From NCBI RefSeq assembly GCF_036429475.1, contig NZ_CP144125.1, positions 682,001 through 746,000 on the forward strand: 64,000 bases of DNA, in the 5' to 3' direction. This document shows, one piece after another, positions 1-64,000 of the stretch (positions are counted from its first letter, which is position 1; the number at the start of each line of letters is the position of its first letter). The notes beneath the pieces are model-generated. The model did no database searches. It was not told the origin of the DNA and worked only from the letters and a program-made list of their open reading frames with translations. A program made the position numbers and the translations under genes. The stretch is from Halalkalicoccus sp. CGA53. GTDB taxonomy: Archaea > Halobacteriota > Halobacteria > Halobacteriales > Halalkalicoccaceae.

Positions 1-2
1 CA

Positions 3-752
3 GTCCGTGCGGCACACGCTCCGGAGACACTGGTACTCGACTGCGAGGCGGACTTCGAGAGCCTCCCGCCGGAGGCGCTCGACGAACTCGCGCTCGTGAC
101 TCGGGAGCTACACCCGGTGAGCTACCCGACCGAGTGGCTCCCCGAGAGGACGCCCGACCCGCTCCGTCGGTTCGCGGGATCGGACCTGGTGATCGGCCTC
201 CCCGAGGGTGGGAGCGTGATCTGGACGCGACAGACCGAGCCCCCGCTCTGTCTGGTTAAAGCCCGGGTACAGGGCGCTCCCGAGGGGTTCGTCGACTTCC
301 TCGTCGCGAACGCGCTCGTCGAGGTGGGTCTCGAGCTTCCCGAGAGCTTCCTCGGGTTCTTCGGCGAGCGATACACCGACCTGGTGGAGGCGCTCGCGTT
401 CTCGCCGGCGAGCAGCTACCAGGTCGCTGCCGCACTCTACCAGGGGTGGATCGGACTCCACACCCGCGAGACGTTCGCCGGGTGGGCCGACGAGTTCCGG
501 ACGCTCCACGACGAGTGGGTCGACGCCGGCGAACGCCTCGAACCGAGGCTGGACGACCTCTCGACGGAGGTGGCGACCGGAGAGACCGACTTCGCCGAGG
601 CGACGGAGTACGCCTGCGGGGCGATCAGACACGACCTCGACCTGCCGACACCGTTCTCGGCGCTCGACACCGAGGCCTACCGGGAGTACGGTGCGGAGTA
701 CGCGGTCCGCTGGGCGGAGAAGACGGTCGCGGCGCTCGGCGAGGGGACCTAG
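3..752 (+). CDS. Conserved haloarchaeal hypothetical protein, 5' end cut off by the window
   Basis: The reading frame is open from base 3 to a TAG at 750-752, giving 249 visible residues; the true start lies before the window. An internal GTG at 96 is possible but the upstream codons read as normal acidic haloarchaeal protein, so I treat the gene as 5'-truncated. The protein is soluble, has no signal peptide or membrane segment and no catalytic motif I recognise. From memory it resembles a haloarchaea-only family (perhaps DUF7089); the number is not certain. Its stop overlaps the stop of the convergent next gene: the two TAG codons share the palindrome CTAG. Confidence 0.75.
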   Translation, partial: VRAAHAPETLVLDCEADFESLPPEALDELALVTRELHPVSYPTEWLPERTPDPLRRFAGSDLVIGLPEGGSVIWTRQTEPPLCLVKARVQGAPEGFVDFLVANALVEVGLELPESFLGFFGERYTDLVEALAFSPASSYQVAAALYQGWIGLHTRETFAGWADEFRTLHDEWVDAGERLEPRLDDLSTEVATGETDFAEATEYACGAIRHDLDLPTPFSALDTEAYREYGAEYAVRWAEKTVAALGEGT

Positions 753-1327
753 AACTCGCCGGTGACGTCCCCGTTCTCGTCGAGGTAGATCGTCCCGTCG
801 AACAGCTCGACGTACCGCTCGACGGTCGCCTCGTCGTGGACCTCCCTTGCGAGGTGAAAGAGGCCGACCGCGTCGTGCTCTACGAGCAGGTCGAGGAGCT
901 CCTCCATCGCCTCGTAGACGGGCTCGTCCTCGGCGTAGTAGATCAGTTCGGTGACGGAGTCGACGCTCACCCGGAGTTTGCCGTCGTGAGCCTCGAGGAA
1001 GGCCTTTACCTGAGAGACGATCCCGTCGACGTCGTCGGGTGCGGAGACGTAGTGGACGTTCTCGGCGCTCCGGCGCGAGTAGCCGCGTTCGACGCTCAGC
1101 GTGTCGAGGATCACGGCTCTGGACTCGTCGACGCCGTAGTGGTCGATCTTCTGCATCACCTCGCGGGCGGTGGTGCGGGTCGAGACGACGAGAAAGGAGT
1201 CGGTGTCGGTCTTCAGGAAGTCGGTGTCGATCCGGTCGGTCTCGCCCGTGCTCGGATGGACGAGGAGGACCCCGGTCCCGCCGGGGATCGAGTCGGGGGT
1301 GTTCTCCACCGCGAGGGCGTACTCCAT
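749..1327 (-). CDS. Conserved haloarchaeal protein, RecA/KaiC-like fold without obvious Walker A (DUF7090-like)
   Basis: 192 residues. The start is the ATG at 1327, which gives the N-terminus MEYALAVENTPD; a GTG two codons upstream (1333) is an alternative. The sequence has the feel of the DUF835/KaiC-like group: a strand ending in GTGVLLVHPSTG near residues 16-27, then VVSTRTTAREV and a later strand with VSVDSVTELIYY (about 130-142), resembling the Walker B region of RecA-type folds. A true P-loop lysine is not present, so nucleotide binding is doubtful. I recall this as family DUF7090, from memory only. The gene diverges from the methyltransferase at 1433. Confidence 0.75.
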   Translation of the reverse strand: MEYALAVENTPDSIPGGTGVLLVHPSTGETDRIDTDFLKTDTDSFLVVSTRTTAREVMQKIDHYGVDESRAVILDTLSVERGYSRRSAENVHYVSAPDDVDGIVSQVKAFLEAHDGKLRVSVDSVTELIYYAEDEPVYEAMEELLDLLVEHDAVGLFHLAREVHDEATVERYVELFDGTIYLDENGDVTGEF

Positions 1328-1432
1328 GTCCACACAGCCGAAGCGGACCGATATAAGCGTGGGGGAAGCCGAGTTCGGCGCCCCGAGACGCGGTCTCCGA
1401 ACGGTTTTGACGGAGCCAGCCCTGGCCCCGAC

Positions 1433-2113
1433 ATGAGCGTCCGCGAGGAGTTCGACGACTGGGCGGCCGACGGCCGGGACAGGGGGATGGAAGCGCGCCA
1501 CTGGCACACCGCGAAACACGCACTCGCTGCGATGCCCGTAGAGGAGGACGAATCGGTCCTCGACCTCGGGACCGGGAGCGGCTACGCGCTCCGCGTGCTC
1601 TCCGAGACCAGGGGGATCGGTGCGGGCTACGGACTCGACGGCTCGCCCGAGATGGTACGAAACGCCGCCTCCTACACCGAGGACCCCTCGATAGGTTATC
1701 TGATCGGCGACTTCGGTTCGCTCCCGTTCGCCGAGAACCGTCTCGATCGCTGTTTCTCGATGGAGGCGTTCTACTACGCCGCCGACCCGACGGAGACGCT
1801 CTCGGAGCTCCACCGTGTCCTGCGTCCGGGCGGGACGTTTCACTGCGCGGTGAACTACTACGAGGAGAACGTCCACTCCCGCGGCTGGCAGGAGGACATC
1901 TCGGTCGAGATGACGCGCTGGAGCGCCGGGGAGTACCGCGAGGCGTTCCGGGAGGCGGGCTTTCACGTCGCCTCCCAGGAGAACGTCCCCGACACCGAGA
2001 CGGAGATACCGGACGAGAGCGCCTTCCCGACGGAGGGGTTCGAGAGCCGCGAGGCGATGGTCGAACGGTACCGGAGCCTCGGAACGCTACTCACGGTCGG
2101 GGTCGTCCCATAG
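1433..2113 (+). CDS. Class I SAM-dependent methyltransferase
   Basis: 226 residues. The SAM-binding motif LDLGTGSGYAL lies near residues 42-52, the acidic ribose-binding residue follows in YGLDGS, and RVLRPGG marks the usual strand 5 loop, so this is a type 11 (UbiE/small-molecule) methyltransferase. The substrate cannot be told from sequence. The ATG at 1433 begins MSVREEFDDWAADGRD, a typical start for this haloarchaeal family; no further upstream start is needed. It is read divergently from the gene ending at 749 and convergently with the membrane protein at 2300. Confidence 0.85.
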   Translation: MSVREEFDDWAADGRDRGMEARHWHTAKHALAAMPVEEDESVLDLGTGSGYALRVLSETRGIGAGYGLDGSPEMVRNAASYTEDPSIGYLIGDFGSLPFAENRLDRCFSMEAFYYAADPTETLSELHRVLRPGGTFHCAVNYYEENVHSRGWQEDISVEMTRWSAGEYREAFREAGFHVASQENVPDTETEIPDESAFPTEGFESREAMVERYRSLGTLLTVGVVP

Positions 2114-2142
2114 CTCCAGTGGAACCGTGGGTGTATCTTACT

Positions 2143-2244
2143 GTCAGACACGTTTGGAATAGCCGGAGGGACGCGCTCTGTCGACCGAAACCGACGGACG
2201 TCGGATGTATGTCTGACGCACGTCAGACGAGTATCTGTCGACCG
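2143..2244. repeat. Palindrome and direct repeats in a convergent intergenic region
   Basis: The 186-bp gap between two converging genes holds a perfect inverted repeat, GTCTGACG-CA-CGTCAGAC (2211-2228). A further half-site GTCAGAC lies at 2143-2149. The 11-bp word TCTGTCGACCG occurs twice, at 2177-2187 and 2234-2244, on either side of the palindrome. Because both flanking genes end here, a bidirectional terminator or a transcript-end structure is more likely than an operator. This is seen directly; the role is inferred. Confidence 0.5.
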
Positions 2245-2299
2245 GATAGTAGGTGTCGCGACGGACGCGAAATCGCAACCCCTTCGTTTCGAGTGGACC

Positions 2300-3856
2300 T
2301 CAGAAGAACAGTCCGCCGATCCGAGGTGTCACGAACGCCTCGACGAACGACGCGATCACGAAGAGGATCGAGAGGCCCACGAGCACCCAGAACGCGCGGT
2401 CGATCTCGACCGCCAGGTGGCGGTCGTCGACCCGTCCCCTGACCCTGTTCCAGCCGACGCCAGCGAGGTGGAAGCCGAGCGCGCCGGCGATGGCGATCGC
2501 GGGCAGTTCGATAAGTGCGTGCGGGACGATCAGCGCGGCGACGAGCAGGAGGTCGGCGCTGACCCCCGCGACGAGGCCGACGACGATCCCGTTGAAGAGC
2601 AGGTTCACCGCGGTAGGAACACCGAACGCGAACCCGGCGAACGCGGTGTCGACGCCGACGAGCCAGTTGTTCACCGCGATGGCGATGAACACGTCGAGCG
2701 GGAAGACACCGAAGATCTCCGTCGGATCCGAGGGGGGCGTCGTCTCGATGGTGACCCCGCCGAGGGCGAGGTAGCCGCCAGCCATACCGAGGCCGAACAG
2801 CCCGAGGCTCGCGGCAAGGGCCTTCGGTGAACCCCTGGTGAACGACCAGAGCGTGCTCCACCCTCGTGAGAACGCCGCGTGCGTGCGTGTGCGGATCGTC
2901 TCGCGCTCCTGAAGTCGCTTCCCCCCGATCCGGTCGCCCTCGGCGTAGATCCCGGTCTTGAGCAGGTCGACGAATGGCGTGAAGAGGACGATCCCGAGCA
3001 GGGTTGCCACCTGACCGAGATCGAAGACGGCAAGGAGGCTCGCGGTGATCCCGGCCGCGACGAGGAGACCGATCGCGATCAGTACGTAGACGGCGAACGC
3101 GCCGGGACGGCGACGGACGAACCCCGCACCGTGGCGGAACCCGTCGATCGCACCCACCCGGTCCACGACGATCGCCTGTGGGGCGAAGACGAAGACGGCG
3201 GCGATGGCGACGAGCGAGACCAGCCAGATCGGCGTGAGCAACACCGCGAGCCCGACGGCCAGCAGGCCGAGGCCGCCCTCGGCACCGGAGAGCACCGCGA
3301 CGAGGAGTACGATCCCGTAAAACGCGGTTACCGTGAGGTAGAGTGCGATCTCGATGAGTCGAAGACCGACGAACGAGAGCGCGTCGCGGAGGAACCCGCT
3401 CACGCCGGCGTGGACCGGCGGCCGACCCTCGAGGCCGGCGTAGACGGTGTGGATCTCGCCGGCCCTGACCGCCGCTGCGAGGACGACGTAGACGAGCACG
3501 CCGACCAGCACCGAGAGCCCGAGGACGAGAAGGGCTTCGGGCGAGGCGAGCGCCTCCGCGATCCCCTCTAGCTCCCCGGTCGGAAGCGCCTCGGGATCCG
3601 TCGCGGTCGTGGTCGGGTCCTCCTCGGCGGCCTCTAGCTCCTCGACGACCTCGGGGTCGAGGGCGGCGACGGCCTCTCTGACCCGGTCCATCCGGCCCTG
3701 TGCCTCGAGGATCAGGTAGGCGGCGAACGCCCCGAGCAGCGGGAACACCCTCGCGACGAGGCCGACGCTCGACCCGAGCAGGTAGAAGGGCAGGATCGAG
3801 GTCGGCTTCGAGAGGTACGTCGACGTCGCGGCGTCGATCGCGTCGGTGACCTTCAT
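2300..3856 (-). CDS. Large integral membrane protein with C-terminal SpoIIM-like domain
   Basis: 518 residues from ATG at 3856 (MKVTDAIDAATS); an upstream ATG at 3883 is possible. About ten to twelve hydrophobic segments are visible. The N-terminal half has clustered helices around an acidic loop (about residues 60-100); the C-terminal part, from about residue 340, carries the pattern of SpoIIM-family domains (FNGIVVGLVAG followed by LIVPHALIELPAIAIAG). In archaea such proteins have no sporulation role and their function is unknown; membrane remodelling or transport has been suggested for relatives. No operon partner is evident. Confidence 0.75.
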   Translation of the reverse strand: MKVTDAIDAATSTYLSKPTSILPFYLLGSSVGLVARVFPLLGAFAAYLILEAQGRMDRVREAVAALDPEVVEELEAAEEDPTTTATDPEALPTGELEGIAEALASPEALLVLGLSVLVGVLVYVVLAAAVRAGEIHTVYAGLEGRPPVHAGVSGFLRDALSFVGLRLIEIALYLTVTAFYGIVLLVAVLSGAEGGLGLLAVGLAVLLTPIWLVSLVAIAAVFVFAPQAIVVDRVGAIDGFRHGAGFVRRRPGAFAVYVLIAIGLLVAAGITASLLAVFDLGQVATLLGIVLFTPFVDLLKTGIYAEGDRIGGKRLQERETIRTRTHAAFSRGWSTLWSFTRGSPKALAASLGLFGLGMAGGYLALGGVTIETTPPSDPTEIFGVFPLDVFIAIAVNNWLVGVDTAFAGFAFGVPTAVNLLFNGIVVGLVAGVSADLLLVAALIVPHALIELPAIAIAGALGFHLAGVGWNRVRGRVDDRHLAVEIDRAFWVLVGLSILFVIASFVEAFVTPRIGGLFF

Positions 3857-4037
3857 GTACCGGGATCGACCCCGCTCACGCATTAAGTCTCCGTCATGTC
3901 GGTAGCGGGGACTCCCGCGACTATGTCGGTAGTCGGGATCCCCGTGAATCGAGGCGGCCGGAGTACGGCGGCAGAACCGGAGGCGGCCCGGCTTCCGCTT
4001 TCCGTACGCTTTCACCCCCTCCCGCCGAACCCCCTCC

Positions 4038-5330
4038 GTGGGATCGCACCGACTCGCCCGGTGGTGGCGGGAGCCGACCGCGCGGCGCTGGCTCCTGTTC
4101 GGCACCCTCGCGGCCGTCTTCCTCTCGGTCAACGTCTACCGGCTCTCGACGGCGGTGATCGCCGAGCCGCTGATGGCCGCGTTCGGCACGACCGGCGCGC
4201 AGCTGGGCACGCTCCATGCCGCGTTCTTCTACGTCTACGCCGTGATGCAGATCCCGACGGGGATCCTCGTCGACCGCGTCGGTCCCCGACGAACGGCGGC
4301 GGCCGGCGCGCTCGTGATGAACGTCGGGGCGATCTGGTTCGCGCTCGCGGACAGCTACGCCGGCGCGTTCGGCGCACGGCTGCTGATCGGCCTCGGCGGG
4401 AGCGTGATATTCGTCTCGATGCTCCGGTTCTGTGCGAACTGGTTTCGCTCGGGGGAGTTCGCGACGATGAGCGGGCTCTGCTTCGCCGTCGGCGGTCTGG
4501 GAGGCATCCTCGCGACGACGCCGTTCGCGCTCGCGGTTGAGGCCGCCGGCTGGCGCGAAACGATCGCCGCCCTCGGGGTCCTCGGCCTCGTCGTCTCCGC
4601 GCTCACGTACCTCCTCGTCCGGGACTCCCCAGAGCGAGCGGGGCTCCGACCGATCGAAGGGGTTCCGGAACAGCCGAGGCTCTCGCTCTCGGAGGTTCGG
4701 ACGTTCACCCTCGGAGTGCTCTCCGACCGCTCGACGTGGGTCGTCTCGGTCCTGCTGTTCTGCACGGGTGGGGTGAACCTCACGCTGTTCGGCCTCTGGG
4801 GTATCCCCTACGTGGTCCAGACCTACGATACCTCGGTGACGGTCGCCTCGGTGGTCACCCTCCTGGGGGGCGTGGGATCCGTGCTCGGCCCGCCGTCGAT
4901 TGGCCGACTCTCGGATCGCCTGGAGAGGAGAACGGAACTCATCGTCGCGGGCTGTCTGCTCTTCACGCTCGCGCTCGGGCTGATCGCCGTCACCGGGAAC
5001 CCCCCGTTGCCGGTCGTCGGCCTGGTCTTCTTCGTCAACGGCGCGCTACTGGGCACGTTCGTCCTCACCTACCCGATGGTGAAAGAACGACACGCGAGCC
5101 GTGCGAGCGGCATCTCGACGGGGTCGGTCAACGGGGCCTCGTTCCTCGGCGCCGCGTTACTCCCGACGGTGATGGGGCAGGCGCTCGACGCCTACTGGAC
5201 CGGCGATGTCGTCGGCGGCGTGCGGGTCTACACCGCGACCGGCTACCGCCTCGCGTTCGCCATCGCCGCGCTCTGTGGGCTGATCGCTGTCGGCTGTGCG
5301 CTCTGGCTCCACCGCGAGGAAAGGACGTAA
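4038..5330 (+). CDS. MFS transporter
   Basis: 430 residues from a GTG start at 4038, with twelve predicted hydrophobic helices. The loop between helices 2 and 3 has the major facilitator pattern (GILVDRVGPRR, about residues 75-85), repeated in weaker form in the second half (IGRLSDRLERR). The overall look is that of the nitrate/oxalate-formate type and other small-molecule MFS carriers; the substrate is not readable. The stop codon directly abuts the 105-bp inverted-end repeat at 5331. Confidence 0.85.
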   Translation: MGSHRLARWWREPTARRWLLFGTLAAVFLSVNVYRLSTAVIAEPLMAAFGTTGAQLGTLHAAFFYVYAVMQIPTGILVDRVGPRRTAAAGALVMNVGAIWFALADSYAGAFGARLLIGLGGSVIFVSMLRFCANWFRSGEFATMSGLCFAVGGLGGILATTPFALAVEAAGWRETIAALGVLGLVVSALTYLLVRDSPERAGLRPIEGVPEQPRLSLSEVRTFTLGVLSDRSTWVVSVLLFCTGGVNLTLFGLWGIPYVVQTYDTSVTVASVVTLLGGVGSVLGPPSIGRLSDRLERRTELIVAGCLLFTLALGLIAVTGNPPLPVVGLVFFVNGALLGTFVLTYPMVKERHASRASGISTGSVNGASFLGAALLPTVMGQALDAYWTGDVVGGVRVYTATGYRLAFAIAALCGLIAVGCALWLHREERT

Positions 5331-5435
5331 CTCATAGGGATATCGTAGCCGATCGTATCTCTCAGGCGTACACACCACCGGTATCGTACGATACGAAGTC
5401 GAGGACCTATGCGTTTCTACGATGATCCCTATCAG
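5331..5435. repeat. Interspersed ~105-bp repeat with inverted ends, copy 1
   Basis: The left end CTCATAGGGATATCGTAG (5331-5348) is the near-perfect reverse complement of the right end CTACGATGATCCCTATCAG (5417-5435). A central 14-bp perfect palindrome GTATCGTACGATAC sits at 5381-5394. The element starts right after the MFS stop codon, and its right end overlaps the stop codon of the amidotransferase on the other strand. A second copy lies at 9949-10054. By hand the two align with one gap at roughly 70% identity, highest at the ends. There is no coding capacity and no clear target duplication. Confidence 0.65.
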
Positions 5436-6088
5436 ACCCACTTTCCCGCTCGTTCGCGGACGATCTGCCGGAAGTTCTCGGCCAGTTTCGTGCTGTTCAG
5501 ATCCTCGATTCCCTCCAGCGAGTCCCATCCCTCGCCCGCGGCGATCGCCTCACGGAACCGGTCGGTGCACTCCGGGTGGAACTGTACGGTCCAGACCGGT
5601 ACTTCCCGGTGGCGGGTCCCGAACGCCTCGTAGCCCTCGATCGAGGCGATCACCTCCATCCCCTCGCCCCGCTCGACCACCCAGTCGCCGTGGACGGCCG
5701 CGACGTGCGGTGAGAGTCCCAAAAAGAGCGGGTCGTCGGTGAGTTCGGCCTCGACGATCGCGTTCCGCATCCCCCGGTGGTCGACTTTCCCTCCCAACGC
5801 GGCGTTCACGTTCTGGTGGCCGAAACACACCCCGAGCGTCGGGATCTCTGCCTCGACGAGTTCCCGAATCCACGCCTGCTGGTCAGCGATCCACGGCCGC
5901 TCCTCGGCTTCGTACACTCCCGCGGTCGAGCCGGTGATGACGACGCCGTCCGGATCGATCTCGTCGAGATCCGGTCGGCCCTCGTGTGGATAGCACCACT
6001 CGACCCGGTCGGGGAACAGCTTCGCGAGTTCCTCCTCGTGGTAGGTCTTCTCCGGGTTGTGCTCGTTTCGCACGACGAGGATCATCAC
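5432..6088 (-). CDS. Class I glutamine amidotransferase-like protein
   Basis: 218 residues. The nucleophile elbow LGVCFGHQ places the catalytic Cys at residue 88, and the QFHPE motif near residue 168 supplies the His and Glu of the triad, so this is an active-looking type 1 GATase domain standing alone. Such free domains, often annotated as GMP synthase subunit-like, can hydrolyse glutamine or related gamma-glutamyl compounds; the partner here is unknown. Two adjacent ATGs compete for the start. The stop codon lies inside the right arm of the repeat element. Confidence 0.82.
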   Translation of the reverse strand: MMILVVRNEHNPEKTYHEEELAKLFPDRVEWCYPHEGRPDLDEIDPDGVVITGSTAGVYEAEERPWIADQQAWIRELVEAEIPTLGVCFGHQNVNAALGGKVDHRGMRNAIVEAELTDDPLFLGLSPHVAAVHGDWVVERGEGMEVIASIEGYEAFGTRHREVPVWTVQFHPECTDRFREAIAAGEGWDSLEGIEDLNSTKLAENFRQIVRERAGKWV

Positions 6089-6194
6089 TCGAGGTTCTCG
6101 TCCGGAAGGATAATGCCTGTCGGTGTGAGGATCCGCGTTTCAATTCCGGCGTGCATGCGAGCGGGTAAAGGTCCTCGAACCCCTCTCGCGTTCA

Positions 6195-8249
<2,055 letters not shown>

Positions 8250-8288
8250 ACGTCCGACGGGGAATCAGCGTCCGCGACCGGGAGAGCT

Positions 8289-8702
8289 CTACGGCCGCTC
8301 GCGGTTCCAGGCGTGTAACAGGAGCGGGTACTCGCTCTCGACGTCGGTCGAGAGGATCCGATCGGGCTCCTCGAACAACCACTGGAGGAACCGCTCCCCC
8401 CTGGTCGCCGCGTGATCGGAGTCGATGAACGCCTCGTAGACGTAACCGACGTCCTCGGCTTCCATGTACCAGAGCACCGAGAGTCGGTCCCCACTGCGGT
8501 CGAGGAAGGCCGACTCGGTGTACATCCCCTCCTCGCGGAGCACCGACTCGACGCTCTCGTTGAGCAGACCCCGAAGCCCGCGGCCGAGGGCTCCACCGCG
8601 GCGCATGATCGCCTGCTCGGCGAGGAACACTCGGACGAACAGTTCGGCGACCAGCCGGGGCAGCCCCCGTCTGACCGTCAGTCGCAACAGGACGACCTCC
8701 AT
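8289..8702 (-). CDS. DUF6176-like small protein
   Basis: 137 residues using the ATG at 8702, which starts MEVVLLRL; a longer reading to 8771 would overlap the SPFH gene and I reject it. The pattern EEGMYTESAFLDRSGDRLSVLWYMEAEDV followed by FIDSDHAATRG matches my memory of the DUF6176 family, small alpha-beta proteins resembling antibiotic-biosynthesis-monooxygenase-like folds. No function is known. It runs in the same direction as the SPFH gene, with 43 bp between them, and converges on uvrB. Confidence 0.75.
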   Translation of the reverse strand: MEVVLLRLTVRRGLPRLVAELFVRVFLAEQAIMRRGGALGRGLRGLLNESVESVLREEGMYTESAFLDRSGDRLSVLWYMEAEDVGYVYEAFIDSDHAATRGERFLQWLFEEPDRILSTDVESEYPLLLHAWNRERP

Positions 8703-8745
8703 GCGCAACCCCACCGACGGGAGCGAAGAATAGCTTTCGGCGGCC

Positions 8746-9906
8746 TCACTCCGTCTCGGTCTCGACCCCACCGTCCTCTGCCAGTTCGGCCTCGATCTCC
8801 CGTCCGCGTTCTGCCTCCTCCAGGTCGATGTCGCTCATTGAGTCGGTCAGCTCCGAGAGGTCGTCGAGTCCGAGGAGTTCGCGGACGTCGTCCTCGAACG
8901 CGAGGCTCTCCAGGCTCCCCTCATCCAGTTTCACGTCGCTACCCGAGAGGTGTTTGCCGTATCGGCCCACCAGCGAGGTGAGCTCCTGGGGCAGGACGAA
9001 CGTCGTCGAGGGGCCCTCCCCGATTCGCTTCAGCGTCTGCAGGCCGCGTTCGATGATCGCGCGCTCGCCCATCGACTCGGCGGACTTCGCTCTCAGTACT
9101 GTCGAGACCGCGTCACCCTGCGCCTCGAGGATCTGGCTCTGTTTCTCGCCCTGCGCGCGGATGATGTTCGACTGTTTGTCACCCTCCGCGCGCTCGATCG
9201 CGCTCCGGCGTTCGCCCTGCGCCTCGAGGATCATCGCACGCCGCTTTCGCTCCGCCGAGGTCTGTTGCTCCATCGCCCGCTGGACGTCGCGGGAGGGCTG
9301 GACCTCGCGCACCTCGACCGCCTCGACGCGCACGCCCCACTCGTCGGTCGGCTCGTCGATCTCCGTGTGGATCCGGCGGTTGATCTCCTCCCTCCGACTG
9401 AGGGTCTCGTCGAGTTCCATATCACCTAAAACCGCTCTGAGCGTGGTCTGTGCGAGGTTCGAGACCGCGCGATGGTAGTCGTCGACCTCGAGGTAGGCGC
9501 GTTTCGCGTCCATCACCCGGATGTAGACGACGGCGTCGGCGGTCACCGGCGAGTTGTCGCGGGTGATCGCCTCTTGGCGAGGGACGTCGATGGTCTGGGT
9601 CCGTTTGTCGAAGCGATGCGTCGCGCTCACGAACGGGGGGACGAAGTGGATCCCCGGGTCGAGCAGTTTCCGGTACTCTCCGAACACCGTCAGCGCGCGC
9701 TGTTCGTAGGCGTCGACGATCTCGACCATGCTCGAGACGGTGACGATGGCGAGTCCGAGGAGGAGGAGGCCGGCGAGCGACCACGCCTCCAGCTGACCGC
9801 TCGTGACGAGTAGCGTCGCGACGATGACGAACAGCCCGACGGCGATCGTCTTCGGCCGGAGCTGTCGGCTGTACTGGCCGGCCTGGTAGGCGAGACGGTC
9901 GTCCAT
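8746..9906 (-). CDS. SPFH/band 7 (stomatin-prohibitin) membrane protein
   Basis: 386 residues from ATG at 9906 (MDDRLAYQAG). Two hydrophobic segments near residues 18-60 anchor the N-terminus. The band 7 domain follows, with the typical EQRALTVFGEYRKLLDPGIHFVPP and the DVPRQEAITRDNSPVTADAVVYIRV pattern (about 70-190). Next comes a long alanine/glutamate-rich coiled coil with repeated AQGE/AEGDKQS units (about 215-280). Such proteins form ring or cage assemblies in membranes and modulate proteases or membrane domains. No NfeD partner gene is adjacent, which is common for NfeD partners but absent here. The acidic C-terminal tail is typical of halophiles. Confidence 0.9.
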   Translation of the reverse strand: MDDRLAYQAGQYSRQLRPKTIAVGLFVIVATLLVTSGQLEAWSLAGLLLLGLAIVTVSSMVEIVDAYEQRALTVFGEYRKLLDPGIHFVPPFVSATHRFDKRTQTIDVPRQEAITRDNSPVTADAVVYIRVMDAKRAYLEVDDYHRAVSNLAQTTLRAVLGDMELDETLSRREEINRRIHTEIDEPTDEWGVRVEAVEVREVQPSRDVQRAMEQQTSAERKRRAMILEAQGERRSAIERAEGDKQSNIIRAQGEKQSQILEAQGDAVSTVLRAKSAESMGERAIIERGLQTLKRIGEGPSTTFVLPQELTSLVGRYGKHLSGSDVKLDEGSLESLAFEDDVRELLGLDDLSELTDSMSDIDLEEAERGREIEAELAEDGGVETETE

Positions 9907-9948
9907 GCGGCTGACTAGCGACCGACTAATCTTAACAGTTTGTGAGGA

Positions 9949-10054
9949 TTCAGAGGGATCATCGTAGCCGTCCGGACCTCGTGGGCTCACACGTCTCCGG
10001 TGCCGTCCGGTTCGCAACTCAGAACGTATCGGCTCCTCCGATGATCCCCATCAG
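9949..10054. repeat. Interspersed ~105-bp repeat with inverted ends, copy 2
   Basis: The left end TTCAGAGGGATCATCGTAG (9949-9967) and right end CCGATGATCCCCATCAG (10038-10054) are inverted with respect to each other and match the ends of the copy at 5331. After the shared TAGCCG the two copies align without gaps for 84 bp. As in copy 1, the right end overlaps the TGA stop codon of a leftward gene (uvrC, TCA at 10051-10053). The left end lies upstream of the SPFH gene, so the element could also influence its transcription. Confidence 0.6.
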
Positions 10055-11778
10055 AGGCGCTCGACGATCGTCCGGGCGGTCGTCTCGCCGACGCCCGAGA
10101 CCTCGCGGAGCTCCTCCGTCGAGGCTTCTCTCACTCCTTCGACGCTCCCGAACCGCCTGAGCAGCCGTTTCCTGGTCGCAGGCCCGATCCCGGGGACGTC
10201 GTCGAGCACGCTCGAGAGATCCTCGCGGAGGCTCTGGTGGTACTGGACCGCGAAGCGGTGGGCCTCGTCACGAACCCGCTGGAGGACGTGGAGCTGTGGG
10301 GCGTCGCGCTCCCAGTCGTGGACCCGGTTCGGGGTGATCACCAGCTCCTCGCGCTTCGCGAGCGCGACCACGGGGACGTCCCAGCCGACCTCCGCCAGGG
10401 CGTCGCGGGCGGCCGCGAGCTGGCCCTCGCCACCGTCGATCACGAGCAGGTCGGGGTCGGGTCGATCGTCGCGGCCCTCGATCGCTCGCCTCGCGCGCCA
10501 GGCGACCAGCGCGCGCATGTTGCCGTAGTCGTCGTTTCTGTCCTCGAGCTTCTTCCTCCTGTAGCCCGACGTCTCCGCACGCCCGTCGACGAACAGCACG
10601 TCGCTGCCGACGGCGTGTCTCCCCTGGGCGTGGCTCACGTCGAATCCCTCGATCCGGGTTGGTCGCGGTATCGAGAGTGCGTCGGCGAGTGCGGCGAGTT
10701 CGTCTCCGCCGCCGCCGACCCGTGCGTTCTTGATCGCGAGGTCGACGAGCGCCGCCTCGCGACCCACTCCGGGCACCGTGAGGTCGACTCCCTCGCGCTC
10801 CAGCCAGGCGACGAGGTCCGGGTCGGCCGGGTCCTCCGGGACGCAGATCCGGTCGGGGAGCTCTCGCTCGGCGTAGTACTGCACGATGAACGCCGCGAGT
10901 ACCGGCCCGTGGCCGTCGCCCTCCGGGACCGAGAGCGAGTGGTGGTCGCGCTCGACGAGCTTCCCGCCCTCGGCGTGGAGCCGTGCGACCGTCGCGCGCT
11001 CGCCCTCGACCGAGACGCCGAGGACGTCGGTCGTCCGGCGGTGAGTGGGGGAGTCGATCGCCTCGCCGCGGCCCTCGTGGAACGACTCGATCACCGAGAG
11101 GCGGTCCCTGAGGGTCGCTGCCCGCTCGAACTGCCGGTCCTCGGCGGCGTTCTCCATCTCCTCGCGAAGCGGTCCCGTGAGCACGCCCGTCTCCCCCTCG
11201 AAGAACCGTTCGGCCGCCCGGACGTCCGCCGCGTACTCCTCTTCGCCGATGTAGCCGACACAGGGGGCGGTACAGATCCCGACGTCGTGGTCGAGACAGG
11301 GTCGCGACCGCCCGCTGTACTTGTGGTCCGAACAGCCGCGCACCCCGAACCGGTCGCGAAGCGCCTTCACGACCGTCTCGACCCGCCGTTTCTCGGTGAA
11401 CGGCCCGAACACCGTCGCGGTCTCCTCCGGGTCGCGGGTGATCTCGATCCGGGGGAAGGGGTGGGCGGTGAACTGGACCATCGGGTAGGACTTGTCGTCC
11501 TTCAGCCGGACGTTGTACCGGGGACCGTGGCGCTTGATCAGGTTGGCTTCGAGCAACAGCGCCTGCGTCTCGGTGTCCGTGAGCGCGACGTCGATCGTCT
11601 CCGCCGACCGAACCATCCGGCGAATCCTGTCCGAACGGGGGTCGGCGTACGAGCGAACTCTGCTTCGGAGGTCGACCGCCTTTCCGACGTAGAGCACCGA
11701 CTCGCCGGCGAGAAACCGGTAGACGCCGGGCTCGGTCGGGAGCTCCGCGGCGCGCTCTCTGACCCCCTCCGCGTGCAT
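10051..11778 (-). CDS. uvrC: Excinuclease ABC subunit C (UvrC)
   Basis: 575 residues from ATG at 11778 ([22 protein letters not shown]). UvrC makes both incisions around a lesion bound by UvrB. The N-terminal GIY-YIG nuclease shows GVYRFL and VLYVGKA (residues about 17-33); a UVR segment lies near 200-235; the C-terminal RNase H-like nuclease has [16 protein letters not shown] and [11 protein letters not shown]; a helix-hairpin-helix pair ([14 protein letters not shown] and [11 protein letters not shown]) ends the protein. The stop codon lies inside repeat copy 2. It is separated from uvrB by two leftward genes. Confidence 0.97.
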
Positions 11779-11878
11779 GATGCGGCTAGCACCTCGCTGG
11801 ATTTGAACGTGGCGCCGTCGGTCGCCGCCTGGGTCGGGAACCGCCGGGTTACATCCCGGTCGAGGGCGAAGTCGGTCC

Positions 11879-12136
11879 ATGACCGAGACGATCCGGTGCT
11901 GGCTGGTCGAACGCGAGTACGACGACCGTGGACTGCTCAGGCTGGTCTACGCGACGCCCGACGGCTCGCGACACCTGCGACGAGAGCGATCTGCGGCGCT
12001 CGTCGACGAGGTGACGGCCGCGACCGACACGAGCGAGGAGCGGCTCCGGCCGGTCGACGAGGAGGAGCTGAGAGAGCGGTACGCGGCGGAGGTGGACCGA
12101 GTGAGGGCGCGACACGGTCCGGACGAGGCGATCTGA
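11879..12136 (+). CDS. Small conserved haloarchaeal hypothetical protein
   Basis: 85 residues from ATG at 11879, divergent from uvrC with 100 bp between the starts. The sequence is charged, with [29 protein letters not shown] in the first half and a helical, Glu/Arg-rich second half ([17 protein letters not shown]). I recognise it as a type of small protein seen in haloarchaeal genomes but cannot assign a function. Codon use (high G+C at third positions) matches its neighbours, which supports it being real. Confidence 0.65.
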
Positions 12137-12159
12137 CGCCGACTCGCGGCTCCCGAAGG

Positions 12160-12167
12160 CATATATC
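12160..12167 (+). promoter_or_regulatory. TATA box for the ABC exporter operon
   Basis: The sequence CATATATC stands out in GC-rich surroundings, centred about 27 nt upstream of the ATG at 12191. This spacing fits a leaderless archaeal transcript. Confidence 0.55.
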
Positions 12168-12190
12168 GACGCTTGGACTAGCGGCCGACG

Positions 12191-13126
12191 ATGACCGCGA
12201 TCGAACTCGACTCGGTGAGTAAACGGTTCGGGAGCGTCCTCGCGGTGGACGACCTCTCGCTCTCGGTGGAGGAGGGCGAGGTGTTCGGGTTCCTGGGGCC
12301 GAACGGCGCGGGGAAGACCACGACGATCGATATGATCCTCGACTTCGTTCGCCCGACCGAGGGAGCGATCTCGGTGCTCGGCCACGACGCACAGCGAGAG
12401 AGCGTCGCCGTCCGCCGTCGGACGGGCGTTCTCCCCGAGGGGTTCGACGTCTACGACCGGCTCACCGGGCGAAAGCACGTCGAGTTCGCCATCGAGTCGA
12501 AGGAGATCGACGACGACCCCGAGGAGTTGCTCGCCCGGGTCGGCCTCGACGGCGAGGGCGACCGGAAGGCCGGCGGCTACTCGAAGGGGATGGCCCAGCG
12601 CCTCGCGTTCGCGATGGCGCTCGTCGGCGAGCCCGACCTCCTCATCCTCGACGAACCCTCGACGGGACTCGACCCGAACGGCGCGATGGAGATGCGAGAG
12701 ATAGTGAGAGACGAGGTAGAGCGCGGCGCGACCGTCTTCTTCTCCTCGCACGTCCTCGGGCAGGTCGAAGCGGTCTGTGACCGGGTGGCGATCCTCCGTG
12801 CGGGCGAACTCGTCGCCCTCGACACGATCGAGGGGCTGCGCGACGCGGTCGAGACCGAGTCGACGCTCTCGATCACGCTCTCGGATCGGCCCGATGGGGC
12901 GCTATCGGCCGTACGGGCGCTCTCGGGGGTCTCCTCGGTCGAGGCGAACGGGTCGGGGCTGCGTGTCTCCTGCGAGGACGGCGCGAAGACGCGGGTGTTG
13001 ACGACGCTCGAAGCGGAGGGCGCGACCGTCTCGGACTTCGAGACCGAGGAAGCGTCGCTCGAATCGCTGTTCGCCGCGTACACGACCGACGAACCCGAAA
13101 GTACCGAGGCCGAGGTCAGAGCATGA
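12191..13126 (+). CDS. ABC transporter ATP-binding protein
   Basis: 311 residues. Walker A is GPNGAGKT (36-43), the signature is the variant YSKGMAQRL (about 135-143), and Walker B with the D-loop reads LLILDEPSTGLDPNG. The C-terminal extension after about residue 215 is the accessory domain found in the CcmA/NatA/DrrA exporter group. It couples ATP hydrolysis to the permease encoded next, whose ATG overlaps this stop (ATGA at 13123-13126), implying translational coupling. The substrate is unknown; candidates are antibiotics, lipids or sodium. Confidence 0.92.
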   Translation: MTAIELDSVSKRFGSVLAVDDLSLSVEEGEVFGFLGPNGAGKTTTIDMILDFVRPTEGAISVLGHDAQRESVAVRRRTGVLPEGFDVYDRLTGRKHVEFAIESKEIDDDPEELLARVGLDGEGDRKAGGYSKGMAQRLAFAMALVGEPDLLILDEPSTGLDPNGAMEMREIVRDEVERGATVFFSSHVLGQVEAVCDRVAILRAGELVALDTIEGLRDAVETESTLSITLSDRPDGALSAVRALSGVSSVEANGSGLRVSCEDGAKTRVLTTLEAEGATVSDFETEEASLESLFAAYTTDEPESTEAEVRA

Positions 13127-14052
13127 CCTGGCACGCGATCGCCCGGAAGGACTTCTCGGACGCGATCCGGTCGGCCTGGCTCTGGGTGCTCTCCGGGCTG
13201 TTCATCCTGATCTTCACCCTCCCGGTCTACTTCCTCGCGGAGGGGATCGGCGCGGGTGCACAGAGCGCGACCGATCCGGAGGCGGCGGCGGTCCTCACCT
13301 CCGACCTCCTCGTCCAAGTCCTGTTGCTGGTCGCGGCGCCGTTCGTCCCGATCATCGCCATCGTGATCGCCTACGCCGCGATCGCGGGCGAGCGCGACTC
13401 GGGGACGCTCAAACTGCTGCTCTCGCTCCCGCACTCCCGGGCGGACGTCGTCGCCGGGAAACTGCTCGGTCGCGGCGGGGTGATCGTCGTCCCGATCCTC
13501 ATCGCGACGGTGCTCTCGGCGCTCGTCGTCGTGATCTCGACGCTCGAACTCAGAGCCGGCACGTACGTCCAGTTCGCGCTACTCACCGCGCTGCTCGGCG
13601 TCGTCTTCGTCGCCATCGCCGTGGGGATCTCCGCCGCGGCCCGGACGGGCAAGCAAGCGATGGTCGGCACCGTCGGGATCTACGTGCTCTTCGCCGTGCT
13701 CTGGAACTCGTTTCTCTCCGGGCTGAACGAACTGCTCGGCGAGTACGCCCCCGTCGGCGACGGGACGCTGATGCACCTCCAGATGGTGCTCGCGCTCGCG
13801 AACCCGATCGAGGCTTACCGCTCGCTCGTCGGCTCGATCTCCTACACCGAGGCGTTCACCGGCGGCGAGGACCCCACCTACGTCGCCCGGATCGACGCGC
13901 TCGCGACCTTCGACCACCAGTTACGCTTCGCCGAGACGTTCGAGACGCTCCCCGCCTACTACTCCGATTTCGCCGTACTACTCGCGCTGGTCGTCTGGGT
14001 CGTCGCCTTCCCGCTCGTCGGGTTCCTCGTCTTCCGCGAGGAAGACCTCTGA
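13123..14052 (+). CDS. ABC-2 type transporter permease
   Basis: 309 residues with about six hydrophobic helices. The N-terminus MTWHAIARKDFSDAIRSAWLW is typical for haloarchaeal ABC-2 permeases of the NosY/ABC2_membrane_2 kind, and a conserved stretch AGERDSGTLKLLLSLPHSRADVVAGKLLGR (about 87-116) marks the cytoplasmic loop that contacts the ATPase. It overlaps the ATPase gene by 4 bp and surely works with it. A long extracellular loop between helices 5 and 6 (about 225-280) is a family feature. Confidence 0.9.
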   Translation: MTWHAIARKDFSDAIRSAWLWVLSGLFILIFTLPVYFLAEGIGAGAQSATDPEAAAVLTSDLLVQVLLLVAAPFVPIIAIVIAYAAIAGERDSGTLKLLLSLPHSRADVVAGKLLGRGGVIVVPILIATVLSALVVVISTLELRAGTYVQFALLTALLGVVFVAIAVGISAAARTGKQAMVGTVGIYVLFAVLWNSFLSGLNELLGEYAPVGDGTLMHLQMVLALANPIEAYRSLVGSISYTEAFTGGEDPTYVARIDALATFDHQLRFAETFETLPAYYSDFAVLLALVVWVVAFPLVGFLVFREEDL

Positions 14053-14380
14053 ACCGTAGCCCGTAGATATATCAGCGATCGGAACCGAACGCCCTCGATC
14101 GACTGACCGTTCGCAGAGGGATTCGGGGACACCTCGACCGTCCAGAACTACCTCGATCGTTTCTGCTCTCCTCCCTCTCACGACGGAGCGTTCCGCAGAA
14201 CCACTCCGACGGTAACCAGGTAGACGACATCTACCCGCCGAGCCCGATCGATCATATTTCCCGGCGTGATCGGTGCGTTACCGCCGACACCACCACCGAC
14301 TGTTCTTACCGGCGAATGAGACGATCGATATGAGAGATAGCTTATTATTAATCGTAACATACCCTATCGGCAGTGATATC
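14053..14380. other. Gene-free stretch before the Tat-exported protein
   Basis: In this 328-bp stretch I see no supported gene. The right-hand third becomes AT-rich and holds the likely promoter of the downstream gene. Short reading frames here lack haloarchaeal codon bias. No tRNA-like fold or long inverted repeat was found. Confidence 0.5.
14341..14352 (+). promoter_or_regulatory. Likely TATA element for the Tat-exported protein
   Basis: CTTATTATTAAT is strikingly AT-rich for this genome and is centred about 34 nt before the ATG at 14381, so transcription would begin some 5-10 nt upstream of the start codon. Confidence 0.45.
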
Positions 14381-14947
14381 ATGTCACTAGAACCGATAAC
14401 GAGGCGAGGTGTGTTACGTGGGACCGCGATGGGGCTCGTCGGGCTCTCGCTGGCGGTCCCCGCCAGCGCGCGAAGCGACCAGCTTTCGGAGGAGCTCAAC
14501 GCAGTCAGAGCCGCGACACGGAAGTACCGTGACGTCGATCTGGCTCGATCGGCTGGGTACGACATAGCCCCGTACGTTCTGAATATGGGATTTCACGCGG
14601 TCAATCCGATGCTCGTCGCTGCGGACCAACACCAAGCGGTAGACATCACGGAGCCACCGATTCTCGTTTACTACACTACCGGGAACTATCGCCCCGGCCC
14701 AGGGACGCCACATGATACGGCTCGTGACGGCGACCTCCGACTCGGTGCTGTCGAGTATGCACACCTAGGAACTCAAGGGGCCGCCGCTGACTACTTCAGC
14801 GACGAGGGCGTGAGCCGGAACCTGAAGGTCTCGGAGGAAGAGGGATGGGAGTTCGTCCCTCCTGCGGGTATCACCGCGCTCCACGCGTGGGTCCACCGCG
14901 GGAACCCGGCGGGCGTCTTCCACCCGACGAACCCGACCGTCGCCTGA
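14381..14947 (+). CDS. Tat-exported protein of unknown function with conserved histidines
   Basis: 188 residues. The ATG at 14381 gives MSLEPITRRGVLRGTAMG followed by a hydrophobic stretch and an Ala-X-Ala site (PASA), a twin-arginine signal peptide; a start at 14273 would put that signal internally. The mature part has the motifs LNMGFHAVNP, DQHQAVD, AVEYAHLG, LHAWVHRGNP and GVFHPTNPTV. I recall bacterial exported proteins with the same MGFHxVNP / NPxGVF layout, with no known function; the histidines could bind metal. Codons are less GC-biased than in the neighbours and the promoter is AT-rich, hinting at transfer or unusual expression. Confidence 0.75.
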   Translation: MSLEPITRRGVLRGTAMGLVGLSLAVPASARSDQLSEELNAVRAATRKYRDVDLARSAGYDIAPYVLNMGFHAVNPMLVAADQHQAVDITEPPILVYYTTGNYRPGPGTPHDTARDGDLRLGAVEYAHLGTQGAAADYFSDEGVSRNLKVSEEEGWEFVPPAGITALHAWVHRGNPAGVFHPTNPTVA

Positions 14948-15012
14948 ACACGACTCGATTTTTATACCCAATACGACGGATTCGTGGACCGGCCCGCTTC
15001 ACTCGGAGTCGA

Positions 15013-17271
<2,259 letters not shown>

Positions 17272-17409
17272 TTACCCGATCCGATCTGGGGGGTGAATCC
17301 GGGCTCGGTCGGCTTAGTCCGTGCCAAATCGTTTCACACATTCCGTCTCGTCAATCCGAAAGATCCCGACAGATAAGAGCCTGTACGTTGGTTGGTCTAC
17401 CAGAGGCAC

Positions 17410-17673
17410 ATGAGTACGCTGGCACGAGGTGGACGGCAGTCTGGGACCGAATCGATAACGGAGGCGATCGTGCGGGCGATCGCCTCGGAGGCGGAGTGCG
17501 AACCGACCGAGATCTCGCCGATTGGGGCGCACATCGACGTCGACGCCGTCGAACGACTCGTCGCGGGGCCGGGGGAGGTGACCCTTCGGTTCGTCCACGA
17601 CGGGATGGAGACGACGGTTCACGGCGACGGACGCATCGTCGTCGACGGTACGGCGTACCGACCAGTCGTCTAG
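17410..17673 (+). CDS. HalOD1 output domain protein
   Basis: 87 residues from ATG at 17410. The pattern ITEAIVRAIASEAECEPTEISPIGAHIDVDAVERLV followed by VTLRFVHDGMETTVHGDGRIVVDG fits the HalOD1 domain, a haloarchaea-specific module usually found at the end of two-component output proteins or alone. Its molecular function is not known; a role in signal output is the family expectation. It stands 64 bp upstream of the aminotransferase on the same strand, with no clear promoter of that gene between them. Confidence 0.8.
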   Translation: MSTLARGGRQSGTESITEAIVRAIASEAECEPTEISPIGAHIDVDAVERLVAGPGEVTLRFVHDGMETTVHGDGRIVVDGTAYRPVV

Positions 17674-17736
17674 CTCCGGTTCGCAGCGTTCGGTCCGATC
17701 CGTCCCGTTTAACCCGTCTCGGGGGTATGCGAGCAC

Positions 17737-18909
17737 ATGGACGAGGAGTTCCTTCTGTTGAACCCGGGGCCCGTCCCGGTGAGCGGGGCGGTCCGCGAGG
17801 CGATGGCCGAACCGATGGTCTCACACCGTTCGGCGGCGTTCGGGAGGGTCTACGAGCGCGTACAGAGCGGCCTGGACGAGGTCTTCACCCGCTCGACGCT
17901 CTCGGGACGGTCGACCGCGAGCGACGGCACCAGCCTGATCCTCAACGGAACGGCAACGATGGGGATGGAGATGGCCGTGGCGAACCTCGTCGAGCCGGAG
18001 AGCGAGCTCGTCGCCCTCGCCAACGGGAAGTTCGGCCGCCGGTTCGCCCGGATCGCCGACCGCTACTGCTCGGTCACCCGGGTCGAGGTCGACTGGGGTG
18101 ACTCGTTCGATCTGGACGCGGTCTCGGAGGCCATCGGCCGGGAGACCGACGTCGTCACGATGGTCCACAACGAGACCTCTACGGGGCTCCTCAACCCCGT
18201 CTCTGCGGTCGGCGAGCTGGCCCGCGAGGCCGGCGCGCTGTTCGTCGTCGACGGGGTTACCTCGATCGGTGGCGACGTCTTCTGCGTCGACGACTGGAAC
18301 GTCGACGTCGCGATCACCGACTCTCAGAAGGCGCTCGCTGCGCCGCCCGGCGTGAGCGCGATGTACGTCACGGAGCGGGCGGCCGAGGCTGCCCACGGCG
18401 AGAGCGCGCCGTTCTACGCGGACCTCGAGTGGCACCTCCGGAAGGCCGCGGACCACCAGACGCCCTTTACCAGCGCCGTCCCGCTCTTTCGCGCGCTCGC
18501 GGTTGCCGTCGAGGAGATCACCGACGAGGGACTCCCCGCTCGAATCGAACGCCACCGCCGGCAGGCCGAGGCGTTCCGGCAGGGCTTCGCCGCGATGGGT
18601 CTCGACGGGTTCCCGGACGCCCGGGGCGAGACGGCCCGATCGAACACCGTGACGGCGACCGCACTCCCCGAGTCGGTGAGAGAGCGCCCGACCGAGTTCT
18701 TCGACGCGGTGAGCGAGCGGAACGTCTCGATCAGCGGCGGACAGGCGCACCTGGGGGGAGAGATCTTCCGGGTCAGCAACATGGGCCGGCTCACCCCCGA
18801 CCAGGTCCTCCGAGGGGTGCGAACCGTCGGCGAGGCGGTCACGGACGTGGGACTCGACGCCGACGTCGAGGCGGGACTCGCCGCGGCCGAAGCCGAACTC
18901 GGACGCTGA
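17737..18909 (+). CDS. Class V aminotransferase (serine-pyruvate / alanine-glyoxylate type)
   Basis: 390 residues. PLP enzyme of fold type I: the N-terminus LLLNPGPVPVSGAVREAM is the hallmark of the alanine-glyoxylate/serine-pyruvate subgroup, VVDGVTSIGGD holds the cofactor-binding Asp (172), and SQKALAAPPG carries the Schiff-base Lys at 198. It should move amino groups between serine or alanine and glyoxylate or pyruvate; in archaea such enzymes may serve glycine, serine or phosphonate metabolism. Its stop codon abuts the stop of the convergent next gene, forming TGATCA. Confidence 0.9.
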   Translation: MDEEFLLLNPGPVPVSGAVREAMAEPMVSHRSAAFGRVYERVQSGLDEVFTRSTLSGRSTASDGTSLILNGTATMGMEMAVANLVEPESELVALANGKFGRRFARIADRYCSVTRVEVDWGDSFDLDAVSEAIGRETDVVTMVHNETSTGLLNPVSAVGELAREAGALFVVDGVTSIGGDVFCVDDWNVDVAITDSQKALAAPPGVSAMYVTERAAEAAHGESAPFYADLEWHLRKAADHQTPFTSAVPLFRALAVAVEEITDEGLPARIERHRRQAEAFRQGFAAMGLDGFPDARGETARSNTVTATALPESVRERPTEFFDAVSERNVSISGGQAHLGGEIFRVSNMGRLTPDQVLRGVRTVGEAVTDVGLDADVEAGLAAAEAELGR

Positions 18910-19329
18910 TCACTCCTCCTCGTCGTCCGGACCCTCGATGTCTATCACCGTGCGGTCGCGCTCGTCGGTGGGTGCCCTCCCCTCCACGACCCGCCGCACC
19001 GCTCGTTCGGCGGCCAGCCCGAGCTCCTGGTCGCTCACAGCCCTGACTGCCGTCTTCCCGATCAGCCCACCCACCGTGTAGCCGAGGGTCTGTTCGGCCA
19101 TCCCGCCGGGAGTGACCTGCCCGATCGTCCGACGGACGACGAGCCGACCGACGAACTGCCCGGTGACCTCGCCCACCCGCTCGTAGTCGACGGGCGTGTC
19201 GCTCTCGATGCCGAAGAGGACGGCCTCCCAGTCGATCGCCTGGAGCAGCGATAGCGCACCCTCCGTCGTGAAGTACGCCTCCATTCCCTGCTCGATCGCG
19301 TTCTCGACGTTCCGTGGCGGTCGGTCCAT
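18910..19329 (-). CDS. Conserved haloarchaeal hypothetical protein
   Basis: 139 residues, ATG at 19329 (MDRPPRNVENAIEQGMEAYF). The middle is rich in glycine and small residues (VGRLVVRRTIGQVTPGGMAEQTLGYTVGGLIGKTAV), which could form an amphipathic or membrane-associated hairpin, and the tail is acidic (EGPDDEEE). No known motif. Codon use is normal. The gene converges with zero spacing on the aminotransferase. Confidence 0.65.
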   Translation of the reverse strand: MDRPPRNVENAIEQGMEAYFTTEGALSLLQAIDWEAVLFGIESDTPVDYERVGEVTGQFVGRLVVRRTIGQVTPGGMAEQTLGYTVGGLIGKTAVRAVSDQELGLAAERAVRRVVEGRAPTDERDRTVIDIEGPDDEEE

Positions 19330-19636
19330 GCGGGAGAGAGGTCGTCGACACCGGAGAGGGTCGTCCCTGCCTCTGCGGCCGAGGCACTCCGCCCGGTCCT
19401 GTGGAGTCCGGGGCCACCGGTCCGTCGTCGAGAGTGACCGTCGTCCCCTCAGTTCGTCTGTCGTTCGCCGCCCGAACTACCCGGCCCATTTCTGGGCAGA
19501 GGAGAGGTGCTCGTAAGGACGGTTGGGGCCTCTTTCCGGTAGTCGCCGACCCGTACTGACGATCACTGGAAATCAGTTACAACCGTCCTTATCAGCCGGC
19601 CGAGCGACATATTCTTTCCCGGTATTATCTCCGTCC
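19330..19636. other. Intergenic region with a 12-bp inverted repeat
   Basis: In this 307-bp gap the words TAAGGACGGTTG (19513-19524) and CAACCGTCCTTA (19580-19591) are perfect reverse complements separated by 55 bp. Between them lies a smaller ACTG-GAAAT-CAGT hairpin. The right arm is about 20 bp upstream of the TATA-like element of the next gene, so the pair could be an operator or an attenuating structure. No gene is supported here. Confidence 0.45.
19608..19615 (+). promoter_or_regulatory. TATA box for the small membrane protein pair
   Basis: ACATATTC is centred about 25 nt upstream of the ATG at 19637, the spacing of a leaderless archaeal promoter. Confidence 0.5.
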
Positions 19637-19915
19637 ATGAACAGGTATCTCGTCTTCTACGGCGCGTTCGCCGTCATCGGCGTTTCGCTCGGATGGATGG
19701 GCGTGTCGGGCGTTCTCGCTGGAGAGGTGAGCATCGGGGCCGTACTCGTGACGATCAGCGGCGTCGGGATAGTGCTGGCCGCCGTTTACGAAGTCGCGAG
19801 GTCCGATCGAACTACCGGGTCGGTCCCCGATCAGTGGACGTACCGAATCGTCGTCCTCGGGGCGGTCCTCGCGGTTCTCGGGGTGACACTCCGGACTGTA
19901 TCGGTGGCGCTCTGA
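19637..19915 (+). CDS. Small three-helix membrane protein, tandem copy 1
   Basis: 92 residues, ATG at 19637 (MNRYLVFYG). Three hydrophobic segments (about 5-25, 33-50, 68-90) are separated by short loops, the second loop reading ARSDRTTGSVPDQWTYRI. The next gene encodes a clear paralogue: both start M-x-RYL, share GVLAGEVSIGA / VLSGDPGIGA, then RSDxxTxSVPxxxTYxI, and end in SV-x-L. No function is known. The two are 45 bp apart on the same strand and probably co-transcribed. Confidence 0.7.
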   Translation: MNRYLVFYGAFAVIGVSLGWMGVSGVLAGEVSIGAVLVTISGVGIVLAAVYEVARSDRTTGSVPDQWTYRIVVLGAVLAVLGVTLRTVSVAL

Positions 19916-19960
19916 GTGTTCGGACCGACGACTTATGACGAAGCGATAGCACGGTTCGGT

Positions 19961-20242
19961 ATGGACCGGTATCTCACCTACCAGGGCACGGTGACCGCCG
20001 CGGGGATCCTCGTCGGGACGTGGGGACTCCTCCACGTCCTCTCGGGGGATCCGGGAATCGGCGCGTTCTTGCTCCTCGTCGGCGGGTTCGGCATGGCGCT
20101 CACGGCGGTCGTACAGGTGTGGCGATCCGACCCGGAGACGCGCTCGGTTCCCGAGGGTCGGACCTACCTGATCACCCTGATCGGCCTCGCCGTTGTCTTC
20201 ACCGCCGCGACCGTCCAGGTGCTCTCGGTGTTGCTGTTCTGA
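19961..20242 (+). CDS. Small three-helix membrane protein, tandem copy 2
   Basis: 93 residues from ATG at 19961 (MDRYLTYQG), chosen because it aligns with the start of the upstream paralogue; a GTG at 19916 would extend it without homology. It keeps the same three hydrophobic segments and the loop RSDPETRSVPEGRTYLI. Roughly a third of positions are identical to copy 1. A tandem duplication is the simplest origin; hetero-oligomer formation is possible but not shown. Confidence 0.7.
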   Translation: MDRYLTYQGTVTAAGILVGTWGLLHVLSGDPGIGAFLLLVGGFGMALTAVVQVWRSDPETRSVPEGRTYLITLIGLAVVFTAATVQVLSVLLF

Positions 20243-20298
20243 ACCCTCCCGTCGGACCGTTCTAGTCGAGGTGACCCACGGGACGGACCGACCCGGAC

Positions 20299-20679
20299 TC
20301 ACTCGTAGCCGGCGGAAGCCGGACTGTGGTCGAGGATCGCCACGGCACCGAGGGTGAGCACGTCGGGGTGGAACTCGCCGAACGGGTCGTGGTAGCCGGT
20401 CGGTTCGAGCGTCGCCTCGATCACCGCCTGCTCGGCCGCCCGGACGCCCATCGTCTCGCGAACGGCCTCTCCCAACTGATCGGGACAGGCCATGTCCAGC
20501 AGTTCCCAGGTGTGGCCCTCGTACTCCAGACAGGCCGCACGCACCCGGTCGTCGGCACCGAGGGTCCGACTACAGACAGTGCAGGTGGTTGTTCCCCGCG
20601 AGTCGACAGCGACCGCGAAGCTCCCGGCGACCGTACCGGTGAACCGGGCTCGCAGCTCCGCTTCGCGGTCGATTGCCAT
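20299..20679 (-). CDS. Haloarchaeal hypothetical protein with a CxxC motif
   Basis: 126 residues, ATG at 20679. A CTVC knuckle (about 33-36) is followed by Cys in RAACLEYEGH and in DMACPDQLGE, so four to five cysteines could hold a zinc ion, though the spacing matches no ribbon I know. The rest is soluble and acidic, ending LGAVAILDHSPASAGYE. It lies 30 bp downstream of an MFS gene on the same strand, which suggests co-transcription, and converges on the small membrane pair. Function unknown. Confidence 0.65.
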   Translation of the reverse strand: MAIDREAELRARFTGTVAGSFAVAVDSRGTTTCTVCSRTLGADDRVRAACLEYEGHTWELLDMACPDQLGEAVRETMGVRAAEQAVIEATLEPTGYHDPFGEFHPDVLTLGAVAILDHSPASAGYE

Positions 20680-20709
20680 CGCCCTCGCTACGGTTCGGTT
20701 CGTATCGAC

Positions 20710-21936
20710 CTATCGCTCGGGCTGGAACGACGGCTCGATCGGCAGATCGATCCGGAGGAACAGGGGGACGGCGACGAGCGCGATCAGCGCCTCCATCGCG
20801 GCGACGACGAGAAAGGCGGTGAGGTAGCCGAACGTACCTGCCACGGTTCCCCCCACGAGAAAGCCGGTGAGGAAGCCGAGGCTGCCCGCGACGTTGAAGC
20901 CGGCCATCGCGGTGCCGCGCTCGTCGTCGTCCGCGAGGTCGGTGACGAGCGCCATCGTCGCGGGGGCCATGAACGCGCCGAGGACCCCCACGAGGACCAT
21001 CCCGGCGCCCGCCAGCACGAGGGAGGGGGCGAGGCCGACGAACGCGATCGCGCCGCCGTAGCAGACCGAGCCAACGACGATCGGGATCGTCCGGCCGATC
21101 CGGTCCGAGAGTATCCCCATCGGGAACTGCAACAGCGCGAAGGGGACGAAGAAGAGCGCCAGGACGACCCCCGTCTCGGCGGGGTCCAGCCCGAACACCT
21201 CCCGGAAGTAGAACACGCCGGTGAGCGAGAAGAAGCCCGCGGTCAGCCGGTCGACGAAGCCGAACGTGTAGGGGAGCGCGAGCGTCGGTGTTCGCGAGAG
21301 CCCGGCGAGGACCTCCCGAACGCCACTCCGCCGGGAGGCTGGCGCTCGATCGGTGACCAGCGCGAGCAGCGGAACGACCGCGAGCAAGAGGACGCCGGCA
21401 GCGAGCAGCGGGGCGAGCGGGGTGAGCGAGGCGAGTTGACCGCCGACCGGTGCGCCGCTCGCGGTGCCGAGGCCGATCGCGAGGCCGGCTGCTCCCATGT
21501 TCGCACCCCTCCCGCCCGGGAGGTCCATCAGCATCGTGATCGCGAGCGAGAACGCGGCGATCGTGAACGCACCCTGGACGAACCGGACGACGAGCACGCT
21601 CGTGAACCCGAGTTCGACGCCGGCGGGCGGGAGCAGCGCGAGCAGGAGGTAGCCAGCCGCCCCGCCCAGCGCGCCGATCGCGACGAACGGCACCCTCCTC
21701 TCGACGCGATCGGAGAGCGCCCCCCAGAGCCCGGCGAAGAGGACGAAGCCAGCGAACTCGCTCACCAGGAACCACATACTCGGGTCGAGGTCGGTACTCG
21801 CACCGAGCGCGGCGACGATCTCGGCGATGCCGGGGTAGAGCAGCACCTGCGCGAGCAGGACGGCGAAGATGACGCTCGCGAGGACGGCTCGATCGCGACT
21901 CGTCCGCGACACGGAGACCACGTCCGAAGTAGTCAC
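20710..21936 (-). CDS. MFS transporter (multidrug/sugar-type)
   Basis: 408 residues, about twelve hydrophobic helices. The MFS loop 2-3 motif appears as GALSDRVERR (about 72-81) and again in the second half as GILSDRIGRTIP; the helix 5 stretch GLAIGLGTASGAPVGGQLA resembles the proton-antiporter motif C of drug exporters. The substrate is not readable. The start ATG at 21936 is the first in the frame and is followed by a short hydrophilic tail before helix 1. Confidence 0.87.
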   Translation of the reverse strand: MTTSDVVSVSRTSRDRAVLASVIFAVLLAQVLLYPGIAEIVAALGASTDLDPSMWFLVSEFAGFVLFAGLWGALSDRVERRVPFVAIGALGGAAGYLLLALLPPAGVELGFTSVLVVRFVQGAFTIAAFSLAITMLMDLPGGRGANMGAAGLAIGLGTASGAPVGGQLASLTPLAPLLAAGVLLLAVVPLLALVTDRAPASRRSGVREVLAGLSRTPTLALPYTFGFVDRLTAGFFSLTGVFYFREVFGLDPAETGVVLALFFVPFALLQFPMGILSDRIGRTIPIVVGSVCYGGAIAFVGLAPSLVLAGAGMVLVGVLGAFMAPATMALVTDLADDDERGTAMAGFNVAGSLGFLTGFLVGGTVAGTFGYLTAFLVVAAMEALIALVAVPLFLRIDLPIEPSFQPER

Positions 21937-21969
21937 CGGGCGGGGATAATTCGTGTGTTCTCTCGAGCG

Positions 21970-23187
21970 CTACTCGATCGGGACGACCTGCACGCCCGCG
22001 CGTGTCTCCAGCTCGCTACCTTCGGTGACGACGACCGGAACGACGCCGTCGATCGCGGCGGCCGCCGCCCGGCCGACGGCCTCGTCGACGTCCCCCTCGG
22101 CGACCGCGACGGCCAACCCCACCGGCCAGGCGGCGACCCGGAACGCGACCCCCTCGCCCTCGGTCACGGCCCCCTCATCGAACGCCGATTCGAGGCGCGC
22201 CCGGACCCGTTCGACGAGTTCGTCAGGATCGTCACCCGGGCCGTCGTCCTCCCCGCCGTTCCCGTCGCCCCTCTCGACGGGGGTCAACTCGCCGTGGACC
22301 TCTTCGACCGTTCGCATCGGGACGCCGAGCGTCGCCTCGTCGCTCCCGGCGAACAGCAGGCTCGCGGCGCGAAACCCCTCACCTTCCAGCACGCCGATGA
22401 GGCTGCCCGAGTCGCCGCCGGCGCTCAACGGGCCGTAGATATCGAGGCCCTCGAACGTGACTGGCCGATCGAAGAAGCCGCCGACCTCGATCCGGCCGTC
22501 GACGCCGCGGAGGTCGCCCGTCGTCACGCCCGTCGTCCGGCCGCCCTTGGTGAACTCCTCGTCCTCGTCGATGTCCGCCTCCGTCCAGCCGACGAGCGCC
22601 CCCACGCCGAGGATCTCGTCGTCGATATCGCCGGGGTCGATCGCGACGAGCGCGCTGTCGGACTCGTTCGGCTCGTCCTCTCTCACCTCGCTCCACCCGA
22701 CGAGTTCGCCGATCGCGTCTCCCTCGTCCCCGCCGTCCGCGACGCCGGGCTGGAGGAACGCGTCACCCTCCTCGGCGACCTCCACCGGGGCGGCGACGTG
22801 GGCGTTGGTGAGCACGACCGTCTCGCCGCCCTCGGTCTCTAACGCCGTGGAACCCATCGTCCCCGTGGTGATCTCGGGGTGTCCGCCCGAAACGCCGCCG
22901 GGTGCGGGCCTGAGACGCCCCTGTCTGTCGCGTTCCTCGACGACGGCCTGGACCGTCACGTCGCCGACCTGCTGGACGTCGGTCCGTACCGTTACGCCGT
23001 CGAGGTCGATCGTCTCCGGGATCCGGTCGTCCGGATCGAGCTGTGCGTCGGGGACCTTCTCCTTCACGAGCACGACCAGACAGGTCTCGTCCGTCTTGCA
23101 ACCCTGCTCGCGGCGCTTTCCGATACAGGTGCCGATCACGTGCGGGAGCGCCTCGAGTCGCTCTCTGACCTCGCGCGGGACGTCCAT
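21970..23187 (-). CDS. Intracellular trypsin-fold serine protease-like protein
   Basis: 405 residues with no signal peptide (MDVPREVRERLEALPHVIG). After a region with VIGTCIGKRREQG and VLVKEKVPDAQL, a chymotrypsin-like domain spans about 105-300: LTNAHVAAP gives His130, ESDSALVAI gives Asp177, and SAGGDSGSLIGV gives Ser260, so the whole triad is present. A C-terminal domain (about 315-405) is separated by a Gly/Asp-rich linker. Domain order resembles the plant NAL1-like and bacterial cytosolic trypsin-fold proteins as I remember them. Whether it cleaves proteins is untested. It diverges from the membrane gene at 23268. Confidence 0.8.
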   Translation of the reverse strand: MDVPREVRERLEALPHVIGTCIGKRREQGCKTDETCLVVLVKEKVPDAQLDPDDRIPETIDLDGVTVRTDVQQVGDVTVQAVVEERDRQGRLRPAPGGVSGGHPEITTGTMGSTALETEGGETVVLTNAHVAAPVEVAEEGDAFLQPGVADGGDEGDAIGELVGWSEVREDEPNESDSALVAIDPGDIDDEILGVGALVGWTEADIDEDEEFTKGGRTTGVTTGDLRGVDGRIEVGGFFDRPVTFEGLDIYGPLSAGGDSGSLIGVLEGEGFRAASLLFAGSDEATLGVPMRTVEEVHGELTPVERGDGNGGEDDGPGDDPDELVERVRARLESAFDEGAVTEGEGVAFRVAAWPVGLAVAVAEGDVDEAVGRAAAAAIDGVVPVVVTEGSELETRAGVQVVPIE

Positions 23188-23209
23188 GCACGACCGAGGG
23201 CCGCGAGGG

Positions 23210-23216
23210 GCTTAAC
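23210..23216 (-). promoter_or_regulatory. TATA-like element for the serine protease gene
   Basis: On the minus strand GTTAAGC is centred 26 nt upstream of the ATG at 23187, as expected for a leaderless transcript. It shares an 80-bp divergent promoter region with the gene at 23268. Confidence 0.45.
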
Positions 23217-23236
23217 TCACCAGCGTGAGGTGTAAG

Positions 23237-23244
23237 TGTAATAC
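23237..23244 (+). promoter_or_regulatory. TATA-like element for the membrane protein at 23268
   Basis: TGTAATAC is centred about 27 nt upstream of the ATG at 23268, facing away from the protease promoter in the same 80-bp region. Confidence 0.45.
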
Positions 23245-23267
23245 CTCTCGACCTGAACGTACGGTCG

Positions 23268-23963
23268 ATGGACGACGTTTCTGAGGAGCTGCTCGCCCGG
23301 CTCGGGGAGGAGGGTAGCAGGGCTCTCGACGGCCAGCTCGCGACGCTCGACGCGATCGATTCGAAGGCGCACTCGATACTCCAGGTGAACGTCGCGCTCG
23401 CGACGCTCGTCTTCACCGCGCTCGCCGTTCCGGCGGGTTTCGACGGGGACGCCACCGCCGGGTTCGCCAACGCCTACACGCTCGCGGGGTTTCTCGCCCT
23501 CACGCTCTCGGCAGCGCTCGCCGGCCTGCTCTACACCGCCACCAGTCGGTACGGCGGGCTCGGACCCGACGCGCTCGACCGGACGATCGAGGACGGCCTC
23601 TCCGGGCCCGAGTTCGACGCTCGCCTCGTCGCCAGCTACGCCGCGTGGCTCCGCGCGAACCGACGGACGAACGCGAGGAAGGCACCGCTGGTCACCCTCT
23701 CGGTCCTGCTGCTCGTGATCGCGATCGCCGGTCTCGGTCTCGGCGCCGTCGAGGCGCTCCGAACGGTCACCCTCCCGTTGCTCCTCTCGACGGCCCTCGG
23801 GCTCTCGGCGCTCGCCGCCGTCTCCGGGCTCCCGCGCCAACTCTCGCGCTGGCGCCGCGTCCGCGCGGGCGCATCGGTCGCCGACGTACCCGAGACGGCG
23901 CTCGTCGCCGAGTACGAGCCGTTCGGCGGCCTCCAGACGGGCGTCGACGCCGAGCTGGAGTGA
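23268..23963 (+). CDS. Four-helix membrane protein, SLATT/Pycsar-effector-like layout
   Basis: 231 residues. A hydrophilic helix at the N-terminus (EELLARLGEEGSRALDGQLATLDAIDSKAHSILQVN) leads into two hydrophobic helices (about 38-60 and 70-90), a cytoplasmic loop, then a second pair (about 143-165 and 168-188) and a basic-acidic tail. The 'AIDSKAHSILQVN' entry into the first helix resembles the start of SLATT and related membrane effector domains, which often act with nucleotide-signalling systems. No sensor or nucleotide cyclase gene is adjacent, so the assignment is only a resemblance. Confidence 0.6.
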   Translation: MDDVSEELLARLGEEGSRALDGQLATLDAIDSKAHSILQVNVALATLVFTALAVPAGFDGDATAGFANAYTLAGFLALTLSAALAGLLYTATSRYGGLGPDALDRTIEDGLSGPEFDARLVASYAAWLRANRRTNARKAPLVTLSVLLLVIAIAGLGLGAVEALRTVTLPLLLSTALGLSALAAVSGLPRQLSRWRRVRAGASVADVPETALVAEYEPFGGLQTGVDAELE

Positions 23964-23989
23964 ACGAGCGAGAATTGCCGTTATTGCTG

Positions 23990-23997
23990 GTTATATC
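23990..23997 (+). promoter_or_regulatory. TATA box for metY-metX
   Basis: GTTATATC is centred about 30 nt upstream of the ATG at 24024. A second AT-rich word, GCTATATG at 24006-24013, is too close to the start to be the main box. Confidence 0.5.
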
Positions 23998-24023
23998 TCC
24001 ACCGGGCTATATGCACCACATAC

Positions 24024-25352
24024 ATGACCGACTGGGGGCCGTCCACGCGGAGTGTCCACGAGGGGAGCGAGGCCGACCCCACGACGGGCGCGCGAGCGCC
24101 GCCGATCTACCAGACCACCTCCTACCGGTTCGAGAGCGCCGACCGTGCGGCCGCCCGCTACGCGCTACGCGAACCCGGTGACGTCTACTCCCGGCTGGGC
24201 AACCCGACCGTGAGAGCGCTCGAACGCCGCCTCGCGTCGCTCGAAGGCGGGGCCGACGCCGTCGTCACCGCCTCGGGGATGGCCGCATTCGACGCCGCCT
24301 GTCTCGTGCTCTGTCGACAGGGGTCGAACGTCGTGACCTCCTCCGCGATCTACGGCGGTACGACCGCCTACCTGAACCACGTCGCCACGAAGCGAGGGAT
24401 CGAACCCCGGTTCGTCGACCCGCTGGAGTACGACGAGTACGAGGCAGCGATCGACACCGACACCGCGTTCGTCCACTGCGAGACGATCGGTAACCCGGCG
24501 CTGGTCACGCCGGATCTCGAACGGATCGCGGAGATCGCTCATCGGAACGATACGCCGCTGTTCGTCGACAACACGTTCGCCACGCCGCACCTCTGCCGGC
24601 CGACCGAACACGGGGCGGATCTCGTCTGGGAGTCGACGACGAAGTGGCTCCACGGCTCCGGGACGACCGTCGGGGGCGCGCTGATCGATTCCGGAGGATT
24701 CGAGTGGGACCCGGAGCGGTATCCCGAACTCGCAGGCGAGAACCCCGCCTACCCGGACACGGACTTCAGCCGCGACTTCCCCGACGCGCCGGTCGCCGCC
24801 GCCGCCCGGTTCCGGTCGCTGCGCGCGCTCGGGGGGTGTCAGTCGCCGTTCGACGCCTGGGTCACGGCACAGGGGATCGAGTCGTTCCCGCTTCGGATGG
24901 ACCGCCACTGCGAGAACGCCCGGATCGTCGCGGAGTACCTCGCCGATCACCCCGACGTGGCGTGGGTCACGTATCCGGGTCTCGAGGACCACCCGACCCA
25001 CGAGAACGCCCGACGATACCTCTCGGATTTCGGGGGGATGATCGCGTTCGGGCTCGAGGGCGCCGACGGGTCCGACCCGTCCGCTCGTGGGACGTCGTCC
25101 GGCGGGGGGTACGACGCCGGCCGTCGCTTCTGCGAGTCGGTCGAGCTGGCGAGCTTCCTCGCGAACATCGGCGACGCGAAGACGCTCGTCATCCACCCGG
25201 CGAGCACGACCCATGCACAGCTCTCGGAGGACGAACAGCGCGCGAGCGGCGTCACGCCCGACATGATCCGGCTCTCGGTCGGGATCGAGGATCCGGAGGA
25301 CATCCTGGAGGATCTGGAGCGGGCGATCGACCGGGCGGCGGGGGTACGATGA
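24024..25352 (+). CDS. metY: O-acetylhomoserine sulfhydrylase / Cys-Met metabolism PLP enzyme
   Basis: 442 residues. The Cys/Met metabolism PLP family is clear: [19 protein letters not shown] at the N-terminus, YSRLGNPT near 55-62, [14 protein letters not shown], and [15 protein letters not shown] with the PLP Lys at 207. Together with the next gene it should make homocysteine from O-acetylhomoserine and sulfide in methionine synthesis. The immediate coupling to metX favours the sulfhydrylase reading over cystathionine gamma-synthase, which cannot be fully excluded. The length includes a short Gly/Ser-rich insertion near residue 360 ([13 protein letters not shown]). Confidence 0.9.
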
Positions 25353-26542
25353 CAGCTCACGAGGCCGAGACCGTCTCGCTCGGCGAGTTCACCTTCGAGT
25401 GTGGCGAGTCGCTTTCCGACCTGGAGATCGCTTACGAGGCCTACGGCGAGTTCGACGGCGACAACGCAGTCCTGGTTTGTCACGCGCTCACCGGCAGCCA
25501 GCAGGTCGCCGCGCGGAGCCCGCGGGACCAGGCGACCGGCTGGTGGTCGGACGTGGTCGGGCCGGGGAAGGCGATCGACACGGGGAGGTACTACGTCGTC
25601 TGTGCGAACGTCCCCGGCTCCTGTTACGGCTCCTCGGGGCCGGAGAGCGAGGATCCGGAGACGGGCGAGCCCTTCGGTACCGAGTTCCCGCCGGTGACGG
25701 TCGCGGACTGGACGCGCGCACAGCGCCTGCTGCTCGACCACCTCGGCGTCGGTCGGCTGCACGCCGTCGTCGGGGGGAGCGTCGGCGGGATGAACGTCCT
25801 CGAGTGGGGGAAACGCTACCCGGACGACGTCCGCCGGCTGATCCCGGTGGCGACCGCCGCTCGCCTCGACGCGCAGTGTCTCGGGCTGAACGCGGTCGCC
25901 CGCCGGGCGATCACCTCCGACGCGAACTGGAACGGCGGGGAGTACTACGGCGACGAGCACCCGGAGGACGGCCTCGCGCTCGCGCGCCAGCTCGGCCACC
26001 TGATGTACCTCTCGAAGTCGTCGATGGAGGCGAAGTTCGGCCGGCGCGCGGCCGGCCGCGACGCGCTGCGAGACGCGTTTCCCGCCGACTCGGCGGCGAA
26101 CTTCTTCCCGTACCGCGACGTCGAGTCGTACCTCGACTACCAGGCCACCAAGTTCGTCGACCGCTTCGACGCGAACTCGTATCTCTACCTCACGCGCGCG
26201 ATGGACAACTACGACCTCGCCGCCGGCTACGAGGACGACGCCGACGCGCTCGCCGCCTTCACCGGCGAGACGCTCGTCCTCTCTTTCACCGGCGACTGGC
26301 ACTTTACGACCGAGCAGGCCGAGACGCTCGCGGAAGCGCTGCGGGAGACCGACTCGCCCGTCGCACACCACGTGATCGAGTCCGACCACGGCCACGACGC
26401 CTTCCTCGTCGAGCCGGAGAAGGTCGGCCCGCCGATCGCCGACTTCCTCGCCGACGGCGTCCGCGGTCGATCCGTGACTGATACCGTCGAGAGCTCGACG
26501 GCCGAGTACGCACCGGTCCACACGAGCCTCTTCTCGGACTGA
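25349..26542 (+). CDS. metX: Homoserine O-acetyltransferase
   Basis: 397 residues of the alpha/beta-hydrolase acyltransferase family. It transfers acetyl from acetyl-CoA to homoserine. The nucleophile elbow is GGSVGGMN with Ser144; the more usual form is GGSMGG, a conservative change. The catalytic Asp is in [11 protein letters not shown] and the His in [19 protein letters not shown] and the [12 protein letters not shown] loop are family features. The ATG overlaps the metY stop (ATGA), showing translational coupling. serB converges only 15 bp downstream. Confidence 0.95.
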
Positions 26543-26557
26543 CCTCGGTCCTCGGTA

Positions 26558-27193
26558 CTACAGGACGCCCCGCACCTCGAACAGCGAGAGTAGTTCGGGC
26601 ATCGACTCCACGACGACGCCGCAGTGGGGTTCGACGGCGGGTTTCGGTTCGAACCCGATCGAGAGGCCGGCGACGCGCAGCATCGGGAGGTCGTTCGCCC
26701 CGTCGCCGACTGCGACCGTCTCCTCCATCGGGATTTCGAACTCCGCGGCGACCTCGCGAAGCGCGTCGTCCTTCGTTCCCTCGATCAGCGGGCCCTCGAC
26801 CTCGCCGGTGAGCTCCCCCCCGTCTACCGGCAGCCGGTTCGCGACGATCCTGTCCACCGAGACGCCCTCGCTGGCGAGCGCGCGCTCGACGCCCCGTTCG
26901 AAGCCGCCGGTCAGGATCGCCGTCGGAACGTCCGCCTCGGAGAGCGCGCGGAGCACCTCCGCCGCGTCCTCCCGGAGGACGACGCGGTCGTAGGCGGCTT
27001 CGGCCTCCGACTCGGGGAGGCCGGCGAGCAGCGCCGCCCGCTCGCGCAGGCTCTCGGCGTAGCCGATCTCGTCGTTCATCGCCCGGTTCGTGATCTCGGC
27101 CATCTCGTCGGCGACGCCCTCCCGCTCGCCCAGGAGGACCGTCATCTCCGACTCGGAGAGCGTCCCGTCGAAATCGAAGGCGACGAGGCTCAT
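26558..27193 (-). CDS. serB: Phosphoserine phosphatase
   Basis: 211 residues, HAD superfamily. It removes phosphate from O-phosphoserine in the last step of serine synthesis. DFDGTLSESE puts the nucleophile Asp at 7 and the acid/base Asp at 9; AILTGGF gives motif II Thr; VAVGDGANDLPML holds the motif III/IV aspartates, and the Lys in EGTKDDAL fits motif III. The SerB-type cap is the helical segment at about 15-75. serA, encoding the first enzyme, is 2.5 kb away on the other strand. Confidence 0.9.
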   Translation of the reverse strand: MSLVAFDFDGTLSESEMTVLLGEREGVADEMAEITNRAMNDEIGYAESLRERAALLAGLPESEAEAAYDRVVLREDAAEVLRALSEADVPTAILTGGFERGVERALASEGVSVDRIVANRLPVDGGELTGEVEGPLIEGTKDDALREVAAEFEIPMEETVAVGDGANDLPMLRVAGLSIGFEPKPAVEPHCGVVVESMPELLSLFEVRGVL

Positions 27194-27328
27194 TACAGAC
27201 CGTTTCGGTTCCGGTGGCTTTGCTGTTCGGGTTTCTGGTCCTCCGGCCGTGCGCGAGAGCGTCCTCGAAAAGCGTCGCGTGGTCTGGTCGGTCGTGATCT
27301 CGAAGAAGGGAGGAGTTCGTGTCGCGGA

Positions 27329-28033
27329 TCAGTCGGCGGGTCGGGCGACCGGGGGTTCGACGGGGCTCTCGTCGGCCACGACGTCGATCGTACGGGTCTC
27401 ACCGACGGCCTGACCGAACAGCCGGGCTGCCGCGACCGAGACGTAGAACATCACGAAGACGCTCGCGAGCGTCCCGGCGACGGGAATGACGTTCATCATC
27501 GTCGCGAGGAACGTCCCGGCACCGAGGACGATCCCGGCTCGGACCCAGCCAGCGACGTACCGGCCGTCGAGCAGGATGGGTCTGAGTGCCGCGACCTCGA
27601 AGGCGGCACCCAGTCTGCCGGCGGTCGCGTAGATCGTCAGCGCTGCGGGGATCGCGTAGACCCCCAGCGCGACGAGCGCTAGTCCGCCCATCACGATCGG
27701 GGCGAACGCGGCCCAGCCGGCCGCCTCGCCGATCCCGAACGCCGCCGCGAACAGCAGGGCGTAGGGGATTCCGACGTAGGCGAGGACGACGGCGATCGCT
27801 TTCAGACCGTCAGTAGCGAGCTGCCCCCACGCGTCGAATCGCGGGAGTTCATCGTCGCCCACCGCGCCGCCTCCAAGGACGCGCACTGTGTATCCCGTGA
27901 GGAGGACTGCGGGAAGGACGAGCAGGCTCAAGAGCGTGAGAGCGCCGCCGATCGCGATCGTCCGCACTGCGTGTTCGGGCCGACGCGGGTAGTTCAGTGC
28001 GTCGAGTATCGTGTTTATGAGGTTCTGTGCCAT
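27329..28033 (-). CDS. DUF4013 family membrane protein
   Basis: 234 residues, six or so hydrophobic segments. The order LNYPRRPEHAVRTIAIGGALTLLSLLVLPAVLLTGYTVRVL, then ELPRFDAWGQLATDGLKAIAVVLAYVGIPY, is the signature of DUF4013, a widespread archaeal membrane family of unknown function. The C-terminal tail is proline- and acid-rich. It stands alone between serB and the amidohydrolase. Confidence 0.82.
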   Translation of the reverse strand: MAQNLINTILDALNYPRRPEHAVRTIAIGGALTLLSLLVLPAVLLTGYTVRVLGGGAVGDDELPRFDAWGQLATDGLKAIAVVLAYVGIPYALLFAAAFGIGEAAGWAAFAPIVMGGLALVALGVYAIPAALTIYATAGRLGAAFEVAALRPILLDGRYVAGWVRAGIVLGAGTFLATMMNVIPVAGTLASVFVMFYVSVAAARLFGQAVGETRTIDVVADESPVEPPVARPAD

Positions 28034-28187
28034 AGATGTCTCTTTGCTACGATTCCGGGGATGGCAGGGTCGGATCGTACCGGCCGTGTCAGCGAGGGAA
28101 GTAGTCGAAGGTACAGATCTCCTCCTGAGGTATTAACCGTTGCGAAACACGTGATATCCCGTCACAGCTGGCCCGAGACGACCGATC

Positions 28188-29612
28188 TCAGTACGGCAGC
28201 TCCGAGCGGTCCGCCGGCGGCGTCCCGGTCATCGCCGTCTCGTACTCAGTCTCACCCCGACGTTCCTCGAACTCCTCGCGGGCGGCCGCGAGCGTCGCCG
28301 GGTCCGAGAGCAGGTCGACCGCCGTCGCGGCGACGACGCGGGCAGCGTAGACCGCCGCCTCCCTGCCGAAGTCGCCGCCAGCGGCGACCGCCTGCCAGCT
28401 GTGCGCGGGCGTGCCGACCGGCCAGGTCGGCGCCCTGAACTGTGCCGTCGGGACGACCCAGCTCACGTCCCCGACGTCCGTCGAGTACGGCCCGACCCTC
28501 TCCTCGCCCTCGGTCCGTACCGGCTCGTCCGCCAGCGCCCGTTCGCGAAGTCTCGTTTCGACCTCCCGATCGAGTCCCTGCGCGGCGATCCCGTTCTCCA
28601 CCGTCTCCGGATCGAGCGTCGACTGGAGCTCATCGGCGAACGCGTGGTCGGCCTCGTCGAATCCCACGGAACCGACCGACGTCATCACGTCCTCTACCCG
28701 GTCCGCCAGCGTCTCGTTCGGCAGCAGCCCGTACATGCTGTTGACGAGGTCGACGTCCACCTCGGTCTGCGTCATCATCGCCGCGCCACGGGCGGCGTCC
28801 TCGATCCACTCGGTGAGCCGACCGACCTCCTCTCGGCTCTCCGCCCTGACGTAGTAGAGCCCGCTCGCCTCCGCCGGGACGACGTTCGGCGCGCCCCCGC
28901 CGCCGGTGACGGCGTAGTGGATCCGCGCGGAGTCCGGGACGTGCTCGCGCATGAACTCGATCCCGGTGTCGAACAGGTGGAGCGCATCGAGCCCGCTCCT
29001 GCCCGCCTCCGGGACCGCGGCGGCGTGCGAAGCGGTCCCCTCGTAGATGACGTGCAGTGAGTCCACCGCGAGACAGCTCCCGCGGGTCGCGGAAGCGAGC
29101 CAGCCGGGGTGCCAGCTGATCGCGGCCGAGAGGTCGTCGAACAGCCCCTCGCGAGCCATGTAGACCTTGCCGACGCCGAGTTCCTCGGCGGGCGTCCCGT
29201 AGAACCGGACCCTCCCCTCGATCCCCGCTTCCTCCACCGCCCGCTTCGCGCCGATCGCGCCCCCCAGACTGCCCGCGGCGAAGAGGTTGTGCCCGCAGCC
29301 GTGGCCGGCCGCGCCCGGCTCGATCGGTTCCTTCCGCGCGGAGACGGCCTGTGACATCTCCGGGAGGGCGTCGTACTCGCCGAGGATCCCGATTACGGGT
29401 GTTCCGGAACCGTACTCCGCGACGAACGCGGTCGGCAGGCCGACGACGCCGCGTTCGACCGAGAACCCCTCCTCCTCGAGAATATCGGAGAGCAGTCGGG
29501 CCGACTCGTGTTCTTCGAGACCGAGTTCGGGGTGCTCCCAGAGCTCGTGCGCCACCTCGTAGACGGTCTCTCGGAGCTCCGTTCCGACCTCGACTGCGTC
29601 CTGTGCGCTCAT
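28188..29612 (-). CDS. M20-family amidohydrolase (p-aminobenzoyl-glutamate hydrolase-like)
   Basis: 474 residues from ATG at 29612 (MSAQDAVEVGTELRE). The M20D pattern is visible: HELWEHPELGLEEHESARLL near 20-39, ILGEYDALPEMSQ, AGHGCGHNLFAAGSLG with metal ligands, GTPAEELGVGKVYMAREG, and ISWHPGW. These enzymes hydrolyse amide bonds of aminoacyl or aminobenzoyl-glutamate conjugates; AbgB-like members share the 'PAEELG' and SMYGLLPNET regions. The physiological substrate is unknown. It diverges from serA with 95 bp between the starts. Confidence 0.85.
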   Translation of the reverse strand: MSAQDAVEVGTELRETVYEVAHELWEHPELGLEEHESARLLSDILEEEGFSVERGVVGLPTAFVAEYGSGTPVIGILGEYDALPEMSQAVSARKEPIEPGAAGHGCGHNLFAAGSLGGAIGAKRAVEEAGIEGRVRFYGTPAEELGVGKVYMAREGLFDDLSAAISWHPGWLASATRGSCLAVDSLHVIYEGTASHAAAVPEAGRSGLDALHLFDTGIEFMREHVPDSARIHYAVTGGGGAPNVVPAEASGLYYVRAESREEVGRLTEWIEDAARGAAMMTQTEVDVDLVNSMYGLLPNETLADRVEDVMTSVGSVGFDEADHAFADELQSTLDPETVENGIAAQGLDREVETRLRERALADEPVRTEGEERVGPYSTDVGDVSWVVPTAQFRAPTWPVGTPAHSWQAVAAGGDFGREAAVYAARVVAATAVDLLSDPATLAAAREEFEERRGETEYETAMTGTPPADRSELPY

Positions 29613-29707
29613 GGTCACCGATCGGAGAGGAGTGTGAAATCCGTTCGCCACCCGGCAGCCCCCGCGATGAAGAAAGCGTTAACCCCACTCCGTGGATTGC
29701 TCCGCCC

Positions 29708-31291
29708 ATGAAGGTTCTCGTCACCGACCCGATCGCCGAGGCGGGTCTGGACGTGTTGCGCGGAGCCGGCCACGAGGTCGAGACGGCGTACGAGATCGAC
29801 GGCGGCGAGGCGCTGGTCGAGGCGCTCGCCGACGCCGACGCGCTGATCGTCCGCTCCGGAACCGAGGTCGGCGAGGCGGTGTTCGCCGCGACCGACCTCG
29901 TGATCGTCGGTCGGGCGGGCATCGGCGTCGACAACATCGACGTCGAGGCGGCGACCGACCACGGCGTGATCGTCGCGAACGCACCGGAAGGAAACGTCCG
30001 TGCCGCGGCCGAACACACCGTGGCGATGGCCTTCGCCGCCGCCCGTTCGATCCCGCAGGCACACGTCCGGCTGCGCGCCGGCGAGTGGGCGAAAAGCGAG
30101 TTCCTCGGATCGGAGCTGAACGGGGCCACCCTCGGCGTCGTCGGCCTCGGGCGGGTCGGCCAGGAGGTCGCCAAACGCCTCCGGAGCCTCGGGATGGAGA
30201 TCGTCGCGTTCGACCCCTACATCGCCGAGGAGCGCGCCGACCAGCTCGGCGCCGAACTCCTCGACCTCGAGGAGTGTCTCCGGCGTGCGGACTTCCTCAC
30301 CGTCCACACCCCGCTCACCCCCGAGACGGAGGGGATGATCTCCACAGCCGAACTCGACCTCCTCGAGGGCGGCTACCTCGTCAACTGCGCCCGCGGCGGG
30401 GTCGTCGACGAGGCGGCGCTCGCCCGTGCAGTGGAGGACGGCACGCTCGCCGGCGCGGCGCTCGACGTCTTCGCGGAGGAACCGCTCTCGCCGGAGAGCC
30501 CACTGCTCTCGGTCGAGAACGTGATCGTCACCCCACACCTCGGCGCGAGCACCGAGGCCGCCCAGGAGAACGTGGCGACGAGCACGGCGAAACAGGTGCT
30601 GGCGGCGTTCGCCGGCGAGCCGGTCGTGAACGCGCTCAACGCCCCCTCGATCGACGAGAGCGCGTTCCCCCGGGTCGCCCCCTACGTCGACCTCGCCGAG
30701 ACCGCGGGGACGATCGCCACGCAGCTCCTGGACGGGCGGATCGAGTCCGTCGACGTCCGGTACGAGGGCGAGATCGCCGAGGAGGACCTCGACTTCGTCA
30801 CCGCGAGCGCGCTGAAGGGCGTCTTCACCCCGCTGGAGTGGCAGGTGAACGCGGTGAACGCCCCGCGCATCGCCGACGAACGCGGCGTCGACGTCACCGA
30901 GACGACGACGCGCCAGACCGAGGACTTCCGGAGCATGATCACCGTCACCGTCGGCGACGGCGACGACTCCGTCGACGTGAGCGGGACGCTGTTCGCCGGC
31001 GACGAGCCGCGGATCGTCCGGATCGACGGCTACCGCGTCGACGCGATCCCGTACGGACACATGCTGATCGCCCGAAACGTCGACCAGCCCGGCGTGATCG
31101 GCCTCATCGGGACCGTCCTCGGCGACGCGGGCATCAACATCGCGGGGATGTTCAACGCCCGCGAGGCGATCGGCGGGGAGGCACTCACCGTCTACGACCT
31201 CGACGAAGCCGTCCCCGACGACGTCCTCGGCCGCCTCGTGGACGACGAGCGGATCATCTCGGTCCGCTACATCACCCTCGACGGCCGCTGA
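29708..31291 (+). CDS. serA: D-3-phosphoglycerate dehydrogenase
   Basis: 527 residues, the long form. It oxidises 3-phosphoglycerate with NAD+ to open serine synthesis. The Rossmann motif is VVGLGRVGQ (about 144-152); catalytic residues lie in CARGGVVDE (Arg), DVFAEEP (Glu) and PHLGASTEAA (His). After about residue 320 come the intervening domain and a C-terminal ACT domain (LIARNVDQPGVIGLIGTVLGDAGINIAGM), where serine usually gives feedback inhibition. ATG at 29708 begins MKVLVTDPIAEAGL. The BrkB-like gene follows after 7 bp. Confidence 0.96.
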   Translation: MKVLVTDPIAEAGLDVLRGAGHEVETAYEIDGGEALVEALADADALIVRSGTEVGEAVFAATDLVIVGRAGIGVDNIDVEAATDHGVIVANAPEGNVRAAAEHTVAMAFAAARSIPQAHVRLRAGEWAKSEFLGSELNGATLGVVGLGRVGQEVAKRLRSLGMEIVAFDPYIAEERADQLGAELLDLEECLRRADFLTVHTPLTPETEGMISTAELDLLEGGYLVNCARGGVVDEAALARAVEDGTLAGAALDVFAEEPLSPESPLLSVENVIVTPHLGASTEAAQENVATSTAKQVLAAFAGEPVVNALNAPSIDESAFPRVAPYVDLAETAGTIATQLLDGRIESVDVRYEGEIAEEDLDFVTASALKGVFTPLEWQVNAVNAPRIADERGVDVTETTTRQTEDFRSMITVTVGDGDDSVDVSGTLFAGDEPRIVRIDGYRVDAIPYGHMLIARNVDQPGVIGLIGTVLGDAGINIAGMFNAREAIGGEALTVYDLDEAVPDDVLGRLVDDERIISVRYITLDGR

Positions 31292-31298
31292 GCGAGCC

Positions 31299-32126
31299 GT
31301 GGGCCGTCTCGCCTCGCTGGGATCGTTCGTGCTCGTCGTCGCCCGCGAGGCGACGGACCAGGAGGTGAAGTACCCGGCCGCCGCCATCGCCTACTACGGC
31401 TTCGTCTCGGTCGTGCCGCTGTTCTTGCTGGTGGTTGCCGTCGGGACCGCGGTGCTCGGCCCCGACGTCCTCGACGCGATCGACGAGTTCACTCCACAGT
31501 ACCTCACGCCCGACGCCCGCAGGCTCGTCGGCGAGGCCGTCGTCGCCGCCTCCGGCCGAACCGGAGCCGCGGCGCTCGCGATCGGCGTCCTCGCCTGGAG
31601 CGGGGCGAACGCCGCCGTCGCCTTCCTCGACGCGCTCGAACGCGTCGAGAACGCCGACGACCGCTCGCTCCTCGCACAGCTCCGCGACGCGACGGTCGTC
31701 CTCGCCTCGCTCGGCCTCGCCGCGGTCGCCACCGTCGCGACCAGCCTCGTCGTCGCGGTGCTCTCGATCGTCCCGCTCGGGCCGTTCTCGCCCGCGACCG
31801 CGCTCTTCGCCCCGCTCGTCCTCTTCGCGCTGCTCACGGTCGCGTTCCTCCCGCTCTACTACGTCCCCTCCCGCGTGGTCACCTCCCCACTCGGGGCGAT
31901 CCCCGGCGCCGGAACGGCCGCAGCGGGCTGGACGTTGCTCCAGATCGGCGTGCAGTTCTACGCCACGAACGCCGGCCAGTACGCGCTCTACGGCGTGCTC
32001 AGCGGGATCATCGTCGTCCTCACCGCGCTCTACGCCGCCGCCATCGTCCTCACCCTCGGCGCCGTCGTGAACGCGACGCTCTCGGGGGTCGGTGAGGTCG
32101 GCGAGTTCCCGCTGGAGGCGTTCTGA
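31299..32126 (+). CDS. YihY/BrkB family inner-membrane protein
   Basis: 275 residues from a GTG start at 31299, just 7 bp after serA, so probably in one transcript. Six hydrophobic helices. The N-terminal pattern VKYPAAAIAYYGFVSVVPLFLLVVA is the hallmark of the YihY/BrkB (UPF0761) family, and the C-terminal half has WTLLQIGVQFYATNAGQYALYGVLSGIIVVLTALYAAAIVLTLGAVVNA. Function in archaea is unknown; older claims of RNase BN or serum-resistance activity do not apply here. Confidence 0.88.
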   Translation: MGRLASLGSFVLVVAREATDQEVKYPAAAIAYYGFVSVVPLFLLVVAVGTAVLGPDVLDAIDEFTPQYLTPDARRLVGEAVVAASGRTGAAALAIGVLAWSGANAAVAFLDALERVENADDRSLLAQLRDATVVLASLGLAAVATVATSLVVAVLSIVPLGPFSPATALFAPLVLFALLTVAFLPLYYVPSRVVTSPLGAIPGAGTAAAGWTLLQIGVQFYATNAGQYALYGVLSGIIVVLTALYAAAIVLTLGAVVNATLSGVGEVGEFPLEAF

Positions 32127-32180
32127 TCCCGACCGATCAGAACCCAAAAAGTACACGTTCTCCCTCCCGGAAGTGAGCGG

Positions 32181-32897
32181 ATGAACCGACGAACGTTCGG
32201 CGGGCTCGTCGGCTCCGTCGCGCTGCCCTCGATCGCCGGGTGTACGGCCTCCCACCCGCTCCCGACGCCCGGCGGGGTCGTCCTCGCCCGCCGGGTCGAG
32301 GCCGGTTCCGAGACGCTCCTCGATCACGACGCGGAGCGTCTCGAGATCGACTCGCCCCTCTCGGACCTCGTCGAACGCGAACGGGCGGTACTGAGCGAGG
32401 AGGCGGAAACGACGGTTCGGACGGATCGCGGCCCGATCGAGTACAGCGTCCGGATCGAACACACGGAGCCGACCGGCCTGCCGGAAGACCCCGGTGATGT
32501 CGTCACCTACGCCGTCCCGAGGGCGGTGTTCAACCGGGTGCTCCCCGACGACGGGGTGCGGTTTCACCTCCTCCTACACGATCAGTCCGAACTCCTGAGC
32601 GTCTCGCGAATCGATCGTGTCGGCCGCATCACCGAGAAACGGGTCCTCGACCCCGACGGGGAGGCGGTGATCGCTTCGACTACCGACGGTTCGATCAGGG
32701 ACGTCGCGGCGGCCGTCGAGACGAGCGGGATCGATCCGGACGACGCGACGTTCTTCCTGCTCGGAGAGCACGGCACCGACCAGCTACGGGACTACGAACC
32801 GGTCGATCGATCGGTCTTCGAGTCGGCGTCGGCCGGCGAGGACCGCCGGCTCACGGTCGGCTCGGAGGGCGTCGTTTCGGCCGTCGGGTCGGTGTAG
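32181..32897 (+). CDS. Predicted Tat-exported lipoprotein
   Basis: 238 residues. MNRRTFGGLVGSVALPSIAGC combines a twin-arginine motif with a lipobox ending at Cys21, the usual way haloarchaea anchor lipoproteins. The mature part is acidic and mostly beta, with no motif I recognise (RTDRGPIEYSVRIEHTEPTG, VRFHLLLHDQSELLSVSRIDRVG). It lies 54 bp after the BrkB-like gene. Function unknown; a surface role is inferred from the signal. Confidence 0.75.
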   Translation: MNRRTFGGLVGSVALPSIAGCTASHPLPTPGGVVLARRVEAGSETLLDHDAERLEIDSPLSDLVERERAVLSEEAETTVRTDRGPIEYSVRIEHTEPTGLPEDPGDVVTYAVPRAVFNRVLPDDGVRFHLLLHDQSELLSVSRIDRVGRITEKRVLDPDGEAVIASTTDGSIRDVAAAVETSGIDPDDATFFLLGEHGTDQLRDYEPVDRSVFESASAGEDRRLTVGSEGVVSAVGSV

Positions 32898-33008
32898 CGG
32901 CGTTTTCACGCCCCGCCGACGCGACCTGTCGGCTCCGACCGGGGGGAACCCAGCGATACCGGAGTGATCGACGCGCGACTCCCCCGCTCGAGACCGCTGC
33001 TTCGCCAG

Positions 33009-33374
33009 CTACCCGTTTCCTCCGTCGCTATCGGAATCGGTGTCGCCGTTGTGGCTGTCGGTGTCGCCATCCGAATCCCGGATCGAGGTCCCGCCAGGAT
33101 CTGTCCGTTGACGACTTGGGCCCGTGAAACTGGACTCGCGGCCGACGTCGGCGTCGAGAACGTAGAGGACAACCGGTGGGAGGACGTACGAGACGATCGC
33201 CACCGCGGCGAAGAGCGGATCGACGAAGATCAGCAGTCCGAAGACCGCGAGTGCGGCGCCCGCCGCTGTGTGGACGGCGGTCTTCGTGTACCCTCGATAG
33301 TACTCCCACAGTCCCCGGAGCCATCGCACCGTACGGGATGCTACCACCTTCGCGGGTTTCGCCTCCACGCGCAA
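33009..33374 (-). CDS. Small membrane protein with Asp/Ser-rich tail
   Basis: 121 residues. A basic N-terminus (MRVEAKPAKVVASRTVRWLRGL) is followed by two close hydrophobic segments (about 33-50 and 53-72) and a tail made of Asp, Gly, Ser and Asn (about 85-121). The tail is low complexity, common in halophile cytoplasmic or surface extensions. I recognise no family. The gene converges on the lipoprotein gene, with a weak GGCG/CGCC hairpin around 32901-32914 between them. Confidence 0.6.
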   Translation of the reverse strand: MRVEAKPAKVVASRTVRWLRGLWEYYRGYTKTAVHTAAGAALAVFGLLIFVDPLFAAVAIVSYVLPPVVLYVLDADVGRESSFTGPSRQRTDPGGTSIRDSDGDTDSHNGDTDSDSDGGNG

Positions 33375-33428
33375 GAACCCCGTGCAGGCGTTCTGAGTCC
33401 GTCCTGATGTCTCGCCAGCCGCTCGAGC

Positions 33429-34694
33429 CTACACCGTGGTTCCGGTCAGGTGCTCGAGAACGCCCTCCGTGTCGCCCGGGACCGGTTCGGGATCGGCGCC
33501 CGCCGCCGCGGCCGCGTCGGGGTCCTTCAGCAGGTGGCCGGTCGTGAGACAGACGACGCGTTCGTCTGAACCGACGACGCCGTCATCTCGCAGTTTCCGC
33601 AGGCCAGCCACGCTCGCCGCGGAGGCGGGTTCGACGCCGACGCCCTCCTCGGCGAGCGAGCGCTGTGCGGCCGTGATCTCCTCGTCGCTCACCGCGACCG
33701 CCGTCCCGCCCGTCTCCCTGATGCCGGGCAGCGCCTTCGGTGCGTTCACCGGGTTGCCGATCCTGATCGCCGTCGCCCGCGTCTCGACCGACTCCCACCG
33801 AGTCACCTCGCTCGCACCCGCCTCGACCGCCTCCACGAGCGGGGCCGCGCCCTCCGCCTGCACGCCGGTGAGCGCCGGTACCTCCGCTCTCTCCATCGCT
33901 CCCGTCTGGACGAGTTCGCGAAACGCCTTGAACAACGCCGCGGTGTTGCCAGCGTTCCCGACCGGCAGGACGATCCTGTCGGGGTAACTGCCCTCCTCCT
34001 CGTGATACTGCTCCAGGATCTCGAACCCGATCGTCTTCTGTCCCTCTAGTCGAAAGGGGTTGAGCGAGTTGAGGAGGTACGCCTCGCCCAGATTCGCCAG
34101 CTCTTGGACGATGTCGAGACACGTGTCGAAGTTGCCGTCGACCTCGAGGATGCGCGCGCCGTGGAGGCTCGCCTGGGCGACCTTCCCCGCGGCGACCTTT
34201 CCGGCGGGGAGCAGCACCAGGGCCTCCATCCCGGCGCGTGCACCGTACGCGGCCAGCGCGGCGCTCGTGTTTCCGGTCGAGGCGCACGCGAGGCGGTCGA
34301 CGCCGAGTTCTCGGGCGACCGCGACCCCGACGGTCATCCCCCTGTCCTTGAAGCTCCCCGTCGGGTTCATCCCCTCGTGTTTGACCCTGAGGTCCGTGAC
34401 GCCGACCGATTCGCGGATCCGGGGGACGTGGTGCAGCGGAGTGTCTCCTTCCGGTAACGAGACGCCCCCGGAGAGCGGGAGCGCGTCGGCGTAGCGCCAG
34501 ACGCCGCGACCGGAGAAGGCGTCGAATCCCGGCGGGTCGGCGTACCTTACCTCCAGTAAGTGTCCGGGGTCGCTCCGGTAGCGGACCGCCTCGAACGGCG
34601 CGTACTGCTCGCCGGTCTCGATACACTCCAGCCAGACGCCCCCCTCCGCGACCGCGGGTGCCTCCTGGATCGGTGCCGAAAGCTCCATGCTCAT
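33429..34694 (-). CDS. thrC: Threonine synthase
   Basis: 421 residues, PLP fold type II. It converts O-phosphohomoserine to threonine. The Lys in NPTGSFKDRGMT (Lys116) binds PLP; CASTGNTSAALAAYGARAG holds the next motif, and PVGNAGNTAALFKAF the phosphate-binding glycine loop. The N-terminus has WLECIETGEQY, where related enzymes carry a zinc-finger-like motif (CxxC); only one Cys remains here. A second in-frame ATG two codons in is an alternative start. It lies 42 bp from the TrmB-like gene on the same strand. Confidence 0.95.
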   Translation of the reverse strand: MSMELSAPIQEAPAVAEGGVWLECIETGEQYAPFEAVRYRSDPGHLLEVRYADPPGFDAFSGRGVWRYADALPLSGGVSLPEGDTPLHHVPRIRESVGVTDLRVKHEGMNPTGSFKDRGMTVGVAVARELGVDRLACASTGNTSAALAAYGARAGMEALVLLPAGKVAAGKVAQASLHGARILEVDGNFDTCLDIVQELANLGEAYLLNSLNPFRLEGQKTIGFEILEQYHEEEGSYPDRIVLPVGNAGNTAALFKAFRELVQTGAMERAEVPALTGVQAEGAAPLVEAVEAGASEVTRWESVETRATAIRIGNPVNAPKALPGIRETGGTAVAVSDEEITAAQRSLAEEGVGVEPASAASVAGLRKLRDDGVVGSDERVVCLTTGHLLKDPDAAAAAGADPEPVPGDTEGVLEHLTGTTV

Positions 34695-34736
34695 TACCCT
34701 GCCCTGGGTCGCACAGGGGGAAAAAGGGGCCGAACC

Positions 34737-35111
34737 CTACTCGCACGCGCCGAACTCGTCGATCTTCCCGTGGACCGTCTCGGCCCACTCGCCGACCGCC
34801 TCGTGCATCCGTGCTTTCGCCTCCGGGAGCGAAACCGCGCTGTACTGGTAGACGTAGCCCCCCGAGTCGAGCAGCCGTCGCTGGCGCTCGACCAGTCCCT
34901 TCTCGACCAGCGTCGAGAGCGCTCGGTTGACCGTGCTCCGGTCGCGCTCTAAGTCCTCGGCGAGTTCGGCGACGGTGCTCCCGGGCACCCCGTGGAGTAC
35001 GAGATACGCCCGACACTCGTGGCGCTGGATCCCGAAGACACACTCCATCACCCGTGCGAACTCGGGTTCGTCGGCGAGCATCAGCTCCTCCATCCGCTCC
35101 TCTCGGCTCAC
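34737..35111 (-). CDS. Winged-helix transcriptional regulator (TrmB/MarR-like)
   Basis: 124 residues. The helix-turn-helix is STVAELAEDLERDRSTVNRALSTLVEKGLVERQRRL (about 45-80), with the wing at LLDSGGYVYQYSAVS. A C-terminal helix (AKARMHEAVGEWAETVHGKIDEF) probably dimerises. Regulators of this kind in haloarchaea are usually called TrmB-like. Its ATG overlaps the stop of the 83-residue gene upstream (ATGA), so the two are co-translated. The target is unknown; thrC directly downstream is a candidate only by position. Confidence 0.82.
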   Translation of the reverse strand: MSREERMEELMLADEPEFARVMECVFGIQRHECRAYLVLHGVPGSTVAELAEDLERDRSTVNRALSTLVEKGLVERQRRLLDSGGYVYQYSAVSLPEAKARMHEAVGEWAETVHGKIDEFGACE

Positions 35112-35359
35112 GGCTCGCCCCCCTCGCGCTTCGCGAGACGGTACCGTTCGAGGCAGGTCCGCATCCCATCCCGGCTCTCGTAACGCATGAGCTTCATCGG
35201 CGTATCACAGTAGTACGTGCTCTCTCGCTTCCGGATCGAGAGCTCCATCGTCCGTCCGAGCAGTTCGACCTCGATGATCACGCGCCGTCCGTCGTCGAGG
35301 TCGGAGAGGATCTCGGAGGAGGTGCGCTCGCCCCTGACGATCCGGACGATTTCGGACAT
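35108..35359 (-). CDS. Small conserved haloarchaeal protein upstream of the regulator
   Basis: 83 residues: MSEIVRIVRGERTSSEILSD begins an alpha-beta fold, then VIIEVELLGRTMELSIRKRESTYYCDTPMKLMRYESRDGMRTCLE. I recall proteins with the same TYYCDTPxxL...MRxC pattern in other haloarchaea, usually beside a TrmB-like gene, but know of no function. The two cysteines and the strict coupling to the regulator make it a possible ligand- or redox-sensing partner; that is inference. Confidence 0.7.
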   Translation of the reverse strand: MSEIVRIVRGERTSSEILSDLDDGRRVIIEVELLGRTMELSIRKRESTYYCDTPMKLMRYESRDGMRTCLERYRLAKREGGEP

Positions 35360-35491
35360 CTGTCCGTACCGACGGTGCGGCGTCTCATCAGCGTTGTCCC
35401 ACGGCCCTCGTAAATACGTCTATCGGTATCGTGTACCACGGGCGTCCGACCGGGACAGGGGTATCCCCCGAGCGAGTCTCCCGATACGTGT

Positions 35492-35956
35492 ATGAGTACC
35501 ACAACTCGAACCGAATCGGAGACGACGACCGACTCGACGCCGACGCTCCCGGCGTGGCAAGCGGGCGGCGCGGGAGGGCTGGCCGGCGCACTCGCCTTCG
35601 GCACTATGATGGCGATGATGACGCCAGCGATGCTCTCGGAAATGATCCCGGCGATGTACGGCCTCGAGGGCGGTCTCGTGGGCTGGATCGTCCACATGTC
35701 ACACGGCGCGGCCATCGGCGTCGCGTTCGCCGCACTCGCGTCGGCCGGACCGCTCCGCGAGTACACCGCGACGACCGGCGGCGCGGCAGTCGCCGGCCTC
35801 GTCTACGGGATCGCCGTCTGGGCGTTGCTCGCGGTGATCGTGATGCCGATCTGGCTCGGGATGCCCGAGATGGTGCCGAATCTCGACGTGGGCAGTCTCG
35901 TGGGCCACTCGCTCTACGGCGTCCTGCTCGGGATCGTCTACGGGGCGCTCACCTGA
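35492..35956 (+). CDS. Four-helix membrane protein of unknown function
   Basis: 154 residues. A Thr/Ser-rich N-terminus (MSTTTRTESETTTDSTPTLP) precedes four hydrophobic segments rich in Gly and Met (GGLAGALAFGTMMAMMTPAM; HMSHGAAIGVAFAAL; GAAVAGLVYGIAVWALLAVIVMPIWLGMP; VGHSLYGVLLGIVYGALT). The HxSHGA and GHSLYG histidines and clustered methionines are notable. Similar haloarchaeal proteins are sometimes mislabelled histidine kinases; no kinase motif is present. The stop codon abuts the argF stop as TGATCA. Confidence 0.7.
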   Translation: MSTTTRTESETTTDSTPTLPAWQAGGAGGLAGALAFGTMMAMMTPAMLSEMIPAMYGLEGGLVGWIVHMSHGAAIGVAFAALASAGPLREYTATTGGAAVAGLVYGIAVWALLAVIVMPIWLGMPEMVPNLDVGSLVGHSLYGVLLGIVYGALT

Positions 35957-36874
35957 TCAGGCCGCGTCGAGCAGCCAGACCAGGAGCGCCTTCTGCGCGT
36001 GGAGTCGGTTCTCGGCCTGTTCCCAGACGACCGAGCGCTGGCCCTCGATCACGCCGTCCGTGATCTCCTCGCCCCGGTGGGCGGGCAGACAGTGCATCAC
36101 GACGGGATCGTTCGCACGCTCGAGAAGTCCCTCGTCGATCCGGAACCCGGAGAACGCGCTCTCTCTGAGGTCGCGTTCGTCCTCCTGTCCCATGCTGATC
36201 CAGACGTCGGTGTAGAGTACGTCCGCGCCCTCCGCCGCCGCCCCGGGATCGGTCGTGATCGTCGGTGCCTCGCCGATCTCCGCGGCCCGCTCGACGATCC
36301 GGTCCTCGATCCCGTACCCCTCGGGCGTCGCGACCGTGCAGTCGATGCCACAGAGCGCACAGCCGAGGACGAACGACTGGGCGACGTTGTTCCCGTCGCC
36401 GATCCAGGCGACCGAGACGTCCGTTCCGACCGATTCCGTGATCGTCAGGAGATCCGCGAGCGTCTGACACGGGTGGGCGTCGTCGGTCAGCCCGTTCACG
36501 ACCGGCACTGTGGAGTGTCGGGCGAGTTCGACGACGTTACCGTGTTTGAACACTCGAGCCATCACGACGTCGACGTACCGCGAGAGCGCCCGCGCGGTGT
36601 CACGCAACGGCTCGCCCCGGCCGAGGTGGATGTCGCTCTCGCCGAGGAAGACGGCGTGGCCGCCGAGCTGGGTCATCCCCGTCTCGAACGAGACCCGGGT
36701 GCGCGTACTCGGCTTCTGGAAGAGCATCCCGAGCGTCCGTCGCTCCAGGTCGGGGTGGGCCTCGTCCGTCCGCTGTTTGCGTTTGTACTCGGCCGCCAGG
36801 TCGAGGACGGCCTCGAGTTCGTCCGTGCTCAGGTCGTCGACGTCGAGGAAGTGTCTCGGGTTCGTGTCGGTCAT
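35957..36874 (-). CDS. argF: Ornithine carbamoyltransferase
   Basis: 305 residues from ATG at 36874 (MTDTNPRHFLDVDDL). It joins carbamoyl phosphate and ornithine to give citrulline. FQKPSTRTRVSFE holds the carbamoyl-phosphate motif STRTR; DAHPCQTLADLLT is HPCQ; VMHCLPAHRGEEI contains the HCLP motif with the ornithine-binding Cys. It is the last gene of the leftward arginine cluster, 5 bp after lysK, and ends flush against a converging gene. Confidence 0.97.
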   Translation of the reverse strand: MTDTNPRHFLDVDDLSTDELEAVLDLAAEYKRKQRTDEAHPDLERRTLGMLFQKPSTRTRVSFETGMTQLGGHAVFLGESDIHLGRGEPLRDTARALSRYVDVVMARVFKHGNVVELARHSTVPVVNGLTDDAHPCQTLADLLTITESVGTDVSVAWIGDGNNVAQSFVLGCALCGIDCTVATPEGYGIEDRIVERAAEIGEAPTITTDPGAAAEGADVLYTDVWISMGQEDERDLRESAFSGFRIDEGLLERANDPVVMHCLPAHRGEEITDGVIEGQRSVVWEQAENRLHAQKALLVWLLDAA

Positions 36875-36879
36875 CGTTC

Positions 36880-37944
36880 TCACTGGCTCTCACCACACAG
36901 CTCGGTACAGACCCGACGGAGTACGGCTATCGAGCGGTCGTACGCCGCGAGTTCGAGGCGTTCGTCCGGCGCGTGATCGAGCGACGAGTCGCCGGGACCG
37001 TAGGTGACCATCGGGCAGTCCCAGGTCCCCGCGTAGACGTTCATGTCGCTCGTTCCGGTCTTCTTGAGCAGGCGCGGCTCGCCGCCCTCCGCACGGATCG
37101 CGACCCGAAACGCCCGTGAGAGGGACGTCCGCGGGCTCTGCATCGTGGGCGGGATCGGCTCGTTCCACTCTATTTCGCCCGCTTCGAGTTCGGCTTCGAC
37201 CGCCGTGCGGAGTTCCCCCGCCGATGACGACGGCGGGATCCTGAAGCCGGCGTCGATCGTCGCCTCGACCGCGAGGCCGTCGTCGGCGATCCCTCCCTCC
37301 ATTCTCACTGGCTTTGCCGTCACGCTCTCGAAGATCGGGCCTTCGGAATCGGTCGCGACCTCCCGCTCGATCCGACCCCACCACGCCATCGCCCGCTGGA
37401 TCGCGTTCGGTTCCGGTCTCGAGGTGTGCGCGGACTCCGTCTGCACGCTGTACCGCCCGGAGAGCATCCCCCGGTAGCCCAGCGTGATACCGTCAACGCC
37501 GCTCGGCTCGCCGTTCACCACCGCTTTCGGCGCCGCACGGTCCTCGACGAGGTGGCGCGCTCCGCGCGAGTCGGTCTCCTCGCCGACGACGCCGACGAAG
37601 CTCACGCCCGTCTCGACCGCGGCGATCGCCATCGCACAGAGCGGGCCGGTCGCATCGACGGAGCCACGGCCCCACAGTATCTCCTTCCCGTCCTCGCGCT
37701 CGATCCGAACCGGGATCTCACCCGGGACGGTGTCGACGTGCGAGGTGAGGAGCACAGAATCGTCTCCCGGCGCGCGGACGTTCCCGATGGGATCGAGCCA
37801 CGCCTCTCTCTCGTGGCTCTCGAAGAACTCCACGAGCTGTTCTGCGGCCTCGCGTTCGTCGCCGGAGACCGAGGGAATCGAGACGGTCCCGACCAGGAGA
37901 TCACGTGCGCTCTCGGTCCCGACCGTCTCCAGGTTCGCACTCAT
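36880..37944 (-). CDS. lysK: LysW-ornithine (lysine) hydrolase
   Basis: 354 residues, M20 metallopeptidase. It releases ornithine (or lysine) from the LysW carrier at the end of the carrier-bound steps. Metal-site motifs are LLTSHVDTVPG, WGRGSVDATGPLCAM and VVGEETDSRGARHLV; the dimerisation domain follows and KKTGTSDMNVYAG plus TYGPGDSSLDHAPDE complete the active site. The TGTSDMN and YGPGDS patterns separate LysK from generic ArgE/DapE. The ATG overlaps the argD stop by 4 bp. Confidence 0.93.
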   Translation of the reverse strand: MSANLETVGTESARDLLVGTVSIPSVSGDEREAAEQLVEFFESHEREAWLDPIGNVRAPGDDSVLLTSHVDTVPGEIPVRIEREDGKEILWGRGSVDATGPLCAMAIAAVETGVSFVGVVGEETDSRGARHLVEDRAAPKAVVNGEPSGVDGITLGYRGMLSGRYSVQTESAHTSRPEPNAIQRAMAWWGRIEREVATDSEGPIFESVTAKPVRMEGGIADDGLAVEATIDAGFRIPPSSSAGELRTAVEAELEAGEIEWNEPIPPTMQSPRTSLSRAFRVAIRAEGGEPRLLKKTGTSDMNVYAGTWDCPMVTYGPGDSSLDHAPDERLELAAYDRSIAVLRRVCTELCGESQ

Positions 37945-39077
37945 GACTCGGCGGTCGGAGCGAGGACGTCGCTCACCGCGGCGACGACGCTGTCCGCGTG
38001 ACCCTCGTCGATCACCAGTGGCGGGAGCAGCCGCAGCACGGTCCGACCGGCCGGTAGCGCCAGGATCCGATGGTCGAGCGCGAGGTCCCGGAGGAGCCGG
38101 TTCGCCCCCCGCTTCACCTCGACGCCGATCATCAGCCCCCGGCCCCGCACGTCGCGGACCGGCAGGTCGGCCTCGATCAGGCCCTCGTGGAGGTACCCAC
38201 CGATCTCGGCAGCGTTCTCGGTCAGTCTCCCCTCCTCGAGCACCTCGAGCGTCGCGGTCGCCGCAGCGCACATGAGGGGGTTCCCGCTGAACGTCGAGCC
38301 GTGGGGACCCGCCCCCTCCGCGATCCAGTCCGCACAGAGCGTCGCGCCGAGCGGCAGGCCGCTCGCGATCCCCTTCGCCGTCGTGAGGACGTCGGGGGTG
38401 ACGCCGTCGTGCTCGCAGGCCCAACGCTCGCCCGTCCTCCCGAGCCCCGTCTGGATCTCGTCGAGGATCAACGCCGCGCCGGTCTCGTCACAGACCTCGC
38501 GGGCAGCTTCGAGATAGCCCTCCGGCGCGGGATTGATGCCACCCTCGCCCTGGATCGGTTCGAGGATCACCGCCGCCGTCTCCTCGTCGACCGCCTCGGC
38601 GAGCTTCTCGCTATCCCCGTAGGCAACGAACTCGAAGCCGGGCGGCAGCGGCTCGAACGGCTCCTTGTACTTCCCCTTCCACGTCGCGGCGAGCGCGCCC
38701 ATCGTCCGCCCGTGAAAGCCACGCATCGCCGCGACGACCTTCTCCCTCCCCGTCGCCGACCGCGCGAACTTCAGCGCCGCCTCGTTCGCTTCCGTACCGG
38801 AGTTACAGAGCCAGACGTTCTCGAGGCCGGGCGAGAGCACCGCGAGTCTGTGATACAGGGCGTCGCGGGCGTCGTTAGGGTACGACCCCTGGACGTAGAA
38901 CAGCTCTCCGGCCTGCTCGCGGACCGCCTCGACGACCCGCGGGTGACAGTGACCAGTCGGCGTACAGGCGTAGCTCGCCCCGAAGTCGAGGTACTCGGTC
39001 CCGTCGTCGGCGTAGAGGTGGGGTCCCTCGCCGCTCGCGATCCGGATCGGCTTCTCCGAGAAGACGAAGCCGCTCAC
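37941..39077 (-). CDS. argD: LysW-gamma-semialdehyde aminotransferase (acetylornithine aminotransferase family)
   Basis: 378 residues, class III PLP aminotransferase. It aminates the LysW-bound glutamate semialdehyde using glutamate. CNSGTEANEAALKFAR binds PLP phosphate, LILDEIQTGLGRTG carries the cofactor Asp, and TTAKGIASGLPLGA has the Schiff-base Lys at 235. The same enzyme may act in both ornithine and lysine pathways (also named lysJ). It overlaps lysK downstream and argB upstream by 4 bp each. Confidence 0.95.
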   Translation of the reverse strand: MSGFVFSEKPIRIASGEGPHLYADDGTEYLDFGASYACTPTGHCHPRVVEAVREQAGELFYVQGSYPNDARDALYHRLAVLSPGLENVWLCNSGTEANEAALKFARSATGREKVVAAMRGFHGRTMGALAATWKGKYKEPFEPLPPGFEFVAYGDSEKLAEAVDEETAAVILEPIQGEGGINPAPEGYLEAAREVCDETGAALILDEIQTGLGRTGERWACEHDGVTPDVLTTAKGIASGLPLGATLCADWIAEGAGPHGSTFSGNPLMCAAATATLEVLEEGRLTENAAEIGGYLHEGLIEADLPVRDVRGRGLMIGVEVKRGANRLLRDLALDHRILALPAGRTVLRLLPPLVIDEGHADSVVAAVSDVLAPTAES

Positions 39078-39937
39078 GGTTCGGCCCCCTCCGCGAGCGC
39101 CGTCTCCGAGAACTGCGTCCCCGCCCCGGCGAGCGCAGCCGAGATCGGCTCTTCTCTATTGGCGTTCGAGACGATCACCCCGCTCGCTCCCCCCGAAAGC
39201 GCCTCCCGGGCGGCCATCACCTTCTTTCGCATGAACCCCTCCGCTGCGCCCTCGGTACGGGAGAACGCCGCCGGCGAGTCCACGATCTCGATCAGCGTGG
39301 CCGGGTCTTCGGGGTCCTCGTAGACGCCCTCGACGTCCGTGAGCACGACCAGCCGCGCGCCGAGCGCGCCCGCGACCGCCGCTGCCGCCCGGTCCGCGTC
39401 GGCGTTCACCGCCACGCCGTCGTCGGCCAGCATCGGCACCGAGACGACCGGGGTGTAGCCGTCAGCGAGCAAGCTACGCAGTAAGTCGTCGTTGACCGCG
39501 TCGATCCGTCCGGAGTGATCGCCCCGTCTGATCTTCTTCTTCCCGTCCTCGAGCACTCTGACCGCGGATTTCCTGACGCCGGTGAGCAGGCCGCCGTCAG
39601 CACCCGATAACCCGACCGCGTCGACGCCCTCGTTCCGCAGGCCGACGGTGAGGTCGAGGTTCACCCCGGCCATCGCCATCGCGAACGCGCTCATCGTCTC
39701 CTCGTCGGTGAACCGCCCCGAAACGCCGCCGGGGGTGGTGACGTACTCGGGGTCGATCCCCAGCCGGGAGAGGAGCTCGTCCACGGCCGTCGAGCCGCCG
39801 TGAACGACGACGACCTCGGTGCCGTCCTCGACCAGCGTCGCGATGTCGGCGAGTGCACCTTCCGGTTCGACCGCACGCGCCCCGCCGATCTTCACGACGA
39901 CGGGATCGTCGCTCGTGGCGATCGGCGTCTCACTCAT
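39074..39937 (-). CDS. argB: LysW-glutamate/aminoadipate kinase (acetylglutamate kinase family)
   Basis: 287 residues, amino-acid kinase fold. It phosphorylates the LysW-bound substrate. VVKIGGARAVEPEGAL is the ATP-binding first strand, VVVVHGGSTAVDELLSRLG and VTTPGGVSGRFTDEETM contact the substrate, and VVLTDVEGVYEDPEDPATLIEI near the C-terminus binds nucleotide. Like other LysZ-type kinases it is missing the long N-terminal extension of arginine-inhibited enzymes. Its ATG overlaps the argC stop by 4 bp. Confidence 0.94.
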   Translation of the reverse strand: MSETPIATSDDPVVVKIGGARAVEPEGALADIATLVEDGTEVVVVHGGSTAVDELLSRLGIDPEYVTTPGGVSGRFTDEETMSAFAMAMAGVNLDLTVGLRNEGVDAVGLSGADGGLLTGVRKSAVRVLEDGKKKIRRGDHSGRIDAVNDDLLRSLLADGYTPVVSVPMLADDGVAVNADADRAAAAVAGALGARLVVLTDVEGVYEDPEDPATLIEIVDSPAAFSRTEGAAEGFMRKKVMAAREALSGGASGVIVSNANREEPISAALAGAGTQFSETALAEGAEP

Positions 39938-41025
39938 GGCGACCCCACGGGGTGCAGTCCCTGGAACTCCAGACCGAGCGTCTCCTCGAAGCCGAGTGCG
40001 ACGTTCGCCGCGTGGACCGCCTGGCCAGCCGAGCCCTTCATCATGTTGTCGATCGCCGAGAAGACGACGACTCTCTCGTTGGCTGGATCGAGTTCGAACC
40101 CGACGTCGCAGTAGTTCGTCCCCGCGACGACCTTCGGCTCGGGGTAGCGATACACCCCGCCGCCGCCCGCGACGGTTCGCATGAACGGTTCCTCGGCGAA
40201 CGATTCTCTGTATGCCCCCCAGAGCTCGCGCTTGGTCACCCTCTTGTTCGGGAAGACGTGACAGGTCGCGGCCGCCCCGCGGATCATCTCGATCGCGTGG
40301 ACCGTGAACGCCACGGAGGTCCCGAGATACTGTTCGATCTCCGCCTCGTGGCGGTGGCCCGTCGGTGCGTACGGTCGGACGACGCCCGAACGCTCGGGGT
40401 GCGAGGAGGCCTCGCCGCCGCCGGCACCGCCCTCGGAGGAGCCGACCTTCACGTCGACGACGGTCCTCTCGCTACCGTCGAGGATCCCGGCATCGAACAG
40501 TGGGTACAGTCCGAGGATCGTCGCCGTGGCGTTGCAGCCCCCGGCGGCGATCAGCTCCGCGCCCGGGAGCGCCTCCCGGTTGATCTCCGGGAGCGCGTAC
40601 GTCGCCCGGTCCAGGTACTCCGGAGCGCTGTGGCCGTCGTACCACTCGTCGTACTGTTCCTCCGAGCCGAGCCTGAAGTCCGCCGAGAGGTCGACGACGG
40701 TGTCCGCGGCGTCGGAAAACGCGTCGATCCGCTCCATCGAGACGCCGTGGGGCGTCGCGGCGAAGAGCACGTCGACCGACTCCAGCTCGCTCGGTTCGGA
40801 AAAGCGCAGGTCGAGCGTTCTGAGGTTCGGGTGGACCGAGCCGACCGTTTTCTTCGCGTAGGAGCGACTCGTCGCCTGGGTCACCTCGACGTTCGGGTGA
40901 CCCGAGAGTAGCCTGAGGAGCTCGCCGCCGGTGAAGCCGCTGCCGCCGACGACAGCAGCCGAAAGCACCTCTCCGGTTCCTTCCACCGCTGCCTCCTCGG
41001 CGGTCTCGCCCTCGCCGACGGCCAT
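39934..41025 (-). CDS. argC: LysW-glutamyl/aminoadipyl-phosphate reductase (ArgC family)
   Basis: 363 residues from ATG at 41025; this ATG shares its A with the TGA of lysX. NADPH-dependent reduction of the LysW-linked acyl phosphate. AAVVGGSGFTGGELLRLLSGHP is the Rossmann motif, ELIAAGGCNATATI carries the catalytic Cys164, and VHAIEMIRGAAATCHVF is typical of LysY rather than bacterial ArgC. The N-terminal ~20 residues (MAVGEGETAEEAAVEGTGE) are an acidic extension; a later start is possible but would lose the tight overlap. Confidence 0.94.
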   Translation of the reverse strand: MAVGEGETAEEAAVEGTGEVLSAAVVGGSGFTGGELLRLLSGHPNVEVTQATSRSYAKKTVGSVHPNLRTLDLRFSEPSELESVDVLFAATPHGVSMERIDAFSDAADTVVDLSADFRLGSEEQYDEWYDGHSAPEYLDRATYALPEINREALPGAELIAAGGCNATATILGLYPLFDAGILDGSERTVVDVKVGSSEGGAGGGEASSHPERSGVVRPYAPTGHRHEAEIEQYLGTSVAFTVHAIEMIRGAAATCHVFPNKRVTKRELWGAYRESFAEEPFMRTVAGGGGVYRYPEPKVVAGTNYCDVGFELDPANERVVVFSAIDNMMKGSAGQAVHAANVALGFEETLGLEFQGLHPVGSP

Positions 41026-41885
41026 CAGACCGTCACCTCGACCGGGGTCTGTGCCTCGAGCCAGTCGACCACTCTCGCGGGCACGTCCACGTCGACGACC
41101 GCGTTGAGCGCCTTGAACTCGACGGTGTGGTTCACCTCGTGGACGGTGTAGCCCTCGCCCGTCTCCATCAGGTCGATGCCGAGTAGGCCGCCGCCCACCG
41201 CCTCGCTGGAGCGGGTGACGAGCTCTGCGACCTCGTCGTCGACCGCGAACGGCTCGGTCGTCGCCCCGCGGGCGGCGTTCGTCAGCCAGTGTTCGGAGGT
41301 GCGGGCCATCGCGGCGATCGGCTCGCCGTCGACCGCCACGACGCGGATGTCCCGGCCGGGCTTCTCGACGAACTCCTGGATGTAGAAGATCTTGTGCTCG
41401 TAGTGCCCGAGCGTCTCCTTGTGTTCGAGGATCGCCTCCGCGGCGCTCCGCGAGTCGATCTTCGCCATCAGCCGGCCCCACGAGCCGATCACCGGCTTCA
41501 GCACGCAGGGGTAGCCGAACCGTTCGATACTTTCGAGGGCGGCGTCGGATGTGAACGCGACGTCGGTCGCCGGCGTCGGCACGCCCGCCTCCGCGAGCGC
41601 TAAGCTGTTTTTCACCTTGTCCGCACAGGTCTCCGCGGTGTGCGCGCCGTTCACTACTGGAACGCCGTAGGCCTCGCAGAACCGGGTGACGTAGAGGCTC
41701 CGACTCGTCGCCAGACACCGATCCAGGACGAGATCGAGGTCCGAGAAGACCTCCGGCACCTCGTTGACCGGGAAGTGCTGGCTCCGGACGTCGATCTTCA
41801 CGACCTCGTGGCCCCGGTCGCGCAGTTCGTTCAGCAGCAGCTTCTCGTCCTTCCTGATCCGCGAGTAGAGGACGCCGACTCTCAC
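41025..41885 (-). CDS. lysX: Glutamate(aminoadipate)-LysW ligase
   Basis: 286 residues, ATP-grasp ligase of the RimK/LysX group. It attaches the amino group of glutamate (ArgX activity) or alpha-aminoadipate (LysX activity) to the C-terminal Glu of LysW. VLKPVIGSWGRLMAKI is the ATP-grasp lysine/glycine loop, FYIQEFVEKPGRDIRV follows, and GIDLMETGEGYTVHEVNHTVEFKAL holds the metal ligands and the substrate-binding segment. Because the gene sits in an arginine cluster, glutamate is the likely main substrate. lysW ends 34 bp upstream. Confidence 0.94.
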   Translation of the reverse strand: MRVGVLYSRIRKDEKLLLNELRDRGHEVVKIDVRSQHFPVNEVPEVFSDLDLVLDRCLATSRSLYVTRFCEAYGVPVVNGAHTAETCADKVKNSLALAEAGVPTPATDVAFTSDAALESIERFGYPCVLKPVIGSWGRLMAKIDSRSAAEAILEHKETLGHYEHKIFYIQEFVEKPGRDIRVVAVDGEPIAAMARTSEHWLTNAARGATTEPFAVDDEVAELVTRSSEAVGGGLLGIDLMETGEGYTVHEVNHTVEFKALNAVVDVDVPARVVDWLEAQTPVEVTV

Positions 41886-41919
41886 GCCCGCTCACCTCCG
41901 TTCGCCGCCGTCCACACCC

Positions 41920-42102
41920 TCACTCACCCCAGTCCTCTTCGAGCTCGGGCGCCTCCTCGAGCACGACGGGATCGAGCGAGACGACCTCGAGTTCGGCACC
42001 GGTGACGGGGCTGTCCACGATCTCGCCGACCTCGACGTCGGCCGGAAGCTCGATCTCTTCGCCTGTCATCGGGTCCTCCGCGGTGATGCTGTCGTCTGCC
42101 AT
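41920..42102 (-). CDS. lysW: Amino-group carrier protein LysW without cysteines
   Basis: 60 residues, ATG at 42102 preceded by a strong Shine-Dalgarno sequence. The C-terminus ELEEDWGE carries the invariant EDWGE tail whose terminal Glu is the attachment point for glutamate or aminoadipate. The body aligns with LysW (VGEIVDSPVTGAELEVVSLDP). However, the two CxxC knuckles that bind zinc in Thermus-type LysW are here DPMT (10-13) and SPVT (31-34); the protein has no Cys at all. Position directly before lysX and the tail leave little doubt about identity; how the fold is stabilised without zinc is open. Confidence 0.92.
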   Translation of the reverse strand: MADDSITAEDPMTGEEIELPADVEVGEIVDSPVTGAELEVVSLDPVVLEEAPELEEDWGE

Positions 42103-42106
42103 CGTA

Positions 42107-42115
42107 CCACCTCCT
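42107..42115 (-). promoter_or_regulatory. Strong Shine-Dalgarno sequence of lysW
   Basis: The minus strand reads AGGAGGTGG five nt before the ATG at 42102, an almost full match to the 16S rRNA tail. Most genes in this window lack one, so lysW is probably translated at high level from a leadered transcript, and the site fixes its start. Confidence 0.75.
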
Positions 42116-42153
42116 ATCCCGTCGACCCACTTAAACACGTCGAATTTGACAGG

Positions 42154-42168
42154 GAAAATAAATGTTTA
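42154..42168 (-). promoter_or_regulatory. Likely internal promoter (TATA region) of lysW
   Basis: The minus strand reads TAAACATTTATTTTC, the most AT-rich run in the 167-bp gap between argH and lysW. With a start point ~25 nt downstream it would give a leader of about 30 nt that includes the strong ribosome site. The lysW-to-argF genes may thus be transcribed apart from argGH. Confidence 0.55.
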
Positions 42169-42269
42169 CACCCGTCGCTCGCGACCTGAAACACGTGCCA
42201 ACCCGCGTATCCGAACCGTCCTATCGGGTTCGGAGTATGATTGTAAGCCCCTCGCGGGGCGGCGGTCGT

Positions 42270-43727
42270 TCAGTCACGACGACTCACCTCCTCTAGCTCT
42301 TCGCGCGCCGAGGCCAGCGCCGACCGGCGCTCGGAGAGTGCCCGCCGGTCTGCCTCGAGCCCCTCACCGACTCGACCGAGGGCGCCAGATACCGCGTCGG
42401 GAGCCGGCCCGCCGGTCGAATCCCTGCTCGCGACGCTCTCTGCCGGATCGAGGGCGGCCTCGACGGCCTCACGCTCGACGTGCGCCGAGAGGGACTCCCC
42501 GAGGACCTCCTCGCTCGCCTCCTCGAGTTCTCCGTACCCCGGCGTCCCCACGGAGCGCTCGGCCGCGAGCGCGACCAGTTCGTGAGCGGTTCTAAAGGGA
42601 AGCCCCGACGCAGCGAGCAGGTCCGCGACGCCCGTCGCCGTCGAGAAGCCCTCGCTAGCGGCCTCGGCCAGGACCCCCCCGTTCCAGGTCGCGGTCGCGA
42701 CCGCACCGGCGGCAACCTCGGTCGCCTCGGTCACACCGTCCGCCGCCGAGAACGCGTGCGGGTGCGCGCTCTGGAGGTCGCGGTTGTACGCCCGGGGGAG
42801 TCCCTTGAGCGTCGTCAGGAGGCCGTTCAGCCCCGCGGAGGCGTCGCCCGCCGTCGATCGGACGAGTTCGAGCGTGTCGGGGTTCACCTTCTGGGGCATG
42901 ATCGAGGAGGTCGAGGCGTAGTCGTCGTCGAGGGAGACGTACCCCCGGTTCGAGAAGAGGATCAGGTCCTCCGCGAGCCCCGAGAGCGTCGTCGCGAGCG
43001 TCGCGACCGCCGCGGTCGTCTCGACGAGGAAGTCCCTGCCCGAGGAGGCGTCCATCGAGTTCTCGATCACCTCTTCGAACCCGAGCAGGTCGGCCGTGCG
43101 CTCGCGGTCCACGTCGAACGGCGTCCCCGCGAACGCCGCCGCGCCGAGCGGCGACAGGTTCGTTCTCTCGTACGCGTCGAACAGCCGTTCGGTGTCTCGC
43201 GCCACCGCGCTCTCGTACGAGAGCGCCCAGTGAGCCACGGTGATCGGCTGTGCCGGCTGGAGGTGTGTGTAGCCGGGCATCAGGGTCTCGTTCTCCCTCT
43301 CGGCCACCCCGGAGAGCATCTCCCGCAGGGCGAGCGTCCCCTCGACGGCCTCCAGCACGTCCTCCCGCAGCGCGTACCGGAGACAGGCCGCCACCTCGTC
43401 GTTCCGGCTCCGCGCCGTGTGCATCTTCCCGCCGACGTCACCCACGAGATCGATCACCGCCGTCTCGATCGCCTCGTGGACGTCCTCCCCGTCCGGCAGC
43501 GCGTCGAACCCCTGGGCCTCGACCTCGTCGAGACCCTCGAGGATCGTCTCGGCCTCGCCCTCCTCGACGATCCCCTGTTCCGCGAGCATGGTGACGTGCG
43601 CGCGGTCGACCGCGAGGTCCGCTGCGAAGATCCGTCTATCCTCACGCATCGAAGAGAGGAACCCACGGGCAGGCCCACCGGTAAACCGGTCGCGGCGGAC
43701 CGCCGTTCCCGCGTGCTCCTCTCCCAT
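42270..43727 (-). CDS. argH: Argininosuccinate lyase
   Basis: 485 residues of the fumarase/aspartase superfamily. It splits argininosuccinate to arginine and fumarate. The signature SSIMPQKVNPDTLE (about 278-291) holds the catalytic Ser loop; MHTARSRNDEVA and PGYTHLQPAQPI are the other conserved regions. It follows argG with only 1 bp between stop and start. The C-terminal ~70 residues are Glu/Ser/Arg-rich and helical, slightly longer than in bacterial enzymes. Confidence 0.96.
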   Translation of the reverse strand: MGEEHAGTAVRRDRFTGGPARGFLSSMREDRRIFAADLAVDRAHVTMLAEQGIVEEGEAETILEGLDEVEAQGFDALPDGEDVHEAIETAVIDLVGDVGGKMHTARSRNDEVAACLRYALREDVLEAVEGTLALREMLSGVAERENETLMPGYTHLQPAQPITVAHWALSYESAVARDTERLFDAYERTNLSPLGAAAFAGTPFDVDRERTADLLGFEEVIENSMDASSGRDFLVETTAAVATLATTLSGLAEDLILFSNRGYVSLDDDYASTSSIMPQKVNPDTLELVRSTAGDASAGLNGLLTTLKGLPRAYNRDLQSAHPHAFSAADGVTEATEVAAGAVATATWNGGVLAEAASEGFSTATGVADLLAASGLPFRTAHELVALAAERSVGTPGYGELEEASEEVLGESLSAHVEREAVEAALDPAESVASRDSTGGPAPDAVSGALGRVGEGLEADRRALSERRSALASAREELEEVSRRD

Positions 43728-43728
43728 C

Positions 43729-44949
43729 TCACTCCTCCGTCCCGCCGTCCGCGACGGCCTCGAGGTCGCGTTTCTCTTTCGTCACCGCGTTCGCGAGGCG
43801 TTCCTGCAGGCCGTGGTACTTCGCGACGCCCGTGGCGTCCTCCTGGGCGATGCCGGCGACGTCCTCGGTGTTGAACGAGGCCATCTCCTCGGAGTACACC
43901 GCATAGTCGCTGTCGCGGGCGACCGCGCGTGCGTGTCCGCCCTGGAGTCTGACCGTCGCCGTCCCCGTCACCACGTCCTGGGTCTCCTCGATGAACGCGT
44001 CGAGCGCGTCGACCAGCGGCGCGAAGACGAGCCCCTGGTACGCCTTCTCCGACCACTCGTTCTCCACCACTTTCTTGAACGAACGCTCTTCCTGCGTGAG
44101 CACCAGGTCCTCGAGCGCCTGGTGAGCGGTCAACAACACGGTCGCCGCCGGGTGTTCGTAGTTCTCGCGCACTTTGAGTCCGAGCATCCGGTCTTCCATC
44201 ACGTCGGTGCGCCCGACGCCGTAGGCCCCGGCGTACTCGTTCAGGTGTTCGATCAGCTCTACGGGACCCATCGTCTCGCCGTCGACGGCGACGGGAATTC
44301 CCCGCTCGAAAGTCACTTGGACGGTCGTCTCCTCGCCGGACGGTTCGCTCGTCCACTCGTAGATCTCCTCCGGGGGAACGTAGCTCGGCTCCTCGAGCTT
44401 GCCGCCCTCGACCGCGCGGGACCAGAGATTGGAGTCGATCGACCAGACGCCGTCGTTGCCGGCCTGTACCGGCAGGTCGCGCTCTGCGGCGTACTCGATC
44501 TCCCACTTCCGGGTCAGGCCGAGTTCGCGTACGGGCGCGATCACGTCGAGGTCGGAGCCGCGCCAGACGGCCTCGAACCGGAGCTGGTCGTTTCCTTTAC
44601 CGGTACAGCCGTGAGCGAGCGCCTCACAGCCCTGTTGCTGTGCCACCTTGAGGATGGCTTCGGCGATCACCGGGCGGGCGAGCGCGGTCCCCAGCGGATA
44701 GCCCTGGTAGGTCGCGTTCGCGCGCACGGCGTCGAGACACGCCTCGGCGAACTCGGCTTTCGCGTCGACGATGTGGAGGTCCAGACCCAGCGCGTCGGCG
44801 GTCTCGGTCGCCTCGGCGAACTCGTCTTCGGGTTGACCGACGTCGACGGTGACGCCGATCACCTCGTCGTAGCCGTACTCCTCTTCGAGCAGCGATACGC
44901 AGACGGTCGTGTCCAGCCCGCCCGAGAAGGCGAGCGCAACGCGTTTCAT
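43729..44949 (-). CDS. argG: Argininosuccinate synthase
   Basis: 406 residues. It condenses citrulline and aspartate with ATP. ALAFSGGLDTTVCV (5-18) is the N-type ATP pyrophosphatase P-loop; AHGCTGKGNDQLRFE is the second signature; GRTDVMEDRMLGLKVRENYEHPAA lies in the synthetase domain. It is the first gene of the leftward arginine cluster, with a promoter just upstream whose spacing suggests a leaderless mRNA. Confidence 0.97.
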   Translation of the reverse strand: MKRVALAFSGGLDTTVCVSLLEEEYGYDEVIGVTVDVGQPEDEFAEATETADALGLDLHIVDAKAEFAEACLDAVRANATYQGYPLGTALARPVIAEAILKVAQQQGCEALAHGCTGKGNDQLRFEAVWRGSDLDVIAPVRELGLTRKWEIEYAAERDLPVQAGNDGVWSIDSNLWSRAVEGGKLEEPSYVPPEEIYEWTSEPSGEETTVQVTFERGIPVAVDGETMGPVELIEHLNEYAGAYGVGRTDVMEDRMLGLKVRENYEHPAATVLLTAHQALEDLVLTQEERSFKKVVENEWSEKAYQGLVFAPLVDALDAFIEETQDVVTGTATVRLQGGHARAVARDSDYAVYSEEMASFNTEDVAGIAQEDATGVAKYHGLQERLANAVTKEKRDLEAVADGGTEE

Positions 44950-44976
44950 CGTACTCGATACGCCTTCCCGACCGGG

Positions 44977-44983
44977 CTTAAAT
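44977..44983 (-). promoter_or_regulatory. TATA box of argG
   Basis: The minus strand reads ATTTAAG, centred 31 nt before the argG ATG at 44949, as in leaderless haloarchaeal genes. Confidence 0.55.
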
Positions 44984-44987
44984 TCTA

Positions 44988-45010
44988 CTATTTTGGTTTT
45001 GAAAAAATAG
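44988..45010. promoter_or_regulatory. Inverted repeat upstream of argG, candidate operator
   Basis: Arms CTATTTT (44988-44994) and AAAATAG (45004-45010) are perfect inverted repeats spaced by 9 bp, lying directly upstream of the argG TATA box in an otherwise GC-rich region. Position overlaps where TFB binds (BRE side), so a bound regulator could block or aid initiation. Arginine control is inferred from position only. Confidence 0.45.
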
Positions 45011-45381
45011 CGTAGACGTGGCCGTAGCGCCGAACGTGATCGATTCGCTGGTCGCGAGGAGTACCGTGGATCTGGGGGGTGAGAAGAGGTGGGCCTAGAG
45101 GGCCCGTCGCGGTCGTCGCGCCCGCGGGTCCGCTGGACGCGGAACCCACGCGACGCTCGCCGACTGAAGCGTGTCGGACGACGAGCGCCGCGTCATTACT
45201 CATCTCTACCGAACGGAGGCTATTAATCACTTTCGGGGTGGCGACGCTCGCGGACCGGCCGGACCGGATGCGGGTTCGAGGTCCTTTAGCCCACCTCGGG
45301 GGACACCTCGAGTTCGCCTCCCTCGTGTCGCGCCGACTCTATCGTGTCGGTTATGCCCTCGGTCCACCTACCACGGCCGTC

Positions 45382-45882
45382 GTGTACAGCCTCAACGTCC
45401 CGCTTCCCGGTCGCGTCGAGGCGCTCTGCGAGCGACTGCGACCGGAGCTCTACGGCGCGGCGCGGGTCCGCGAGCAGCGAACCCTCGTCCTCAAACGCTT
45501 CGGCGGGCGCTCGCCGAGCGAGTACGCCCGCCTCGAACGCGGCGTCCGGAACGCGCTCGCCGGAACGGAGCCGTTCGAGGCACGGATCGCCGGTCTCGAC
45601 GCGTTCACCGAGCCGGTCTGGGGCGAGGGGCCGGTCGTCTACCTCGGGGTCGAGAGTCCCGAGTTGATCGACCTCCACGACCGGCTGCTCGAGGTCGCCG
45701 ACGAACGCCCGACCGAGGGGGAGAGATACGTCCCGCACGTCACCCTCGCCCGCGGGGGCGACCTCGACCCGGACCGACTCCGAGACCTCGCCGTCGACCC
45801 GATCACCTGGACCGTTCGTGAACTCGAGTTCTGGGACGCGACCTACGAGGAGACGATCGGCCGACTCCGGCTCTCGGGCTGA
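45382..45882 (+). CDS. LigT/2'-5' RNA ligase-like protein with one altered catalytic motif
   Basis: 166 residues from a GTG at 45382 (reads MYSLNVPLPGRVEALCERLRPEL), the start I expect for the haloarchaeal members. The family uses two HxT/S motifs, one per half. The second, HVTLARG (about 120-126), is intact. At the first site the sequence is REQRTLVLKRFGG, with Arg where I expect His. Two-histidine phosphoesterases of this fold hydrolyse cyclic phosphates or ligate 2'-5' RNA ends; this one may be inactive or altered. It converges on the helicase with 10 bp between, across a CTGAG/CTCAG repeat. Confidence 0.75.
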   Translation: MYSLNVPLPGRVEALCERLRPELYGAARVREQRTLVLKRFGGRSPSEYARLERGVRNALAGTEPFEARIAGLDAFTEPVWGEGPVVYLGVESPELIDLHDRLLEVADERPTEGERYVPHVTLARGGDLDPDRLRDLAVDPITWTVRELEFWDATYEETIGRLRLSG

Positions 45883-45892
45883 GGTGGCCGGC

Positions 45893-48064
45893 TCAGGGCG
45901 TCGGCGGCCGCTCGTACGCCTCCAGGTCGCCGAAGAAGTTGAGCATCGCGAACTTCAGTTTCTCAGCACCGACGTCGATCAGCTCCTCCCGCTCCTCCGG
46001 CGGGAACGAGTCGTGAACGCTGTACTTGCCCATCTTCCGGGCGGACTTCGACGTGTAGCGACGGTCGGCGAGCACTCGCACCCCGAAGTCCTCCGGCGAG
46101 CGGATCACCCGCCCGAGCGCCTGCCGGGTCTTTCTCACCGTCGGGATCTCGACGGCGTACTCCCAGCCGGCGTCCTCGGAACTCCCGTAGGCCTCGGCGT
46201 AGGCGTCCTGGACCGCCTGCATCCGTTCGTCGAGGTGCGGATACGGCACCCCGATCACGCAGACCGTCCGGGCGTCGTCGCCGTCGAAGCTCACACCCTC
46301 GGTGAGCGTGCCCCACAGCGAGGTGAACAGCGCCGCGTTCTCGGAGACGGTGAACTCCTGGCGTAGCTCCTCGGCGCGCGTCCCGGGCTTGTCGAGCCGA
46401 CAGTCGGCTTCGACGGAGTCCCCCACCAGATCGTGGTAGCGTTCGGCCTCTCGATAGCTCGGGAAGAAGAGCAGGGTGTTGCCCGGCGTCATCCTGATCG
46501 CGTCCTCGATGACGGTGCTCACCGTCCGCTGGACCTCGCTGTCCTCGCGCTCGCTCGAAAAGAGCGGCGGGACGTCCACCGCGAACGTGCGCCTTCGCTC
46601 TTCCGGGAACGTCATCCCGTAGGCCATCGTCACTGGCTCTTCGAGGCCCAAAACGTCCGCGAAGACGTCGAACGGCCTGACCGTGGCGCTCATCAACACG
46701 CTCGCGTACACCTCCGAGAAGAGGTCGCTCGCGACTGCCCGGGGGATGCAGGTGTAGAGCTCCGCTCGGCCGTAGACCTCCTCGGTGCCCGAATCGCGGC
46801 GGACCGAGACGACCGGGTACCGGTCGGGTTCGGTCCCCTCCTCCAGCCAGCGGTCGACGAACGCCGCCGCGGTGAGCGTCTGACACTCTTTTCTGGTCGC
46901 CGCCCCCCCCGACTTGTACGCCTCTTCGTACTGCTGGTCCAGGTCCCGGCCGAGCGCGAGCGCCGCGTCGAGGTCGCGGTCGATCCCTCTCCCCGTGTAC
47001 TCCGAGAGGAACTCGATCGTGAGGTCGTCCCTACCCTCCTCGTTCTCGATCGGGACGTCGCGCCAGTTCTCGCCGACCGCCTCGCGCTCGCCGAACGAGA
47101 ACGACCCCTCGTAGACGGTTTCGAGCGCCCGGCGGAAGGCGACGAGCGTCGCCCGGGCGTGTTCGGAACGCGAGTCGTCGCACTCGGCGAGTTCGTCGAG
47201 CGCGCTGTCGAGCGTCGTCTCCGCGAGCGTGATGGTCGCGTGTTCGCGGGCGGCGTCCTCGACGTTGTGCGCCTCGTCGAAGACGCAGATCACGTCGCCC
47301 GGGTCGCGACCGAGCCAGCGGAAGAACTGCTCTCTTATCCCCGGGTCGAGCAGGTGGTGGTAGTTACAGACGACCAGGTCGACGCCCTCCATCCCGTCTT
47401 TGAGGAGTTCGTAGCCACAGAGCGTCCGTTCCTCGGCATACTCGTATATCTCGTCCGGCGTCCGGACGTCCTCGAACAGCCAGCGGTAGAACCCCTCGGT
47501 GTCGGTCGAGAGGTTCCTGTGGTAGTACTCACAGGTGTTCGTCTCCTCGAGGTCGGAGAGCCGCTCCTCGACGGTCTCGAGTTCGCTCATCACCGCCGCC
47601 CTCGCCTCCGCCGCCTCGCCGTCGCCGCCCTGTGCGTCGGCGAGCAAGCTTCGTTCTCTCCGCTCTAACTGTGCCAGATCGCGTTCCGCCTCGACGACCT
47701 CCCGGGTGTTGTCCCGAAGCACCTGACACTCCTCGTAGCCGACGTCGATGTGACACATCGAGGACTTCCCCCGGAAGACGACCGCCCGAACCGGCTCCTC
47801 GCGTGTGATCGCCCGCGCCTCGGCGATGAACTGCCGGGTCTGCTGGTGGACGTTCGTCGTGATGACGACCGTCTTCTCGTGCTCTCTGGCGTAGCTGAGC
47901 GCGGGGACGAGCGCCGAGAGCGTCTTCCCGGTCCCACAGGCTCCCTCGAACAGCACGTTCTGTCCGCGTGCGAGCGCGTTCGAGATGCGGTCCATCGCCT
48001 CGCGCTGGTTCTCGTAGGGGCTGTCGTACGGGAAGAACTGCAGGTACCCGTTCGTCTGGGCCAC
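45893..48064 (-). CDS. XPD/Rad3-family ATP-dependent DNA helicase
   Basis: 723 residues, SF2 5'-3' helicase. Walker A is GACGTGKT (41-48) and the DEAH box is at 263-266 in VFDEAHNVED. Four cysteines spaced as in iron-sulfur helicases lie between motifs Ia and II (Cys104, 113, 178, 216), interrupted by a coiled-coil stretch (123-175). C-terminal motifs include LMSATVRP, LFFPSY, LWGTLTEGVSFDGDD and QALGRVIRSPEDFG. Archaeal XPD acts in repair and R-loop or damage processing; whether this paralogue is XPD proper or a DinG/ERCC2-like relative cannot be settled here. Confidence 0.93.
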   Translation of the reverse strand: MAQTNGYLQFFPYDSPYENQREAMDRISNALARGQNVLFEGACGTGKTLSALVPALSYAREHEKTVVITTNVHQQTRQFIAEARAITREEPVRAVVFRGKSSMCHIDVGYEECQVLRDNTREVVEAERDLAQLERRERSLLADAQGGDGEAAEARAAVMSELETVEERLSDLEETNTCEYYHRNLSTDTEGFYRWLFEDVRTPDEIYEYAEERTLCGYELLKDGMEGVDLVVCNYHHLLDPGIREQFFRWLGRDPGDVICVFDEAHNVEDAAREHATITLAETTLDSALDELAECDDSRSEHARATLVAFRRALETVYEGSFSFGEREAVGENWRDVPIENEEGRDDLTIEFLSEYTGRGIDRDLDAALALGRDLDQQYEEAYKSGGAATRKECQTLTAAAFVDRWLEEGTEPDRYPVVSVRRDSGTEEVYGRAELYTCIPRAVASDLFSEVYASVLMSATVRPFDVFADVLGLEEPVTMAYGMTFPEERRRTFAVDVPPLFSSEREDSEVQRTVSTVIEDAIRMTPGNTLLFFPSYREAERYHDLVGDSVEADCRLDKPGTRAEELRQEFTVSENAALFTSLWGTLTEGVSFDGDDARTVCVIGVPYPHLDERMQAVQDAYAEAYGSSEDAGWEYAVEIPTVRKTRQALGRVIRSPEDFGVRVLADRRYTSKSARKMGKYSVHDSFPPEEREELIDVGAEKLKFAMLNFFGDLEAYERPPTP

Positions 48065-48141
48065 GCACTCACTCGGGCGTTCCGGGCTAAAAACCCACGG
48101 GTGTCAGCGGCCGATCACGGCGCCGAGCGACGTGTCCGGGA

Positions 48142-48888
48142 TCAGTACCGCGAATACCCGAGCGCAAAGAGGCAGGCAATGACGACGAGCCCGCCGAGGA
48201 AGAAGAGCGCACCGGGCGGCAGTCCGAGCGTCGCGTCGCCGAGGTCCACGACACCGACCTCGGGCATCGGCGCCTCCTCGGGCGTCACCACGTCGTCGGT
48301 CGGTGCGTCGTCGGCGACGTCCTCCTCGGTGGCTTCGGGCTCCTCGACCTCCTCATCGAGTTCCTCGCTGTCCTCGACCTCCTCGTCCGCCACGACCGGA
48401 TCCTCGGCCACGTCGTCCTCGGCGACGCCGAGGTCACCCGGGAGCACCCCGTCACCGAGTAGCTGCTCGACGACGACGCTACCGACGCCTAGGGCGGCGA
48501 CCGCGCCCAGCAGTCGCGAGAGCGCCGTCCGCAACCCGGAGGTCGCCTCCTCGTTGCCGGCGACGACGACCAGCGGGGCGTCGGCCGGTGCGTAGACGGT
48601 CATCTCGCGACCTTTCTCCGAGTAGGCGGTTCCGACCTCGCGGATCAGGTCGGCCGCTTCGAGCTTTCCGAGGTGGTACTGGGCGTTCTGCAGTGAGGTG
48701 TCGACGCGCGCGGCGACCGCCGAGGGCGTCGCCGGCTCGTCGTGGAGCGCCGCGAGCAACGAGCGGGCGGTCTCCGACGAGAGCGCACCGATCAGGGCGT
48801 CCGCGTCGTCGCCCTCGATGCCGATCACCCGCGGCTCGGCGTCCTCAACGCCGGAGGTGTCCGGACTGGAGGGCAACAGGCCGGCCAT
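48142..48888 (-). CDS. Membrane-anchored ArsR-like winged-helix protein
   Basis: 248 residues. The winged helix occupies about 30-100 (SSETARSLLAALHDEPATPSAVAARVDTSLQNAQYHLGKLEAADLI, then YSEKGREMTVYAPADAP). A hydrophobic stretch near 118-140 (LSRLLGAVAALGVGSVVVEQLL) and a C-terminal helix (LPPGALFFLGGLVVIACLFALGY) are separated by a very acidic Glu/Asp/Val linker of about 70 residues. It probably senses membrane or surface state and binds DNA on the cytoplasmic side. The target is unknown. Confidence 0.8.
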   Translation of the reverse strand: MAGLLPSSPDTSGVEDAEPRVIGIEGDDADALIGALSSETARSLLAALHDEPATPSAVAARVDTSLQNAQYHLGKLEAADLIREVGTAYSEKGREMTVYAPADAPLVVVAGNEEATSGLRTALSRLLGAVAALGVGSVVVEQLLGDGVLPGDLGVAEDDVAEDPVVADEEVEDSEELDEEVEEPEATEEDVADDAPTDDVVTPEEAPMPEVGVVDLGDATLGLPPGALFFLGGLVVIACLFALGYSRY

Positions 48889-48942
48889 CGACCGACCTTC
48901 GTTTCCGACTGATAAGAACGTTCGGTCCGGTGTCGTTACCGA

Positions 48943-49365
48943 TCACTCCCTGCCGGGCGGCGTCCCCTCGCTCTCGGCGAGCGAGAAGAGCGTCCCGTAC
49001 TCGTCGGGAAGCCCCGCTCGAACGTCCTCGAACTGTCCCTCGGTCACCGCCTCGCCGATCACGTCGAAGACGACGCGGGCGTGGTGGGCCGCGTCCGCCT
49101 CCCTGTCCTCGCCCTCGCCCACGCTCGCGTCGCGCTCTCCGACCCGCTCGACGAACTCCCCGACGCCGAACGACTCGGTCTGCTCGCCCTCTACTAACGG
49201 CGCTTCGAGGGGTTCGGGGAGCTGCGCCGCGAGGTTCTCGACCTGTCCGTCCTGGATCCGCTCGCCGAGGGTCGAGAGCGTCGCCCGCGTGGCCTCCTGG
49301 GCCTCCCCCCGCGAGCTCAGTTGGGCACGGTGCTGGACCTCACCGATGAACTCGTCGTGGTCCAT
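48943..49365 (-). CDS. DUF2267 family protein
   Basis: 140 residues from ATG at 49365 (MDHDEFIGEVQHRAQL). The repeat-like pattern EATRATLSTLGERIQDGQVENLAAQLPEPL and, later, ARVVFDVIGEAVTEGQFEDVRAGLPDEYGTLF is DUF2267, an all-helical family seen beside stress and membrane genes. No catalytic residues are known. It lies upstream of the HTH gene on the same strand. Confidence 0.85.
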   Translation of the reverse strand: MDHDEFIGEVQHRAQLSSRGEAQEATRATLSTLGERIQDGQVENLAAQLPEPLEAPLVEGEQTESFGVGEFVERVGERDASVGEGEDREADAAHHARVVFDVIGEAVTEGQFEDVRAGLPDEYGTLFSLAESEGTPPGRE

Positions 49366-49458
49366 GGGTCGGACTATCCCACACACGAAAATAACCGGAA
49401 AGCCTGCACGTGATGGCCTGCCCGTAACGGCTTTGAGCGCGGACCGCTTCGGACGTGT

Positions 49459-49584
49459 ATGCTCACCGATCCGGCCTTCCTCGTCATGATCGGGCTGTTG
49501 CTCTTCTTCGTCTTCGGGACGTTCGTCTTCGTCCGCCGGGTGCTGCTCAGCTTCCGCGAAGGGATCGACCGGGGCCGTCGATAG
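49459..49584 (+). CDS. 41-residue single-helix membrane protein
   Basis: ATG at 49459, stop TAG at 49582-49584. The peptide starts MLTDPAFLVMIGLLLFFVF, continues through one hydrophobic helix (about 6-27) and ends in a basic tail (RRVLLSFREGIDRGRR), so the N-terminus should face outward by the positive-inside rule. Haloarchaeal genomes carry similar tiny proteins (I recall a DUF7859-like family). Codons fit the genome's GC3 bias. It lies divergent from the DUF2267 gene and converges on the threonine aldolase gene. Confidence 0.6.
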   Translation: MLTDPAFLVMIGLLLFFVFGTFVFVRRVLLSFREGIDRGRR

Positions 49585-49610
49585 AACGTCCGGCCCGACG
49601 ACGGGTGGCG

Positions 49611-50627
49611 CTAGAGCGCCGAGGAAACCCGGTCGACGGCCGTCTCGACGTCCTCGCTGTCGACGTCGAGGTGCGTACAGAACCGGACGACGTGCTCGTC
49701 GAACGGCACGCCGAGTACGCCCTCGTCCGAACAGACGTCGAGGAACTCCTCCGCGGTGTGTCCGGCCCCCTCGGTGTCGAGGAGGACGATGTTCGTCTCC
49801 GGGGTCGGGATCCGAAGACCGGAGACGCCGTCGAGACCCTCCGCGAGCGCCCGGGCGTTCTCGTGGTCCTCCGTGAGCCGCTCGCGGTTCTCCAGCGCGA
49901 GCAGTCCCGGCGCGGCGAGTACACCCGCCTGGCGCATCCCGCCGCCGAAGAGCTTTCGTTCGCGTCGAGCCCGGTCGACGAGGTCCTCGCTCCCGGCGAA
50001 CACCGAACCGACCGGCGCGCCGAGGCCCTTCGAGAGACAGAACATCACCGAGTCGGCGTTCTCGACGAGTTCCGGGGCAGGTGTCGAGAGCGCCGTCGCG
50101 GCGTTGAACAGCCGTGCGCCGTCGACGTGGACCGGGACGCCGAGGTCCGCCGCCTCGTCACAGACCGCGTCGATGTCCTCTTTCGCGATCGCCGCCCCGC
50201 CCTTACTGTTGTGGGTGTTCTCCAGGCAGACCAGGCCGGTCCCCGGCCGGTGGAGGTCCTCCGCGACGGTGCCCTCTCTGACCTGTGCGGGCGAGATCAC
50301 GCCCCGGTCGTCCCCGTCGACCATCCGGACCTGGAGGCCCGCGTGCTGGGCGAACCCCGCGAGTTCCCACTTCACGACGTGACTGTCGCGCTCTGCGAGC
50401 ACCTCCTGGCCGTGGTCGGTGTGGACCCGACCGGCGATCTGGTTGCCCATCGTCCCGGTCGGGACGAACAGCGCCGCCTCCGTTCCGACGGCCTCGGCCG
50501 CCCGACGCTCGAGTTCGTTCACCGTGGGATCCTCGCCGTAGACGTCGTCGCCCACCTCGGCCTCCGCGCTCGCCTCCCGCATCGCTCGCGAGGGGCGCGT
50601 CACCGTGTCGCTTCGCAGGTCGATCAT
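49611..50627 (-). CDS. Low-specificity threonine aldolase
   Basis: 338 residues from ATG at 50627 (MIDLRSDTVTRPSRAMREA). Beta-eliminating lyase family, PLP fold type I: cleaves threonine to glycine and acetaldehyde. GDDVYGEDPTVNELE, FVPTGTMGNQIA and VHVDGARLFNAA are family motifs, and CLSKGLGAPVGS carries the PLP Lys at 200. Length is normal. With thrC and the serine genes 15-25 kb away it closes a serine-threonine-glycine network, though not in one operon. Confidence 0.93.
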   Translation of the reverse strand: MIDLRSDTVTRPSRAMREASAEAEVGDDVYGEDPTVNELERRAAEAVGTEAALFVPTGTMGNQIAGRVHTDHGQEVLAERDSHVVKWELAGFAQHAGLQVRMVDGDDRGVISPAQVREGTVAEDLHRPGTGLVCLENTHNSKGGAAIAKEDIDAVCDEAADLGVPVHVDGARLFNAATALSTPAPELVENADSVMFCLSKGLGAPVGSVFAGSEDLVDRARRERKLFGGGMRQAGVLAAPGLLALENRERLTEDHENARALAEGLDGVSGLRIPTPETNIVLLDTEGAGHTAEEFLDVCSDEGVLGVPFDEHVVRFCTHLDVDSEDVETAVDRVSSAL

Positions 50628-50747
50628 GTGAGGGAGTATCCGCGGGAGGGGCAAATAGGCGGCGTTCGCGGTCGTCCTCTCGCCGTTCTCGACGACCGCC
50701 GCTCTCTGGAACCGGTCACCTCGCTCTCGAGCGAACACCTCTCCGAC

Positions 50748-52280
50748 TCACCGGTCCACGACGGGCGTCGTCCAGGTCCCCCTGAGGAACCACGCGGCGG
50801 TGACCAGCGTCGAGAGGACGTACGAGGCGGCGAAGGCGTACCAGATCCCGACGACGCCCGCGTCGAACCAGCGGAGGGCGGCGACGCTCAGCGGGAGCCT
50901 GACCGCCCACAGCTCCATCACCGCGAACGCCAGCGCGAGGCGGGTGTGGCCGCTCCCGCGGAACGCGCCGAGGACGACCTGAAACACCCCGTAGAAGACG
51001 TACGTCGGGCCGATGATCCAGATGAACGCCGAACCGATCCGGACGACCTCCGCCGCGGCGTTCGACCCCGGCTCGGCCGAGACGAACAGTCCGACGATCG
51101 ACTCCGCGACCGGGTAGGCGGCGGCGACTACGACGACGAAGGCGGTGACGACGATCGCCGCGCTCATGTAGACCGCGTGTTTCGCCCGCTGCGTCTGTCC
51201 GGCACCGAGGTTCTGTCCGACCACCGTCTCGGTCCCCCGCGCGAGGCCGATCGCCGGCACCAGGAGCAACGCCGCCAGGTACTCCGAGATCCCGTACGCC
51301 GCGATCGCGGTGTCCCCCTCGAGGGCGACGATCGCGGTCATCACCGTCACCCCACTCGCTCGCAGGCCCATCTCGAGCGAGGTCGGCACCCCGATCTCGA
51401 CGATCTCAGCGACGCTCTCTCGGTTCGGACGGAGCTCCGAGGGGTCGACCCGAAGCCCGATCGCACCCGAGAAGAGCAACGAGAGCGCGACGAGAGCGGC
51501 GAGCGTTCGGGAGAACACCGACGCGAGCGCCGCCCCTTCGATCCCGTAGCCGTCGAACCCGGTCCGTTCGTAGAGGGTGGTCCCGAGCGCCTCGACGCCG
51601 AACCACGCGAAGACGGGGTTCCCCGCGAACCCGAGGATGACGAACGGATCGAGGACGACGTTCACCCCGACGCTCGCCGCCATCAGGTAGAGCGGGGTTC
51701 GGGTATCGCCCCATCCCCGGGAGAGCGCGTCGAAGACGAAGAACCAGAAGATCGGGACCATCCCGAGGAACGTGATGCGGGTGTAGCTGACCGCCATCGT
51801 GTGCGGGTCGCTCCCCGGTGTCGCACCGATCAGCGCGAGCATCCACGGGGCGAGCAGGTAGCCGAGAGCCGCGATCGCGACCGAGAGGACCGAGACGACC
51901 GATACTGTCTGTCCGGCCACGTGGTGAGATCGAGCGAGCCGACCGGCTCCCTTGTTCTGAGCGACGAGGACGGTCCCTGCGGTCGTGATACCGATCCCGA
52001 GGCTCGTGAAGAGAAAGAGGATCGGCCACGAGTACGACATCGCGGCGACCGCGTCGGTTCCCAGGTAGCCGATCCAGTAGAGGTCGACGACGTAGTAGAC
52101 GATGTCGAGCGTGTACGCGACGACGACCGGGGCCGAGAGGACGACCAGCGGGACGAACAGTCGACCGTCGGTGACGTTCACGGACCGATCGCCGGGCGGC
52201 GTCGGCGCCCACCGCTCGCGAGCCGTCTCGGGGTCTCTCGCCGCGTTCTCGTCCCTCTCTCCCTCCTCTCCGTCGTTCAT
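50748..52280 (-). CDS. MATE family efflux transporter
   Basis: 510 residues from ATG at 52280, about twelve helices in two homologous halves. Half one has LSAPVVVAYTLDIVYYVVDLYWIGYLGTDAVAAMSYSWP; half two begins IGVPTSLEMGLRASGVTVMTAIVALEGDTAIAAYGISEYLAA and includes GLARGTETVVGQNLGAGQTQRAKHAVY, all typical for MATE cation-coupled drug exporters. The first ~40 residues are hydrophilic and acidic, which leaves the exact start uncertain. Substrate unknown. Confidence 0.9.
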   Translation of the reverse strand: MNDGEEGERDENAARDPETARERWAPTPPGDRSVNVTDGRLFVPLVVLSAPVVVAYTLDIVYYVVDLYWIGYLGTDAVAAMSYSWPILFLFTSLGIGITTAGTVLVAQNKGAGRLARSHHVAGQTVSVVSVLSVAIAALGYLLAPWMLALIGATPGSDPHTMAVSYTRITFLGMVPIFWFFVFDALSRGWGDTRTPLYLMAASVGVNVVLDPFVILGFAGNPVFAWFGVEALGTTLYERTGFDGYGIEGAALASVFSRTLAALVALSLLFSGAIGLRVDPSELRPNRESVAEIVEIGVPTSLEMGLRASGVTVMTAIVALEGDTAIAAYGISEYLAALLLVPAIGLARGTETVVGQNLGAGQTQRAKHAVYMSAAIVVTAFVVVVAAAYPVAESIVGLFVSAEPGSNAAAEVVRIGSAFIWIIGPTYVFYGVFQVVLGAFRGSGHTRLALAFAVMELWAVRLPLSVAALRWFDAGVVGIWYAFAASYVLSTLVTAAWFLRGTWTTPVVDR

Positions 52281-52498
52281 GCGATCACCTCGTCCCGCCG
52301 CGATCACACGAGGACGGGTTCGCGAATAAAGGCTCGCTGAACGGGTTTTCGGTAGCGACGCTGACCGGACGTGGACCCGCGCCGGCCGGTGTTCGAGGGG
52401 TCGTCGAGCGCAGCCCATCGCGACCGGTACGAGCCCGGTTCCGACGGCGATCACGCGGAACCGGAACCCGTTTGCCGCCCCACATGGCAGTACGACAC

Positions 52499-53584
52499 AT
52501 GGACCCGCGCATCCGCGAACACGCAGGCGTGATCGCCGAGCACTCGGTCGATCTCGGTGCTGGGGACGACGTCGTCATCGCCGCACACCCGGTCGCCTCG
52601 GACCTCGCCGTCGCGCTCCACGAGGTCTGTGGCGACGTCGGGGCGAACCCGGTCTACCTGAGCGGCGACGACCGGGCGAACCGGGCGTATCTCAGGGCTT
52701 CGGAGGGGGAGTTCGAGACGCCCGAGCACCAGCGGGCGCTCACGGAGGCGGCGGACGTCTTCGTCTTCGTTCGAGCCAACGAGAACGTCACCGAGACGAG
52801 CGACGTCGACCCCGCGATCAACGCGGCGTACTCGCGCGCACAGCAGCCGATCAGGCGAGAACGCCTCTCGAAACGCTGGTGTCTCACGGGGTTTCCAGCG
52901 TCCGCGAACGCCCAGCTCGCCGGAATGAGCACCGAGAGCTACGAGAACTTCGTCTGGGACGCCGTCAACAAGGACTGGGACGCCCAGCGCGAGCATCAGG
53001 AACGGATGGTCGAGATCCTCGACCCGGCAGACGAGGTTTGGATCAGATCGGGAGCGGAGACGGACATCCGGATGAGCGTCGCCGGCAACCGGACGATCAA
53101 CGACTACGGCGAGAAGAACCTCCCCGGAGGCGAGGTGTTCACCGCACCGGTGAGAGAGAGCGTCGAGGGGTCGGTCCACTTCGACAAGCCGCTCTACCAG
53201 CAGGGCCGAGAGATCACGGACGTCCGCCTCGAGTTCGAGGATGGGAGGGTGATCGCCCACAGCGCCGCGAAGAACGAGGACGTGCTCGCGGAGATCCTGG
53301 AGACCGACGACGGCGCACGGTATCTCGGCGAGCTCGGAATCGGGATGAACCGCGAGATCGACCGGTTCACCTACAACATGCTCTTCGACGAGAAGATGGG
53401 CGACACCGTCCACATGGCCGTCGGGATGGCCTACGACGAGTGCGTCGGCGAGGGGAACGCCGTGAACGAGAGCGCGACCCACGTCGACATGATCGTCGAC
53501 ATGGCCGACGACTCGGCGATCGAGGTCGACGGCGAGGTCGTCCAGCGCGACGGCGTTTTCGTCTTCGAGGACGGCTTCGAGTAG
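52499..53584 (+). CDS. M29 family aminopeptidase
   Basis: 361 residues using the ATG at 52499 (MDPRIREHAGVIAEHSVDLG); an ATG 15 bp upstream is a weaker choice. Thermophilic metalloaminopeptidase family (AmpS/AmpT-like). Visible elements are GDDVVIAAHPVASDLAVALHEVCGDVGANP, then NLPGGEVFTAPVRESVEG, GELGIGMNREIDRFTYNMLFDEKMGDTVHMAVGMAYDE with likely metal ligands, and ESATHVDMIVDM. It removes N-terminal residues from peptides in the cytosol. It stands divergent from the MATE gene. Confidence 0.92.
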   Translation: MDPRIREHAGVIAEHSVDLGAGDDVVIAAHPVASDLAVALHEVCGDVGANPVYLSGDDRANRAYLRASEGEFETPEHQRALTEAADVFVFVRANENVTETSDVDPAINAAYSRAQQPIRRERLSKRWCLTGFPASANAQLAGMSTESYENFVWDAVNKDWDAQREHQERMVEILDPADEVWIRSGAETDIRMSVAGNRTINDYGEKNLPGGEVFTAPVRESVEGSVHFDKPLYQQGREITDVRLEFEDGRVIAHSAAKNEDVLAEILETDDGARYLGELGIGMNREIDRFTYNMLFDEKMGDTVHMAVGMAYDECVGEGNAVNESATHVDMIVDMADDSAIEVDGEVVQRDGVFVFEDGFE

Positions 53585-53736
53585 TACGAGGGTCGTCCCC
53601 GATCCCGGACGGTCGGGGTGGGCTCGCGCTCGGCGGTCGCCGACACCGGACGGGGCGGTCGAACGCGAACGTTGTTAACCCGGCCCCGGAAGATCGGCCG
53701 GAGTTACCAACGACGTACGTATAGATGGCAGGACGA

Positions 53737-53744
53737 GTTATTAC
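53737..53744 (+). promoter_or_regulatory. TATA-like element for the cysteine-rich mini-protein
   Basis: GTTATTAC is centred about 29 nt upstream of the ATG at 53770, matching the spacing of other leaderless promoters in this window. It supports the 27-codon frame being expressed. Confidence 0.5.
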
Positions 53745-53769
53745 ACCGTGGCCCATAGCTCCGATCGTC

Positions 53770-53850
53770 ATGTCCGCTTGCTGTGACCCGGTCTGTACCT
53801 GTGACGACGTCTGTACGTGCGAGGACGACTGCGACTGCGCGTCCTGCTGA
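53770..53850 (+). CDS. 26-residue cysteine-rich protein, metallothionein-like
   Basis: ATG at 53770, TGA at 53848-53850. The peptide has nine Cys in 26 residues (positions 4, 5, 9, 11, 15, 17, 21, 23, 26) and six Asp/Glu. From residue 9 it consists of three hexads of the form C-x-C-x-x-x: CTCDDV, CTCEDD, CDCASC. CxC repeats with acidic spacers suggest thiolate binding of soft metals (Cu, Zn, Cd), as in metallothioneins. It is not the CPxCG zinc-finger type known from haloarchaeal mini-proteins. A promoter-like element precedes it. Too short for most gene finders; existence is an inference from composition and promoter. Confidence 0.6.
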   Translation: MSACCDPVCTCDDVCTCEDDCDCASC

Positions 53851-53965
53851 ACCGACCGAACCGACGACCGTTCATCGACCCGATCGACGAACGATCGCGT
53901 ATCGGCCCGTCGAACCGCTCGCGCCGGTGTTCTCCGCGCCGTCCTGACGACTCGGTATCAATCCG

Positions 53966-53974
53966 TTTTATTAT
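53966..53974 (+). promoter_or_regulatory. TATA box for the FkbM methyltransferase
   Basis: TTTTATTAT is centred 27 nt upstream of the ATG at 53997, a clear leaderless-type promoter that also favours this start over the ATG at 53993. Confidence 0.55.
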
Positions 53975-53996
53975 CGCGGTCGGTGATCCCACATGT

Positions 53997-54824
53997 ATGC
54001 TGTCGTGGAATCGGCCCGTCGAGATCTATCGCAGCGAAGGGGTGGTGGCCCTCGGTGCGAGGACGACGCGTCTCCTCGGGAACAGGCTCGCCGACGCCTA
54101 CTGGGTCGGCCGTCGATCACGTCCAATCACGGTCGCCGGCGTGACGGCGACGTTTCCGATCGACGGCTGGTACGAGTCGTACCGGCTCCGCCGATCGCTG
54201 TCGCTCGAGCGCCCGATGCTCCGTGACCTCCTGCGTTCGCTCGGCCCGGAGGACGTCTTCTACGACGTCGGGGCCCACGTCGGGCTCTACAGCTGTTTCG
54301 CCGCCCGCGTCGTCGGCGGGGACAGCGTCGTCGCGTTCGAACCCGACCCGGAGAACGTCGAGACGCTCTGTCGAAACCTCTCGTACAACGCGAGCGGGGC
54401 GAAGGTCCTCGACTGCGCGCTCGCGTCGGAGGGCGGGACGGTGGTGTTCGAGGGGGCCGACGGCCCGTTCCGGAGCCGCGGCTCGATCGTCGCGGACGGC
54501 GGGCCGAACGCGACCGTCGTCGAGCAGCGAGCGGGCGACGCGCTCGTCGCAGCGGGCGAGATCCCGCCACCGACGGTGCTCAAGATCGACGTCGAGGGTG
54601 CGGAGTCGCTCGTCATCGACGGACTCTCGGGGTCGCTCGCCGACGACCGCTGTCGGCTCGTCTACTGCGAACTCCACCGCGAGAGCGACCGACGCCCTTC
54701 GGCCGAGGACTGTGGATCGACCCCGGCGGAGGTGACCTCACGGCTCCGCTCGCTCGGCTTCGAGACGGAGGTGCTCTGCGACCGGAGCGCGGAACTGCTG
54801 GTGAAGGCCGAGCGACTGGGGTGA
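53997..54824 (+). CDS. FkbM-family methyltransferase
   Basis: 275 residues from ATG at 53997 (MLSWNRPVEIYRSEG). SAM motif: FYDVGAHVGLYSCFAARVV (about 87-105) with the acidic residue in VVAFEPDPENVETL; the FkbM signature is VLKIDVEGAESLVIDGL (about 195-211). Family members O-methylate sugars or other small molecules, in haloarchaea often in polysaccharide or glycan clusters. No glycosyltransferase is adjacent, so the substrate is unknown. Its stop codon is part of a 16-bp palindrome shared with the converging gene. Confidence 0.88.
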   Translation: MLSWNRPVEIYRSEGVVALGARTTRLLGNRLADAYWVGRRSRPITVAGVTATFPIDGWYESYRLRRSLSLERPMLRDLLRSLGPEDVFYDVGAHVGLYSCFAARVVGGDSVVAFEPDPENVETLCRNLSYNASGAKVLDCALASEGGTVVFEGADGPFRSRGSIVADGGPNATVVEQRAGDALVAAGEIPPPTVLKIDVEGAESLVIDGLSGSLADDRCRLVYCELHRESDRRPSAEDCGSTPAEVTSRLRSLGFETEVLCDRSAELLVKAERLG

Positions 54825-54834
54825 GCGCTCACCC
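54819..54834. terminator. 16-bp perfect palindrome spanning two convergent stop codons
   Basis: GGGTGAGCGCTCACCC contains the TGA of the FkbM gene on the plus strand and the TGA of the exported protein on the minus strand. As RNA each strand would fold into a GC hairpin right at its stop codon. A bidirectional terminator or decay barrier is plausible; no T-run follows. Confidence 0.45.
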
Positions 54835-55605
54835 GCACGGCTCGACCGGACTGTCGTCCTCGATCGTCCCCTCGCACGCCTCGCCGCCGTCGATAGCTCC
54901 GGAGACGTCGAGGGGGTAGTCCCGCTGGCCGGGTGTCGAGAGCGCTACGGTGATGGTGCCCTCGTTCTCCTCGGCCAGTACTTCGTCCTCCTGACCGTTC
55001 CCGTACCCGACGACGAACTCCACGCCCTCCGCGGCGCCGTCGAGGCGATACTCGAACGTCACCTCGGCCGGTACGCCGTCCTGCTCGGTCGCCTGGGCGG
55101 TCAGCGACTCGAACCGGACGTCGCCGCCCGATCCGTCTTCACCACCGTTCTGTGGGCCGGTACAGTCGTACTCGAACGGGACGGTTCGCGTGAGCGATCC
55201 GACGGCGAGGCTCGCCGTGGCTGCCCGCTCGATGACGACGGTGACCTCGCCGTCCCCGTGCCCACCGCGGTCACAGCTGAGGGTCAGGCTGGTTCGTTCA
55301 CCTGGCTCTATCGGGGGGTAGTCGAACAGGCTCGCCACCTCGACCGGACCCTCCACCGAATCGATTCGTACGTCAAACTCCTCGATAGGCTCCCCCGCGT
55401 TGTTCACGAGCGTGAGTACGGTCGTCTCCCCCTCGCGATCGATCGTCTCGCCGCTCTCCTCGAGCCCGACGAGTCCGTTCTCGTCGCTGACCGTGGCGGT
55501 CACCCCCCGATCGGACTCGACGACGCTCAGCCCGAAGGTCGGCCCGGCGACGAGGACGATCCCGGCGCCGAGACAGAGGAGTCCGACGACGAGCAGCGGC
55601 CGCAT
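54829..55605 (-). CDS. Exported/membrane-anchored protein with Ig-like domain look
   Basis: 258 residues from ATG at 55605, whose A is shared with the TGA of the upstream regulator gene. One N-terminal hydrophobic helix (LLVVGLLCLGAGIVLVAGPTFG) anchors or exports it. The body is beta-rich, with TTVLTLVNNAGEPIEEFDVRID and ERTSLTLSCDRGG resembling a CARDB/DUF11-like extracellular sandwich, two or three Cys (CDRG, YDCTG, ACEG, EPCG) that may form disulfides, and a Gly/Asp/Ser linker near 150-165. Function unknown; with the regulator it belongs to the neighbouring surface cassette. Confidence 0.7.
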   Translation of the reverse strand: MRPLLVVGLLCLGAGIVLVAGPTFGLSVVESDRGVTATVSDENGLVGLEESGETIDREGETTVLTLVNNAGEPIEEFDVRIDSVEGPVEVASLFDYPPIEPGERTSLTLSCDRGGHGDGEVTVVIERAATASLAVGSLTRTVPFEYDCTGPQNGGEDGSGGDVRFESLTAQATEQDGVPAEVTFEYRLDGAAEGVEFVVGYGNGQEDEVLAEENEGTITVALSTPGQRDYPLDVSGAIDGGEACEGTIEDDSPVEPCG

Positions 55606-56141
55606 CAGGGTGGGCGCTCCATTGCCCCGAGCCGGTAGCGCTGGTTGGTGTACGCGTGGACGACGGCGCTCGCGGCGAACAGGACGATCAGCGCGGTCAC
55701 CCAGCCGAGTTCGGGAACCTGGTGTGTCGGTATCAGCTCGATCCAGAGGCCGACGATCACACAGAGGGCGATCGCGGAGAGCCCGAGGTAGTAGACCGCC
55801 CACGGGACCGAGTCGCCGGGGACGACGTCCATGTACACCTCGAGGCGTTCGGCCTCCTCGGTCAGCTCCGCCTCGCGGCCGTCGTACTCGATGATGCCGC
55901 TCTCGGCGAGCGTGGGGAGGTGCGTCTGCTGGAGCGAGGTGTAGATCCGCTTTCGCTCCGCGGAGGTCAGTTCGGCACGGTCCTTATCGAGCTCCCAGGC
56001 CGCGACGTGTTCGGCGAGGTCCGAGAGGCTCACCGGCCCCCCCTCGCGCTTGCAGATGTGGATCGCGTACCGACGGCGATGGCTACTCAGGATGGAGAAC
56101 AGTTCGCTTTTCGAGTGTGTCGTCTCTCTGTCCGTCGCCAT
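55605..56141 (-). CDS. Membrane-bound winged-helix regulator (DUF7344-like)
   Basis: 178 residues. The N-terminal two-thirds is a winged helix with ELFSILSSHRRRYAIHICKREGGPVSLSDLAEHVAAWE and RIYTSLQQTHLPTLAESGIIEYDGREAELTEEAERL, the usual opening of the haloarchaeal family I know as DUF7344. Two hydrophobic helices follow (about 115-135 and 142-165). Such proteins often sit next to surface-protein or archaellum/pilus-like genes. It diverges from the DUF1102-like gene and shares one base with the exported protein downstream. Confidence 0.82.
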   Translation of the reverse strand: MATDRETTHSKSELFSILSSHRRRYAIHICKREGGPVSLSDLAEHVAAWELDKDRAELTSAERKRIYTSLQQTHLPTLAESGIIEYDGREAELTEEAERLEVYMDVVPGDSVPWAVYYLGLSAIALCVIVGLWIELIPTHQVPELGWVTALIVLFAASAVVHAYTNQRYRLGAMERPP

Positions 56142-56171
56142 CGCGTCTCGAACGAAATTATGGAACTCCGA

Positions 56172-56179
56172 GATATATG
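56172..56179 (-). promoter_or_regulatory. TATA-like element for the DUF7344-like regulator
   Basis: The minus strand reads CATATATC, centred about 35 nt upstream of the ATG at 56141. Another AT-rich word at 56154-56162 lies too close to the start to serve it. Confidence 0.4.
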
Positions 56180-56292
56180 GCTTCTGGGTAGATATGTACG
56201 ACGTAACCGCCGTTCAAGCAGTGCTTTCCGGAGAGAAAGCGGGACATTACAAAGGTAGTATGCTTCCCTTACCCGAGTAGGAACGCGTGGTA

Positions 56293-56308
56293 ATCGGTCC
56301 GTACCGAT
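56293..56308. promoter_or_regulatory. Inverted repeat upstream of the DUF1102-like gene
   Basis: ATCGGT-CCGT-ACCGAT is a perfect 6-bp-arm repeat ending 25 bp before the ATG at 56334, where a TATA box would be expected; no good TATA is seen. It may be an operator for the divergently encoded regulator. Confidence 0.4.
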
Positions 56309-56333
56309 CACGTGTCCGGCTGGACGATACAAA

Positions 56334-56843
56334 ATGAACCTAACAAGGCGGAACGTGTTGCTGGGACTGGGAACGATGACGATCGGCGGCGGAGCGGCCT
56401 TCGGTTCGGGGGCGTTCAGCCAGGTCGAAGCCGACCGATCGGTCACCGTCGACGTAGCCGAGGACTCGGCAGCGTTGATCGCGCTCGCCCCGGGCGAGTC
56501 GGCGTACGTCTACGAGGACGAGAACGGCCTGATCGTGATCGACCTCGGGGGCGATGCGTTCGACGACGCCGACGGGCTGAACCTCGGGGCCGTCACGACG
56601 CTCACCGAGGCGCTCTCGGTGACGAACAACCACGACGAGACCGTCGAGATCACGATCGACGGTGTCGACAACGACGGGATCGACGTCGGGTTCGAAGAGA
56701 GCGAGTACGGCGAGGGGATCGCCGGTTACGAACTCGCATCGGGGTCGACGCTCGACCTCGACATCGTGATCGACACGCGCGGGGCGAACGCCGACTCGCG
56801 GATCGACGAGGACGTGACGATCCTCGCGGAATCGACGGAGTGA
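56334..56843 (+). CDS. DUF1102-like Tat-type exported protein
   Basis: 169 residues. MNLTRRNVLLGLGTMTIGGGAAFGSGAFSQVEADR combines a twin-arginine-like start with the G-x-GAFSxVEADRSVTVDVA pattern of DUF1102. Proteins with this start are often processed by SipW-like signal peptidases and some relatives are surface filament subunits (TasA/camelysin-like). The mature part is acidic and beta-rich (LGAVTTLTEALSVTNNHDETVEITIDGVDNDG). The following gene is a signal peptidase, which fits. Confidence 0.83.
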   Translation: MNLTRRNVLLGLGTMTIGGGAAFGSGAFSQVEADRSVTVDVAEDSAALIALAPGESAYVYEDENGLIVIDLGGDAFDDADGLNLGAVTTLTEALSVTNNHDETVEITIDGVDNDGIDVGFEESEYGEGIAGYELASGSTLDLDIVIDTRGANADSRIDEDVTILAESTE

Positions 56844-56896
56844 GCGGTGTTCGCCGGCCCGATGGAACACGCACGCCACCCCGCTAGCCCACTGCC

Positions 56897-58024
56897 GTGA
56901 GCGGAACGCTCGTCGGACGCGCGCTCTCGGCTCTCCTCGTACTGGCCCTCCTCGCGATGCTCGTCGGGGCCGCGCTCGGACAGCCGGTCGGCCTCGCGTA
57001 CGTCGCGAGCGGGAGCATGGAGCCGACGCTCTCGACCGGCGACGGCTTCCTCGCGGTCCCGAGCGCGTTCGTCGAGGTCGAGGAGGGCGACGTCGTCGTC
57101 TTCGAGGCGCGCGAACTCCACGACGGCGGCCTGACGACCCACCGCGTCGTCGGCGAGACCGACGCCGGCTACGTGACGCGCGGGGACGCCAACCCGTTCA
57201 CCGATCAGGACGGCCCCGAGCCGCCGGTCACCGACGACCGGATCGTCGCGGTCGCGCCCCAGGTGAACGGCGAGGTCGTCTCGATCCCGCACCTCGGGAC
57301 CGGCGTGATGGCGCTTCAGACCGCCGTCGGGGGGATCGGACCGCTGGGCAGGAGCGCCGGGTCGCTGCTCGTCTGGATCGGCCTCCTCCTCACCTGTGTC
57401 GCGCTCCTCTCGAACCGGGGGACGACACACCGAACGACCGATCGATCGCGCTCGCGAGCGGGCGTGATCGGGACGCGAACGCTCGTCGTCGTGGTGGTAG
57501 CGCTGGTCGTGATCCCCGTCACCGCGGCGATGGTCGTTCCGAGCGGGGTCCACACGTTCGGGATCGCCAGCACGACCGCCGACTCCGACGACCCGCTCGC
57601 GATCGAACCCGGGGAGACCTCGACGGTCGAGCACACGCTCCACAACGACGGCGTCGTTCCGGCGGTCGCCGTCCTCGAACCGGCGAGCGACGGGATCGCC
57701 GTCGAATCCGACCGCCGTTCGCTCCCGGGTGGGTCCTCGGAACCGGTCTCGGTCACGCTGTCGGCCCCCGAGGAGGAGGGCGAGTACTACCGTTCGTTCA
57801 CCGAACACCGCTACCTCGCGGTGCTCCCGTCGGTCCTCTTGGTGTGGCTCCACGGGATCCACCCGCTGGTCGCGCTCTCGGCGGTGAACCTCGTCGCACT
57901 CTCGATCTTCCTGGTGCTCGCGGCGGTCGTGGCCGGCCTGCGACCGCAGCGGATCCGATCGCCCTCGACGCCGCTCTCCGTACGCGTCAGGCGGACCGCC
58001 CTCGCCTGGTGGGAGCGCCTGTGA
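56897..58024 (+). CDS. Signal peptidase I (S26B) fused to an extracellular-type domain
   Basis: 375 residues from GTG at 56897. The N-terminal SPase has one helix, then VASGSMEPTLSTGDG with Ser40, THRVVGE with His82 and GDANPFTDQD with Asp97/Asp103, i.e. the archaeal/ER Ser-His-Asp type rather than the bacterial Ser-Lys. A second helix (about 155-173) closes the protease part. It continues with another helix (about 197-215), a beta-sandwich-like stretch (IEPGETSTVEHTLHNDGVVPAVAVLEP to PVSVTLSAPEEEGEYY, about 236-298) and a terminal helical pair (about 305-350). That extra region is beyond normal SPase length and suggests a dedicated, substrate-holding peptidase. Confidence 0.87.
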   Translation: MSGTLVGRALSALLVLALLAMLVGAALGQPVGLAYVASGSMEPTLSTGDGFLAVPSAFVEVEEGDVVVFEARELHDGGLTTHRVVGETDAGYVTRGDANPFTDQDGPEPPVTDDRIVAVAPQVNGEVVSIPHLGTGVMALQTAVGGIGPLGRSAGSLLVWIGLLLTCVALLSNRGTTHRTTDRSRSRAGVIGTRTLVVVVVALVVIPVTAAMVVPSGVHTFGIASTTADSDDPLAIEPGETSTVEHTLHNDGVVPAVAVLEPASDGIAVESDRRSLPGGSSEPVSVTLSAPEEEGEYYRSFTEHRYLAVLPSVLLVWLHGIHPLVALSAVNLVALSIFLVLAAVVAGLRPQRIRSPSTPLSVRVRRTALAWWERL

Positions 58025-58166
58025 CCGCCGTACGTATACGGATAGCCGATACGTTTACCCCGGTCGCAACGCACTCTCCGGGGATGCCCTCCACGAAGCG
58101 ACGCGACCGGCCGCACGATTCGCCGGGCGCGAGCACTCGCACGGCGATCCCGAGGGAGGGTTCCGA

Positions 58167-59321
58167 GTGACGCTCTCGCCCCGATCCCGGCTGGTGCTCG
58201 CGCGCCACGGCCGGGCGGTCGCGCTCTCGCTCGCGCTCGTCGCCCTCTTCGCGTTCCTCATCTCGGGGATGACCCTCGCCCTCCCCGGAACGACCGAGGT
58301 CTCGGAGGAGCGAGACCGGGAGACCGTCACGACCGAGGTCCGGACGAGCGCGCTCGTCACCGCCGACGACTCGCTCTACGGGAGCGGAACGACGGTCGAA
58401 GACCCGTCCAGGTACCTGCTCTCGGACATGCCCGAACTCTCGATCGAGGTGCAAACGGAGGCACCCGAAGGGAGCGACGTCACCCACGAACTCGTCCTGG
58501 TAACGACCGCGAGCGCCGACGAAGAGGCGTTCTGGGAGGAGAGGGAGACCCTGATCGAGGAGACGCACGTCGTGGGAGGGGAGCCCGTGCGCTCGGAGAC
58601 CGAGATCGACATGCGAGCGCTCTCCGAGTCGATCGAGGAAACCGAGGATCGGCTCTCGAACGTCGGGAGCATCGGGCTCGCCCTCGAACTCCGGACGACC
58701 TACGACACCGGGACGTACGCAGACGAACAGACCTCGTCGGTGCCGCTCGAACTCACCGCCGACGCCTACTGGTTCGACGGTTCGCTCTCGGAGGAGTCCG
58801 AACACGCAGAGGTCGTCACGCGGGAGGTCGAGGAAGAGCCAGACGTCTTCGCCGGTGCCGGACTCGCACTCGTCGGACTCGCCGCCGGCGTCGGGTCGGC
58901 GTTCGCGTGGCGGCGCCGGGAGGAGGTCGTCGATTTCGGTGCGCTCACCCAGGAGGTCCACAGCCGGCGCCACGCCGAGTGGATCTCGAACGGGCAGATC
59001 CCGATGTGGATGGGCAAGGACTACGTCCGGCTCGACACGCTAGAGGACGTCGTCGACGTCGCCATCGACACCAACCAGCGGGTCGTCCACGACACCGAAC
59101 GGAACCTCCACGCCGTCATCCAGGGCGACGTCGTCTACTACTACTCGCTCGCCGGCACCTGGGAGGAGGTCGCCTGGCCGAAGATGGACATGAGCGGGTT
59201 CTCCGAGCTCGCTGAGGCAGAGTCGGAGTTCGACGGGGAGTGGGAGCCGGCGTCGAACGGGGCCGACGAGTGGGTGAGCGACCTCGATCCCGAGGACGAG
59301 GATAGCTGGGAGAGCATCTGA
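58167..59321 (+). CDS. DUF5305 family membrane protein
   Basis: 384 residues from GTG at 58167, with GGGAGG ten bases upstream. An N-terminal helix (VALSLALVALFAFLISGMTL), a large outer region with EVRTSALVTADDSLYGSGTTVEDPSRYLLSDMPELSIEV, and a second helix near 233-250 (AGAGLALVGLAAGVGSAFAW) lead to a cytoplasmic domain (LEDVVDVAIDTNQRVVHDTERNLHAVIQGDVVYYYS). This layout is DUF5305, usually encoded beside SipW-like signal peptidase and DUF1102 genes. Function unknown; part of the cassette. Confidence 0.85.
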   Translation: MTLSPRSRLVLARHGRAVALSLALVALFAFLISGMTLALPGTTEVSEERDRETVTTEVRTSALVTADDSLYGSGTTVEDPSRYLLSDMPELSIEVQTEAPEGSDVTHELVLVTTASADEEAFWEERETLIEETHVVGGEPVRSETEIDMRALSESIEETEDRLSNVGSIGLALELRTTYDTGTYADEQTSSVPLELTADAYWFDGSLSEESEHAEVVTREVEEEPDVFAGAGLALVGLAAGVGSAFAWRRREEVVDFGALTQEVHSRRHAEWISNGQIPMWMGKDYVRLDTLEDVVDVAIDTNQRVVHDTERNLHAVIQGDVVYYYSLAGTWEEVAWPKMDMSGFSELAEAESEFDGEWEPASNGADEWVSDLDPEDEDSWESI

Positions 59322-59401
59322 CCGGCACGACGTCCGCCACGCATGTCCGGTCTCGCTACGTACGGTCCGGTTTGGGTACTGATCGAGGACGGTCGGATTC
59401 T

Positions 59402-59572
59402 CTACGCTCGGGGATCGTGAAATTCGAGGTCCGAGACCCGCGAGAAGCCGTCGTCACACGCGATCAGTTCGCCGCCGAGCGACCGGGCGACGCCGGCGAT
59501 CAACGTGTCCGGGGCGGGGATCGGCTCGCCCCGGTCGAGCGCATTATCGCGTACTCCCCGCCACTGAAGAAT
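59402..59572 (-). pseudogene. Truncated C-terminal remnant of a VapC-type PIN-domain toxin
   Basis: Reading leftward, the frame runs from after an in-frame TAA (59573-59575) to TAG at 59402-59404 and encodes ALDRGEPIPAPDTLIAGVAR, then SLGGELIACDDGFSRVSDLE. That is the last third of a PIN-domain ribonuclease: the D in APDTLIAG and DDGF match the third and fourth acidic metal-site positions. The N-terminal two-thirds and any start codon are missing, replaced by AT-rich sequence, and no antitoxin gene is adjacent. It lies 63 bp downstream of tRNA-Arg on the same strand, a site often used by integrating elements. Confidence 0.7.
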
Positions 59573-59634
59573 TTATTGAGGGAAATAAACACAGGTACGC
59601 TTTTTACTCCTCACGCCCGCTCGTCGCAAAAGAG

Positions 59635-59709
59635 CGAGCACGATGGGATTCGAACCCATGACCATCGGATTAGAAGTCCGACGCTCTGTCCTAGCTGAGC
59701 TACGTGCCC
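59635..59709 (-). tRNA. tRNA-Arg (anticodon UCU)
   Basis: 75 nt without encoded CCA. The acceptor stem pairs GGGCACG (59709-59703) with CGTGCTC (59642-59636), one G-U pair. The D arm has GCTCAGCTAGGACAGAGC, the anticodon loop CTTCTAA gives anticodon TCT at 59674-59672, reading AGA (and possibly AGG), and the T arm has GGTTCGAATCC. No intron. A T-run (TCTTTT) follows the 3' end on the minus strand as a likely terminator. Confidence 0.95.
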
Positions 59710-59800
59710 TCGTCACCCGCTTCTCGCCGGGCGAAGAAAAACTGTCGGATACGAACCCGAGAACGCAAGCGATTAACACCGCCGCCGGTCTACTCGTTCC

Positions 59801-60388
59801 ATGCGCGTCATCGGAACCGTGGGGCTGCCGGGCAGCGGCAAGGGCGAGGCCGCGAAGGTCGCTTCTTCCCTAAACATACCGGTCGTCACCATGGGAGACG
59901 TCGTCCGCGCCGAGACCGAATCCCGCGGGCTCGACCCCTACACCGACCACGGCTCGGTTGCGAAAGCCCTCCGCGAGGAGGAGGGCCCGGCCGCCATCGC
60001 CGCCCGCTCGCTCCCGATGGTCGAGTCCTCCCTCGAGAGCCACGACCGGGTGCTCGTCGACGGCCTCCGCTCCGGTACCGAGGTCGAGGCGTTCGAGGAG
60101 CGATTCGGCGACGAGTTCGTCCTCCTCTCGGTCGAAGCACCGTTCGAACTCCGGGCGGAACGGCTCTCCGGCCGGGGGAGAGACACGACCGAGGCGGACG
60201 GCGGCGAAGCGCTGCGAGAGCGCGACGAGCGCGAACGTGGCTTCGGGATGGACGAGGCGATGGACCGCGCGGACCTCCGGATCGAGAACACGACGAGTTT
60301 GGAGGCGTTCCGCGAGGCGATCCGCACGCTGCTCACGGAGGGACCGGAAGCGGTCGAGGACATGGCCGTCGCGGAGGGGGAGCGATGA
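59801..60388 (+). CDS. UPF0200 P-loop kinase-like protein
   Basis: 195 residues, adenylate/dephospho-CoA-kinase-like P-loop NTPase. MRVIGTVGLPGSGKGEAAKVA has Walker A GLPGSGKG at 8-15, and VVTMGDVVRAE plus VLVDGLRSGTEVEAFEERFG and LLSVEAPFELRAERL follow the family pattern. UPF0200 is conserved in archaea; phosphorylated substrate unknown. The next gene (UPF0201) starts inside this stop (ATGA). Confidence 0.9.
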   Translation: MRVIGTVGLPGSGKGEAAKVASSLNIPVVTMGDVVRAETESRGLDPYTDHGSVAKALREEEGPAAIAARSLPMVESSLESHDRVLVDGLRSGTEVEAFEERFGDEFVLLSVEAPFELRAERLSGRGRDTTEADGGEALRERDERERGFGMDEAMDRADLRIENTTSLEAFREAIRTLLTEGPEAVEDMAVAEGER

Positions 60389-60792
60389 TCTACCGGATCG
60401 ACGTGGGGATCACCGCGCCGGTGAAGGGGACCGAGATTCCGGAGCGGGTCGAGACCGCCGTCAGAAACGTCTTCCCGAACGCGACGCTCACCCGCGAGGC
60501 GGATCGGATCGTCGGCGAGACCCACTCGCTCGATCACTTCTCCGAACTGCTGCATCGCCAGGAGATCCTCGACACGGCGCGAAACGCGATGAGTTCCCGG
60601 CGATCGGGGCCGTACTTCTCCTTCTCGCTGAAGAAGGGGCCGGCGTTCGAGGGCGTCGTGAACTTCGCCGTCGGCGAGTCGAACGAACTCGGCGAGATCG
60701 ACGTCGAGGTGCGAGTCGAGGAGCCGAGCGTCGAGGAGTTCGTCGACCACGTCGCCCCACCGACCGAGGACGGCCGGCCGATCACCGAGTGA
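60385..60792 (+). CDS. UPF0201 family protein (RNA-binding-like fold)
   Basis: 135 residues from ATG at 60385, overlapping the UPF0200 stop by 4 bp. MIYRIDVGITAPVKGTEIPERVETAVRNVFPNATL and SLDHFSELLHRQEILDTARNAM are UPF0201 signatures; the known fold of relatives is like that of ribosomal L5/RNA-binding proteins. The role is unknown, but coupling to a nucleotide-binding kinase-like protein suggests a shared task. It ends 3 bp from the stop of a converging MFS gene. Confidence 0.9.
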   Translation: MIYRIDVGITAPVKGTEIPERVETAVRNVFPNATLTREADRIVGETHSLDHFSELLHRQEILDTARNAMSSRRSGPYFSFSLKKGPAFEGVVNFAVGESNELGEIDVEVRVEEPSVEEFVDHVAPPTEDGRPITE

Positions 60793-60795
60793 GGG

Positions 60796-62007
60796 TCAGT
60801 CGGTCGCCCAGAGCACGCAGACGAGCGCGCTTCCGGCGAGCATCGAGGCCGCGAGCAGCGCGAACGCGAGGCGGAACCCGACGGCGTCGGCGAGCAGTCC
60901 CACGATCGCGGGCGAAACGGCCCCGGCCCCCATCAGGAGCGTCCTGACGACGCCGAGGCCGCCCCCGGTGAGCGACGGAGGGAGTAACGCGACGAGATAG
61001 GCGCTCCTGACCGGTCGGAAGCCGTGTGCGCCGAGACCGATCGCCACGACGACGATTGCTGCAGCGGCCGGGATCCCGGTCAGACCGGATGCGCCGAGCG
61101 AGAGGAGGGCGATGGCAGTCCCCGAGAGCCCGAGCGCGACGGCCATGATCGGAAGTCTCCCCACCCTGTCGCTCGCCTCGCCGGTGGCGAGCTGGGCCAG
61201 GCTCGCGGCGAACAGCGCGCTGTAGAGGATTCCAGCGGTCCCGACGGCGAGACCGACTTCGCTCGTGAGATAGAGCGGCAAGAACGCGACGACGCCGTTG
61301 TACGAAAAGGAGTAACAGAGCGTCACGAGGACGAACAGCGAGAAGCGCGAGTCGCCGAACGCGGTGAGGTACGGCCGGAGCCTGATCCGCTCGACCGTCG
61401 CACTCCCTTCGTCCGGGAGACGGTTCGGCGACCGTCGGACGAACGCGACGACGAGACCGATCCCGAACAGCCCGGCGGCGAGGAAGACGTACCGCCAGCC
61501 GGCACCCCCGAACGGGCCTGTGACCCCGAGCGCGAGGACGACGGCCGGCGGGGCGACGACCCCGCCGAACGTCCCGATCGTGTCGAGGACGCCGAGCGCC
61601 CGTCCCGTCCGAGCCGGATAGGTCCGCGAGAGCAGCCGCACCGCGACGGTCTTGTGTGCACCAGTTCCGGCTCCGATCACCACCATCGCCGCGACGAGGA
61701 CGGGAAACGGCGACTCGACGACGAGGACGAACGCTCCGGCGACGGCGAGTAGCGCCCCACCGGCGATCACTCGAACCGAACCCACCCGGTCGGCGAGCGC
61801 CCCCGAGGGGAACTGCATGGTGGCGTACGCGAGCATGAACGCGGTGAACGCGGCGCCGATCGTCGCGTTCGAGACCGCGTAGGTCGCTTGCAGCGGCTCG
61901 AACAGCGGGGGGAAGGCGTAGCGGAGGAACTTCGCGAGGAACCAGAGCAGCGCGGTCAGGACGAGGACGTCGAAGCGCGCGAGGCTCCCGAGTCGAGGGG
62001 CGCGCAC
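60796..62007 (-). CDS. MFS transporter
   Basis: 403 residues with a GTG start at 62007 (reads MRAPRLGSLARFDVLVLTALLWFLAKF), two bases before the end of srp54; a longer frame would run into srp54. Twelve hydrophobic helices; motif A appears as SGALADRVGSVRV (about 76-88) and ATGEASDRVGRLPI in the second half. The look is of the NarK/oxalate-type or sugar-phosphate MFS group. Substrate unknown. It is likely in one transcript with srp54. Confidence 0.87.
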   Translation of the reverse strand: MRAPRLGSLARFDVLVLTALLWFLAKFLRYAFPPLFEPLQATYAVSNATIGAAFTAFMLAYATMQFPSGALADRVGSVRVIAGGALLAVAGAFVLVVESPFPVLVAAMVVIGAGTGAHKTVAVRLLSRTYPARTGRALGVLDTIGTFGGVVAPPAVVLALGVTGPFGGAGWRYVFLAAGLFGIGLVVAFVRRSPNRLPDEGSATVERIRLRPYLTAFGDSRFSLFVLVTLCYSFSYNGVVAFLPLYLTSEVGLAVGTAGILYSALFAASLAQLATGEASDRVGRLPIMAVALGLSGTAIALLSLGASGLTGIPAAAAIVVVAIGLGAHGFRPVRSAYLVALLPPSLTGGGLGVVRTLLMGAGAVSPAIVGLLADAVGFRLAFALLAASMLAGSALVCVLWATD

Positions 62008-62008
62008 C

Positions 62009-63394
62009 TCAGCCGAACGGCCCCTTGCCCATCCCGCCGGCACCGCCACCGCCGCCCATCTGCTTCATCATCCGCTCCATGTCCATCCCGCCCTGGCCCA
62101 TCCCCTGGAACTGCTTGAGCGTCCGCTCCATCATCTTGTGCTGGGTCAGGAGTTCGCGCACCAGCTCCTCGTCGGTGCCCGAGCCGCGTGCGATCCGGCG
62201 GACCTGGCTCTGACCGATCGAACGGGGGTTCTCCAGCTCCTCCTCGGTCATCGAGTCCATGACGAACTCGAAGCGGGTCATCCGTTCCTGGGTGACGTCC
62301 ATCGCGTCGTCCGGGAGCTGGTCCATGATGCCGCCGCCCAGCCCGGGGATCATGTCGAGCACCTGATCGAGCGGCCCCATCCGGTTCATCGCCTGCATTT
62401 GGTGGCGCATGTCGTTCAGCGTGAAGCTCCCGGAGAGGAGGTCCTCGGGATCCCAGTCGTCCTCCTCCTCGGTCTCGACCATCGCCCGCTCGACGCGCTC
62501 GGCGAGCTGTTTCAGGTCGCCCATCCCCAGGAGTCTGGACATGAAGCCGTTGGGCTCGAACCGCTCGACGTCCTGGACCTCCTCGCCGGTCCCGAGGAAG
62601 GCGATCGACGCGCCGGTTTCGTTCGCCGCGGTGAGCGCCCCGCCACCTTTCGCCGTCCCGTCGAGTTTGGTGATGACGACGCCGTCGATGCCGATCGACT
62701 CGTCGAACTGTCGGGCCTGGTCCTTCGCGCCCTGTCCGATCGCCGCGTCGAGCACGAGCAGGTTTGTGTCCGGGTCGACCACCCGCTCGATCTCCTCGAT
62801 CTCGTCGATTAGGTCCTCCTCGAGCGCGTGTCGACCCGCCGTGTCGACGATGTGGACGTCCGCCTCGGCGGTCTCCTCGAGCCCCCTGCGTGCGATCTCG
62901 ACCGGATCGTCACCGTCGGGGTCGCCGTAGAACTCGACCTCGGCGCGCTCACACATCTGTTTCGCCTGGTCGTAGGCGCCCGGGCGGAACGTGTCGGTCT
63001 GGATCACGGCGGGGCGAAGTCCTTTCGTCGAGAACCACCAGGCCATCTTCGCCGCGCTCGTCGTCTTCCCCGAGCCCTGCAGCCCAGCGAGCAGGATCGT
63101 CTGCTCCTCTAGCGGGAGGTCGGTGCTCTCGCCGATCAGGTCGACGAGTTCCTCGTAGACGATCCGGAGGACGTGATCCCGGGCGGTCGTCCCCGCCGGG
63201 GGTTCCTCCTCGAGAGCGCGGGTCTTGATCGAGTCCGACAGCTCCATCACGAGCGAGACGTCGACGTCGGCCGCCAACAGCGAGCGCTGGATCTCCTTTA
63301 CGATCTCGGCGACGTCCTCCTCGCTGAGCCGGGACTTCCCGCGGAGCCGATCGAGCGTTCCCCTGAGTGAGCTTCCGAGGTCGTCGAGTACCAT
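62009..63394 (-). CDS. srp54: Signal recognition particle protein SRP54
   Basis: 461 residues. GTPase that binds signal sequences and 7S RNA and docks with FtsY. The N domain is a helical bundle (1-90); G-domain motifs are [13 protein letters not shown] (about 107-119), [29 protein letters not shown] and the closing [12 protein letters not shown]; the M domain starts near 300 and ends in a Met/Gly-rich tail ([20 protein letters not shown]) for signal-peptide binding. Start ATG at 63394 ([19 protein letters not shown]). Confidence 0.98.
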
Positions 63395-63473
63395 TTGCTC
63401 GGGCTATGCGACCCGGTCGGGTAAGCCTTTCTCGCTCCCGAACGCTCATACCCGATCGTGTCGTGTGGTAGCT

Positions 63474-64000
63474 ATGGTCGAGTTTCGGAACACCGAAGAG
63501 CCCGACGCCGACTGGTGGTCGGTGGTCTGGCCCGACCCCGGCGAGACCCTGCGGACGCTCGGAACCGACGGGCGTGCCTCGTTCCTCGACCTCTGCTGTG
63601 GCACGGGCCGGTTCACGCTCGCTGCGCCCGCGCTCGTCGACGGCCCAGTCTACGCCTACGACCTCGATCCGAACGCGCTCGAGGTGCTCTCGGAGCGGGC
63701 GGCAGACGAGAGGATAGAGATCGAGACGATCGAAGGCGACGCGATGGCCGTCTCCGAACTCGTAGAGCCGGTGGAGTACGTCCTCTTCGCGAACACGCTC
63801 CACGGCGTCCCCGAGAAGACGCTGCTCGCCGAACGGGTCCGCGAGGCGATCGTGCCGGGGGGTCGGTTCGTCGTGATCAACTGGATCGCCGCGAGCCCGG
63901 AGGAGACGCCGGTCCTCGGCGAGCCGCGAGGCCCGCCCGAGGAGCTCCGGATGACCCCGGCCGAGACGGTCGCGGCGGTCGAGCCCGCGGGATTCGAGGC
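63474..64000 (+). CDS. Class I SAM-dependent methyltransferase, 3' end beyond the window
   Basis: 175 residues are visible from ATG at 63474; the frame is open at the window end. LDLCCGTGRFTLAAPALV (about 38-55) is SAM motif I, followed by VYAYDLDPNAL with the ribose-binding Asp, EGDAMAVSEL and VPGGRFVVINW (strand 5 loop). The type-11 methyltransferase look is clear, the substrate is not. It diverges from srp54 with 79 bp between the starts. Confidence 0.85.
   Translation, partial: MVEFRNTEEPDADWWSVVWPDPGETLRTLGTDGRASFLDLCCGTGRFTLAAPALVDGPVYAYDLDPNALEVLSERAADERIEIETIEGDAMAVSELVEPVEYVLFANTLHGVPEKTLLAERVREAIVPGGRFVVINWIAASPEETPVLGEPRGPPEELRMTPAETVAAVEPAGFE

Follow-up and report, generated by a model that had tools for sequence, protein, structure and literature searches.

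A candidate metallothionein-like gene of 26 codons shared by three haloarchaeal genera

The locus and its product

Within a 64-kb stretch of haloarchaeal DNA (the window), a very small gene lies between the genes for an M29-family aminopeptidase and an FkbM-type methyltransferase, the latter co-directional with it and 146 nt downstream (Table 1). The original prediction of a 26-residue frame with nine Cys, CxC pairs recurring with a period of six, and acidic residues between these pairs is borne out by translation of 53770-53850. Cys accounts for 9 of the 26 residues of the product, MSACCDPVCTCDDVCTCEDDCDCASC (positions 4, 5, 9, 11, 15, 17, 21, 23 and 26), and the CxC pairs at 9/11, 15/17 and 21/23 follow one another at exactly six residues, accompanied by a CC doublet near the N-terminus and by a terminal Cys. 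Seven residues are acidic: five lie between the CxC pairs (as DD and EDD), one follows Cys5, and one stands within the last CxC. With a mass of 2.71 kDa, the peptide is devoid of His, of aromatic residues (0 F/W/Y/H) and of basic residues, and it possesses neither a signal peptide nor a hydrophobic core; the zero aromatic count applies to the window peptide, whereas residue 2 is Phe in the copy of one relative, G411. At the DNA level, an 18-bp tandem period extends over about two copies, which suggests that the gene may have grown through duplication of a six-codon unit.

Table 1. Features in and around the peptide gene, with related regulator genes in Natronorubrum
Feature	Position	Strand	Remarks
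M29-family aminopeptidase gene	52472..53584	+	upstream neighbour; PF02073, E=3e-65; syntenic marker outside the unit
GTTGTTAAC	53671..53679	+	incomplete inverted counterpart of TTACCAAC; perhaps a regulator half-site; weak, identified by eye
Conserved block TTACCAACGA	53704..53713	+	some 66 nt before the ATG; perhaps a regulator site
Conserved block GATGGCAGGACGA	53724..53736	+	directly upstream of the TATA-like element; putative BRE/promoter context
TATA-like TTATTA	53738..53743	+	centred near -29 from the ATG; putative function
Peptide gene	53770..53850	+	26 codons and TGA stop; product MSACCDPVCTCDDVCTCEDDCDCASC
TATA-like TTTTATTATC	53966-53975	+	FkbM methyltransferase gene; own promoter in G000, G008, G009 and G007
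FkbM-type methyltransferase gene	53997..54824	+	downstream neighbour outside the unit; PF05050, E=1.9e-15
NikR-type regulator genes near the peptide gene	L269:10701-11267; L271:10793-11314; and the frame ending L270:8921		Natronorubrum

Distribution, selection and promoter

Copies of the peptide gene were found in eight genomes belonging to three haloarchaeal genera and two families. Among the ten Halalkalicoccaceae genomes searched, each of the three from the window's own genus carries the gene, as do two of the seven from the sister genus Halalkalicoccus. One that lacks it, G001, is Halalkalicoccus jeotgali B3, identified by a 12-kb piece with a 100% match to the plasmid of that strain; this places the family as Halalkalicoccaceae and the window in a sister genus of Halalkalicoccus. 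Two further carriers, both from a single distant genus that is probably Natronorubrum, came from a class-wide search of 391 genomes, with which a profile search agrees, and a search of the whole Natronorubrum family (125 genomes) contributed one further carrier, bringing Natronorubrum to 3 of 10 and yielding none in the rest of that family. Among 295 genomes sampled from the phylum, the window's own was the sole carrier found. When the genome and viral contigs of the entire collection were scanned for DNA encoding an eight-Cys pattern, only low-complexity or repeat-like frames were returned, the sole Halobacterium match included; a class-wide search with a seven-Cys pattern recovered true members only in genera already known, and searches of viral, phage and plasmid families with the peptide gave no match. 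Cys-pattern DNA searches are swamped by a well conserved stretch, TGCATCTGCTGCATCTGCTG..., which occurs in dozens of haloarchaeal genomes (e.g. L331-L340), is Met/Gln-rich on its reverse strand, and probably represents one conserved protein.

The eight copies conform to the consensus M-x-A-C-C-[DE]-P-x-C-x-C-x3-C-T-C-x2-D-C-x-C-x2-C, apart from the absence of residue 2 in the G004 copy. All nine Cys and their spacings are invariant in 8/8 orthologues, and the Cys codons alternate between TGC and TGT without a Cys ever being lost. The G007 and G004 copies differ by nine changes, eight of them synonymous (P=1.5e-5 for randomly placed changes), and the G124 and G273 copies by 13, of which 9 are synonymous (P=7e-5); pairs within the window's own genus follow the same trend more weakly (P=0.03-0.05). 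This codon-level pattern argues that the gene is under purifying selection. The original prediction had proposed that a functional gene would keep its Cys pattern in relatives with a predominance of synonymous changes, and that stops or frameshifts there would speak against it; the former was found, and none of the eight members is disrupted within the frame. An in-frame extension to 41 aa, starting from ATG 53725, was considered and rejected, since G009 and G007 interrupt it with an in-frame TAG and the sequence before 53770 diverges; with the extension broken in relatives, the start is assigned to ATG 53770.

Upstream of the gene, the TATA-like element that had been placed about 29 nt from the start was confirmed as TTATTA at -32 to -27. 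The five Halalkalicoccaceae copies all have a TTAT that begins at -32, within the conserved context GCAG-nnnGA-nTTAT; in the three Natronorubrum copies, which have CAGTTATGC in common, it begins at -36 to -38. Such spacing between the TATA element and the ATG fits the leaderless or nearly leaderless transcripts of haloarchaea, and it suggests a transcript of that kind here; the gene would accordingly appear to have its own leaderless-type promoter. A scan of the region for sigma-70 promoters, sites that are not relevant to archaea, was empty. In the block directly upstream of the TATA-like element, GCAG and GA are invariant in five genomes and the flanking non-coding sequence diverges, and the block around -66 reads TTAC(C/T)AA, its TTA and the following A's being likewise invariant in five genomes. 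Across 53671-53713, GTTGTTAA and TTACCAAC, both 5' of the TATA element, are imperfect inverted repeats of each other and are partly conserved across the Halalkalicoccaceae. In Natronorubrum, a perfect 15-base palindrome, TGGTACACTGTACCA, stands directly 5' of the peptide ATG in G124 (L269) and G411 (L271) and is absent in G273; lying at the expected transcription start, it is a possible operator of a metal regulator.

The surroundings of the gene differ between the two families. Throughout the Halalkalicoccaceae, the peptide gene comes after the M29 aminopeptidase gene, itself found in 10/10 genomes of the family. In G000, G009 and G007 it is bounded on the other side by the FkbM methyltransferase gene, which also lies directly downstream in G008, where the contig starts just upstream of the peptide gene. 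The same aminopeptidase-FkbM interval exists without the peptide gene in G003 and G005, and in G001 and G002 a different sequence follows the aminopeptidase gene. A second M29 aminopeptidase paralogue (G000:C2:254257-255348, 51% identity to 52472-53584) occurs elsewhere in the genome, as in most relatives. In Natronorubrum, the peptide gene is situated between genes for a NikR-type regulator (RHH plus NikR_C, the latter with E=4e-22) and a cupin; the regulator gene adjoins it in G273, and a divergent phosphoesterase gene intervenes in G124 and G411. Upstream of the same cupin gene, 7 of the 10 Natronorubrum genomes have no peptide gene, and where the flanks of these are legible, the regulator gene runs directly to the cupin gene. 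In the window's own genus the peptide gene has no adjacent gene for metal transport or metal regulation, and no neighbour in the window's own genome suggests metal handling, the NikR-type flank being found only in Natronorubrum; no partner or downstream gene is conserved across the carriers. It occurs at two unrelated locations, and one and the same site has it in some genomes and lacks it in others, which indicates a single-gene unit that was transferred or repeatedly lost; its patchy distribution shows that it is dispensable. The gene is shown to be protein-coding from ATG 53770, with nine Cys fixed in three genera, and to be gained or lost as one gene.

Likeness to known metallothioneins

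The peptide displays several of the features by which the metallothionein class is recognized: a low mass with a very high Cys content, CxC and CC motifs conserved in position, and, for the window peptide, the lack of aromatic residues and His. Its nine Cys, zero His, zero aromatic and seven acidic residues fit the compositional hallmarks of metallothioneins. In the beta domain of mammalian metallothioneins, about 30 residues contain nine Cys, predominantly as CxC, and form a cluster with three divalent metals. While the haloarchaeal peptide is alike in its nine Cys and the prevalence of CxC, the beta domain differs in its spacing (CxC-x5-CxC-x3-CxC-x2-CxC-x2-C), is Lys-rich, and forms part of a two-domain protein.

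Neither Pfam nor NCBIfam matched the peptide up to E=10, models of known bacterial metallothioneins included, although such silence means little, since short families are poorly covered and the Neurospora crassa metallothionein also has no Pfam match. When a profile of the haloarchaeal copies was compared with all PDB sequences, the sole match up to E=10 was the N. crassa copper metallothionein 1T2Y, at a nonsignificant E=7.9 and over an alignment spanning CxC...CxC-x3-CxC-x2-C; a likeness of this order would be expected for any CxC-rich peptide and provides no evidence of common descent. The fungal family 8 Cu-metallothioneins (N. crassa MT 1T2Y, Agaricus bisporus MT and the 7-Cys units of Tremella and Cryptococcus) are similar in their 25-26 aa, CxC-based design and freedom from aromatics, and their C-terminal spacing, CxC-x3-CxC-x2-C, is identical to that of the haloarchaeal peptide (PMC4755600). 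Copper is bound by fungal Cu-thioneins that are 26 residues long and have their 7 Cys arranged as CXC-X5-CXC-X3-CXC-X2-C (PMC4755600). In contrast, the haloarchaeal peptide has nine Cys instead of seven, an N-terminal CC-x3-CxC-x3 in place of CxC-x5, a strongly acidic character where family 8 has Gly/Ser/Lys, and an archaeal host. Set against the family 8 pattern X2-[CXC]-X5-[CXC]-X3-[CXC]-X2-C-X3, it reads CC-x3-CxC-x3-CxC-x3-CxC-x2-C, so that only the last five Cys share the spacing. As the similarity is not significant, convergence is likely. The peptide would equal the smallest fungal metallothioneins in length and exceed them in Cys content.

Among prokaryotic proteins, the bacterial SmtA/BmtA and MymT are likewise small, Cys-rich and metal-sequestering, and MymT was also a formerly unannotated small frame (PMC7558416); however, SmtA is longer and has a zinc-finger fold, and MymT has a mass of 4.9 kDa as opposed to 2.7 kDa for the haloarchaeal peptide. 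The haloarchaeal C(P)XCG zinc-finger micro-proteins are similarly very small, Cys-containing and predicted to bind metal (PMC11241148), but they carry two such motifs with four Cys forming one site, whereas the peptide combines nine Cys with CxC pairs. As originally claimed, the peptide falls outside that group: CPxCG is absent from 8/8 orthologues, and the motifs that never vary among them are CC and CxC. Structure predictors are unreliable on Cys-metal sites (PMC11241148). The peptide was not placed in a named metallothionein family because it departs from the family-defining patterns tested, and it appears, within the reach of the searches, not to be homologous to any known family.

Competing readings and the proposed metal-thiolate peptide

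A Cys-rich frame of this kind had been judged very unlikely to arise by chance, and the simulations, the shuffles and the conservation in relatives agree. Elsewhere in the 64-kb window, 23-residue open stretches in the six frames contain at most four Cys; in 60 simulated 64-kb windows matched in dinucleotide content, the maximum was six per 23-residue open stretch; and the 9-Cys spacing pattern, which occurs once in the window, appeared in none of 100 shuffles. The 18-bp period in the gene, and the finding that haloarchaeal Cys-pattern matches elsewhere are CTG/CAT repeats, could be cited in favor of a chance open frame or a tandem repeat without a product. Yet selection at the codon level, Cys residues that stay invariant across three genera although their codons diverge, and a conserved start, stop and promoter refute this reading, to which we attach practically no credence. 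Scarcely more credible is a leader peptide whose Cys codons would place the next gene under the control of cysteine supply, as the short, Cys-rich frame and the co-directional gene 146 nt downstream might suggest. The genes downstream vary (an FkbM methyltransferase in four genomes, a cupin in three) rather than forming a conserved co-directional target, and they carry TATA elements of their own; in G004 the next gene is convergent, leaving nothing for a leader peptide to attenuate. Additionally, the region of the peptide gene contains no terminator-like hairpin or Rfam match, and the acidic and Pro residues between the Cys are conserved although attenuation does not require them, such that this reading is largely refuted already. 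The small size, Cys content and sporadic distribution would also suit the precursor of a modified or secreted peptide, whether lanthipeptide-like, halocin-like or otherwise Cys-rich. We regard such a precursor as very improbable: the frame begins only three residues ahead of the first Cys and has no leader or signal sequence, no conserved modification or export genes lie alongside, and neighbours differ between clades. The lack of a conserved partner or downstream gene argues against both a leader peptide and a modified-peptide cluster.

Finally, the peptide may be a redox- or zinc-buffering molecule, its CxC dithiols acting chiefly to store thiols or to provide a metal-handover scaffold for one partner protein, rather than a detoxifying metallothionein. 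In favour of this function, CxC pairs can be redox-active, metal-resistance genes are absent beside the gene in the window's own genus, and the carriers belong to Halalkalicoccus, its sister genus and Natronorubrum, of which Natronorubrum and some Halalkalicoccus species are haloalkaliphiles. However, nine Cys at strictly fixed spacing, including the CC doublet and the final CxC-x2-C, exceed what dithiol redox chemistry would need, and we consider this function unlikely.

We judge it probable, at roughly 0.7, that the locus is a true gene, transcribed on its own, whose product is a metallothionein-like peptide of 26 residues residing in the cytosol. A metallothionein remains the best available reading of the product, and the earlier interpretation is in this respect partly supported; the evidence is best read as a very small metal-thiolate peptide of metallothionein-like kind, convergent in origin, that would bind metal and be induced. 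The NikR-type regulator gene near the Natronorubrum copies speaks for this reading; the lack of adjacent metal-transport or metal-regulator genes in the window's own genus and the patchy distribution speak against it. Lacking a signal peptide, aromatics, His and a hydrophobic core, the apo-peptide would be expected to stay unfolded in the absence of metal. Once metal is bound, the nine thiolates of the CC and CxC pairs would enclose a small metal-thiolate cluster, which might accommodate about three divalent ions (Zn/Cd, like the mammalian beta domain) or about five or six Cu(I) (like the fungal Cu-thioneins), with Cu(I) slightly favoured because the tail, CxC-x3-CxC-x2-C, is fungal-like. The Asp and Glu residues may keep both apo and loaded forms soluble in the high intracellular KCl, and the peptide may buffer or detoxify soft metals, e.g. 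copper or zinc.

Textbooks describe metallothioneins from eukaryotes and from some bacteria. In Haloferax mediterranei, a genome search directed at copper genes reported no metallothionein (PMC9240420); in the open-access papers searched, the phrase 'archaeal metallothionein' is absent and no archaeal metallothionein was found, though earlier reports elsewhere are possible. The peptide may represent the first metallothionein family to be genetically encoded in Archaea, one of convergent origin with 26 residues and nine Cys, whose gene travels alone, with a promoter of its own, from one haloarchaeal genus to another; in our estimation this is an evenly balanced question. Genes of this size are often missed in annotation, and the sequence evidence shows a real, previously overlooked gene in a salt-loving archaeon, metallothionein-like by composition and conservation. 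If this reading is true, the smallest possible metal-cluster peptide would have arisen independently in a third domain, in haloalkaliphiles, in the form of a minimal acidic metal binder that must function at molar salt.
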